Origin: Candidatus Poribacteria bacterium | GTDB lineage: Bacteria > Poribacteria > WGA-4E > UBA9662 | NCBI GenBank assembly: GCA_002709695.1 | Contig: PAQF01000002.1 | Coordinates: forward strand, 67,452-112,948 | Reading direction: 5' to 3' | DNA length: 45,497 bases | Shown: positions 1 to 45,497 of the stretch, in pieces | Layout of the letters: every line of letters begins with the position of its first letter | Position numbering within the stretch: the stretch's first letter is position 1 | Position numbers and translations under genes: made by a program | Notes under the pieces: generated by a model | Told to the model about the DNA's origin: nothing | Database searches by the model: none | Seen by the model: only the letters and a program-made list of their open reading frames with translations

Positions 1-126
1 GGATCTTCAAGTACTTTTATTGTTGATGACCAGTTAGTAAACTACCCATCTGGGCACCAAGAACGTAATGTATTAAATGCAATTTTTATAACCACGGACA
101 CAAGAAATGATCAAAAATACAATTAA
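1..126 (+). CDS. C-terminal end of an unidentified protein (5' truncated)
   Basis: The first reading frame is open from base 1 to a TAA at 124-126 and reads as ordinary protein sequence with no internal stop. The start lies outside the window. The visible 41 residues include a stretch like VDDQLVNYPSGHQERNVLNA that I cannot assign to a family. It overlaps the start of the next gene by about 20 bases, which would fit an operon with the two following + strand genes. The frame is short, so it could be open by chance. Confidence 0.35.
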   Translation, partial: GSSSTFIVDDQLVNYPSGHQERNVLNAIFITTDTRNDQKYN

Positions 127-865
127 ATTTCAAGTTTGGTTTGTTTGTTTAATACTTTTGCCAACCTATGTGCTTACTGGTACAGAAAAAACTGCGGAAA
201 TAACTTTAAATGCTACACAGGATACTTCGATCATTATACAACCTAAATCCCAAATGAAAAACCAATCGAAAAATTACAGCGCTGGAGGAAATCCGTCATT
301 AGTATGTTCAAACATTGGGAGTGTGTTCTTTGTAGCCTTCGACACTTTTAACACTTTTGAAGAACTTCAGATCTTGAACCCTAAACAGATAGTATCAGTT
401 GAAATTAGCCTTTACTGTCTAAATTCTGCATTTAAAACACCTCAGCAAATTATTGTTCGACGTGTTCTCCTACCTTGGAAAGAAGGAAAACAAAAGTTTA
501 CCTTGGCGGAGAAAAACGACCTCACTTTTAATAGTTGCCTCCACCAAAATTTAACTTGGAACACTCCCCCAGCACAAGCGATGTTGAAGGGGATAAACGG
601 TGATCGTCCGAGTGATTATAACGGATCAGAGGATGTCTCTCATCGTGTTGATGCTGTGTCAAAAATCGAAGGTCCAAAACAGAGATATGTCTGGAAAGGA
701 AATTTCGTCACATCAGCATTCCAGTTTTGGCTGGCAAATCCGGATTATAATTACGGCCACTTGTTTGCACTGCGTGACGGATCAGAGACAGTGAAATTTG
801 CTTCGAGAGAACATCCTAATCCAGAATTCCGCCCAACACTCACAATTTTTTATAAAAAGAATTAG
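107..865 (+). CDS. Secreted DNRLRE-domain protein
   Basis: The 252-residue product starts with a lysine-containing n-region and a hydrophobic core (residues about 8-24), which looks like a Sec signal peptide. The mature part has the pattern of DNRLRE domains: an early D..I element, a central strand with a shared V.VRRVLLPW-like motif followed by a TW (LTWNTPPA), and the hallmark C-terminal FASRE...RPTLTIFY strand. DNRLRE domains are beta-sandwich modules found in large cell-surface or carbohydrate-associated proteins, where the role is probably binding rather than catalysis. Here the domain makes up almost the whole protein. The aminotransferase gene follows after nine bases, so the two are probably cotranscribed, though a functional link is not obvious. 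The family assignment rests on pattern recognition only. Confidence 0.7.
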   Translation: MIKNTIKFQVWFVCLILLPTYVLTGTEKTAEITLNATQDTSIIIQPKSQMKNQSKNYSAGGNPSLVCSNIGSVFFVAFDTFNTFEELQILNPKQIVSVEISLYCLNSAFKTPQQIIVRRVLLPWKEGKQKFTLAEKNDLTFNSCLHQNLTWNTPPAQAMLKGINGDRPSDYNGSEDVSHRVDAVSKIEGPKQRYVWKGNFVTSAFQFWLANPDYNYGHLFALRDGSETVKFASREHPNPEFRPTLTIFYKKN

Positions 866-874
866 GATAAACAA

Positions 875-2014
875 ATGCTTGATTGGGAAGATCTGCGACG
901 CTTTTTTCCGGTCACACAAAAATATATTTACTTGAACCATGCAGGTGTTTCGCCATTATCAACACAAGTTCAATCAAGCATGGAAGCCTTTTTAAAAGAG
1001 GCAACAGAAAATGGTTACACTAACCCCGAAATGTGGACGGAGACGATAGAGTCATGTCGACAATCCGCAGCAAGACTCATCAATGCCAATCCCGATGAGA
1101 TAGCATTCGTCAAGAACACCACACAAGGCATTATTCTGACAGCCAATGGTATAAACTGGCAGGTCGGGGATAATGTTGTCACGACGAACGTCGAATTTCC
1201 TTCAAACATATACCCATGGTGGAACTTAGAACGACATGGAGTTGAAACTCGGCTAGTTCAAGAAATGAATAAACGAATCTTAGTTGAAGACATTATAGCC
1301 AAAATCGATTCACGTACACGGATTGTTACAATCAGCCATGTTGAGTTTGCATCAGGTTACCGAAACGATATCACTACTATAGGAGAAATATGTAGAGACA
1401 AAGGCATCTTATTTTTTGTCGATGCTATTCAAGCACTTGGGGCTTTTGAAGTTGACGTAAAAAAGCAGCATATTGACTTTCTCTCAGCCGATGGACATAA
1501 ATGGTTGTTAGGCCCAGAGGGTGCTGCTATATACTATTGTGCGAAAAACAAGCTCAATCAACTAACTAACACCAATATTGGTTGGGCTAGTGTTGTTGAT
1601 GATTTAAGCTTTTCAGAGTACAACCTAACGCAGAAACCCTCTGCAAGACGATTTGAAGAAGGGTCCTACAACACCGTTGGTATATTCGGTTTGAATGCCG
1701 CAATCACATTATTGTTGGAAATTGGTATTCCAAATATTGAACGCCGAATCCTAGACTTAACACAATGCTTAATTAAAAATTTATATGATCAAGGTTATGA
1801 GATTCTTAGTCCTGTGGAAAATGAATTGGAACGTTCAGGAATCGTAATTTTTCGAAGCCGGAAATTTTCTTCGGACATGTTGTTTGAAATATTTTACCAA
1901 TCAGGAGTATCGTGTGCAAAACGTGGGGGAGGTATTCGACTATCACCACATTTCTATAATTCGGAAGCCGAAATTGACATAGTGGCTGATATTCTATCCA
2001 CAGTTGCTGATTAG
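875..2014 (+). CDS. Class V aminotransferase (cysteine desulfurase/isopenicillin-N-epimerase-like)
   Basis: This 379-residue protein is a fold-type I PLP enzyme of aminotransferase class V. The N-terminal YLNHAGVSPLS motif, the central SHVEFASGYRND and FFVDAIQALG (PLP-ring aspartate) motifs, and ADGHKWLLGPEG with the Schiff-base lysine at K209 are all present. The C-terminal small domain ends with a GVSCAKRGGGIRLSPHFYN stretch, which fits the SufS/NifS/CsdA superfamily arginine that binds the substrate carboxylate. Length is normal. Members include cysteine desulfurases, selenocysteine lyases and epimerases; there is no Suf/Isc gene nearby, so the substrate cannot be named. The TAG stop directly abuts the stop of the convergent gene at 2015, with no spacer for a terminator. 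Confidence 0.85.
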   Translation: MLDWEDLRRFFPVTQKYIYLNHAGVSPLSTQVQSSMEAFLKEATENGYTNPEMWTETIESCRQSAARLINANPDEIAFVKNTTQGIILTANGINWQVGDNVVTTNVEFPSNIYPWWNLERHGVETRLVQEMNKRILVEDIIAKIDSRTRIVTISHVEFASGYRNDITTIGEICRDKGILFFVDAIQALGAFEVDVKKQHIDFLSADGHKWLLGPEGAAIYYCAKNKLNQLTNTNIGWASVVDDLSFSEYNLTQKPSARRFEEGSYNTVGIFGLNAAITLLLEIGIPNIERRILDLTQCLIKNLYDQGYEILSPVENELERSGIVIFRSRKFSSDMLFEIFYQSGVSCAKRGGGIRLSPHFYNSEAEIDIVADILSTVAD

Positions 2015-2818
2015 CTATATTTTCATGTCAAGTGAAACAAGAATTGCAACTCGGTTACTAAACTGTTGACCTATGTCATCTTTAGGAAAAACATCTACAT
2101 AACTAGAAATCACCATTTTATCAGACAGTGTCTTTGGTTTGGCAAAATGTGGTATATCAACGTTTTCAATGTAATCGTCTGGATATTTATTGAATTCTTC
2201 GTTTTGGTCAAAAATTTTCTTGATTTTAAATGCATACTTGGCAGTCTCTGAAAATATTGATCTTGGCGAAGAGACAGGAGAGCTACTATCCCTATGTACT
2301 TGAATTTCGATTCTCTTAACTTGGTCAATCTGCTTTCGAAGACTAGCGAGGCATTCCACAACGCGGGAGATTTGTGACCTGAATTCTTCAGTCAAATTGG
2401 AATTCTTAGTGTCAAAAAAATTATTGTCGTCAATGCTGATAAACATAATCTTCAATTGGCCCAATCCTGATCCTAGATGAGGTAAATTCACACTGTTGAG
2501 TCTACTCTCAAATATCATATCCGGTTCAGTATTAGCATATCCTTCAAGTTTCCTAATCATCTGACGGCGAGATCCCCATTTTTCCCTCTCGACTCGATGG
2601 GAGTTAAATCTGTGGCTAGGTTGCCACATGGAAACAATACTTTGCAAAGTAAAAGGATCACGTTGCACCTGATCGAGTAATGAAATTACTAGCAAAAAGA
2701 TAAAACACATCAAAATAGCTACTAGACTGTTTAGGGTGATGATCCAACTAGTCTCATCATCTTCCTCTAATTTCTCTGTCAGGTTCAAGGCTGTTATTTG
2801 TTTTATATTAAGATTCAT
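2015..2818 (-). CDS. MotB/OmpA-like motor-accessory protein B2 (no transmembrane Asp)
   Basis: This 267-residue protein has a short N-terminal cytoplasmic tail, one transmembrane helix at about residues 26-48 and a periplasmic domain. The C-terminal part contains RIEIQVHR and SNRVAILV, weak copies of the OmpA-like start (I.I.GHTD) and end (NRRVEI) strands, so it is a degenerate OmpA/MotB peptidoglycan-binding domain. MotB, TolR and ExbD carry an essential proton-accepting Asp early in the helix. Here the helix (ITLNSLVAILMCF) has no acidic residue at all; the first is D49 at its outer end. Its start overlaps the end of the 362-residue paralogue by 11 bases, so translation is probably coupled. 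It is the third gene of the MotA-like operon. It could be a non-conducting structural partner. Confidence 0.7.
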   Translation of the reverse strand: MNLNIKQITALNLTEKLEEDDETSWIITLNSLVAILMCFIFLLVISLLDQVQRDPFTLQSIVSMWQPSHRFNSHRVEREKWGSRRQMIRKLEGYANTEPDMIFESRLNSVNLPHLGSGLGQLKIMFISIDDNNFFDTKNSNLTEEFRSQISRVVECLASLRKQIDQVKRIEIQVHRDSSSPVSSPRSIFSETAKYAFKIKKIFDQNEEFNKYPDDYIENVDIPHFAKPKTLSDKMVISSYVDVFPKDDIGQQFSNRVAILVSLDMKI

Positions 2819-3896
2819 TTTTCACATCAATCAAAACTAGGATAACAACACGGCGATTTCTGTCTTGCATATCTAGTGTCTCAAGGTCACGTCTTTTCCG
2901 ATAAACATTTAGTTGTGCATTTTCTACTTTGAGCAAATAGATTACTTCTTCATTTCTGCCCATCGGTCCGCGATCCACGAGCATCCACAATTTCCCAGGG
3001 CGAATTGCCATTAGTTTACTTACTTTATCTAATCTAATGTTTTTTTCTTCAAACAAACTTTCAATTCGCTTGATTTTTTTGTGGTCAGTATTATTTTGAC
3101 CTCCTTCATCTTGAGACGTTAAATTGTATTCTATATCATATATAAGCTCTGAAATTTTTGCGTCAAAACTAAAAATGTAACGGACATTTTCATCAACAAA
3201 AGGATATTGATCTCCATAACCGGCAATGATAGTTTTTCTACTTAGCCCTGCTGGAAAACCCCATTCTTTCATAATATGCTTGACATCGTTAGCACGAGCT
3301 ATATCAAGTTCTCTCTTAGAAGTATAAGAACCTACTGCGTTACTGCTGAAATTGCTAGCACTATGTACTTGGATCTCAATTCTTTTGATACGATCAGTCT
3401 GTTTTATACGGAACTGCTCTTGCGTTTGCTTTGTTCGGGTAGGATCAGGTATTGTGAGATGTTTAGCAAAAGTAAATAGCTGTTTCTCAAATCCATCTAC
3501 AACTTTGGAACTACCAGGCTTAAATAGTTTTCTTCCACCATCTCCATTAAATGTGATTTGAATCTGACCTAAATCTGATTCAAGGTTTGGGATATTAACG
3601 CCATTCAATATTCTATTAAAAATGACGTTTCTATTGACATTAGCAAACTCATTAAGATTATAAAGCATAGCACGTAGTGCCTTAATGCTTTCTTTGGTTT
3701 TCTGAGTGGTCTCCTTTGAAGGTTGAGGTGTTGAATCAGTACCAGATAGGGAAAATGGGTTTCGTTCTACTTGATCAGAAAGTAAAACCAGCAGCATAAG
3801 GAAAAAACAGCAAAAAATGGAGATTAATCCGCTTAGATTGATGAACCAATCCCAATTGTCATCTGTTTCCGATTGCTTTATCAGTGTCAACGGCAC
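2808..3896 (-). CDS. MotB/OmpA-like motor-accessory protein B1 (no transmembrane Asp)
   Basis: The 362-residue product has one N-terminal transmembrane helix (about residues 18-40) and a long periplasmic part with a recognisable OmpA-like domain: RIEIQVHSAS in place of I.I.GHTD, then RELDIARANDV (the S..RA helix), AGYGDQYP (GyGe..P) and N-x-R-Y. A further tail of about 100 residues follows and ends in NRRVVILV, which resembles a second OmpA closing strand. The helix WFINLSGLISIFCCFF aligns with the ExbD/TolR/MotB helix, but Ser or Gly sits where the proton-carrying Asp belongs, and no acidic residue lies inside it. It starts 33 bases after the MotA-like gene and overlaps the next MotB-like gene, which places all three in one operon. 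Family membership is fairly secure; function is not. Confidence 0.72.
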   Translation of the reverse strand: MPLTLIKQSETDDNWDWFINLSGLISIFCCFFLMLLVLLSDQVERNPFSLSGTDSTPQPSKETTQKTKESIKALRAMLYNLNEFANVNRNVIFNRILNGVNIPNLESDLGQIQITFNGDGGRKLFKPGSSKVVDGFEKQLFTFAKHLTIPDPTRTKQTQEQFRIKQTDRIKRIEIQVHSASNFSSNAVGSYTSKRELDIARANDVKHIMKEWGFPAGLSRKTIIAGYGDQYPFVDENVRYIFSFDAKISELIYDIEYNLTSQDEGGQNNTDHKKIKRIESLFEEKNIRLDKVSKLMAIRPGKLWMLVDRGPMGRNEEVIYLLKVENAQLNVYRKRRDLETLDMQDRNRRVVILVLIDVKNES

Positions 3897-3929
3897 AGCT
3901 TACACCTTAAATTGTGAAGGTAGAGATTA

Positions 3930-4700
3930 TCATCTGAGTGGGAGAAACACCTGAAGTTTGTCACGTATGATTTCGGTTGGTACGTCATTGATAAGCAGGA
4001 TAATACCTTCCATAATAACGTTCATCAAAACAACTCTTTGAGTTGCACGGTTCTCAATTTTTACTGCCACAGGGGTAAAAAGAAAATTGCTGAGGAGAAC
4101 TCCATAGAAAACACTTAACAACGCCATTCCCATACCGGTTCCTAGCGAAGTCATCAACTCTGGATTATTACTGTCCAAACTTCGCATCATCATAACAAGA
4201 CCTATTAATGTACCAAGTACACCAAAAGCAGGAGCAATCTTGGCCATGTTACGAATGACTTTGGCTTCCGAAATATCATTGCGATACGTATTATCGATAC
4301 GTTCTGTCATTGAACGCTGAACTTCATCAACAGGATGCTTATTAATAACCATTCGCAAACCATCGCGGAGAAAGGCTTCACCAATCTCATCCGCTTCATC
4401 AGGATTAGTTCGACTTTCCTCTTCCATCGTGCCAGCTGAAAGTGTCTCAATTTCCTGAATATAATTTTCTACAGAGATCTCATTTCGACTTAGTGCTTTC
4501 ATATAACTTCTAAAAGCTCCTAAAACCTTATTATGAGGGTAAGCTATGAAGGTAGTACACACAATACCACCTAAAACAATTAGAAGCGCTTTTAGATCAA
4601 AGAACCAAGCAAACCTGTCAAATTGGAAGGCGATTGACCACAGTATTGCAATACCTAATAGCAGAAAGCCTACAACAATTCCAATGAGAGTCGATTTCAC
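3930..4700 (-). CDS. MotA/TolQ/ExbB-family ion-channel subunit
   Basis: The 256-residue protein has the four-helix MotA layout: helices at about 1-24, 35-55, 155-175 and 190-212, with a cytoplasmic loop between the second and third. The second helix carries LKALLIVLGGIVCTT, typical of MotA. The third starts IAPAFGVLGTLIGLV with the channel proline P157, and the fourth ends NFLFTP with the second conserved proline P210. The start is GTG, supported by an AAGGAG nine bases upstream. Such subunits form a channel with MotB- or TolR-type partners and drive rotation or envelope work by proton or sodium flow. It is the first gene of an operon with two MotB-like proteins and no flagellar genes, so a gliding, Tol-like or envelope motor is as likely as a flagellar stator. 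Confidence 0.85.
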   Translation of the reverse strand: MKSTLIGIVVGFLLLGIAILWSIAFQFDRFAWFFDLKALLIVLGGIVCTTFIAYPHNKVLGAFRSYMKALSRNEISVENYIQEIETLSAGTMEEESRTNPDEADEIGEAFLRDGLRMVINKHPVDEVQRSMTERIDNTYRNDISEAKVIRNMAKIAPAFGVLGTLIGLVMMMRSLDSNNPELMTSLGTGMGMALLSVFYGVLLSNFLFTPVAVKIENRATQRVVLMNVIMEGIILLINDVPTEIIRDKLQVFLPLR

Positions 4701-5019
4701 GAGTGGGTTCTCCTTTCTTTGAGAATTTTAAACCGAATACACCTAAATAATTTTCAAACTTAGTTAAAATAAATACGAGGATTTCACTATGATGAACATA
4801 ACGTTTCATCAATGATAAAAGATGCATTTTTTTGAAATCTCTCAGCATATTACTTGTCGCCTTGTACTTAAGGGTGTTTTGACATTCAAATCTCTTGGAT
4901 TTTACTTTAATTCCTGAATCTGAAAAGGGTTGCATTTACATGAAACGCTGTTAACTTTGACGAAAACATCAACTAAATATTATTATATTAGACGTAAACT
5001 AAACACAAACGCGAGTCCA

Positions 5020-5847
5020 ATGATTATGCAGGAAAAAAACTCTAATGCTCACCCTGACCTAGCGAGAGACCTAAACTTTTATCCGATCGTCAATGAGATC
5101 CCAAAGACACTCAGCAACAAACAGATTCAATGCTACAATGAAAAAGGGTATATTTTTCCGATTGATGTCTTTTCTGAAACTGAAATTTCAAGGCATCGCA
5201 AACACTTCGATAAAATTATTAATACAGAAATCCAAAACGGGCGTGGAGGATATTCTATTAACGGTAGGCACCGCCATGATCCTCACATATATGATCTAAT
5301 AATTAACAGCAGAATTCTTGATTGTGTTGAGGATTTGTTGGGTGAAAATATCATCTGTTGGGGAACACACTATTTTTGCAAATTACCAGGTGACTCCAAA
5401 CGTGTTAGTTTCCATCAAGATGCATCATATTGGCCTTTGACTCCTAGTAAAACAGTTACAGTGTGGCTCGCCATTGATGATACAGATGTTGAAAATTCAG
5501 CTATGAAGTTTATTCCAGAATCACACTTGTATGGACAGATTAACTACCAACATAGTTCTCCAGAGGAGAAAAATGTGCTAAATCAAACCGTTGACTCACC
5601 AGAAGATTATGGTCCTCCCCCAATCTATGTTGAATTGACAGCAGGTCAAATCTCGCTACACTCTGATTTGATATTGCATGGGTCTGATCCCAACTTATCC
5701 GATCGTAGACGGTGCGGATTAACCATGCGATTTGCTCCGCCGGAGGTCAAGGCTTATCATGGTTGGAACCAAAACTCTGTTATCTGTCGAGGCATTGACT
5801 CTACGAATCACTGGATTGACAACCCACATCCAAGCGAAAACGAGTAA
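5020..5847 (+). CDS. Phytanoyl-CoA dioxygenase family Fe(II)/2-oxoglutarate oxygenase
   Basis: I place the start at the ATG at 5020 (275 residues). The frame extends upstream to 4930, but the extra 30 residues are basic and low in complexity and do not belong to the family. An alternative ATG lies two codons further in. The facial triad is clear: H132 and D134 in FHQDASYW, and the distal H220 in LHGSDPNLSDRRR, whose arginines would bind 2-oxoglutarate. The helical N-terminal QCYNEKGYIFP is the usual PhyH opening. PhyH enzymes hydroxylate unactivated carbons of lipids, alkaloids or amino acids; the substrate cannot be read from sequence. The prenyltransferase gene begins six bases after its stop, so they form one transcription unit. 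A second, diverged copy lies at 30103-30897. Confidence 0.82.
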   Translation: MIMQEKNSNAHPDLARDLNFYPIVNEIPKTLSNKQIQCYNEKGYIFPIDVFSETEISRHRKHFDKIINTEIQNGRGGYSINGRHRHDPHIYDLIINSRILDCVEDLLGENIICWGTHYFCKLPGDSKRVSFHQDASYWPLTPSKTVTVWLAIDDTDVENSAMKFIPESHLYGQINYQHSSPEEKNVLNQTVDSPEDYGPPPIYVELTAGQISLHSDLILHGSDPNLSDRRRCGLTMRFAPPEVKAYHGWNQNSVICRGIDSTNHWIDNPHPSENE

Positions 5848-5853
5848 ATTATA

Positions 5854-6708
5854 ATGCTACGAAAGCTCCGAATCATCTTGGAAATGATCAAATTCGAGCA
5901 TACAATCTTTGCGCTACCTTTTGCAGTTATGAGTATGTTTCTAGCTTCCAGAGGGATTCCCCAACTGGACAAGATTGGTTGGATTCTTGTAGCAATGGTA
6001 GGTGCTAGAAGTTGTGCCATGTCCTTCAATCGGATTGTAGATGCAGACATTGACGCGATCAATCCAAGAACAGCGAAGCGTGCAATTCCAAGCGGACATC
6101 TTAAAAAATGGGAAACCTGGATATTTACCATAATCTCAGCTAGCCTACTTGTATTTTCAGCTTTTAAGCTAAACCTGCTTGCGTTTCGTTTGTCACCAGT
6201 AGCGCTAATTGTTATTATGCTTTATTCATATACAAAGCGTTTCACTTCGCTTTCACATCTTTGGCTTGGTATATCACTGGCAATTTCACCGATTGGGGCT
6301 TGGATAGCAGTTACAGGTCAATTTGCTGTTTTACCACTCCTGCTTGGTTTGGCAGTGATGTTTTGGACTGCAGGATTTGACATCATATATGCTTGCCAAG
6401 ACTTCGATTTTGACAAGCGAAAAGGGTTGCACTCAATTCCCGCTAAACTTGGTATTCAAGTTTCTCTCTGGATCTCGTCTGGTATGCACATACTTGCCGT
6501 CTTCATTTTAATAGGTATTAGCGTAACAAGTGAACTTGGATCAATCTATCTAATTGGAGTGGGAATCGTGGTGGCAATTTTAGTTTACGAACACATAATT
6601 GTGAAACCAGACGATCTATCGCGTGTAAATCTGGCATTTTTCACTTTAAATGGGATGGTTAGCTTAGTTCTGATGGTTTTGTCGATTGTAGATCTATTGA
6701 TAACTTAG
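5854..6708 (+). CDS. mqnP: UbiA-family aromatic prenyltransferase, likely MqnP type (menaquinone by the futalosine route)
   Basis: The 284-residue integral membrane protein has about eight or nine helices. Both Mg-diphosphate motifs of UbiA enzymes are present: NRIVDADID (N59, D63, D67) and the second aspartate-rich loop DFDFDKRKGLHSIPAKLG. The opening MIKFEHTIFALPFA and the motif NPRTAKRAIPSG are typical of the 'UbiA-other' subgroup that serves as MqnP in futalosine-pathway organisms. It transfers a polyprenyl chain to an aromatic quinone precursor. No other men, mqn or ubi gene is in the window, so the exact substrate is inferred from subgroup resemblance. It sits six bases after the PhyH gene. 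Its stop is one base from the stop of the convergent pseudogene, which leaves no room for a terminator. Confidence 0.8.
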   Translation: MLRKLRIILEMIKFEHTIFALPFAVMSMFLASRGIPQLDKIGWILVAMVGARSCAMSFNRIVDADIDAINPRTAKRAIPSGHLKKWETWIFTIISASLLVFSAFKLNLLAFRLSPVALIVIMLYSYTKRFTSLSHLWLGISLAISPIGAWIAVTGQFAVLPLLLGLAVMFWTAGFDIIYACQDFDFDKRKGLHSIPAKLGIQVSLWISSGMHILAVFILIGISVTSELGSIYLIGVGIVVAILVYEHIIVKPDDLSRVNLAFFTLNGMVSLVLMVLSIVDLLIT

Positions 6709-6709
6709 C

Positions 6710-8855
6710 TTATTCTGTTGATTCTACGAACTTAAGCACAAACGCAATCGGTGTCTGAATTGTATAGGAACAATAACATCCAGCGCTACTTTCTGGTGAC
6801 AGTACAATCCCACCAGCCGAAATTGTGCTGAGTGAACAACCAGGTCGTAGACCTGTCCATTTATGCCGTTTGTTTTGTTGAAGATCCCACATACCGTGAT
6901 AGCTATCCCGATAAAATAAAGCCGTTGCAGAAGCTGACATCGTGTTGCACCCACTTCTATCCGGAATTTTTTCGGACAAAATCTTTCCTGTTTTTAGGTC
7001 AAAAACTTTCGGTTCTGCGTATATTTTATTTCCAACAATCAGTGGATGATACATAGCACCACCGTGGTGATTCCGTCTCCAGCCGTATTCTTGGTTCCAG
7101 ATTTGGTCCCCATTTTCAGCCTCAAAGGCAAATAGATGGTATTTATTTGACGTAATGAGATTAACCAGTACCTCATCTGCATAGCTAAGGAAAAAGATCC
7201 AGCTACCCCCTTTGAAAGCATAAGGTTGTTCCCAAATCTTCCTCCCTGTTTTAGCATCTAGTGCAACCATAATACGATCTGCAACCAATTCGTGACCAAA
7301 ACGACCTGAAGCGAGTGCAATAAGCTGAGAGTTACGGCTCACAACAAAATATACGCGGTCTCCCCCAATTGCAATTGTGGAATTAATTATTCTGAAACCA
7401 CTGGTATAACGCCAAATCTCATTGCCTCCTGTCGGATCCACTGCAAAAATGTCCTCGCTGACGACCTTTTGTGATCCTTCATTGTTTTTGTCATACCATT
7501 CACCATCAGCCCCAACATAGATACCGCCCTTTTTGACTGAACTGCCAAAGAGTTGCTTTTCTGCATAGGCAACATATCCCCATTCATAACCTAGAGTAAC
7601 TTGTTCGAAGAGACCAACGATTTCCCCATTGTTTCCATTAATTTTCCAGCACTTATCTTTGACAGCAACATAAAGGTAGTCTCCATCTGAAACCCTGTTC
7701 CCACTGTCACGCGGGATGTTAGTGCGGCGCAGGTCTGGCACATCAATTGACCATAATATAGTACCGTTGTAAGCATCCAGCCCAAATAAGCGTCTATCTC
7801 CTTGAATATACAATCGTCCATTAATGGCTAATGGAGCGGACACATGAGTGCCTCGATCAACCATTGTACGAGGACCTGGTCGACCAAACCAAAGAACTCT
7901 CATAGGGTCGCGAGGGTGTTTATCTTGACTACAAGTTGTGTTGGCTGGCTCTCCATATTGGTGGCTCCACGCCCCACTTCCAGGAAGTCCCCCACGTTGG
8001 AGAATCTGCCGGTTTTCTAATTTTGACGGTGATATTTCAAAACCTTCAGCCTGACTAGGCAATCCAACAATATCCTTATCAATATAGGCGACACCTCCAG
8101 CGGGCCTGAGAAACCGCAGAATTTCCTCAATCAATATGTTTTTCTCTTGCACAATAATCAGGTTTGCAAAATAGTCAACATAGGACAACTGTTTAAATGA
8201 TGCATAGTGTACAGTTGACCGGATGCCATAGACGCCAGCAACATCTAGGTTTTCGCGTGTTTGCTTGACATTATCTAAGTTAGGATCAACACAGATAATA
8301 TGTAAATTGGTTTGTTTAACGAGTTCAAGTGCTAATCGGCCTTGATTCGTCCCCAGAATCAGGCCATAACCTTGATTGACTTTGCACTCTTCTAAAATCT
8401 GTTTTGCTATCTTTGCATATTTATCTGTCTTTGGCGGAAGGGAAAGATTTGCTATCTCAATTTTGGAATAATCAAATGTGGAGTCAAATTCGTAGAGCCG
8501 CGAAGATTGATTGCCAACTTCAACATGATAATGATAAAGTTTCTTCGTTTCGATACTATTAAGCGTAAGATTGTGATTCGTTTTTGGTGTTAAATCGACA
8601 ACCTTATGTATTAGTGGTAAATCATCATCAATGTACAGAACCCAAGGCGTTTTGCTGGGCCAAGCCAAGCTGGTTATGGGGGGAATTTAGACTGATAAAT
8701 CCAGAGTTGCTCCAAAGGCCAGATTTACATTCTCGCTTGTAATTCCAGAGTGTGCGGAAACCATGTCGATAAGTTGGCCATGTATCAGCAATTCCTAGTC
8801 CACTAGATATGAAAAAGAATATTGAAACCACCAAATTCTTGATTATGTTACACAT
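6710..8855 (-). pseudogene. Broken PQQ-like beta-propeller protein with embedded class I methyltransferase domain
   Basis: The intact gene would start at 8855 with a signal peptide (MCNIIKNLVVSIFFFIS) and the opening ADTWPTYRHGF seen in exported propeller proteins. One extra base at about 8756-8757 (TTCC read as TTC-C) shifts the frame; in the new frame the sequence continues as AHSGITSENVNL, the expected RSG-T motif. An in-frame TAA at 8687-8689 then interrupts it before ITSLAWPSKTPWVLYID. The downstream open part (from 8668) holds a SAM-binding domain (LILGTNQGRLALEL, then ICVDPN) and seven or eight PQQ-like propeller strands with repeated GRLYIQGDRRLFGLDA and GDRVYFVVSRN types. Family members are secreted and uncharacterised. 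A TTG at 8668 could restart translation, but the product would lack a signal peptide. Sequencing error is the alternative explanation. Confidence 0.8.
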
Positions 8856-9271
8856 TTTCCTAAACTGATTTTATACATTGTATATTAACGATTAATTATA
8901 ACATCAATCAGTTTTAATCTCCTGTTCAAGTTTTTCTAAATTGTGTCACTCTTGCCCAATTTGGGGGTGTCCTGCCCAAATTCCACAGTTTTCTTAACAT
9001 ACCTCCTACTTTTAGAACATATCTCTTGTATTTAAACGCATCCTTGATCCTTACTTTGTATTAACTTCATCCCTTGTTTAGACATGACTTTACCTACAGC
9101 AATATCCGCCAACTTGACGAATGACCTCCAGCTCTCCTAACTAGTAATGAACTTAACTATTATATGAATGCTGATTAAACAAGCGTACTTAATTCATGGC
9201 TCGATGCCAATTGATAAGGTGTAATTTCTTTTAAATTCTGTTATCTTTAAAATATAAACACCAATAAAAAA
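8856..9271. other. 416-bp non-coding gap
   Basis: This gap separates the divergent propeller pseudogene and the TPR gene and should contain both promoters. It is AT-rich and holds no open frame of note. Two similar TGCCCAA-containing stretches lie at about 8953 and 8972, and a short CCCAA/TTGGG inverted repeat is visible, but nothing clear enough to call an operator. I saw no RNA gene. Confidence 0.5.
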
Positions 9272-11203
9272 ATGATTATGAACGTCGAAAAAAAATTAGA
9301 TCAAGCTGTTGCCTCTCATCAGGCGGGAAGACTCTCCGAAGCCGAAAAGTTATACCAACAGGTGCTCGCAGAAAACCCTCAAAACGCGGATGCACTGCAT
9401 CTTCTAGGTGTTATAGCTTATCAAGTTAACAAGCATGGGCTGGCGATTAATTTGATCACCTCCTCTATAGAAATAGCTCCTCAACAAGCAGAAGCTTATA
9501 ATAACCTCGGTATTGCATTTAAGGAACTGGGAGAATTGGGGAAATCAATTCAAACCCATAAAAAGGCTATTGAAATCAATCCTGACCATGCGGAAGCATA
9601 TTACAATTTAGGTAATACTTATCAAGATCTGGGGGAGTTGGAAGAATCAGTTCAAACCTATCAAAAAGCTATCGAAATCAAACCCGATTATGCTGAAGCA
9701 TGTAATAATCTTGGCATTGCATTTAAAGAACTGGGAGAATTGGAGAAATCAATTCAAGCTTACCAAAAAGCTATCGAAATTAAATCCAAGTATGCTGAAG
9801 CACACTACAATTTGGGTAATGTATTTAAAGAACTGGGAGAATTGGAGAAATCAATTCAAGCTTACCAAAAAGCTATCGAAATTAAACCCAATTATGTTGA
9901 AGTATATAACAATCTAGGTAATGTTTATCAGGAACAAAGAGAACTTGAATTGGCTGTTCAACACTATCTTAAAGCTATTGATATGCAGCCAACTCATACC
10001 GTAGCCCATAACAATTTAGGTAATGTTTATCAGGAACAAGGAGAACTTGAACTGGCTGTTCAGCACTATCTTAAAGCTATTGAGATGCAGCCTCAATCTG
10101 CAGAAACTCATAACAATTTGGCAAATGCTTATCAGGAACAAAGAGAACTTGAATTGGCTGTTCAAAACTATCTTAAAGCTGTTGATATGGAACCTAATTT
10201 TGCTGAGGCCCACAACAATTTAGGACAAATATTATTGCTGTTGGGAGATTTTCGTCGAGGTTGGTTAGAGTGCGAATGGCGGTGGAAATGTCGGAAATTC
10301 TCTGCCGGCAAAAGGCCTTTTCCGCAACCCGTTTGGGCTGGGGGAAATCTACGAGGAAAATCTATATTGGTTTGGACAGAACAAGGAATTGGCGATGAAA
10401 TTATGTTTGCTAATCTACTCAATGACTTCAAAAGAGTTGATACTGATATTATTGTTGAATGCGAAAAACGCCTAGTTCCCTTTTTTCAACGATCATTTCC
10501 CGGTATTCTATTTTTAGCTCGAGAAAACCCTCCCAATTCACGTTTGTTCAGTTCTGAGATTAATTACCAAATTTCAATTGGGAGCTTAGGCCAATGGTTA
10601 AGACCTAATGAAGAAAGTTTCAATCAGAATAAACATCCTTATTTAACGACCTGTGCTGATAAATCTGAGCAAATTAGGGAAAGGTATCAACAACTGGCTA
10701 GTGGTAATATGCTGATTGGTATTTCATGGAAAAGTGCTGGTATCAAAGAGAGAAAAACACTGTCAAAAAGTACAATTCTAAAAGACTGGTTTCCCATCCT
10801 TTCACAACAAAATTGTTACTTCATCAACTTGCAGTATGGAGATATCAAACCAGAATTAGAAAATTTCCAATCGGAGACTGGTTTGAGGATCCATCATGAT
10901 CATGAAATAGATTCCCTGCGAAATTTAGATGATTTTGGTGCACAGGTTTCAGCTTTAGATCTTGTTATATCAACATCTAATACAACGGTGCATATAGCTG
11001 GTGCTCTAGGGAAAAGGACTTGGGCATTACTGCCATACATGCCAGACTGGCGTTGGATGTTAAACAGGAAAAAATCACTATGGTATCCTCGTACGACACT
11101 GTTTAGACAAAACACAATTGGAAACTGGAGCGATGTCTTTCAACAGGTTGGTTCAGAATTAGAACAATACATCGCCAATGACGAAAAAGAGGTCAAACTA
11201 TGA
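9272..11203 (+). CDS. TPR-repeat protein with C-terminal GT9-like glycosyltransferase domain
   Basis: The 643-residue protein has nine or so tetratricopeptide repeats from residue 5 to about 318 (for example the AEAYNNLGIAFKELGELEKSIQ type), giving a helical scaffold like that of O-GlcNAc transferases. The C-terminal domain from about residue 330 has GDFRRGWLECEWRW, then LVWTEQGIGDEIMFANLL (the GT9/heptosyltransferase-type donor loop), and DLVISTSNTTVHIAGALGK followed by PDWRWM. This is a common architecture in which TPRs present a substrate to a GT-B glycosyltransferase, presumably in the cytoplasm. The start is ATG at 9272 with another ATG two codons later; no strong ribosome-binding site is seen. 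The TPR coding part is a phased tandem DNA repeat. The gene stands alone; the next is a pseudogene on the other strand. Confidence 0.85.
   Translation: MIMNVEKKLDQAVASHQAGRLSEAEKLYQQVLAENPQNADALHLLGVIAYQVNKHGLAINLITSSIEIAPQQAEAYNNLGIAFKELGELGKSIQTHKKAIEINPDHAEAYYNLGNTYQDLGELEESVQTYQKAIEIKPDYAEACNNLGIAFKELGELEKSIQAYQKAIEIKSKYAEAHYNLGNVFKELGELEKSIQAYQKAIEIKPNYVEVYNNLGNVYQEQRELELAVQHYLKAIDMQPTHTVAHNNLGNVYQEQGELELAVQHYLKAIEMQPQSAETHNNLANAYQEQRELELAVQNYLKAVDMEPNFAEAHNNLGQILLLLGDFRRGWLECEWRWKCRKFSAGKRPFPQPVWAGGNLRGKSILVWTEQGIGDEIMFANLLNDFKRVDTDIIVECEKRLVPFFQRSFPGILFLARENPPNSRLFSSEINYQISIGSLGQWLRPNEESFNQNKHPYLTTCADKSEQIRERYQQLASGNMLIGISWKSAGIKERKTLSKSTILKDWFPILSQQNCYFINLQYGDIKPELENFQSETGLRIHHDHEIDSLRNLDDFGAQVSALDLVISTSNTTVHIAGALGKRTWALLPYMPDWRWMLNRKKSLWYPRTTLFRQNTIGNWSDVFQQVGSELEQYIANDEKEVKL
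9512..10225 (+). repeat. Seven phased 102-bp tandem units encoding TPRs
   Basis: Units begin at 9512, 9614, 9716, 9818, 9920, 10022 and 10124, each exactly 102 bases (34 codons). Units 3 and 4 share a nearly unchanged stretch (TTTAAAGAACTGGGAGAATT onwards, at 9722 and 9824), and units 5-7 share another (TTTATCAGGAACAA onwards). Near-identity at DNA level within each subgroup, including synonymous positions, points to recent unit duplication and likely length variation between strains. Confidence 0.85.
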
Positions 11204-11303
11204 TTAGAAGATCCATGTTGTAACCGATTTTTTCTATACTTTTTTAAAAGGATTTTGGCCATCAAACCTATGTAGTACCATCGAATTCATCTGGTAAAAA
11301 CGC

Positions 11304-12277
11304 TCAATCTTTTATAATCAGTTGCTCTGCATGTGACAATACTTTCCTGATAGCAGTCACAACCTGTTAGCAGTTTTCAACAGGATTACTGAAAACTGGC
11401 AAGGATACCAATCGAGAGTATGCCTCTTCCGTGATAGGAAAATCTCCTTTCTGATAACCTAGATAGTCTCCACCCATCTTAGGGGTACATAGTAATCCAC
11501 GGGCTTCAGTGAAAATATCAAATCCTTCAGCAAAAAGTGGTAATTGGTGAAGTAAAAGATGCTCATTGCTTTGAACACGTAACCCTTCTTCCTGAAGGGC
11601 CTTAATGAATTTTTTTTTGGGGAATGCATCAACTTTTTCTTTAAATAATGAATTTGGAAACCATAGAATCTAACTGGCTCAGTTCCTTTGTAGATACTGG
11701 CTGGTTTCACTCCCGATACATCCGCCAGCCCCAACTCAACTGTTATAATGTAGTCTCGGTGTTTTCATGAGAAAAATCCTCAATAACAGGAACCCTAGTT
11801 TCTTTGCTTGATTTCATCAAAGCATCTATATTACACGCATTTAGTACGATCTATGATATGACGATAGACATCGTCAGGATCAATCATCAATGTCTCAGAG
11901 GCAACTTCGCAAAACACTGGCGTTGCTATTAAAATTAGTGCTAGTGATACAGAGCATATCCATGTGTAAGTGGGACAATAACCTCATCACTTGGGCTCAC
12001 TCAAAGACCAAACAATCGCACTGTGTAATGCAGATGTTCCGTTAATTACTGTAATGGCAAAGCGTGAACCAAAACGCTCACGCTAAGTCTCTTTAACATC
12101 ACGAACTGTTGGTGTTCCACCAGGGAGTTCATTTCGAAATGTCATATCATAAGCTACTTTTGCTTTTTCTTTGGTTACTTGTTGTCATTGATCTAATTCT
12201 TCATCCGAACTACTAGTTTGGATGAAGATAGACGCTCCTCCAAGTGCCACGGGCACATCTTGCTTCAGCTGATCCAT
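11304..12277 (-). pseudogene. Decayed DegT/DnrJ/EryC1/StrS-type sugar aminotransferase
   Basis: Reading the minus strand from an ATG at 12277 (preceded by an intact AAGGAG) gives family landmarks spread over different frames. These are LPGGTPTVRDVKE, then FAITVINGTSALHSA near 12060-12015 (the SGTAALH motif), ASETLMIDPDDVYRHI near 11900-11850 (the IDP.D motif), VPVIEDFSHEN near 11790-11765 (VIED.SH), and a C-terminal stretch over 11600-11360 with FIKALQEEGLRVQ and GYQKGDFPITEEAYSRL. At least four stops or frameshifts interrupt it. The region between VIED.SH and the C-terminal part, which should carry the PLP lysine, is missing or unreadable, so about 970 bases remain of a gene normally near 1.2 kb. 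These enzymes transaminate nucleotide-keto-sugars or related ketones. The gene is clearly dead. Confidence 0.8.
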
Positions 12278-12843
12278 GATAGTACTCCTTGTGCATTAAA
12301 ATCATACTAGGTTATTCGAATGTCGCAATCCATTCAAAATTATTCTCGAAATTCTTCATCCTTTGTCTGCTCAATCTTTGTGGAGAACTGCAAACTGCCT
12401 TCATTAAAGTTTCAACAACATACGTTTTCAACTGGACTATGTTCTATTGTAACTACAGAGTCATAATTCCTGTTTCTTTTTTAATTTCTGGGAACATAAT
12501 TACTATACATGCCTCTAAATGCCAGTGCTAGATTGCTTCTTATCAATATATTGTAAATTACAATACTACACCTTCACGCAGGAATACCGTACTGGTCTTT
12601 TGATTTTATAGACTGTGGCTAGATACATAGATAGGAGAATCCTGTTATCAAGTTAGAATAGGGAGTAAAAAATAAAAAATTCTCAATTTTTGTCGTGCCA
12701 ATTTAGGGAAATATGGAGAATTTACATCCATTTGGTTTCAAAGATCAATTTATCTGTTTGGAGCAAGATTTCGAATGATCTGCATCTTAGCAGCAATTGT
12801 GTTAGAATGAAGTAAATACATTATATTTAGAAGGATAGATTTT
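12278..12843. other. 566-bp gap upstream of the Gfo/Idh/MocA gene
   Basis: This stretch holds the start region of the decayed aminotransferase on one side and the promoter region of the oxidoreductase on the other. An 80-codon open frame at 12289-12531 has the composition of random AT-rich sequence (rich in Cys, Ile, Phe) and no ribosome-binding site, so I do not call it. Nothing else is recognised. Confidence 0.5.
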
Positions 12844-13881
12844 ATGGCAGTCAAAACTTGTTTGATGATTGGTGGTAGTGGGATGGCTGGAGGTTGGATT
12901 AACCGATTTGTTAATGAATTTAGCGATCGAGTAAAGATTATTGGATTAGTCGACATCCAGCAAGAGGTCTTAGATCAACAAGCGGAAGTGCTAGGTCTAA
13001 GTGAGGGGCAGCTATTTACTGATTTTAATCAAGCTTGTGCCACGGTCAAGGCCGATTTTTGTGGTGTAGCGACGCCTCCTCCTTTTCACAGCCCGGCAGC
13101 CATAGCTGCTATGGAAAATGGGATGCCAGTTATCTGCGAGAAACCGATTGCTGATACGCTTGAGGCTGCCAAGGCAATGGTACGTACGTCACGAGAGACA
13201 AATTTGCCCTGTGCCATCATCCAAAATTATCGTTATGCAGCGAATAAACAGGAATTGGTAAGAATTAGAGAAGAAGGTAGGTTAGGACGTCTTCAACATG
13301 TTTACGGTCGCTATGCTTGTGATTATCGAAGACCTGGTTCTTGGGGCAAGGATTGGCGGCATGAAATGGATTTCAGCCTGCTATTTGAGGGCTCAGTACA
13401 TCATTTTGATATGTTACGTTTCCTATCTGGAGGTAATTGCGACGTGTTAACGGGTTTTGGTTGGAATCCAGATTGGTCAAGTTTTAAACACTTTTCTAGT
13501 GGCTATTATCTAATGAAGATGGATAATGGAGTTCATGCTTGTTATGAAGGAAATAGCTCAGCTGCTGGTATTACCAATTGCTGGAATAGCGAGTATTACC
13601 GACTTGAATTTGAAGAAGGAACGGCCGAAATTGCAGGTGGCAACCAAATTAAGATATACCGTGCTGGTCAAGAAACAGAGGTTTATGAAGCGCCAAGTAT
13701 TGATTGGCTAGCCCATGGTCACCTTTTTGATGAGTTTATTGCTTGGATCGATGGAGGGCCCCCATCAGACACACAAATTTCAGATAATATAAAGAGTTTC
13801 ATTATGGTGATTGCAGCTATGGAAACAACAGATGATGGCAATTCTAAACAGATGGCGGAATATTTGAAAGATCTTGAATAA
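12844..13881 (+). CDS. Gfo/Idh/MocA-family NAD(P)-dependent oxidoreductase
   Basis: The 345-residue protein begins with a Rossmann fold (MIGGSGMAGGWINRF, with Gly-rich loop at residues 10-17) and has the family lysine motif EKP at residues 99-101 in VICEKPIAD. The C-terminal alpha/beta domain includes LLFEGSVHHFDMLRFLSG, the HxxD-type active-site helix, where His would act on the sugar hydroxyl. Such enzymes oxidise or reduce hydroxyls of sugars, inositols or their derivatives. An AAGGA lies ten bases before the ATG. It is alone in its transcription unit, with long gaps on both sides. A distant second family member lies at 28915-29964. Confidence 0.88.
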   Translation: MAVKTCLMIGGSGMAGGWINRFVNEFSDRVKIIGLVDIQQEVLDQQAEVLGLSEGQLFTDFNQACATVKADFCGVATPPPFHSPAAIAAMENGMPVICEKPIADTLEAAKAMVRTSRETNLPCAIIQNYRYAANKQELVRIREEGRLGRLQHVYGRYACDYRRPGSWGKDWRHEMDFSLLFEGSVHHFDMLRFLSGGNCDVLTGFGWNPDWSSFKHFSSGYYLMKMDNGVHACYEGNSSAAGITNCWNSEYYRLEFEEGTAEIAGGNQIKIYRAGQETEVYEAPSIDWLAHGHLFDEFIAWIDGGPPSDTQISDNIKSFIMVIAAMETTDDGNSKQMAEYLKDLE

Positions 13882-14218
13882 ACGAACAATATTCCAGTTT
13901 TGTTGTGATGGCAAGATGTAAGTTTTATGAAAATGCAAACATAGTCTTCAGTCATGACATCAATGGCGGAGGACATTTGTCATTCTGAGACTTCGAGTGT
14001 CTTAGCTTCGATGATGTACTCGCTAGTGCCAATCTGCTAGCTGTGAATATTTCCTCCTCCAACATTTTGGTGCCTTTCAACTTTAGTTGCTTACAGCATA
14101 TATTTTTTTGGGAATTTATCCATTTCTGAGTCTAGGTATCTAAGCTGATCCTTTCAGCAACGATTGGATTGCTAAATGAGGTTAACCGGCAGGAAGCTAC
14201 CATCCAAGAGGTTTGATA
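13882..14218. other. 337-bp non-coding gap
   Basis: I see no open frame, hairpin or RNA gene here. It presumably contains the promoter of the Ldh2-type gene, which has an AGAGG ahead of its ATG at 14219. Confidence 0.45.
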
Positions 14219-15268
14219 ATGAAGATAAAGAAAAAAAGGTTAACTGATTTTGCCGTGAACATATTTATTTCTATGGGTACTAATGAAGATCATGCTAAGG
14301 AAGTTGCAACCCATTTAGTTGAAGCCAATTTAAAAGGACATGATTCTCACGGGGTTTCCCTCATTCCCGACTATTTCAGTAGTTGGAATAAGGGAGGGCT
14401 TCAAGCAAATGCAGATGCAACCCTTGAAAAAGATAAGGGGTCGATCATGCTAGTTGATGGAAATCTTGGATTTGGTCAAGTGGTTGGCCGGCAAGCCACT
14501 GATATGGGAATCAAAAGGGCCAAAGAGGTTGGGCTTGCCTGCGTGGGCTCTAGGAATAACCACCATCTTGGACGAATAGGTGCCTATGGGGAACATTGTG
14601 CCAAAGCAGGATTGATCTCGATCCATTTTGTCAATGTGGTTGGTCATCCGCCAGTTGTTTCTCCTTGGGGAGGTCGTGAAGCTCGAATGAGTACTAATCC
14701 GTTTTGCTGTGCTGTGCCAACTTCTAAGGGGCCTATTGTGTTAGATATGGCCACGAGCGCAATTGCTGGAGGGAAAGTGTCTGTAGCTAATAAGAAAGGA
14801 ATCGATGTTCCTGACGGTTGTCTTTTTGATGCAAATGGTTTTCCAACTAACAATCCAAGTGATTTTTTTACTGGAGGAACACTTGGACCTTTTGGTCAGC
14901 ACAAAGGTTATGGATTGGGATTGATCTGTGAATTGCTCGGAGGTGGACTAGCTGGAGAATGGACAATCCAAGATATTGATAAACAAGAAAATGGTGTTAC
15001 CGTTAATGGCATGTTGATGTTTATCATAGATCCGGATTTATTTGGTGGTAGAAGTGGGTTTGAAAGAGAAGTCAAAGGTATGTCCGAGTGGTTATATGCC
15101 TCTCAACCAAGCAGTGGGTTTGATAAAGTTCGTTTACCTGGAGAACCCGAGTGTGAGTCTATGGCAATGAGGTTAATTGATGGGATAGTAATTGATGACC
15201 AATCTTGGTTGGATATTGTAGAGACAGCCAAAAGAGTTGGGGTAAGCGAAAAGAAGATTCCCACGTAG
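14219..15268 (+). CDS. Malate/L-lactate dehydrogenase family (Ldh2/YlbC-type) oxidoreductase
   Basis: I use the ATG at 14219 because an AGAGG lies just upstream; a TTG two codons earlier is less likely. The 349-residue protein has GHDSHGVSLIPDYF, the signature containing the catalytic histidine of this NAD(P)-dependent family, then NNHHLGRIGAYGE, the STNPFCCAVP segment, VLDMATSAIAGGKV and GPFGQHKGYGLGLICELL. This fold is unrelated to classical lactate dehydrogenases. It reduces or oxidises 2-oxo/2-hydroxy acids such as malate, lactate, ureidoglycolate, diketogulonate or delta1-piperideine-2-carboxylate. Around sugar-acid genes it could act on a keto-sugar acid. Length is normal and no lesion is seen. 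Confidence 0.88.
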   Translation: MKIKKKRLTDFAVNIFISMGTNEDHAKEVATHLVEANLKGHDSHGVSLIPDYFSSWNKGGLQANADATLEKDKGSIMLVDGNLGFGQVVGRQATDMGIKRAKEVGLACVGSRNNHHLGRIGAYGEHCAKAGLISIHFVNVVGHPPVVSPWGGREARMSTNPFCCAVPTSKGPIVLDMATSAIAGGKVSVANKKGIDVPDGCLFDANGFPTNNPSDFFTGGTLGPFGQHKGYGLGLICELLGGGLAGEWTIQDIDKQENGVTVNGMLMFIIDPDLFGGRSGFEREVKGMSEWLYASQPSSGFDKVRLPGEPECESMAMRLIDGIVIDDQSWLDIVETAKRVGVSEKKIPT

Positions 15269-15415
15269 GACTTTAATCCACAACTGTTTGATAGAAAGGT
15301 AATAGATGTTGTCAAGTATGGATACAATGATATGAAGTCTTAGGACACAGGACAAAAGAAGAATTGTTTTGCGCATATCCATTGTATAAATATCAACTGT
15401 TAGTTCTAAAATATT

Positions 15416-16381
15416 ATGATGACCCAAGTTCTGATATGTCTTTTGACTACCATTTCACAATTGCTTGACGCAGAGAGATCGAATCTCGTTTCAGTCAAAA
15501 AAATTTGGGACTATGCTCCACATAATGCTTTCACTGATTTGATTCGTTTTCGTAATCGCTGGTGGTGTACATTTCGCGAGGCTCAAAGTCATAGGAGTCA
15601 TGACGGTGTTGTAAGGGTAATTATGTCAGAAGGTGGGGACTGTTGGAAATCAGCCACGTTGCTTAAACAAGATGGAATTGACTTACGGGACCCCAAACTC
15701 TCTATTACACCTAATAATTACTTAATGCTTATCATGGGTGGTAGCATTTATGATAGTCAAGGTGTTTATCAAACTCGATCGCCGCGAATAGCATTCTCCC
15801 AAGATGGCTACGATTGGACTGAGCCAAGAAAACTCTTAGCCGAAGACCACTGGCTTTGGCGTGTAACTTGGCAAGGTGATTGGGCGTGGGGTGTCAGTAA
15901 GCTGGGTGAAGGTCATGATCCACGAAGGTGTATGTTATATCGTAGCCAAAATGCTTTTGATTGGGAATGGATCACTGAGTTTCGTCTACCTGATAATACT
16001 TGGAATGCTAGCGAAACGACACTTCGGTTCTTGCCCGATGGTGAGATGATTGCGCTAACACGACCCCATTGGATTGGTACAAGTCGTCAGCCCTATACAA
16101 ACTGGTCGTGGACTAAAATCGAGGAGAATATTGGTGGTCCCAACTTTATCCAATTGCCAGATGGCAGTCTATGGGCATCTGGGCGTCGCACGGGCGAAAA
16201 TCCAACAACTATTTTGGCCTGTATGAGTCGAAACAGTTATAAACCTGTTCTGACAGTTCCTAGTGGTGGTGATTGCAGTTATCCAGGGCTAGTATGGCAC
16301 GATGATTTTTTGTGGATGAGTTACTATTCTTCTCATGAAGAAAAGACGAGTATTTATTTAGCCAAGGTCAAGATCAACTGA
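15416..16381 (+). CDS. Sialidase/BNR-repeat-like beta-propeller protein
   Basis: The 321-residue protein resembles the sialidase superfamily. It has the opening APHNAFTDLIRFRNRWWCTFREA, in which the arginine and glutamate look like family active-site positions, then repeated Asp-box-like elements (SEGGDCWKSA, SQDGYDWTEPR, SQNAFDWEWI). Later motifs include GGPNFIQLPDGSLWASGR and SYPGLVWHDDFLWMSYYSSHEE. The first 18 residues are hydrophobic and may be a weak signal peptide, although there is little positive charge at the N-terminus. True sialidases are about this size. Many related propellers in glycan-degrading bacteria act on other sugars, so substrate and even catalysis are open. It lies between the Ldh2-type gene and the lipoprotein. 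Confidence 0.75.
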   Translation: MMTQVLICLLTTISQLLDAERSNLVSVKKIWDYAPHNAFTDLIRFRNRWWCTFREAQSHRSHDGVVRVIMSEGGDCWKSATLLKQDGIDLRDPKLSITPNNYLMLIMGGSIYDSQGVYQTRSPRIAFSQDGYDWTEPRKLLAEDHWLWRVTWQGDWAWGVSKLGEGHDPRRCMLYRSQNAFDWEWITEFRLPDNTWNASETTLRFLPDGEMIALTRPHWIGTSRQPYTNWSWTKIEENIGGPNFIQLPDGSLWASGRRTGENPTTILACMSRNSYKPVLTVPSGGDCSYPGLVWHDDFLWMSYYSSHEEKTSIYLAKVKIN

Positions 16382-16782
16382 CTCCTCTGGTTCTTGCCTA
16401 AGTTGTGCAGGTACTAACTATAATCCACATTTGAGCCGATCATGCGGTGTTTTAAGCACTAATCATTTGTGTGCCTTTTTAACAAACTAGAGAGTTATTC
16501 TATTTCAGTATATGGGGCCAGATAACCTGACTAATTAATATAATTTGGTTGCAAGGTATTGTGTTTTTTGCTAGAGACCAAAGTGAGCCAGATGATAAAT
16601 GATGCAGGCGTTGTATCTAAAACGCCAAGGTTTAGTTACAGGATTAGGAACTGACCATGACACTCACACTAAGACAATTGTTGTTGTTAACCACAGTGAT
16701 ACTTTTTCTCTTATCTGTTTTGCCTATAGTACAGCTAACACAACAGAATCACAATAAATTGAAGTATCGTGAAGGACAGAAA
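16382..16782. other. Gap and possible hydrophobic leader ahead of the lipoprotein
   Basis: The region from 16382 to 16656 shows nothing recognisable. From 16657 an ATG opens 42 codons in frame with the lipoprotein, encoding a second hydrophobic segment (RQLLLLTTVILFLLSVLP). I favour the later start at 16783, so these codons are probably untranslated or a short leader. They could instead be a true N-terminal anchor. Confidence 0.4.
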
Positions 16783-18768
16783 ATGGAAGCCCAAAATAGC
16801 GAACTAAAATTCGTAAGAGCAATTGGGTACATTTTAGCGGTGACCCTAGTATTTGGTTGTTCAAGTTGGTTTGGGGTGGTTAATGTCCAAGGCATGCCAC
16901 ACATTGGTGCAACTGCTAGGTTCGATCAACCTCCAGAATGGGCTGTGCTGCAACGCGAGCTTATTAATCAGATGAACACATCTGTCGATGTATTCATTGA
17001 GAAGTATCTAGCAGATGATGGTTCATTTCGCTACGACTGTTGGGGGAAACTGGACGATTCTTACGAAACATTCCATAATTGGCCAACATTCTATACCCTC
17101 GGTGGCGATGATCGTTTCTTGTCACTTGCCAAACGGCAGTGGGAGACAATCACTCGCCATTTTACCAACAATGGTACATTAGAGAATGAGTTTCATCGCT
17201 GTAATGATTGGTTTCATCTTGGTGAAGGTTCCCATTTGTTCTATATGCTGTGTTTAGCTGATCCTGCCGACTCGAAATTTATTGATCGTGCTCAGCGTTT
17301 TGCAGGTCTTTATCTGAATGAAAATCCCAGTGTGAAAAACTACGATTCTGATAGAAAATTGATTCTAAATGCCCAAACTGGGAGCAGCGGGCCTCTGCCA
17401 TGGATACCTGAGCAACCTTGGGAATATGTTTGGACTATAGAACACTATGGGTTACCGTTTTATGATATCCCAGGTATTGCTGACTATGCCGATTTGAATA
17501 CAGACAATAATATGAAGGAAATGGCAGCAGTAGCTCATGCCAGGTGGGGACGCGGCGATGGGCCTATCAACTTAGCTGTTACTAGCTTGATGCTCAATGC
17601 CTTCCTAGCCACGGGTGAAGATAAGTACCGTCACTGGATTACGGAATATACTAATGCTTGGATTAATAGAGTACAGGAAAACGAAGGGATTTTACCAGAC
17701 AATGTCGGCTTATCAGGAAAGATTGGTGAGTATATTGGTGGCAAATGGTATGGTGGTTACTATGGTTGGACTGTTTACCATGGATGGGGTGGATACGCTC
17801 AATCTACAGGGATGGCTGCCGAAAATGCGTTGTTGGTAACTGGTGATTTCTCTTATCTCGATTTGTTGCGTAGCCAGATCGATTTACTTCTAAAACTTGG
17901 CATCATCAAAAACAATACTGTTTATGTTCCTCATAAACATGGGTATTCAGGAAAGGTGTTTAATATGCCTATGTCTTTTCTTCCGGTTTTGCGAAATCCC
18001 GATGGAACATGCAAAGAAGTTAATGGTTGGTTTAAGTTTATGCCCATGGATCCGGTTGGCCCTGTCCATCTCTGGAATATGTCGATGGATCCAGCCGATC
18101 TTGAGCGCTCTAAGGAAATCCGCAATCACGATCCTGAGGCGCGTTGGTCCCGCGATTGGGAGAAAATTGAATCGATCAGCCGTTTTATGGCCAAGGATCA
18201 TGGTGGGCACGAAGCTGCATGGCAAGCTTATCTGGACGGCACATACCCAACATATCCGGAAGAAATACTGAAATACAATATTGAGCAAGTGAGTAGTCGT
18301 TTGGATGATATTCATCAGCACCAACCCAAGGAGCATGATGGGTTCAGTCTTATTTATCGTAATCCTATTAGTGTCGAAGGTTTAGTTAACTTGACTATGG
18401 GAGCACCGCTTCCATTTTACAACGGTGGACTTATGATGGCGCGCGTACGTCACTTTGATCCGGAGAACAAGCGACCAGGTTTGCCTCCGGATGTCGCGGC
18501 TTTAGTCTCTGGACTAGACTCAGACCGTACTGTATTGCATCTCGTTAATCTGAGTCAGACACATTCACGAAACGTGATTATTCAGGCCGGCGCTTATGCT
18601 GAACATCAGTTTACTACTGCAACATATCTACCTCAGGTGGGCGGGGAGGCTTCGCTGTCTGTGAACGCTGCACATTTGATGATTCATCTCCCATCACAAT
18701 CCCAGATTAAGCTTGACATCACTACAAAGCGTTTCGTTCACAAACCTTCCTACGCCTTTCCATGGTAA
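16783..18768 (+). CDS. Lipoprotein of an unrecognised family, possibly six-hairpin glycosidase-like
   Basis: I choose the ATG at 16783 because GAAGGA lies six bases upstream and because it yields a lipoprotein signal peptide ending LVFGC with the lipid-carrying C26. The product has 661 residues. The body is rich in alternating helices and aromatic-Gly loops (DWFHLGEGSHLF, GPINLAVTSLMLNAFLATGE, GKWYGGYYGW), suggestive of an (alpha/alpha)6 barrel as in six-hairpin glycosidases. A C-terminal beta domain follows (RHFDPENKRPGLPPDVAALV, QAGAYAEHQ, ending YAFPW). I cannot name the family. It is clearly homologous to the signal-less protein at 36217-37977. The sialidase-like neighbour suggests a role in glycan turnover at the cell surface, but that is inference. 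Confidence 0.65.
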   Translation: MEAQNSELKFVRAIGYILAVTLVFGCSSWFGVVNVQGMPHIGATARFDQPPEWAVLQRELINQMNTSVDVFIEKYLADDGSFRYDCWGKLDDSYETFHNWPTFYTLGGDDRFLSLAKRQWETITRHFTNNGTLENEFHRCNDWFHLGEGSHLFYMLCLADPADSKFIDRAQRFAGLYLNENPSVKNYDSDRKLILNAQTGSSGPLPWIPEQPWEYVWTIEHYGLPFYDIPGIADYADLNTDNNMKEMAAVAHARWGRGDGPINLAVTSLMLNAFLATGEDKYRHWITEYTNAWINRVQENEGILPDNVGLSGKIGEYIGGKWYGGYYGWTVYHGWGGYAQSTGMAAENALLVTGDFSYLDLLRSQIDLLLKLGIIKNNTVYVPHKHGYSGKVFNMPMSFLPVLRNPDGTCKEVNGWFKFMPMDPVGPVHLWNMSMDPADLERSKEIRNHDPEARWSRDWEKIESISRFMAKDHGGHEAAWQAYLDGTYPTYPEEILKYNIEQVSSRLDDIHQHQPKEHDGFSLIYRNPISVEGLVNLTMGAPLPFYNGGLMMARVRHFDPENKRPGLPPDVAALVSGLDSDRTVLHLVNLSQTHSRNVIIQAGAYAEHQFTTATYLPQVGGEASLSVNAAHLMIHLPSQSQIKLDITTKRFVHKPSYAFPW

Positions 18769-19395
18769 TCTCCTTCCGTTTAGAAATCAGCTGAAGTTGC
18801 GACCAAAAATAAATCTGGACTTGTGCTCTTTGAATTACAGTATGCTAAGATAAAAACGTGGACACGTTCGAAATTTTCTCCCATATTGAGCAGCGTGACC
18901 TCTACTATATAAAATTGTAATTCCTGTTGATGCAATATTTAACATTTGTCGCAAGACTGTCCCATCCCCGAATTATTAAAAGCAAGCAACAGTCGATCTG
19001 CCAAGAATACGAGCTCATGGACATAAGCTTTGTAAATAGTGCCAGTTCGTTCGAGCTATCTGTACAAACGATGTGAGGAATTAATCGATTAAAGGCATAG
19101 ATGGAAACATGCAAATTGTGGTTATTACGAAAATGGATACGTTTATGGTCTAGGTAATTCTGAACGATAATTCTTGTTGGTAAAAGGTTTATCGTTACAA
19201 TGAATCAAACTGGCATGAGCCAAGACGATCTATCCTCTGTTGGTTTTACCTGTGGCTGATAAACGCTCAGAGAATAAAATTGGAAATTTTTGAAGAAAGC
19301 AAAAGACAACGACTGGAATGGGTCATGTAAGCATGGGGAACGCTGATCATATACTTGTGCACGAATGAAGTTATTAGGTTGGCTAACTATAGAAC
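18769..19395. other. 627-bp non-coding gap
   Basis: No credible gene, RNA or repeat was seen. Short stretches on the + strand read like fragments of old coding sequence (for example CGYYENGYVYG near 19120), but they cannot be assigned and are broken by stops. Both flanking genes end here, so a terminator is expected, but no strong GC-rich hairpin with a T-run stands out. Confidence 0.45.
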
Positions 19396-20334
19396 TCAAT
19401 CTTTAGTCAAATAGATATTTTGAATGTTCTTTGGGTGTTTTTTTATAATGTTTTTTTTCGCTTCAATTGTTTTAGAGAAAAAGATTCTTATCAGGGGATA
19501 GACAAACGCCATGTGTTTGTTTCCTGCGGTCACATAGTTGTTGGTGTCTAAAGGCAGGGACTTCAACTCTAGTAGTTTCAGGTGGTATGCAGGCAAAAGC
19601 GACCAATGCAAATTTTGTTTTTTATGATGTGCTGAGTGATAACCTAAATTTCCGGTCAGAATATTCCCGATCGGATCCAGGTTGTTTCTACATGCGTGAG
19701 TTATCCTTGTATCTTTCAAGCCATTATGGTGGTGCCAAGTAGCATCTCCTGTAATAAAAAGGCAGATTGCAGGTTGTATAACCCATAAAAGCAGACCGAC
19801 ATACCAATTAAAATACAATACTCCTATAGTAATAAAGAATTGCAAAATGAAAAACAGAAGAAATTCATTGCACTTTGACTTGATTTTGCTCCTATATACA
19901 GAACAATTTCTGAATACCATATAATAACTAAATAACCACGTTTTGAAAGAATACTCCCAATGGCTCATTGGAACTCCATTGGGTTTTACCCATGAGCTAG
20001 CTTCTTCTGGCCACGAAAGCCCCAAATGCCCTTTAGCATGGTGATCTATGTTATGATGAATAACCCAAGTATTATATGTTACTCCGGTGGTGCTGGCATA
20101 AAATATCCCAATTAAATAATTCAAAGGCTTGCGCTTAAATGGTGGAACATGTTGGTGATGGTGGTTAAATGCGCATAAAAATCCTTTGATAAAAGGGATA
20201 GACAAAAACGTCCAGATTAAGGGAATATACCAATGCTCTAACCGATAAGTATAGAGCATATAACAATCAGCGAGAAATGTTACTCCCAATATACATAGTG
20301 GCAACAAATCAGTTTTATGTTTAACCGGTATCAT
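19396..20334 (-). CDS. Membrane fatty acid desaturase/hydroxylase-family enzyme
   Basis: The 312-residue membrane protein has the three histidine clusters of the di-iron desaturase superfamily: NHHHQH (57-62), HHNIDHH (93-99), and a distal HSAHH (233-237) preceded by WHHH (200-203). Hydrophobic segments at about 10-30, 36-56, 71-92 and 158-196 give the usual two hairpins. These enzymes use oxygen and a reductant to desaturate or hydroxylate acyl chains, carotenoids or similar lipids. Spacing of the boxes fits FA_desaturase better than the sterol-desaturase family. The protein is rich in lysine and asparagine at its C-terminus, and no neighbour is related to lipid metabolism, so it may have arrived separately. 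Substrate and regiospecificity are unknown. Confidence 0.8.
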   Translation of the reverse strand: MIPVKHKTDLLPLCILGVTFLADCYMLYTYRLEHWYIPLIWTFLSIPFIKGFLCAFNHHHQHVPPFKRKPLNYLIGIFYASTTGVTYNTWVIHHNIDHHAKGHLGLSWPEEASSWVKPNGVPMSHWEYSFKTWLFSYYMVFRNCSVYRSKIKSKCNEFLLFFILQFFITIGVLYFNWYVGLLLWVIQPAICLFITGDATWHHHNGLKDTRITHACRNNLDPIGNILTGNLGYHSAHHKKQNLHWSLLPAYHLKLLELKSLPLDTNNYVTAGNKHMAFVYPLIRIFFSKTIEAKKNIIKKHPKNIQNIYLTKD

Positions 20335-20397
20335 CTATAAAAAATGTTCCTAATTCAATTATGCTTGAAGAGCTCAGGGGCTAAATCCATATTACCA

Positions 20398-20452
20398 AAT
20401 TACATGACTCTTATTAATATTGACACACAATATTAATAAGAGTCATGTAATT
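20398..20452. repeat. Perfect 25-bp inverted repeat with 5-base loop
   Basis: Bases 20398-20422 (starting AATTACATGACTCTTATTAA) pair without mismatch with 20428-20452; the loop is ACACA. The right arm is followed by TTGTTTGCTTTTAG, only loosely T-rich. The stem is too long and too AT-rich for a typical intrinsic terminator, yet it lies about 50 bases upstream of the desaturase gene start. A mobile-element hairpin or a protein-binding palindrome are alternatives. Confidence 0.9.
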
Positions 20453-20466
20453 GTTTGCTTTTAGTC

Positions 20467-20494
20467 AGCCAAGCTGAGGGTGTGCAGCTTGGCT
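20467..20494. repeat. 10-bp inverted repeat (hairpin)
   Basis: AGCCAAGCTG (20467-20476) pairs exactly with CAGCTTGGCT (20485-20494) around an 8-base loop. It lies 14 bases beyond the 25-bp hairpin. The right arm is followed by TGGAAAA, not a T-run, so it is not an obvious terminator on the + strand; the minus-strand side has mixed sequence as well. Confidence 0.7.
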
Positions 20495-20736
20495 TGGAAA
20501 ACACTGCGGTCCTCGTTTCAGCGTTTATGTTGGATCCACGAATGTATGATCAATACTGAGTTAACTGGAGGACCACCCCGAATTGAGATCTCATATTTTT
20601 ATTTATTATCGAATTGCGTGGCAAGATGCTTAAAGCTCAAAACGAGATTTTCTCGAATTTACCGCTAAGTTTCAGTCTATCTCCAACCATGATTGTATAG
20701 AAAATATTTGAGGAGGAAACCCGAGAGAGAAAAATA

Positions 20737-20771
20737 AAATCGACCTCAATTCATGATTTCAAGGTCGATTT
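20737..20771. repeat. 10-bp inverted repeat with 15-base loop
   Basis: AAATCGACCT (20737-20746) pairs exactly with AGGTCGATTT (20762-20771). It lies in non-coding DNA about 30 bases downstream of a purine-rich AGGAGG. It could be an operator-like palindrome or a weak terminator; there is no gene end close enough to decide. Confidence 0.6.
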
Positions 20772-21304
20772 AGATAATTGGATTTCTTTGATTCTTGAGC
20801 TGACCAGATTTTCGCTTCTTTAATTTCTGCTTTTCTTTTTTTTCTTACTAACTAACCAGTCAATTTATTGTTTTCTGAAAATTATACTTACCTCATATTT
20901 CCGAATTCACCACAATGGGAGTCTGATCATACTTCTTTGGCAACCGAAAAAAGTGCCTGAGATCTGCGAAATGACTAGTTAAAGTATGTATATGCTAAGG
21001 TGAAATTTAAGTGCAATTCCATATTGAACTGTAGTTTGCACTAATAAAACTAACTGAAGAAGCTTTCTATTGTAATAAAATTAAATCAATATGTCGAGTC
21101 AATCTGATGTTTAGCCATTAACTTAATGCCCTGTAAATTAAGTTTTCAGGAACTGTTTACTATTTTAATCTAACGAATAGGACCATGTGTACCTACTAAT
21201 TATTACGGGAAGCTTGTTAAATTAATATTTGCCGACTACTAGGCATCGAAGGTGTAGTGGGGAAAATCAAGACTAAGAATTATATCGAAACAAGTGAGAC
21301 AACC

Positions 21305-22075
21305 ATGAAAATAGCAGTATTTGGGGCTGCGGGATGGCTGGGAAGAGCGATTCTGTCCAATCTGACTGGTCGGCATGAAGTTCGAGCACTTGACTTATCC
21401 CCCGAAGTATGGGAGTACGGGAATGATTTGGATGGTGAATGGAACGAAGGTGAAAAAACATATGGAAATATAGTGGATTTCAAGTTTGTCGATCAAGGCG
21501 TTGAAGGTATGGATGCCGTAATTCATGCTGCGGTTCATGTTTCTCAAAAACCTGGGGATTACGGAGTTGAGGATGATTTGCCTTATCTAGTAAATTTGAA
21601 GGGATTACGAAATGTGTTGGAATCATCCCGAGAGCACAATCTTCGGCGTGTAGTACACATTGGATCCTGTCAGGTAGTGCACCCTGCTGGGAGATTCTTT
21701 GACGCAGATACGAGGAGACCTGATGGGAGTCTCTATGCTGTTACCAAGCGCCTTCAAGAAGAGATGTGTCGCCAGTACCACGAGGCATTCGAACTTCCTA
21801 TTATTGTGTTAAGACCATGCTCGATTGTTGATAGCAAATTGGGAATTGACAAATCCCGTAACAAGTTGGGAAGAGAGGGCGTTCAACGAAACATCAGTTG
21901 GGTCTGTCGGCATGATTTAGCCGAGGCCTGTCGGTTAAGCGCGGAAAATAGGGATATTGGTTTCGAAATTCTTCATACTGTTGGTACTTTGGAAGCCGAA
22001 GCAACATGTAATGTCCGAAAATCCCGAGAACTTCTTGGGCTAAAATATCGGGGTGACCTTGATCAATATGGTTAA
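21305..22075 (+). CDS. NAD-dependent epimerase/dehydratase family (extended SDR) protein
   Basis: I start at the ATG at 21305, which puts the Rossmann Gly-rich loop GAAGWLG at residues 7-13 as is normal; the frame extends to a GTG 16 codons upstream that adds an unrelated charged tail. The 256-residue protein has the YxxxK catalytic pair Y144/K148 in GSLYAVTK with the preceding HIGSCQVV serine region, and LRPCSIV after it. The C-terminal substrate domain is short. Extended SDRs act on nucleotide sugars or free sugars (epimerase, dehydratase, uronate dehydrogenase). Small size and sugar-acid neighbours would fit a uronate- or aldose-dehydrogenase-like role, but this is not established. Confidence 0.82.
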   Translation: MKIAVFGAAGWLGRAILSNLTGRHEVRALDLSPEVWEYGNDLDGEWNEGEKTYGNIVDFKFVDQGVEGMDAVIHAAVHVSQKPGDYGVEDDLPYLVNLKGLRNVLESSREHNLRRVVHIGSCQVVHPAGRFFDADTRRPDGSLYAVTKRLQEEMCRQYHEAFELPIIVLRPCSIVDSKLGIDKSRNKLGREGVQRNISWVCRHDLAEACRLSAENRDIGFEILHTVGTLEAEATCNVRKSRELLGLKYRGDLDQYG

Positions 22076-22327
22076 CAATATTTTTATCGACATCTTGTTG
22101 CAGACAGTAATCATTCTACTTGCGTTTTGATCTTCGAAAATGATAGATTAAAGTTGGCTGAGGATATGATTGTGAGGTTGGAAATCAAGTTGAATTAGAG
22201 AAGAATTATCGCCTAATTCGGCAAAGATTGTGTGTTGTATAATGTATCTTCTTTGAAGAAATCTGGGATTATACTAAACTAAAAGGTGTCATTTGTGGGT
22301 CAGGAAAGAAGGAGCAAAAGAAATAAA

Positions 22328-23464
22328 ATGGATTTTTCAATACAATCATTATTACTGTTTTTGGCATTTAGTCTCGTGATTAATCTTCAGGCAGCACATC
22401 ACCAAGCTCAAAAAGAGGATTGGGGAGTTGTCGATGGAAAGGCCGTTTCCCTCTACGCCTTGGAAAATAGAAATGGGGTAGTAGCCAAGATTACCAATTA
22501 TGGAGCATTACTCACTTCTCTACATTTACCCGATCGAGATGGAAAGCCATCTGATGTGGTACTTGGTTTTGATAATTTGCAGGGTTATCTTGATGGTCAT
22601 CCTTACTTTGGCTGTACTGTTGGTCGAGTTGCTAATCGAATTGCCAATGGCAAGTTCAATTTGGGTGGTCAAGAATATACTTTAGCGACTAATAATGCTC
22701 CTAACCATTTGCATGGTGGTGATCACGGTTTTGATAAAAAAGTTTGGACAGTCTTAGAGGCTAGTAATCAATCGATTAAAATGGCCTATATTAGTCCTGA
22801 TGGTGAGGAAAATTATCCTGGGAAACTAACGGCTACTGTTGTTTATTCTTTGTCTAATAATGATGATGCGTTACGGATAGAAATGTCGGCTACTACTGAT
22901 GCAACCACTATCGTTAATCTGGTTAATCACTCCTATTGGAACCTCGCTGGGCATAATTCGGGCGATATTCTAAACCATGAATTGATGCTGAATGCATCGG
23001 CTTATACTCCAGTTGATTCAACTTTTATTCCAACTGGTATAATTGATTCGGTCATTAAAACACCATTCGATTTTACCAAGACAAAATTGATCGGAGCGGA
23101 TATCGGAGAACTCACTGGTAATGGAGAAGATGATCCTGGTGGATACGATATTAACTTTGTTCTAAATGGAAAGTTAGGTGAAATGAAATTGGCTGCTAGA
23201 GTGAAAGATCCCAAATCTGGCCGAGTAATGGAGATCCATACCACGGATCCCGGTGTTCAGTTCTATACTGGTAACTTTCTAGACGGAACTGTCAAAGGGA
23301 AAGCTGAATCCATTTATCAAAAACACGCGGCCTTTTGCTTAGAAACTCAGAAGTATCCCGATTCAATCAACCAAGAAGGAACTGAGGGATGGCATTCTAT
23401 TATTCTCCATCCGGGTGAAATCTATAACCACGTTGATTTATATAAGTTTTTTGTGACTGAGTAA
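22328..23464 (+). CDS. galM: Secreted aldose 1-epimerase (galactose mutarotase)
   Basis: I use the ATG at 22328, which gives 378 residues beginning with a signal peptide (FSIQSLLLFLAFSLVINLQA); the frame also runs back to a GTG at 22286. An AAGGAG lies 13 bases upstream. The catalytic residues of GalM are present: H129 in NHLHGG, H201 in NHSYWNLAGH, and the general base E339 in CLETQKYPDSIN. The enzyme interconverts alpha and beta anomers of aldoses such as galactose and glucose. The signal peptide places it outside the cytoplasm, as in other glycan degraders. The PSD1 gene starts 31 bases after its stop, so these may be cotranscribed with DUF1501 and SDR genes. Confidence 0.9.
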   Translation: MDFSIQSLLLFLAFSLVINLQAAHHQAQKEDWGVVDGKAVSLYALENRNGVVAKITNYGALLTSLHLPDRDGKPSDVVLGFDNLQGYLDGHPYFGCTVGRVANRIANGKFNLGGQEYTLATNNAPNHLHGGDHGFDKKVWTVLEASNQSIKMAYISPDGEENYPGKLTATVVYSLSNNDDALRIEMSATTDATTIVNLVNHSYWNLAGHNSGDILNHELMLNASAYTPVDSTFIPTGIIDSVIKTPFDFTKTKLIGADIGELTGNGEDDPGGYDINFVLNGKLGEMKLAARVKDPKSGRVMEIHTTDPGVQFYTGNFLDGTVKGKAESIYQKHAAFCLETQKYPDSINQEGTEGWHSIILHPGEIYNHVDLYKFFVTE

Positions 23465-23495
23465 ACATTTCAGATCCTTGGTACAGTAAATAATA

Positions 23496-26492
23496 ATGCG
23501 AATAAGAAAATCCCAAATAGCTGTTTTTTTGACAATTTCTTTATTATTGATTTGCTTAGCGACACCCATGCTTTGGGCTGAAGCAGCCTATTGGGCGTAT
23601 CAACCTGTCACTGTTCCAGACTTACCACCTGTAAAGAACCAAGAGTGGATCAAAAATCCAATTGATACTTTTATTCTAAATAGGTTAGAAGAGGGAGGGT
23701 TGTTGCCTGCCACACCTGCAACAAAAAGCACCTTGATTCGTCGTGCTTATTATGATCTGATTGGTTTGCCTCCATTACCGCAAGAAGTTACATCTTTTGT
23801 TAACGATGCCGATCCAATGGCATATTCCAAGTTGCTTGACAGGCTGCTCGATTCTGAACAATATGGTGTTAAGTGGGGGCGACATTGGTTAGACTTGGTA
23901 CGATACGCAGAAACTAACGGCTATGAACGCGACGGCGATAAAGCTTACGCTTGGCGGTATCGGGATTATGTTATTGATGCTTTTAATAAAGATAAGCCTT
24001 ATGATCAATTTATTCGTGAGCAGCTAGCGGGAGATTTGCTGGACGAGATAACGCCAGAAACAATCGTTGCTACAGGTTACTACCGACTTGGAATATGGGA
24101 TGATGAACCTGCTGATCGCCAGTTAGCTCGTTATGACTATCTGGATGATATCGTTTCAACGACAGGGCAAGTGATGTTAGGGATATCAATGGGGTGTGTA
24201 CGGTGTCACGATCATAAAGCTGATCCCATTTCTATTAAAGACTATTATAGTTTTCTAGCCTTTTTTAACGATATTACCCCACATAGTAACGATTCCCTAG
24301 TCGATATCGGGACGATATCTCAAAAGCAAGAATACCAGATTAAGGTCAATCAGAAAAAAATGGCGGGAGAGAAACTACAAGACCAGATTTTCAAGATGGA
24401 AGAGGTATTGAGAACGCAGTTGAGAGGATCCATAAGTCAGATGTCTGATCGCTTAGATACAGATCTTGTTGATCTGACCTATCGCTTTTATCGAGATACA
24501 TGGGACCAGTTACCGAATAATTTCGATCAACTTCGACAAGAAGCAGAAGGTCAGATAGTCTCCAACCAGTTTACACTTCGACCTGCTAGTCGAACCAAAG
24601 CCATTGGTTTAGTATTTGAAGGCAAGTTGCATGTGCCGGCAAATGATGATTACACTTTCTATATAAATAGTATTGGTGGATCACGTTTATGGGTTGATGG
24701 TCAAAAAGTGACGGAGTTAGTGCAGGCCAAAGGTGGATTTCACCAAGGATCCGTGACATTAATGGCTGGTTATCTTCCGGTTCGACTAGAATATTTCAAT
24801 CAAGACGAAGATTTTCCCAGTTTACAGGTTTACTGGTCGTCATCTGGAGAAAAGGGGGAGAGGCGCTATCTCTCAGATGCTTTTACCATTTTGCCTGATT
24901 CTCGATCAACGGGGCAAAGTTGGTTCTATACGTTTGAGTTGCCAACCGAAGATTGGATGAAGGTTGATTTTGATGATAGCAATTGGGAAACAGGTGTCGG
25001 TGGATTTGGTACACATGACACCCCTGGTACGTTTGTACGCACAGTTTGGAATACGCCAAAAATCTGGTTGCGTAAAACGTTTAAATTGGATCATATTCCA
25101 GCACAAGTTGGGTTGCACCTTCATCACGACGAAGATGTACAAGTTTTTATTAATGGTAAACGTGTTACTAATCGTCGGGGTTATTTGACTAGTTATAGAA
25201 CAGTTGATTTGAAAGAGTCTGCCTTGAAAATCGGAGAAAATGTGATTGCTGTCAATTGCATGCAAACGGGTGGTGGCCAGTATATTGATGTTGGAATTTT
25301 TGCGAACCTGATGGTTGCTGATCTGGATGAGCTGCTGAAAAAACACAAGCGGCAGGTCGAGGCTTCACCAGATCTACAAGCTCAGGTTGATCTTTACCGA
25401 AAACTCAAAAAGGATCGGGATGACAGCCGAAAAGGAAAGATTCCTTATTCACATATGGCATTAGCCGTTGAAGACATCGGTTCCTCACAGACTTATATTT
25501 TGCGGCGTGGTAATCCAAGGTTACAGGGTAATCCAGTTGAACCAGAGATTCCCTCAGTCCTACGGTATTCTGCGCCGCGTTTAAAACTGCCATTGGAAAA
25601 AAACCAGAACAAAGTTAAACGACGTATAGTCGCGGAATGGATTGCTAACTCAGAAAATCCAATGACTGCTAGGGTCATGGTCAACCGGATTTGGCAACAT
25701 CACTTTGGCTATGGGATTGTTAAATCAAGTAATGATTTTGGTAAACTTGGAACTCAACCTACACATTTAAAGCTTCTGGATTGGTTAGCACACGAGTTTG
25801 TCAATAATCAATGGCGAATTAAGTCCTTGCATAAAACAATTATGATGTCAAATACTTACCAGATGTCTGCCGAAGCCAATGAAGCAGCTTTGGTCGTAGA
25901 CCCTCTCAATAACCTATTTTGGCGTTTCAATATGCGCCGGCTAACCGCCGAGGAAATTCGGGATTCGGTTTTGTCGGTTTCTGGAAATTTGAGCAGGAAA
26001 TTGGGTGGACCAAGTGTCTTTCCTGAATTGCCAGAAGAAGTTCTAGCTACTTCTTCTCAACCTACTAGGGTTTGGGGAAAGTCTCCGCCGGAAGAAGCCA
26101 ATCGACGCAGTGTTTATATCAAAGTTAAACGATCTTTATTAGTCCCGATTCTTAATCAATTTGATATGGCTAATACCGATTCCACTTGTGCTGTACGATT
26201 TATGACGATGGTTCCCACGCAATCATTGACAATGTTGAATGGTAAATTTATTAACCAACAGGCAGTTACCTTTTCTGAACGAATTCGACAGCGAGGAGGG
26301 ACTGACCTAAGTACTCAAATCCAATTTGGGTTGCGCTTGGTTTTATCTCGCCAACCTAGCACTGAAGAGATCACGTGGGCCACCGAATTCGTTGAAAAAC
26401 TGATGAAAACAGAACAAATAAGTAAAAAGGTTGCACTAGACCGATTCGCATTGTTAGCACTTAACCTCAATGAATTTATTTTCCTCGATTAA
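23496..26492 (+). CDS. PSD1-type protein: DUF1549, PA14, jelly-roll, DUF1553
   Basis: The 998-residue protein has a signal peptide (about 1-28) and then DUF1549, with PIDTFILNRLEEGG, LIRRAYYDLIGLPP and WGRHWLDLVRYAETNGYERDG, and a haem-like C234-V-R-C237-H238 in CVRCHDHKADPI. A PA14 carbohydrate-binding domain follows at about 335-460, and then a sugar-hydrolase-like jelly roll (DDSNWETGVGGFG, HDEDVQVFINGKRV). DUF1553 forms the C-terminal third (NPMTARVMVNRIWQHHFG, RRLTAEEIRDSVL, LVLSRQPSTEE). The usual N-terminal planctomycete cytochrome domain is absent. PSD1 proteins are abundant in Planctomycetes and relatives, almost always beside DUF1501, and are suspected to act on complex polysaccharides outside the cytoplasm. 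DUF1501 begins 28 bases downstream. Confidence 0.9.
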   Translation: MRIRKSQIAVFLTISLLLICLATPMLWAEAAYWAYQPVTVPDLPPVKNQEWIKNPIDTFILNRLEEGGLLPATPATKSTLIRRAYYDLIGLPPLPQEVTSFVNDADPMAYSKLLDRLLDSEQYGVKWGRHWLDLVRYAETNGYERDGDKAYAWRYRDYVIDAFNKDKPYDQFIREQLAGDLLDEITPETIVATGYYRLGIWDDEPADRQLARYDYLDDIVSTTGQVMLGISMGCVRCHDHKADPISIKDYYSFLAFFNDITPHSNDSLVDIGTISQKQEYQIKVNQKKMAGEKLQDQIFKMEEVLRTQLRGSISQMSDRLDTDLVDLTYRFYRDTWDQLPNNFDQLRQEAEGQIVSNQFTLRPASRTKAIGLVFEGKLHVPANDDYTFYINSIGGSRLWVDGQKVTELVQAKGGFHQGSVTLMAGYLPVRLEYFNQDEDFPSLQVYWSSSGEKGERRYLSDAFTILPDSRSTGQSWFYTFELPTEDWMKVDFDDSNWETGVGGFGTHDTPGTFVRTVWNTPKIWLRKTFKLDHIPAQVGLHLHHDEDVQVFINGKRVTNRRGYLTSYRTVDLKESALKIGENVIAVNCMQTGGGQYIDVGIFANLMVADLDELLKKHKRQVEASPDLQAQVDLYRKLKKDRDDSRKGKIPYSHMALAVEDIGSSQTYILRRGNPRLQGNPVEPEIPSVLRYSAPRLKLPLEKNQNKVKRRIVAEWIANSENPMTARVMVNRIWQHHFGYGIVKSSNDFGKLGTQPTHLKLLDWLAHEFVNNQWRIKSLHKTIMMSNTYQMSAEANEAALVVDPLNNLFWRFNMRRLTAEEIRDSVLSVSGNLSRKLGGPSVFPELPEEVLATSSQPTRVWGKSPPEEANRRSVYIKVKRSLLVPILNQFDMANTDSTCAVRFMTMVPTQSLTMLNGKFINQQAVTFSERIRQRGGTDLSTQIQFGLRLVLSRQPSTEEITWATEFVEKLMKTEQISKKVALDRFALLALNLNEFIFLD

Positions 26493-26520
26493 TTTCAAAT
26501 AATTTTAATGGAATGCAAAA

Positions 26521-28011
26521 ATGACAGATCTTAAAAAACGGGGCAACATAAAAATTGGACCGGATTATTGTGGACGTACCCGGCGTGAATTCCTTCACAC
26601 GCTAGGCGGTGGATTCACTTCGCTTGCATTAACAGGGTTACTCTCTTGGGATGGATTTTTTAGCAATCAGGCAGTTGCTGATAATAGTGTTATTAGTTAT
26701 ACGAACCCGCTTACTCCTAAAGATCCGCATTTTACACCGAAGGCTAAAAGGGTCATTTTCCTTTTTATGTATGGAGGTCCCAGTCACATAGACACTTTTG
26801 ACTATAAACCTAAAATGTATGGTCTTGACGGAAAGACTGTTAAGGTAAAGACCAGTGGTCGTGGTGGCGAAAAGAATGAGGGGCGCATTGTTGAACCTAA
26901 GTGGAAGTTCAAACAATACGGAGAATCTGGCCAATGGGTATCTGATCTATTTCCACATATTGCTACATGTGTTGATGATATTACCTTTATTAAATCGATG
27001 ACTGCGGATTCTCCTCGACATGGCTCAGCTATGCTGATGATGAATTCGGGACATGTTTTGAGTGGTCGCCCATCACTAGGATCGTGGGTTAACTATGGAC
27101 TTGGTAGTGTAAATCAAAATCTACCAGGTTACGTTGTAATGTTGGATGAAACAGGTGGGCCGATCAGCGGTGCCAAGAATTGGGCCAGTGGCTATATGCC
27201 AGCTGCTTATCAAGGTACAGTTTTTAAGTCTGCAGGAACCCCAATTTGGGACTTAAAGCCTGTTGATAATATGAACCATAAACAACAACGTCATCTCCTT
27301 GATACGCTATACAAGTTTAATTCTGGACACTTAGCCGATCGAGTAGATAATAGTGCTCTATCGGCTCGGATTGCCAATTATGAATTGGCTTTTAAAATGC
27401 AATCCACGGCTCCGGAGGCCGTTGACTTGGACCAAGAGCCGGACTACATAAAAAAACTCTATGGATTAGACCAAGAAAGAACCGTGAATTTTGGTCGGAA
27501 ATGTCTATTAGCGAGAAGGCTCGCCGAACGCGGTGTCCGATTTATTCAAGTATATTCTGGTGGACATCACAGTGATAGTAATTGGGATGCTCACGGCGAT
27601 TTGGTATTTAACCATGAACGTCATTGTGGCAATACGGATAAACCAATTGCGGGTTTATTAAAAGATCTTAAGCAACGTGGAATGTTGGATGAGACACTAG
27701 TGATCTGGGGAGGTGAGTTTGGCCGCCAACCTACCGCTGAATATGCTGAGGGAACCGGGCGAGACCACAATGCTCTTGGTTTTACCATGTGGATGGCTGG
27801 TGGTGGTATCAGGAGTGGTATTAGCATAGGAGAGACAGATGAACTTGGTAGCGCCGCTGTAGAAGACCCATTTCACGTTAAACACCTTCATGCTACAGTT
27901 CTTCACCAACTTGGTTTGAATCCCAATACGTTGACTTACTTCCATGGTGGCTTGGATCAAAAATTGGTTGGTCCCGAGGGTGCTAAACCTATTCGTCAGA
28001 TAATTACTTGA
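26521..28011 (+). CDS. DUF1501 (sulfatase-like) Tat-exported protein
   Basis: The 496-residue product has a twin-arginine signal (TRREFLHTLGGG, R21-R22) and a hydrophobic stretch, so it is exported folded. The body shows the DUF1501 landmarks: VIFLFMYGGPSHIDTFDYKP, an alkaline-phosphatase-like metal site start; DDITFIKSMTADSPRHGSA; SGRPSLGSWVNYGLG; VIWGGEFGRQP, and GRDHNALGFTMWMAGGG near the end. The family belongs to the alkaline phosphatase/sulfatase superfamily but lacks the sulfatase formylglycine signature, and its reaction is not established. It is directly downstream of PSD1 with which it forms the classic pair, and upstream of an SDR gene by 14 bases. A second DUF1501 lies at the end of the window. 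Confidence 0.9.
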   Translation: MTDLKKRGNIKIGPDYCGRTRREFLHTLGGGFTSLALTGLLSWDGFFSNQAVADNSVISYTNPLTPKDPHFTPKAKRVIFLFMYGGPSHIDTFDYKPKMYGLDGKTVKVKTSGRGGEKNEGRIVEPKWKFKQYGESGQWVSDLFPHIATCVDDITFIKSMTADSPRHGSAMLMMNSGHVLSGRPSLGSWVNYGLGSVNQNLPGYVVMLDETGGPISGAKNWASGYMPAAYQGTVFKSAGTPIWDLKPVDNMNHKQQRHLLDTLYKFNSGHLADRVDNSALSARIANYELAFKMQSTAPEAVDLDQEPDYIKKLYGLDQERTVNFGRKCLLARRLAERGVRFIQVYSGGHHSDSNWDAHGDLVFNHERHCGNTDKPIAGLLKDLKQRGMLDETLVIWGGEFGRQPTAEYAEGTGRDHNALGFTMWMAGGGIRSGISIGETDELGSAAVEDPFHVKHLHATVLHQLGLNPNTLTYFHGGLDQKLVGPEGAKPIRQIIT

Positions 28012-28025
28012 GCTAAAAAAGGAAA

Positions 28026-28781
28026 ATGGGAATCTCACTGAATGGTCATGTTGCCCTAGTAACCGGCAGTAGCAAAGGGTTAGGTCGACAAATCGCAATG
28101 CGTTTAGGAAAAGCTGGAGCCAAAGTTGTGATGAATTACTATAACAACACGTCTGTGGCGGAAGTTGCTTTCTCTGATTTCGAAGATGTAGGATGTAAGG
28201 GGATTCTAGTACAGGCCGATGTAACTGATGGCGATCAAATTCAGCAAATGGTCGAGTTAGCAGAAGAGAAGTTGGGTTCCATTGATATTGTTGTTGCAAA
28301 TGCAACGCCTCGTCAGCCACAAAAACCAATTCAAGATTACGATTGGGATTTCTACCAGTCGATGATCGATTTTTTCATCAAGAGCCCGTTTCTATTGGCC
28401 CAATCGACTTTACCCTACATGAAATCGAAAAAATGGGGAAGGATTATCAATATTGGAAGTGAGGTCTTCCAACGCAGCGTTGGCAACTTCAGTGCCTATG
28501 TAGCTGCCAAAGGTGGTCAAGTAGGTTGGACACGGAGTATGGCAACAGAACTTGCCCCTTTCGGAATTACGGTTAATATTATTGCACCAGGTTGGCTTCC
28601 TGTCGAACGGCACCAAAATGACCCTCAATCGACAAAAGACGCATATTTAGCGACGGTCCCCATGCAACGATGGGGGGTGCCTGACGATGTGGCCAATGCA
28701 ACTCTATATTTTGCAAGTGAAGAATCAGCGTTTGTTACTGGCCAAACATTGTGTGTTAATGGAGGGCTGACGCCATGGTAA
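28026..28781 (+). CDS. Short-chain dehydrogenase/reductase (SDR)
   Basis: The 251-residue classical SDR has the cofactor motif TGSSKGLG (13-20), the NAG-type motif changed to VVANATP (90-95), and the catalytic S145, Y158 and K162 in SAYVAAKGG. The C-terminus ends in VTGQTLCVNGGLTPW, like FabG-type reductases and sugar/hexonate dehydrogenases. The serine after KG at the cofactor loop and the absence of an acidic residue directly after beta-2 suggest NADP rather than NAD, but this is weak. It follows DUF1501 by 14 bases in the galM-PSD1-DUF1501 unit. Substrate is likely a sugar or hydroxy acid from the same pathway. Confidence 0.88.
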   Translation: MGISLNGHVALVTGSSKGLGRQIAMRLGKAGAKVVMNYYNNTSVAEVAFSDFEDVGCKGILVQADVTDGDQIQQMVELAEEKLGSIDIVVANATPRQPQKPIQDYDWDFYQSMIDFFIKSPFLLAQSTLPYMKSKKWGRIINIGSEVFQRSVGNFSAYVAAKGGQVGWTRSMATELAPFGITVNIIAPGWLPVERHQNDPQSTKDAYLATVPMQRWGVPDDVANATLYFASEESAFVTGQTLCVNGGLTPW

Positions 28782-28914
28782 TTTGGTCTCCAAAGAAAAT
28801 AGCGACAGGAAATGAAATAAGGGTTCGACTTTTAGAGCTGCATTCCAACCTACATGAAGGAAGACGATTTAGGCCAAGTTAGCATCTAAAAGAGATGGGA
28901 TAATAGGGGTACTC

Positions 28915-29964
28915 TCATTCATCTATTTCAATTCTATTACCTTCCGATAATAGCCCTGCTTCATATACTTTCATTACTTGGAGTGCGAACTCTAGTGAAC
29001 CTTCTATTGCTGGTTTCTCTGCTAGGACCTGTTCACAGAAGTACTCCATTTCATGAAAGAATCCCTGTGTAAATAGTGCCTTATTCTCCAGCGTTGCAAA
29101 GCTGTTTTGCGGTTCCCATGTTACGGCCCCACTGTTAATACCTTCTGGAATGTAGTTGGTGGTTATTCCATATTGCGATGGAATGCCCCGTTGAAGTGTT
29201 ACACGTAAACAGTTGTCAATCACCATGTGACACCTATCGCCGAAGAAACTATAATTTTCAATTGGTTGACTATGCTGGCCACCATCAGCAAGATGAAAGT
29301 TACCGATAACACCAGAAGCAAATTCTAGCACGCAGATGCCCCCACCATGTTGTCCGCGATGAGTGATTACGGCGTTAACTTCCCCACCAATTGCTAGTAG
29401 TAATGAAAGTGGATGACAGCCGTTCTGCAACCAATTGGTATGGATCCGTTCTTGAAGGATTTTCGCTCCATTGCTTGGAATGGTCATTGGATAGACTGCC
29501 AACATAGTTCGTAAAGAGCCGTAATTTTCGGTTGAAAAGATCTCAATTACCTTTCGTGTTGATGGCATAAAGGCTTTTTTAAAACCTACTACCACCACTT
29601 GGTCTTTTCGTCGGTGAATCATTTCTTCTACTTCGGAAACACATATTCCAGGTGGTTTCTCTAACCAAACGTTTAATCCCGCATCGAGAGCGTCACACGT
29701 CAGTTTTAGAAGGGAACTTGGTGGCGCGCACAGGAAAACCGCGTCAAGTTCCTCTTTTTCATACATATCAGTTGCATTCTCGTAACACTTTCCCACACCA
29801 TATTGTTCCGCGGTTGTGCAAGCAAGTTCCATGTTAAGATCACAGATTGCTTTTAATGAAACAGGAAGAAAGTTCATAGTTGGTAGGATATTGCGATAAG
29901 CATGTGAGCCAACACCAACGATTCCCACATTTATTTTGTGTTTAAATTCTCTTTGGTAGCTCAT
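28915..29964 (-). CDS. Gfo/Idh/MocA-family oxidoreductase (second copy)
   Basis: The 349-residue protein has the Rossmann motif [16 protein letters not shown] (12-28), FLCAPPSS (77-84), and the family EKP at 102-104 in WLEKPPG. The usual H..D active-site helix is represented by [14 protein letters not shown]. The first ten residues form a basic tail before the fold, so an internal start is possible, but no other ATG lies there. Similarity to the copy at 12844 is only at family level, so it is an ancient relative, not a recent duplicate. Gene orientation is opposite to its upstream neighbours and the same as the PhyH gene, from which it is separated by about 140 bases of featureless DNA. Substrate unknown. 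Confidence 0.86.
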
Positions 29965-30102
29965 AAACTTTGCAGTACCATAATCTGTTATTTAGGTAGA
30001 GAGGAAATCGAGAAATAATAAATCACTCTGCCATAAAAAAAATGTTCTGACTCGAGTTTCGGCTAAGGCCTGTTTGGAAAGATGAAAACGCTCTTGTCTC
30101 TT

Positions 30103-30897
30103 TCACGTCCAAGTTTCGTATCCTGTGAATGGCATATGCTGACCAGCAACATATTTAGGTGTTGGTTGATAATGATTAACTTTAGCTATATCATCTCCTT
30201 GAAGTAAAAAAGCACATGGCCAATCATCAGCTATAATTCGAGTTGTGACAGGCATATATTGGATAGAGCCGCCACGTCTCCATTGGCTGCTGGTATTTGC
30301 ATTAGATCCATGCAACAATAATGGATGGTGAACAGAAATATCACCGGGGTTTAGCTGTACATCTACAGCTTGATGTTCATCAACCACAGTAGGATCGACT
30401 TCCGAGTTGAGGAGGTTAATTGTCTCTGTTTGTGACCGGTGGGTTACTGGACCTAGCAAATGAGAGCTTGGAATAACTCGAACACACCCATTTTCGCAAG
30501 TCGATGGTGAAACAGCAAACCAAATGGTAATGACCTCCATTGGTTCTAACGGCCAGTAGTTTCCATCCTGATGCCAAGATACTGCCTGCCCATCTCGGGG
30601 TGGTTTAGCAATATAGTCGGCGGCAAAAAAAGCGATGTTTGGTCCAACCAAAAGGCTGGCCACATTTAGCAGTCGTTGATCGCTGATAAAGCGTACCCAG
30701 AAAGGATCCTCTGCTACCAACCAATGGCCTAATCTTTCAGGACGTAGATCTGGGTGACGTGCTATCAACCAATCAATGTGCTGGTCCAATTCATTAATTA
30801 AATCGGTATCTAGAACATTACGAACAATGAAAAAACCTTCATTATCGTAGGCTTCTTTGATTTTGGTGAGGTTGCTTAAACTGAATTCGTTCATCAT
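30103..30897 (-). CDS. Phytanoyl-CoA dioxygenase family Fe(II)/2-oxoglutarate oxygenase (second copy)
   Basis: The 264-residue protein has the N-terminal KEAYDNEGFFIVRNVL element and the metal triad H109 and D111 in SWHQDGNYWPLEP plus H196 in LLLHGSNANTSSQWRRG, with R207/R208 for 2-oxoglutarate. The first two codons are both ATG. Compared with the 5020-5847 copy it shares the HQD..YWPL stretch and the HGS-N-S-RR stretch but little else. Enzymes of this type hydroxylate a wide range of substrates, and expansion of the family is common in Poribacteria and other sponge- or marine-associated lineages. It is transcribed divergently from the PLP enzyme at 31198. Confidence 0.85.
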   Translation of the reverse strand: MMNEFSLSNLTKIKEAYDNEGFFIVRNVLDTDLINELDQHIDWLIARHPDLRPERLGHWLVAEDPFWVRFISDQRLLNVASLLVGPNIAFFAADYIAKPPRDGQAVSWHQDGNYWPLEPMEVITIWFAVSPSTCENGCVRVIPSSHLLGPVTHRSQTETINLLNSEVDPTVVDEHQAVDVQLNPGDISVHHPLLLHGSNANTSSQWRRGGSIQYMPVTTRIIADDWPCAFLLQGDDIAKVNHYQPTPKYVAGQHMPFTGYETWT

Positions 30898-31197
30898 AAT
30901 ACTCTATGTCGTTCGGATTAAGATGTTTCCTCTTAAGTTCTAACACGGTTTTGTGGTAGATAGTGGAACATCAGCCGGTGGTACATTAACGATGATCTGT
31001 ACTTCTGCTATTTCTAAGTAAGCATCTTAGCACAAAATATTATCTATATCCATATCAAAGCTGTGGTCTTTATCACTAACTACATTTCAATAGTGAAGTG
31101 ACTTTATCTTTACAAGAAGATAGATTTCAAATAGAATCTCATTGACAATAAAGATCTGCCTAGATTTAAGTTGCCCAATTAGAGGGAAGAAAAAACA
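30898..31197. promoter_or_regulatory. Divergent promoter region, 300 bp
   Basis: This spacer lies between the divergent PhyH and PLP-enzyme genes and must carry promoters for both. I cannot assign -10/-35 boxes with confidence. A GAGGGAAG lies 12 bases ahead of the ATG at 31198 and is a plausible ribosome-binding site. No palindrome stands out. Confidence 0.4.
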
Positions 31198-32334
31198 ATG
31201 GCCTTTAGACAATTCTCGTCAGTTGAGACACCTTGTGTGTTATTAGATGAGTCAAAGCTCCAAGATAATATTCGTCGTATCCAAAAGATTGCTGATACTC
31301 ACCACGTAAATGTTCGCCCACATATCAAAACGCACAAGTGCCTTGAAATCTTCCAATTACAAGAAGATGTGGGAGCCGTGGGAATTACCGCGTCAAAGAC
31401 AGATGAGGCATTAACATTTATTAATAATGGGGTTCAATCTGTTACGGTTGCTTATCCTTTAGTGGTCGAATCAAAGTTGAATCGCCTTATAACAGCTTCT
31501 TGTTTGCACCAAGTAGATCTTCGGTTGACAATTGATAGTTTTTACGGTTTGGAAGTAATTGCTCAAGTAGCAAAAAGACATGGGAAACAGATTGGTGTTT
31601 TTTTAAAGATCGATGTGGGTCTACATCGATGTGGGATTGTAGAAGACGACCCGCTTATCTTGAAACTGGCAACAGCAATTCAAGAGGAATCGATCTTAAA
31701 TTTCCTAGGTTTGTTGTCACATGCTGGCCATGCGTATGGTGCGGAAAATCGTGATCACGTCTGGAAAATTGCCAAAAACGAGCATCAAATTTTGAGTCGT
31801 GTACGGCAGAAACTAGAAGCTGTACAGATTGAGGTCAAAGAAATTTCTGTAGGTTCAACACCAACAATTTTAGCTAGTGACACTTATGCAACTATTACAG
31901 AGATTCGACCAGGAAACTATGTTTTTATGGATCGCACACCTTTGCGTCTCGGCTTAATCCAACCTCAGGAGATTGCTTTAAGTATCTTGGCAACTGTGGT
32001 CAGCGTGAACCCAGAGTATTTTATTATTGATGCAGGCTCCAAAGTCCTGAGTTCAGATCAAGGGGCGCATGGAATTGCGGGGATGGAAGGGTATGGACTT
32101 GTATATCCTCTTGACTGTTTCGAAGATTTTGGTCATGAAATGATAATCTCCAAATTGTCAGAGGAGCATGGTTTCGTTGCTCGGCGAAATTTCGATTTGC
32201 CAATAGGTTCTGTTGTTCGCATTAAGCCTAATCATTCATGCTCAGTTGCGAATCTAGCAAATTTCTATGTTGTTTCCAATGGCGATAAAATAATTGACAA
32301 ATGGAAGATTGATGCACGAGGACAAGTGAGTTAG
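31198..32334 (+). CDS. D-serine dehydratase/D-threonine aldolase-like fold-type III PLP enzyme
   Basis: The 378-residue protein has the N-terminal alanine-racemase-like barrel, with the PLP lysine K44 in VRPHIKTHK, the DVGLHRCG motif and LSHAGHAYG. The C-terminal domain has PNHSCSVANL with H346 and C348. In this family an HxC pair binds zinc in eukaryotic-type D-serine dehydratases, while D-threonine aldolases usually show HxD with a divalent metal. The HxC pair therefore tilts this copy towards dehydratase-type chemistry on D-serine or a related D-3-hydroxy amino acid. Length is typical. It stands alone; a possible aldolase remnant and a D-hydroxyacid dehydrogenase follow. Confidence 0.82.
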   Translation: MAFRQFSSVETPCVLLDESKLQDNIRRIQKIADTHHVNVRPHIKTHKCLEIFQLQEDVGAVGITASKTDEALTFINNGVQSVTVAYPLVVESKLNRLITASCLHQVDLRLTIDSFYGLEVIAQVAKRHGKQIGVFLKIDVGLHRCGIVEDDPLILKLATAIQEESILNFLGLLSHAGHAYGAENRDHVWKIAKNEHQILSRVRQKLEAVQIEVKEISVGSTPTILASDTYATITEIRPGNYVFMDRTPLRLGLIQPQEIALSILATVVSVNPEYFIIDAGSKVLSSDQGAHGIAGMEGYGLVYPLDCFEDFGHEMIISKLSEEHGFVARRNFDLPIGSVVRIKPNHSCSVANLANFYVVSNGDKIIDKWKIDARGQVS

Positions 32335-32669
32335 CAGTGCGTTTATTGATATATTAGAGTCTATTTTTTGCTTAATTAATATGAGAAGTTAAAAAGTTTG
32401 AGAGTACATGTAGAAGATCTTGCATATGCGACCCAAACTGATTTCTCAGACGAAGCAACCTGAAGGCTACCATAGTCAATCAAGAAATAAGGGCTAATCT
32501 TACGAATCCTGTTTAAAAGGTGGAATGATAGCTTAACTTACTTTTCTACACCGAGATCTTTGAATTCCCAACTGGTAGGTATACAAGGATCACTCAATCA
32601 GCAATTTAAGGCTTAAAATGGGCGTTAGATCCCTTTAGTATATAGTACGTGTAAAAAACGCTGCGTAAT
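32335..32669. other. 335-bp gap, nothing recognised
   Basis: No open frame, hairpin or RNA gene is visible. Decay products of a gene may extend into this stretch, since a possible aldolase remnant starts just after it. Confidence 0.4.
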
Positions 32670-32840
32670 CTAATGTTTTTAGCAATCAACACAGGATTTT
32701 TCCCCCAAATATGCAGATTTACAACTCAACGGTTATTAGAATTCACATTGATAAATTGCTTAATTCGAGATGGCGTACATGGTATTTTCTTGGCAATGTT
32801 CAATGATCTTGTACTTGGGAATGCTTCTGCCAGAGGATTC
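32670..32840 (+). pseudogene. Possible remnant of a DapA-family (dihydrodipicolinate synthase-like) aldolase N-terminus
   Basis: Pieces of the DapA-family opening appear in two frames. An INTGFFP near 32690 corresponds to the usual TPF.., HIDKLL near 32735 to the HIDWLI helix, and LIRDGVHGIFL at 32760-32792 to the G-x-x-GIF-G strand. Joining them needs at least one frameshift, and no later part of the gene is present. The 60-codon frame called here by open-reading criteria is part of this. DapA-family enzymes split keto-sugar acids, which would fit the neighbourhood. The match is short, so I hold it with modest confidence. Confidence 0.35.
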
Positions 32841-32842
32841 AA

Positions 32843-33817
32843 ATGCGTACACTAAAAGTTTTGCTCTTGCCTTTAAAAGGATACTTTCAACCTTGGTGTG
32901 ATGATGTAATTGATGCTATAGGAAATAAGCATCAACTGTCAGTTTTTAATCCTTCAAAGCCAATTTTAACTCAATTTGATGGTATTGATGTGGTGATTGA
33001 TCATGGGGGGAGTGTTGGGACACGAAGGATGATGGACGTAGCTACTAGCGCCAAGTTGTGGCAAATCTTGGGTACTGGCTTTGATCACTTTGACTTGGAA
33101 TATATTCGAAGGTTGGGGATTCCAGTGGCCAATTGCCCTGGAGGTTTTAGTAGTGGAGCGCTGGCTGAAAGCGCGATGATGTTCATATTGATGCTCTCCC
33201 GCCGATATCAACAATCAGCTGACAATTTCGAGTCTGGTGTTTTGTATCAACCACTAAGCTTTGAACTATCCGGTCAAAGCTTAGGGATTATAGGCTTAGG
33301 GGCTAGTGGGGAAGAATTGGCTCGTCGTGCCAAATCGTTTGGGATGAAGATACTGGCTATTGACGTTCGAACTATAGAATCACAGGTTCTGGACGAACTT
33401 CAGCCAGAATTCATGGGATCTCCTTTGGATATAGACCAGATAATAACTGAAGTTGATTTTTTATCGCTGCACTTACACTTAAACTCGGAAACTCGTCATA
33501 TTATTGATGCACGTCGTATATCGTTGATGAAATCAACAGCTTGCTTGATTAACGTTGCACGCGGTGAATTGGTGGACGAGCAAGCGTTACACTATGCCCT
33601 AGTTAATAGAAAGCTTGGAGGTGCAGGTTTGGATGTTTTTACTGAAGAACCACCCGACCCTCAAGCTCCAGTTTTTCAACTGCCAAACGTGGTAATTACT
33701 CCTCACGTTGCTGGAGTTACATACCAAACTTCTCGCCAGCGGGCAGCATGCGCCGCTCAGAATGTGGATCGCATTGCTCAAGAACTTTCCCCTTTCTATA
33801 GGATAGATGAAAATTAA
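32843..33817 (+). CDS. D-isomer-specific 2-hydroxyacid dehydrogenase
   Basis: The 324-residue protein has an N-terminal catalytic domain, the NAD-binding motif GLGASG (151-156) followed by D174 at the end of beta-2 in LAIDVR (NAD preference), and the catalytic triad R240 in NVARGELVD, E269 in EEPPDP, and H288 in TPHVAGVT. Family members reduce glyoxylate, hydroxypyruvate, phosphoglycerate or related 2-keto acids. The absence of an ACT domain argues against a full-length SerA. The start ATG lies within the tail of the possible aldolase remnant. It may reduce a keto acid generated by the sugar-acid enzymes around it. Confidence 0.88.
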   Translation: MRTLKVLLLPLKGYFQPWCDDVIDAIGNKHQLSVFNPSKPILTQFDGIDVVIDHGGSVGTRRMMDVATSAKLWQILGTGFDHFDLEYIRRLGIPVANCPGGFSSGALAESAMMFILMLSRRYQQSADNFESGVLYQPLSFELSGQSLGIIGLGASGEELARRAKSFGMKILAIDVRTIESQVLDELQPEFMGSPLDIDQIITEVDFLSLHLHLNSETRHIIDARRISLMKSTACLINVARGELVDEQALHYALVNRKLGGAGLDVFTEEPPDPQAPVFQLPNVVITPHVAGVTYQTSRQRAACAAQNVDRIAQELSPFYRIDEN

Positions 33818-34056
33818 ATATTTGAGACAACTAAACTATGATAAAATTAGCATGAGGGCTTCTGTCAATAATACAATGGTATCTTGTTTTGCAGGTTGCA
33901 ATAGGCTAAATCTAGATTAGTATTACATTTAACTAGCTGATAATCATAAGATGAGAACATAATCATTGGTAAAAACCTGACAGGTATTTCGATTACCTGC
34001 TAGAAATAAAGTACTGAATTCTTAAACCAATTATTAGAAGCAAAGGTAGAAAACAA

Positions 34057-34818
34057 ATGGAAATTAGACCGAATCGAATCAAACAGAAGATTGCGGTTGG
34101 TGAGATCGCTTATGTCGCTAGTGGTTTTACTCATCCTGATGACATCGATGCTTTTGGACCTGTTGGATTTGATGGGATATGGCTGGAGGGAGAACATGGT
34201 CCTGTCGACGCGGGGGAACTTGGTAACCTCACTCGCTCATGTGACATTTGGGGTATGACCTCAGTTGTTCGCGTTAATCGTAATGACCGAGGGTTAATTT
34301 ACCGAACGCTTGATCGTGGAGCTCAGGGAATTGTTGTTCCACATGTTAATACGAAAGAGGAAGCCCAAAATTTGGTCGAAAGTGGTAAGTTCGCTCCGGT
34401 CGGCCGCCGAGGGATGTTTACTAGCCGTCAAGGCTACGGAGTATCAAACTATTTTGACCTCGCTAATAATGAAACCCTTTTGATAGTATTAATTGAGGAT
34501 ATTACCGCTGTAGGTAACTTAGATCAGATTTTGATGGTTGATCATATTGATGTTTTCTTCGTTGCCCCGTCGGATTTAGCTACTTCAATGGGACACATTG
34601 GAAATCTTCAACATCCTGAAGTTCAAAATACTATTGATACAACTCTGGCTCGTATTCAAGATGCTGGACGTATACCTGGAACGCTTGCTAACAATGAAAA
34701 CGTAGCTAGGTATACCGAAGCTGGTGTTCGATTCCTATTAACAGGAATCGGTCCTTGGCTGACTGCGGGCGCAGGACAATTCAAAGACCGTGCTGAAAAT
34801 GGGGTTCGACCTAAATAA
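34057..34818 (+). CDS. HpcH/HpaI-family class II 2-keto-acid aldolase
   Basis: The 253-residue TIM-barrel protein has the catalytic base H47 in WLEGEHGPVD, the carboxylate-binding arginine in VVRVNRND, GAQGIVVPHV, and the metal ligands in VLIEDITAV (Glu) and VAPSDLATSMG (Asp). GRRGMF is the usual loop contact. Enzymes such as HpaI, GarL and RhmA cleave 2-keto-3-deoxy acids to pyruvate and an aldehyde. An AAGGTAG lies before the ATG. It is convergent with the enolase-superfamily gene at 34912, and the pair would make sense as dehydratase plus aldolase of a sugar-acid route, for example like rhamnonate or galactarate degradation. The exact substrate is not readable. Confidence 0.88.
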   Translation: MEIRPNRIKQKIAVGEIAYVASGFTHPDDIDAFGPVGFDGIWLEGEHGPVDAGELGNLTRSCDIWGMTSVVRVNRNDRGLIYRTLDRGAQGIVVPHVNTKEEAQNLVESGKFAPVGRRGMFTSRQGYGVSNYFDLANNETLLIVLIEDITAVGNLDQILMVDHIDVFFVAPSDLATSMGHIGNLQHPEVQNTIDTTLARIQDAGRIPGTLANNENVARYTEAGVRFLLTGIGPWLTAGAGQFKDRAENGVRPK

Positions 34819-34911
34819 TACAGGATAGTTTGGTGTGCATCCTTAATAGACAAACAATTATTGGATACATCAGCAGTTCTATCTTCAGCATTTATAAGTG
34901 TTGTTCACTGA

Positions 34912-36189
34912 TCAATCTAAGATAGGATTTTCCTGTACCCTTTGATGTAAGTTTTGCCATGCTTTAGACCCGTCATTGAACCAAATTTCCAAGCGAGTAC
35001 CTTCTGCTTGAGCAGGGACATGATCCTTGTTGAAATAATTCAGCCCTTGTCCTGCCATGTTCAATCGTTTCCCATTCGGATAAACAACAGTATAAATAAT
35101 TTCTGGCTTGGGATGGATATAGCACTCGTTTTTTTGCTGAAACCCCCTGAGCTCTTCCGGTGAGACACGATACTTTTCAACTGCGTCTTCATTCACCGCA
35201 ACTCCTAACCCGGGAGCATCTGGCACTTTCTGTGATCCATTATTTACTTCTACTGGCTTTTGTAAAAGATGATGGCTGTAGAGGTTGACACAAGTAATTG
35301 CTGGCCAGCTAGCATGGGTGAGAACTGCACCAAGATGTGCTGCCCAAGTTGTCGTTAAACCGTTTCCCACCAATTGTAACCAGAAAGGCATTTCGGCTTC
35401 CCCACTTAGCAATCCTTGTCTCATAACAGTAGATTTCCCTCCGCCAATTACATATCCATCGCAAACTTGATTCTGAACGCTTGTTAGGTAAGCAGGAGAT
35501 CCAAAATGCATGGCGATTGGTCGATCAATTGCTTGCCGGATTTTCTTGTTGCCTGGTATATCTTCCTGTGGTATGGGAGTTTCAAACATGGCAACGTTAT
35601 CATATTGTATTAACTTTGACATTATTGGAATAGCTGTTTCGTCATTCCGGAAGGACCCGTTTGGGTCTAGGTCGAGTTTGAAATCCGTGGGAACAACCTT
35701 GGAAATTTCATCAACTTGCTTCACAATATCCCACCAAGGCCGTGGTTTGTTTTTAAAACTGGTGTAACCATGCTTAACTGCTTCCTCCGCCTCCGCAGCC
35801 CAATTCTCGGGAGAAGCATCAATAGACCACCAAGAGATTGGGGGATCATCACGAACCTTCATACCAAGTAACTCATAAACAGGGACTTCCAAAATTTGAC
35901 CAACCACATCAAAAAGTGCCATCTGGAGTCCTGCCCCTAAAGAATCATCGTTCATTAGTTTTGCGGGATTAGCTCCCAAAACTCGGTTGATTCCCTCGTC
36001 AGTCACCCGGCCGTAGGTATAGTGAATAACGGTTTCTCCCCAACCTATGTGTCCTGTGTCAGTCGTTACCCGACACAATTCTAGAATCGACCAGTTATAT
36101 ACGGTGGATACACTTTGTGTGGTGATTTCTTGCTGTCGAGGCGTAAATGGAACATCAACAACAATACGCTCAATATCAGTCACTTTCAT
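34912..36189 (-). CDS. Enolase-superfamily protein (mandelate racemase/muconate lactonizing type) with altered metal site
   Basis: The 425-residue protein has the N-terminal capping domain, then a barrel with a KxK-type motif (FKNKP, K146 and K148), D173/D175 in KLDLDPNG and E203 in AMFETPIP. The third metal ligand, normally Asp or Glu about 26 residues later, is replaced: the aligned stretch reads AMHFGSP (H228). After the barrel there is an extra C-terminal segment of about 80 residues (from about 345) with YPNGKRLNMAGQG. Canonical members dehydrate sugar acids. The altered site suggests another metal geometry, other chemistry or a loss of activity. An AGGAGTT precedes the ATG. The unknown-family gene lies upstream by 27 bases in the same orientation, probably one operon. 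Confidence 0.8.
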   Translation of the reverse strand: MKVTDIERIVVDVPFTPRQQEITTQSVSTVYNWSILELCRVTTDTGHIGWGETVIHYTYGRVTDEGINRVLGANPAKLMNDDSLGAGLQMALFDVVGQILEVPVYELLGMKVRDDPPISWWSIDASPENWAAEAEEAVKHGYTSFKNKPRPWWDIVKQVDEISKVVPTDFKLDLDPNGSFRNDETAIPIMSKLIQYDNVAMFETPIPQEDIPGNKKIRQAIDRPIAMHFGSPAYLTSVQNQVCDGYVIGGGKSTVMRQGLLSGEAEMPFWLQLVGNGLTTTWAAHLGAVLTHASWPAITCVNLYSHHLLQKPVEVNNGSQKVPDAPGLGVAVNEDAVEKYRVSPEELRGFQQKNECYIHPKPEIIYTVVYPNGKRLNMAGQGLNYFNKDHVPAQAEGTRLEIWFNDGSKAWQNLHQRVQENPILD

Positions 36190-36216
36190 TGAAAACTCCT
36201 TTTTACTAAAGAAATG

Positions 36217-37977
36217 TTAGTCTCGATTCCAAGGGAAAGCAAAAGTTGGTTGATTGGCATAGCGATTCATTTTGATAATAATGCTGCTCCCTGATCCAGG
36301 AGCTAGTTGAACATTAAAGGAGGACCTATTGACTGATAAAATTTGATTGTCAGTGGTAACATCCAAAACCTGGTGTTCTGCATACGCTCCTCCTTGTACT
36401 ATGACCGTTCGAGGCTCAACCGGATTTATATTAACCAGTTTAAGAGAAACTTCATCATCCGTCATTTTTTCAACCAGTGCGGCAACATCTTCCGGAATTC
36501 CCGCTCGCTGATTGCTTGGATCAAAGTAACGAACTCGACAATGTAAAGGCTCTCCGTGCCGGGGTGGAATTCCTCCAAGCATCAATTCTACTAACGTTTT
36601 AACTATAGCAGGATTAAATGGCATGGGGTCATCTGAAAGTCGGGTGTCAACAGTTGTAGAATCGTTGTACATCCCTTCCATTTTCTGACGAACAGTACCA
36701 AAATCTCGTTGTAGTGCGTCCACGGGATAGTTTGGGTTTTTGCCTTCTAAGAAGCCAAGCCATCCATCAACAGGTAAATATTTCAAATCATCCCGTTTCA
36801 TAGACCAGTAATAGACATCCAAAGCTCCATGACTATAAGGATTTGGTTTGTAACTATACCATCCCTGGTCCCCATACATATGCGGATACATAATTTGATC
36901 GTCTATTGTTTTTTTGTTGTTATTAATTTCATTGAGCATGTTACGCCAGACATCAGTATAGAATTGATTCCCAGTAACAAGCAGTGCGTTTCCAAAGCCC
37001 GCTATGGCTCGATAGACAGCATTTCGGTCAGCTGAAGCCCCTGTTTGAGGAACAATTACGGTAAAAGCCCAACCGTAGCAACCGCCGTACCATTTACCCT
37101 GACACTCTCCACCTATTGTACCGTCTAAACCCACGTTGGATGGGATGATTCCACCATTATTATTGGTCCGTTCCACCCAAGCGTCTACATATTCCAACAG
37201 CCATTCTTTATACTTGGATTCACCGGTTAACATGTAAGCATTAACAGCTAGGCTAGTCACTGCTAAATTGAGGGGGTGATCACCAACAATATCAGTGTAG
37301 TCTTTGAAATGTGCTAGCATTTCATCAAAATCTCGCTCACCATGCTTAGGGGCAAAACGTCCACCTACCTCGATTGGATCACCTGCCCAATCAAGGGCGG
37401 TAGCTTTCCGTAGCAGTGGTCCCCGGCTTCCATTGAACATGCTGCGGATTATTTTATGTTTTGGATCATAGTTATTAGCCTGAATGTCTTCATTCATATA
37501 GAAACCAGCATAACGCTTGACTCGCCTTTGGAAATCTAGGTCATCGGGATTGGATAAACCTTGCAGATTAAACACAGTCAAGCCCTCAGCATTGTGAAAC
37601 CAGTCAAACATAACAGGAAATTCTTTATAATACATTCCGTTGCGAGCGATAGAAACTTCAGTTGTCTTGGCTTCCGTATATTGACGTAAATGTCCTTCCC
37701 AAGCTTTCTTATACATGTGCAAGATTATATCTGAGGCGCCCAACATATGTAGAATAGGCCATCCGGTCAGATTCTCAATGGCATCATCCGGTCCATCGTT
37801 CCCTCCCCAACGAGGTAAGCACAATAAATAACCACGTTCGTCAAAGTATCGATTAAAGAACTCTTGGCACGCCAGAGTTTGGACTCGAATCAGCTCTCTT
37901 TCTAACAATGCCCAAGATGGAGGAGGTTGTGGTGTGTCAATCAGCAAAGTTTTTCTGTTTACTGGCGATCTATTCAT
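36217..37977 (-). CDS. Cytoplasmic paralogue of the unrecognised lipoprotein family
   Basis: The 586-residue protein aligns with the lipoprotein at 16783-18768 over its whole length. Shared blocks are WA-L-ERELI near the N-terminus, MFDWFHNAEG, YAGFYMNE with NNYD, NLAVTSLAVNAYMLTGE, IIPSNVGLDGTIGG, GKWYGGCYGW, VRYFDPSNQRAGIPEDVAALV, GGAYAEHQ and a C-terminal TFAFPW. Unlike the lipoprotein it has no signal peptide or transmembrane segment, so it should be cytoplasmic. Helix-rich repeats suggest an (alpha/alpha)6-type fold. I cannot name the family or reaction. It sits immediately upstream of the enolase-superfamily gene in one probable operon, which hints at a role in processing imported sugar acids or oligosaccharides. 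Confidence 0.65.
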   Translation of the reverse strand: MNRSPVNRKTLLIDTPQPPPSWALLERELIRVQTLACQEFFNRYFDERGYLLCLPRWGGNDGPDDAIENLTGWPILHMLGASDIILHMYKKAWEGHLRQYTEAKTTEVSIARNGMYYKEFPVMFDWFHNAEGLTVFNLQGLSNPDDLDFQRRVKRYAGFYMNEDIQANNYDPKHKIIRSMFNGSRGPLLRKATALDWAGDPIEVGGRFAPKHGERDFDEMLAHFKDYTDIVGDHPLNLAVTSLAVNAYMLTGESKYKEWLLEYVDAWVERTNNNGGIIPSNVGLDGTIGGECQGKWYGGCYGWAFTVIVPQTGASADRNAVYRAIAGFGNALLVTGNQFYTDVWRNMLNEINNNKKTIDDQIMYPHMYGDQGWYSYKPNPYSHGALDVYYWSMKRDDLKYLPVDGWLGFLEGKNPNYPVDALQRDFGTVRQKMEGMYNDSTTVDTRLSDDPMPFNPAIVKTLVELMLGGIPPRHGEPLHCRVRYFDPSNQRAGIPEDVAALVEKMTDDEVSLKLVNINPVEPRTVIVQGGAYAEHQVLDVTTDNQILSVNRSSFNVQLAPGSGSSIIIKMNRYANQPTFAFPWNRD

Positions 37978-38208
37978 TTTCTAATTTTCCAATTGGTTAT
38001 GCTTACCAATGTTAAATTCTTAGTTATGTATGTAGCAATTATAGCAAAGTCGATTTTAAGAGTCTATCATAGACTCAGGTCAGATTTTGTTTATGGGAGG
38101 ACACAATTGTAAATCATCAATAAACTTGATATAGAAATAGGTTGCCAACGAAAATCAGGTATGTTATTTTCGGGGACAGTATTGCAACCCCCCATCTTAG
38201 AGAACTTG

Positions 38209-38874
38209 ATGAAAATTGTCGTTATTGATACCGAAACAATACGTTGGTCAGACGAAGTTCCGGGAAGATGGGATAATGTCGAGAATTTTGGCTTGTCTAT
38301 ACTTGTTCTTGGTATACCGAATAATGGTTCTTTAGAGTTTCAGGTTTGTTCTCCTAATTATGCCGATCATCTAAGTCGTTTACAACTACAGTTTTCAGAT
38401 CGTGAGACAATTGAAAAAGTACTGAACGAAGCTGAACGGATTGTTTCGTTTAATGCTGACAATTTTGATTTTCGCATTCTAGAGAGTGTGCAGTTCGATG
38501 TACAACAGTGGAGAGAAAAATCGTTTGACATTCTAACAGAGTTTACACGGAAAGTTGGGCATCGGATTAACTTGGAGAACCTGGCAAAAACACAATTTGG
38601 TAGTTCGAAAACGTTTATTACTGCAAAACAAGCTGTTGAATTTTGGCGTGCGGGGCTTGAGCTGATGAGGGGCTGGTCTGGAAAAAATGACTACAAAAAA
38701 TCCAGTGATACTTTCTGTTATAACGTAGCAAAACATCTTTTTCAGGAAGTGGTTGAATACTGCAAGCAGGATGTTCGGCTGACTTATGAATTATATCAAC
38801 ACATTTTGCAAAATCAAAGTCTCAATTATACCGATCGGCGGTCAAATATCAAGAAGGTAAAACTGATTGTATAG
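38209..38874 (+). CDS. DEDDy-type 3'-5' exonuclease-like protein (RNase H fold)
   Basis: I use the ATG at 38209, giving 221 residues starting MKIVVIDTET, as DnaQ-fold proteins do; an earlier ATG at 38161 adds 16 residues. The ExoI motif has D7 and E9, ExoII is IVSFNADNFDF with D87, and ExoIII is EYCKQDV with Y184 and D188, which is the DEDDy arrangement. Such enzymes degrade DNA or RNA from the 3' end with two metal ions. It resembles stand-alone predicted exonucleases of the YprB/RNase_H_2 type more than polymerase proofreading domains. It stands alone, convergent with the membrane protein gene, and shows no link to neighbours. Confidence 0.78.
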   Translation: MKIVVIDTETIRWSDEVPGRWDNVENFGLSILVLGIPNNGSLEFQVCSPNYADHLSRLQLQFSDRETIEKVLNEAERIVSFNADNFDFRILESVQFDVQQWREKSFDILTEFTRKVGHRINLENLAKTQFGSSKTFITAKQAVEFWRAGLELMRGWSGKNDYKKSSDTFCYNVAKHLFQEVVEYCKQDVRLTYELYQHILQNQSLNYTDRRSNIKKVKLIV

Positions 38875-38900
38875 CTTAGCTGTTGTTGGGGAATTACAAG

Positions 38901-40469
38901 TTAGAATGTGTTTCCTCTTTTGCCTCTGTAAAGTTTCAACCTGTTTCTTGAAGAAATGAGTTGGTAACAATCTGCTAAAGATTCAGCTGTGTTCTTGTCA
39001 GCATTACCCCAAATCAGTATATAATCTACCTTCTCGGCATATCTGCAGATATCAATCTCATCAGCTTTCCAATGTACTTTCTGTACCCACTCTTTTTGAT
39101 CAATCGGCGGCTGGAAATTATCCCTGAAGTTAATTGGAAAATAGTCGAATTGAACTTCGTAGTTACCAAGGTTAATGCCGCCATTATTCAGACAATAGTA
39201 GTTGGCAGCATTGACAAAAATCCCTATCCTTAGTGCTTTGCCTTTACTATTGAAAAAGAAGGGCAACACAATTTTCTTTTTTCCGATTGATTGGGTTAAT
39301 GCTGTAAATTCACGGAGTTCGGTATTCAAAATACTGCATTGGTAGGTAACATAAATTGTATTTACCAATGAAACCAGTACAATGCTCAAAGAAAAAACGC
39401 TTTTCCAGACACGGCTGTTTCCTTCTCGAAACCAAGCTAAGAGCAAAATCGAAGCAAGAATAGCAACTCGATCATTCAACCACCCTCCTGGTCCTACTGA
39501 GCGAGGAAGTATCAAGTATAAACCGAACATTACTAAAAAGAGGAGCAGAAAACTATCGATGGGTGTGAACCGATCAACCAATTTCTTGGATCCAATGATT
39601 TTTTCCTGCCATACTGTGTGTACTAACAAATAAATTAAAACAGCAAACACAATGTATGCAATAATTGATTGATTTGTTCCAAGCGAAATTAATATGTCCA
39701 TCGATAGGAATTTCTCCAGTAATTCTGGTATACGAGAAAAACCGATTTTGGGCGCTCCGCCAGATAAAAGATCCGAAGACGGTAGATAGATAAACAATAA
39801 GGTACTTGCGGGTAACAAGATGCAAACGTTGATAATTGCTAGTTTCAGCCTTTTATAAAAGTAAGTTATAGCTAGGAATCCTATAGAAAAAAGTAGGAAC
39901 ACATAGGAAATTAAGTGGGCAAAGTAGGTGATGATAACCATAAAATTTAACAACACAATGCTACGAACATGCATTTCCTCTTTATGTTTCCACCAATAAC
40001 CAGTAGCAAAGAAGAACAGAGGCACACTAAAAGCGAAGTTGTAAAATCCCATCAGAAGAAGATAGTTATAAATGAAGGGAAAAACGACTAAACTAATTCT
40101 TTCTCTGCCATATTCAATTGCATTCAAAAAGTAAAGTATTGCCACTGGAAAAAAAATAACATAGGCACTAAGAAAGATCTTTTCCGCTATTATAGGAGAG
40201 AAAACAATCATCAAAACGGCAAGGGCAAAATGGGAGAGCCAATTGGGAAAGAGGTTCCAATTAATGTTGTAAAATGCTTGGAATCCGTATTCTGGATTCC
40301 AGTATTCTCGTAGCACTTGCGAGTTATATATATGGCTTGGTCCATCCTGAGTAGGGAAAAAATCAAACAACCAGATAGGTAGGAGATGAATAAGAATCAA
40401 GAATATTTGGAGTTTCCTGAAGTTCAGAAAATGACTCCCCAAAAACTCAATCCACTTGGACCTGTCCAC
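38901..40469 (-). CDS. Polytopic membrane protein, GT-C glycosyltransferase-like
   Basis: The 522-residue protein has about ten to twelve hydrophobic helices spread over residues 18-380 and a soluble C-terminal part of about 130 residues. Between the first and second helix lies FPTQDGPSHIYNSQVL, an acidic DxPxH-like loop typical of GT-C glycosyltransferases that use polyprenyl-phosphate sugars at the outer face of the membrane. An ExxxN-like arrangement after the third helix is not clear. The family is not recognised beyond this. It is followed after 70 bases by the ABC permease gene end and shares its orientation, but its spacing suggests its own promoter. Confidence 0.55.
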   Translation of the reverse strand: MDRSKWIEFLGSHFLNFRKLQIFLILIHLLPIWLFDFFPTQDGPSHIYNSQVLREYWNPEYGFQAFYNINWNLFPNWLSHFALAVLMIVFSPIIAEKIFLSAYVIFFPVAILYFLNAIEYGRERISLVVFPFIYNYLLLMGFYNFAFSVPLFFFATGYWWKHKEEMHVRSIVLLNFMVIITYFAHLISYVFLLFSIGFLAITYFYKRLKLAIINVCILLPASTLLFIYLPSSDLLSGGAPKIGFSRIPELLEKFLSMDILISLGTNQSIIAYIVFAVLIYLLVHTVWQEKIIGSKKLVDRFTPIDSFLLLFLVMFGLYLILPRSVGPGGWLNDRVAILASILLLAWFREGNSRVWKSVFSLSIVLVSLVNTIYVTYQCSILNTELREFTALTQSIGKKKIVLPFFFNSKGKALRIGIFVNAANYYCLNNGGINLGNYEVQFDYFPINFRDNFQPPIDQKEWVQKVHWKADEIDICRYAEKVDYILIWGNADKNTAESLADCYQLISSRNRLKLYRGKRGNTF

Positions 40470-40539
40470 TTGCTTTCACCTTATCTCGTTGAATTTTTCA
40501 CCAATAAAGCTTCGATAACAAACAAATATCATCTAAACT

Positions 40540-41502
40540 CTAGGTGTCTACAATACGTGTTTTCTGCCCTATAGCCATGCGCTTAATCAATTCATCAAAT
40601 GTTACGCCAATTAGAATTACAAAACCAATTACTGTGAATTCCGATTCGGTTGGTACATTGAGAAAAAATACGGAATTTTTGATAACCTCAACCATGGCTG
40701 TACCGAAGATAACACCGCTAATGGTCCCTTCGCCTCCACGTAGGCTACAACCTCCAAGGACTGCACCAGCAATCGCATATAATTCGTAAAAATTACCGAA
40801 CGTTGAAGGCTGAACAGAATTCTGGTCTAGAGCAAAGAGCATACCACCAAAACCTGCCAGAACCGAGCAGATAATATAAGCACCAATGATCATGGAATCA
40901 GTGTTGACTCCACTGAACCGTGCCGCATCCCGATTTCGGCCCAAGGCTAATAGATATCGGCCATATATAGTTTTGTTTAGGAATATAGCAGCAACAATGC
41001 CAAACCCAATAAGGATAATAAATGGCATTGGTATTTTATCAAACAATCGGTATTTAACCAATAACCGTAACCCACCAAATCCATTACCAAATCCCTGATT
41101 AATTTCCCCGGTGATATACCTAGCAATTCCTCGATAGATAAAGAGTCCACAGAGTGTAACGATAAAGGGTTGCAATTTCAGTTTTGTGATCAGAAGTCCA
41201 TGAATTAATCCGATGGTTACAGCACACGTAAATACTAAAACAAATCCAATGACAATAGGAACCCCTTCTCTAACTAGCAATAGTGGAAACAATGCTCCCG
41301 TCAAGCCAACAAGTGAACCAATGGATAGATCTATACCGCCAGTAATAATAACAAAGCAGGCCCCGATGGCTAATATGCCATATAAACCTGTCCAACGTGC
41401 CATGTTGATCATATTACCAGACTGCATAAAACGCGGCTCAATAATACCAGTGATGAGAAAAATTGCTGTTAATAAAAGGAAGATTCCAAGGGTTTTCTTC
41501 AT
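40540..41502 (-). CDS. Ribose/monosaccharide-type ABC transporter permease (RbsC-like)
   Basis: The 320-residue protein has eight or more transmembrane helices and the RbsC signature pattern: ITGGIDLSIGSLVGLTGA near residue 60, then GLIHGLLITKLKLQPFIVTLCGLFIYRGIARYITG, GRYLLALGRNRDAARFSGV (the coupling loop to the ATPase), and GAVLGGCSLRGGEGTISG. The ATGA overlap with the upstream ATPase gene (4 bases) means translational coupling. It forms the membrane channel of a CUT2-family sugar importer. No rbsD or rbsK is nearby, so the sugar cannot be assumed to be ribose. Confidence 0.92.
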   Translation of the reverse strand: MKKTLGIFLLLTAIFLITGIIEPRFMQSGNMINMARWTGLYGILAIGACFVIITGGIDLSIGSLVGLTGALFPLLLVREGVPIVIGFVLVFTCAVTIGLIHGLLITKLKLQPFIVTLCGLFIYRGIARYITGEINQGFGNGFGGLRLLVKYRLFDKIPMPFIILIGFGIVAAIFLNKTIYGRYLLALGRNRDAARFSGVNTDSMIIGAYIICSVLAGFGGMLFALDQNSVQPSTFGNFYELYAIAGAVLGGCSLRGGEGTISGVIFGTAMVEVIKNSVFFLNVPTESEFTVIGFVILIGVTFDELIKRMAIGQKTRIVDT

Positions 41503-42998
41503 TGTTTCCCTGTTGCCAGTTTCATGATCGCTTCCTCGCTGAGTTCTTCTCGTTGTAGTTCTCCAGTTAACGTGCCTTCATGCATAACCAATACTCGGTC
41601 AGATATGCGCAAAATTTCTTCCAGATCGCTTGATATCATTAAAATCGCAACTTCCTGAGAAACCATATTCTCAATCAATTGATAAATTTCGCTTTTTGAC
41701 ATCACGTCGACCCCACGTGTAGGTTCATCAAGCAACAAAACTCGTGGTGCAAGTGAAAGCCATTTCGCTAGCACTACTTTTTGCTGGTTACCACCGGATA
41801 GGGTTTCAACGTTGTTGAAGATGTTGGTTGTTCTGACATTGAGATCTTCAACCATCTGCTTTGTAACACGTTTGGTTTCCTTTTCACGTATAAATTTTGC
41901 CCACTGATAACAATTTAACGAAGGAAGCGTGATATTATCACAAACACTAGATTCAACAATTAACCCATAGACACGACGGTCTTCGGGGACCATAGCAACG
42001 CCTGCCTCAATTGCCTGACGGGGTGTTTCCAAATCTGCTTCTTGGTTATCAACCTTGATTGTACCTGATATGGTTTCCCTAACCCCAAAAATGGCCTCAG
42101 CCAATTCTGTTCGACCTGCGCCAACCAAACCAAACATGCCAACAACTTCACCTGCGTAAATAGTGAAATTAATCGGCTTTGTGGCGAGTTCCGAAATTAC
42201 GAGGTCACAGATTTCCAACATCGGTTTACAAGTTTGCTGAATCTGCCTTTGTTGATATTGTTTCAATTCTCTTCCTACCATCAGTGATACCATCTGGTCG
42301 TGTGTAACCTCTTCACGTGCTAATTCTCCACTATTCTTACCGTCACGCAGAACAAGTACACGATCAGCAATCTGATTGACTTCTGCTAACCGGTGAGAAA
42401 TATAAACAATACAGACACCGCTAGATTTTAGAGTTCTGATTAACTCAAATAGATGGTTAGTTTCGTGTTGGGTCAAGCTGCTTGTTGGCTCATCCATAAT
42501 GATCAGCCGCGCCTTTTGCGATAATGCTTTTCCTATTTCAACCATCTGTTGTTGACCAATTGATAGATTTTCCACCAGTATGTTAGGTGAAAGATCAAGA
42601 GAAAGTTGGGACAGTATCTCTTTGGTCTGCGTTGTCATCTGCTGAGAATCGATAAAATTTAAGGGTTTAAATTTACGTGGCTCTCGACCCAGATAGATAT
42701 TAGCGGAGACACTGAGGTTGCTAGCGAGATTGAGTTCCTGATGAATGAAAGCAATACCAAGGTCAGTCGCTCGAGCAACGGAAGGAATAGTAACTACTTC
42801 TCCATCAACACGGATCTCACCTGCATCCGGTTGATACACACCTCCAATGATTCGCATCAGCGTACTTTTGCCAGCACCGTTTTCACCAATAACTGCTACG
42901 ACTTCACCGGCGTGGAACATTATGTCAACAGCATTAACAGCATGAACACCAGGGAACCATTTGTGAATTCCTCTAGCTTCTAATAGTGGAGACGTCAC
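41499..42998 (-). CDS. Sugar ABC transporter ATPase with two nucleotide-binding domains (RbsA/MglA-like)
   Basis: The 499-residue protein starts with GTG one base after the binding-protein stop. Domain 1 has Walker A GENGAGKST (38-46), signature LSIGQQQMVEI and Walker B LIIMDEPTS. Domain 2 begins around residue 260 with the degenerate Walker A GLVGAGRTE, signature LSGGNQQKVVL, and Walker B VLLLDEPTRGVD. This degenerate second Walker A is normal for the CUT2 family. It powers monosaccharide import with the adjacent permease and binding protein. The stop overlaps the permease start by four bases. Close homologues include RbsA, XylG, AraG and MglA; sequence alone does not decide among them. Confidence 0.93.
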   Translation of the reverse strand: MTSPLLEARGIHKWFPGVHAVNAVDIMFHAGEVVAVIGENGAGKSTLMRIIGGVYQPDAGEIRVDGEVVTIPSVARATDLGIAFIHQELNLASNLSVSANIYLGREPRKFKPLNFIDSQQMTTQTKEILSQLSLDLSPNILVENLSIGQQQMVEIGKALSQKARLIIMDEPTSSLTQHETNHLFELIRTLKSSGVCIVYISHRLAEVNQIADRVLVLRDGKNSGELAREEVTHDQMVSLMVGRELKQYQQRQIQQTCKPMLEICDLVISELATKPINFTIYAGEVVGMFGLVGAGRTELAEAIFGVRETISGTIKVDNQEADLETPRQAIEAGVAMVPEDRRVYGLIVESSVCDNITLPSLNCYQWAKFIREKETKRVTKQMVEDLNVRTTNIFNNVETLSGGNQQKVVLAKWLSLAPRVLLLDEPTRGVDVMSKSEIYQLIENMVSQEVAILMISSDLEEILRISDRVLVMHEGTLTGELQREELSEEAIMKLATGKQ

Positions 42999-42999
42999 C

Positions 43000-44061
43000 T
43001 TAATTAGCAGATTTTTTGGCTTCTTCGCCTAGTTTCTGAAGTGCCTTCAAGTTTGCCCAAAATTCTTCTACATTATCCTTTTTTATTACCTTGGTTGGAA
43101 TATCCAATTGTTTGTTCTCTGGAATCATCGAGGTATCGCCTTGGATTAGTGCTTTGAGATACTTTACAGATTGATACCCAAATTCATAAGGTTGTTGAAC
43201 AACAGTACCATGTACATATCCGTCTTTGATACCTTGCAGCGTTAGTTCATCTTCGTCAAAGGATATTAACCTGATTTTACCTTCCATTCCAACATCCTTC
43301 AATGCCTCAAGACATTGCGGCACATTGTAGGCCCACAAGCCAACCATAGCATCAATACTAGGATACTTCTTCAACGTGTTTTCGGCGTTTTTCTTGGCTG
43401 TTGCTCGATCCCCCTGATCTGTTCTGGTATCCAGAATAATGTATTTTCCAGCCATTATTGCTGTACTTGGTAACCCAGAAGGCTTTATCGCTGAAGCAGA
43501 AACACCTTCTTTCAATTCGTCTATGACACCCTCTCGGCGTTGTTGAGCGTTGAGAACATCCATTTTGCCGACATAAATCATAATCTGCCCCCCATCTGGC
43601 AGAGTCTCTTTGATCAATTTGCCAACTTGGCGTCCACCGGAATAATTGTTAGTGCCAAGATAAAACAAACGATTACTGTCAGGTGCATCACTATCATGAC
43701 AAACTAACTTGACCTTTGCTGCTACATCGTTCAGTATTTCAGTTTGATTCTTTGGATCTAAAGGACTAACAGCAATTCCTTTGATCGTGTCTTGCTGGAT
43801 CAACGTCTCCAAAATCCGATTCTGTTCAGAAGACGAACCGTCAAATGGGATTTTAAAATCACATTTGACATTAAAATCCTGTTCCGCTTTATAGCAACCT
43901 GCTCGAGCGTAACTCCAGAATGGATCAGGTAAATTGACTACAAATGCAAGATGTAACCGATTATCCTTGGATGTTTTCTTTGTTGATTGATCCGCACATC
44001 CACCGACTAGCATTACGATCAACAAAAATGAGTATAAGAAACATGCTGCTTTTTTGATCAT
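43000..44061 (-). CDS. Sugar ABC transporter substrate-binding lipoprotein (RbsB-like)
   Basis: I start at the ATG at 44061 because AAAGGAG lies eight bases upstream; the frame extends seven codons further without support. The 353-residue product has a lipoprotein signal (MIKKAACFLYSFLLIVMLVGGC, lipid anchor C22). Its body is the two-lobed periplasmic-binding fold with LAFVVNLPDPFWSYARAG, GIAVSPLDPKNQ, VKLVCHDSDAPDSN, IYVGKMDVLNAQQRREG and DAMVGLWAYNVPQCLEALKD, as in RbsB-like proteins. It captures a monosaccharide and delivers it to the transporter. Lipid anchoring keeps it at the membrane. It follows DUF1501 by 26 bases and precedes the ATPase by one. Confidence 0.92.
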   Translation of the reverse strand: MIKKAACFLYSFLLIVMLVGGCADQSTKKTSKDNRLHLAFVVNLPDPFWSYARAGCYKAEQDFNVKCDFKIPFDGSSSEQNRILETLIQQDTIKGIAVSPLDPKNQTEILNDVAAKVKLVCHDSDAPDSNRLFYLGTNNYSGGRQVGKLIKETLPDGGQIMIYVGKMDVLNAQQRREGVIDELKEGVSASAIKPSGLPSTAIMAGKYIILDTRTDQGDRATAKKNAENTLKKYPSIDAMVGLWAYNVPQCLEALKDVGMEGKIRLISFDEDELTLQGIKDGYVHGTVVQQPYEFGYQSVKYLKALIQGDTSMIPENKQLDIPTKVIKKDNVEEFWANLKALQKLGEEAKKSAN

Positions 44062-44087
44062 GAGGGACTCCTTTCTCGTCAATTGAT

Positions 44088-45497
44088 TTACGTCAAAATT
44101 TCGGTAATCACATTACCATAAACATCTGTTAAACGTATATCACGCCCGCTGAATCGATAAGTCAGCTGCTTATGATTTATCCCTAACAAATGAAGAATCG
44201 TTGCATGTAGATCATGCACCGTAACTATATTCTCAATGGCTTTATAACCGTACTCGTCTGTAGCACCATAAACGGTACCACCTTTAATGCCAGCGCCCGC
44301 CATCCACATTGAAAAACCAAATGGATTATGATCACGCCCATCTTTGCCTTGTGAAAATGGTGTTCGTCCAAATTCACCTGACCAGACAACCAATGTCTCA
44401 TCGAGCAATCCTCGAGATTTTAAGTCTATCAACAACGCTGCAATCGGTTGATCAACTGCTAATGCATTCTTATAATGGTTCCCTTTCAAATTTCCATGTT
44501 GATCCCAGCGCGAATATCCGTCTACCATTGGACAAGTCAATTCAATAAACCGAACGCCCCGTTCAACTAAACGTCGTGCTATCAAACATTGCCTGGCATA
44601 AGTTCGAGTGTGTGTGTATGTGGCATCGAAGCCATATAATTTCTTGATTCCTGCACTCTCACCTCTTAGATCGGTCAATTCCGGTACTGTGTCCTGCATT
44701 CGATAGGCCAACTCATAGTTGGTGATTGCCGATTCAACCTCATCAATATGTCCAGTTCTACCCAGTAAATGTTTGTCTAGTTGGTTGACAAAGTTTAGTT
44801 TGTTCCTCTGGAGTCTTGGAATGGGCTCAGATTTGTTAATGTTGGCAATAGGAGATTCTCCTGATTGGAAAATTGAGCCTTGGTAATGGGCTGGTAAAAA
44901 CCCATTATTGAAGTTATCTAGACCCCCAGAAGGAATAAGTCCACCATTAAGAACAACGAATCCCGGCAAATTCTGGTTTTCACTGCCTAAACCGTAACTG
45001 ACCCATGTCCCTATGCTGGGTCGACCTTGCAGCCCATGCCCGGTATGCAGGAAGTAATTGGCATTAGTATGTTCTGAAAACTCTGATACCATGGAACGAA
45101 TTATGGCCAAGTCATCTACACAAGTAGCAACATGCGGAAATAAATCACTCACCTCAATACCACTCTGCCCATACTTTTTGAATTCCCAAGGACTTTTAAG
45201 AACACTGCCATTGTTATTGAATTGCGTAGGTTCTATCCTCATTTTTATTGGGTTTCCGTTTTCTTTAGCCAGCAAAGGTTTGGGGTCAAAAGTATCGACA
45301 TGAGAAACGCCACCATCCATGTAAAGAAAGATGACATTTTTGGCTTTAGGTTCAAAATGGCTGGATCGAGGAGAAAGAGGGTTGGTTTTATTAGTGGCAA
45401 GTACGTTACCAAAAGTTTTGGAGTCCATTAACCCTAGTAAAGCTAGTGATCCGAAGCCATTGGAACACAAGCTTAACATTTGTCGGCGTGTCATCTT
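44088..45497 (-). CDS. DUF1501 (sulfatase-like) Tat-exported protein, start possibly outside the window
   Basis: The 468 visible residues begin at an ATG three bases from the window edge with MTRRQMLSLCSNGFGSLALLGL, a twin-arginine export signal (R3-R4). Most DUF1501 proteins have 10-20 residues before the arginines, and the frame is open to the edge, so the true start may lie outside. The landmarks match the copy at 26521: NVIFLYMDGGVSHVDTFDPKP, GRPSIGTWVSYGLG, QCLIARRLVERGVRFIE, VVWSGEFGRTPF, and GRDHNPFGFSMWMAGAG. It is the first visible gene of a minus-strand operon with a sugar ABC transporter, an association I find notable. A PSD1 gene could lie just upstream beyond the window, as is usual for this pair. 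Confidence 0.88.
   Translation of the reverse strand, partial: KMTRRQMLSLCSNGFGSLALLGLMDSKTFGNVLATNKTNPLSPRSSHFEPKAKNVIFLYMDGGVSHVDTFDPKPLLAKENGNPIKMRIEPTQFNNNGSVLKSPWEFKKYGQSGIEVSDLFPHVATCVDDLAIIRSMVSEFSEHTNANYFLHTGHGLQGRPSIGTWVSYGLGSENQNLPGFVVLNGGLIPSGGLDNFNNGFLPAHYQGSIFQSGESPIANINKSEPIPRLQRNKLNFVNQLDKHLLGRTGHIDEVESAITNYELAYRMQDTVPELTDLRGESAGIKKLYGFDATYTHTRTYARQCLIARRLVERGVRFIELTCPMVDGYSRWDQHGNLKGNHYKNALAVDQPIAALLIDLKSRGLLDETLVVWSGEFGRTPFSQGKDGRDHNPFGFSMWMAGAGIKGGTVYGATDEYGYKAIENIVTVHDLHATILHLLGINHKQLTYRFSGRDIRLTDVYGNVITEILT

Follow-up and report, generated by a model that had tools for sequence, protein, structure and literature searches.

What becomes of a MotAB-type stator when the aspartate of its channel is gone? 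The usual view is that such stators are retained for the rotation that ion flow powers. The window analysed here, a stretch of 45,497 nucleotides from Candidatus Poribacteria (contig PAQF01000002.1, positions 67,452 to 112,948), contains an operon for one MotA-like and two MotB-like proteins, and neither MotB-like protein has an acidic residue in its transmembrane helix. We asked whether this assembly could still pass ions and, if it does not, why the three genes persist.

The operon and its products

ORF analysis places the three genes on the minus strand, in the order MotA-like, MotB-like 1 (MotB1) and MotB-like 2 (MotB2) from position 4700 down to 2015 (Table 1). The genus is sampled by two genomes, the window's own (G000) and that of a sister species (G001); both carry the operon, without the Asp in either MotB copy. 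A promoter and terminator scan of the operon gave matches at chance level only.

Table 1. Coordinates of the operon, its channel sites and the convergent neighbour (positions in the window)
Feature	Positions	Strand	Remarks
motA-like gene, first in operon	3930..4700	-	256 aa; Pfam MotA_ExbB 8.6e-21, NCBIfam MotP/PomA/MotA models to 6e-41, PDB MotA/PomA chains
motB-like gene 1	2808..3896	-	362 aa; C-terminal insertion, partly common to the G002 orthologue
motB-like gene 2	2015..2818	-	267 aa; 11 bp overlap with motB-like gene 1
MotA-like codon 197 (GTT, Val), TM4 Thr column, PomA T186 equivalent	4110..4112	-	
MotA-like codon 196 (AGT, Ser), PomA T185 equivalent	4113..4115	-	Ser in both genus species
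MotA-like codon 164 (Thr), PomA T158 equivalent, TM3	4209..4211	-	retained
MotB-like 1 transmembrane helix, residues 18-40	3777..3845	-	no Asp/Glu
MotB-like 1 codon 23 (GGA, Gly), channel Asp column	3828..3830	-	
MotB-like 2 transmembrane helix, residues 26-48	2675..2743	-	no Asp/Glu
MotB-like 2 codon 31 (AGT, Ser), channel Asp column	2726..2728	-	Gly (GGC) in G001
Class V aminotransferase-like gene, convergent neighbour	875..2014	+	outside the system; synteny marker

The MotA-like protein scores 74 bits against the Pfam MotA_ExbB model (cut-off 22.9), its best NCBIfam models are MotP and PomA, and almost its entire length aligns with solved MotA and PomA chains. It has four helices and keeps the cytoplasmic domain. 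Both channel prolines, P157 and P210, are present and are invariant in the alignment of close relatives, in agreement with an earlier reading of the sequence alone (the sequence-only reading), which had described a MotA-like subunit with these two prolines.

The same reading had assigned OmpA-like domains to both MotB-like partners. By sequence these are weak or absent, the Pfam OmpA match of MotB1 reaching 18.8 bits, under the 27.2 cut-off, and MotB2 having no Pfam match; the fold itself is supported by AlphaFold models of modest confidence (mean pLDDT 60.5 for MotB1 and 67.2 for MotB2), which match MotB-, PomB- and OmpA-like periplasmic domains in the PDB. In MotB1 the peptidoglycan-site motif GHTD/GHSD has become VHSA or VHSS, with the Asp lost and the Arg kept. 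In the MotB2 of the window it reads VHRD, with the Asp kept and no alignable Arg, and the MotB2 of G001 lacks this Asp. Judged by these residues, the peptidoglycan site appears eroded too in the MotBs of the genus.

No flagellar gene was found among the ORFs of the window, the translations of the larger ones having been read by eye. The genome, however, has flagellar genes, with FliG on contig C26 and a cluster on C40, and the earlier statement that there are no flagellar genes here therefore holds for the window but not for the genome.

Both sides of the ion site

The helices of the two MotB-like proteins are WFINLSGLISIFCCFFLMLLVLLSD and WIITLNSLVAILMCFIFLLVISLLD. Alignment with Asp-bearing orthologues places G23 of MotB1 and S31 of MotB2 in the channel Asp column. 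The sister species has Gly at this position in both copies, and the other MotB partners read for comparison all have Asp (29/29). The shared state of a second species in both copies, together with the Asp in every other partner, indicates that the absence is not a matter of chance. A sequencing or assembly error was considered and rejected, since the second species reaches the same state with different codons. The first acids past the helices, D41 in MotB1 and D49 in MotB2, are conserved in all four MotBs of the genus; they sit on the periplasmic side of the helix, 18 residues past the channel column. We also rejected another register with D16 of MotB1 as the channel acid: this residue lies 7 residues before the column, where Asp-bearing orthologues have Glu or Asn and MotB2 has Ser or Gly, and the alignment assigns it to the cytoplasmic flank. 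Polar residues (Asn and Ser) persist in the MotB helices, and Thr164 of MotA also lies in the core. The alignment thus upholds the sequence-only reading where it saw no acidic residue in either helix and the first acids, D49 and D41, at the outer ends; its 'Ser/Gly or Ala/Ser' at the aligned place is narrowed to Gly in MotB1 and Ser in MotB2.

The ion site of Vibrio PomAB is made up of T158, T185 and T186 of PomA and D24 of PomB (PMC6677748; structure PMC10374538). Stators with T158A, T185A, T186A or D24N support neither motility nor ion flow, and PomA T186I was isolated as a null mutant; complexes with T158A, T186A or D24N still form, and T185A affects complex formation (PMC6677748). At the T186-equivalent column, the MotA of the genus has Val (V197 of the window) or Ile (G001), and all 34 other rows of the alignment have Thr (34/34). 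The T185 equivalent is Ser in both genus MotAs, as it is in two other relatives (L051 and L054), and the T158 equivalent, T164, is kept. The MotAs of the Asp-bearing poribacterial operons have Thr at all three sites. Codons at the channel sites differ between G000 and G001. None of the four MotA helices has gained an acidic residue, according to the helix sequences and the alignment. The MotA half of the ion site has been lost in the genus beside the MotB Asp. That a single lineage lost both sides of one contact speaks for the abandonment of ion flow itself.

In L051 and L054 (proteobacterial, deltaproteobacterial MAG), the MotA homologue is followed by a long coiled-coil-like protein and not by a MotB.

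Relatives, partner gene and selection

Close relatives of the MotA (at least 44% identity) occur in 5 of the 85 genomes of the phylum: G000 and G001, G002 from the same family as the window's genus, and G019 and G021 from the same order. The operons of G002, G019 and G021 encode a MotA and a single MotB with the Asp, in the motif SFSD. The convergent aminotransferase gene also adjoins the operon in L031, L032 and L033, and this shared neighbour identifies them as the same locus. The MotB tree joins the four Asp-less proteins in a single clade (100/100), which sits on a long stem (1.65) within the poribacterial MotBs, and the MotA tree gives the same grouping. A horizontal origin was rejected, both the trees and the synteny placing the operon with Poribacteria. 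Since three related genera have the same locus with a MotA and one Asp-bearing MotB, we consider the loss and the duplication to be derived; the simplest course is one loss of the Asp followed by duplication of the MotB within the genus lineage, with the exact sister unsure where long branches meet. The sequence-only reading had taken homologues with the normal Asp at this column as potential evidence against its proposal. Such homologues do exist, but they reveal a derived loss and do not overturn the proposal.

In G019 and G002, the gene for a cyclic-nucleotide-binding (cNMP) protein stands directly before motA, and in G021 this protein is split into two pieces at two contig ends. Its C-terminus matches FliG_C, the target of MotA in flagellar motors, with 48 bits in G019 and 45 bits in G021; a full-length relative in G002 has a C-terminus that falls under the Pfam cut-off for this domain. 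The cNMP protein is absent from both genus genomes. Gene order and domain content suggest that the ancestral unit had its own putative rotor-side partner, perhaps gated by cyclic nucleotides. The literature searched yielded no description of a cNMP-FliG protein or of an Asp-less MotB.

The loci of this cNMP protein are L032:3769-4980, L033:3739-4983, L070:2894-3952 (with L090) and L088. G070 encodes a cNMP-FliG protein too, on a contig that ends about 150 bp past the gene. In G000, a cNMP-binding domain is fused to FliH (contig C40, L064:4591-5820) in a flagellar cluster with FliF-, FliG- and FliI-like genes; this fusion is a second link of cyclic nucleotides to flagellar-type parts in the phylum. 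In G000 and G002, the gene that directly follows a purM-like one encodes a stand-alone FliG_C protein (L062:3712-4467 on G000 C10; L072:4142-4975; L068:4513-4923). Such proteins, of about 240-330 aa, are the only FliG_C match in most of the order-level relatives searched, in which the search for relatives of the operon MotA gave none. Both genus members further encode a short protein that resembles FliG and has its middle and C-terminal domains (L063:4169-4870 on G000 C86; L073:4920-5594), whose gene adjoins that of a very large Gly/Tyr-rich protein.

The estimates of selection come from a single genome pair, G000 against G001, at a moderately saturated dS of about 0.9. The dN/dS ratio is 0.12 for MotA (bootstrap 0.08-0.18), 0.22 for MotB1 (0.15-0.31) and 0.25 for MotB2 (0.15-0.34); for comparison, the aminotransferase and UbiA neighbours give 0.09-0.10 and the flagellar MotBs 0.06-0.07. 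All three genes are under purifying selection, the MotBs more loosely, and all three frames are intact in both species, which argues against simple decay. The TM3-TM4 region is the most conserved part of MotA (dN 0.061), in line with a continued need for assembly. The pattern fits an assembly whose contacts matter and whose ion path does not. MotB2 changes at roughly double the rate of MotA, and a slow loss of its function is conceivable.

A probable non-conducting assembly and its alternatives

We favour, with a probability of about 0.68, the reading that a MotAB-type unit lost its ion path and its partner and was kept as a non-conducting, probably static assembly of MotA, MotB1 and MotB2. 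The ancestor would have been an ion-driven unit outside the flagellar clusters, with the gene order still seen in the relatives: cNMP protein, MotA, Asp-bearing MotB. In the genus, the partner gene would have been lost, the MotB would have lost its channel Asp and been duplicated, and the MotA would have lost the facing TM4 threonine. A MotA pentamer probably surrounds a MotB1/MotB2 pair, as in 5:2 motors, so that an axle without a carrier would face a hydrophobic residue on the wheel at the ion-passing site; the complex would assemble and would neither conduct ions nor rotate. It may serve as a static scaffold or tether between the inner membrane and the periplasm, with the C-terminal insertion of MotB1 possibly acting as a binding module. 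The retention of assembly with loss of conduction is predicted by analogy with mutants of Vibrio PomAB, a sodium stator, and the coupling ion may differ here; the 5:2 stoichiometry, the MotB1/MotB2 heterodimer and the scaffold role we infer. Of the three options offered by the sequence-only reading, a non-conducting assembly is the one best supported.

Its suggestion that another residue carries the proton fares poorly, with no new acid in the MotA helices and the MotA half-site lost. A complex that still conducts and rotates could use a non-carboxylate path (Asn, Ser, Gly, Thr164 and water) or D41 and D49 as carriers. That all four genus MotBs conserve these two acids on the periplasmic side of the helix, that polar residues persist in the helix and that the operon is under purifying selection all speak for this. 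However, 18 residues past the channel column the acids are far from the Asp-Thr site, the Thr partner is gone as well, no MotA helix supplies a substitute, and the D24N and T186 mutants do not conduct (PMC6677748); we regard continued conduction as unlikely. Slightly less probable still is a decaying remnant, freed from selection in the genus stem. The long MotB stem branch (1.65), a MotB dN/dS that exceeds the 0.06-0.07 of the flagellar MotBs three- to fourfold, the weak OmpA score and the lost peptidoglycan-site residues would agree with decay, but the three frames remain intact in both species at a dS of about 0.9, the dN/dS ratios are well below 1 with bootstrap limits that exclude 1, and the constraint on MotA is like that on its housekeeping neighbours.

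The remaining option of the sequence-only reading, a third acidic partner encoded elsewhere, can be judged from the other MotA_ExbB and MotB_plug matches in the genome: C43 encodes an ExbB-like protein and C57 an ExbB/TolQ-like one, C26 carries a MotAB pair, contig C73 starts with a MotB, and C39 has two short MotA-like proteins. Only the MotBs of C26 and C73 were found to bear the Asp, and either might in principle join the operon MotA and supply the carrier. Both, however, lie in flagellar loci; next to the C26 MotB lies a MotA of its own, the G001 counterpart of the C73 MotB likewise has one, and these flagellar MotAs are only about 25-27% identical to the operon MotA, which itself lacks the TM4 Thr. 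A profile search of the genome with Asp-bearing MotBs found no orphan. A borrowed carrier is therefore very improbable. We give least weight, as a remote prospect, to a regulator or decoy in competition with the cell's flagellar stators: flagellar genes and FliG proteins are present in the genome and the MotA keeps its cytoplasmic domain, but identity to the flagellar MotAs is low, no flagellar gene lies near the operon, and the Asp-bearing relatives already occupy a separate locus with their own partner protein.

The two MotA-like proteins of C39 (L065:3385-3843 and 3923-4378) are similar, in tandem and about 152 aa long, with no adjoining MotB, and seem to lack the large cytoplasmic domain.

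If the non-conducting reading is true, the MotA/MotB architecture can be useful without ion flow, comparable to pseudoenzymes without catalysis. The Asp-bearing relatives provide a lead open to testing: outside flagellar clusters, their MotAB operon includes a cNMP-binding FliG-domain protein, an arrangement of which the literature searched gave no description. A wider picture is tentative and somewhat doubtful: Poribacteria may have a non-flagellar rotary unit in which MotAB has a rotor partner to itself, a FliG-type protein gated by cyclic nucleotides, and one genus may have made of this unit a non-conducting structural complex with two axles, maintained by selection as a natural dead stator in a new role.

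Among known systems, the poribacterial cNMP/FliG_C-MotA-MotB(Asp) operon (L032, L033 and L041) is orthologous, with MotAs 44-48% identical and, in L032 and L033, the same convergent aminotransferase; it differs in having one Asp-bearing MotB, TT in TM4, an intact GHTD/GHSD motif and the cNMP gene. Flavobacterium GldLM is a motor of the 5:2 type proposed here, with an axle that lacks the MotB Asp. There the carrier acid is a Glu in GldL, the outer subunit, whereas the operon MotA helices have no replacement Asp or Glu. Zorya ZorAB is also a MotAB-type unit outside flagella, and ZorB structures are among the fold matches of MotB2; ZorA models, however, match the operon MotA with E values of 0.01 or worse, and no ZorCDE-like genes were seen among the translations of the larger ORFs of the window, read by eye. 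The parallel with Myxococcus AglRQS drawn by the sequence-only reading fits in subunit count, one MotA-type and two MotB/TolR-type subunits, but AglQ and AglS keep the Asp that the operon MotBs lack, and their peptidoglycan-binding domains are TolR-like (PMC9389320). MotAB relatives have been divided in a survey into flagellar (FIT) and generic (GIT) transporters, the B subunits of the latter having no OmpA-related domain (PMC12505986); with a MotA/PomA-like subunit and a MotB-like fold, yet outside flagellar loci, the operon fits neither class neatly. It shares with Vibrio PomAB and Bacillus MotPS the MotA fold, both prolines, an alignable TM3 Thr, and MotBs with one helix and, in the models, a MotB-like periplasmic fold. 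In contrast to these stators, its MotBs are two in number and lack the Asp, the T186 equivalent is Val or Ile, the T185 equivalent is Ser, and the locus is non-flagellar. PomAB and MotPS are thus the systems closest to the operon, yet two features that define their family, the Asp and the TM4 Thr, are missing from it.
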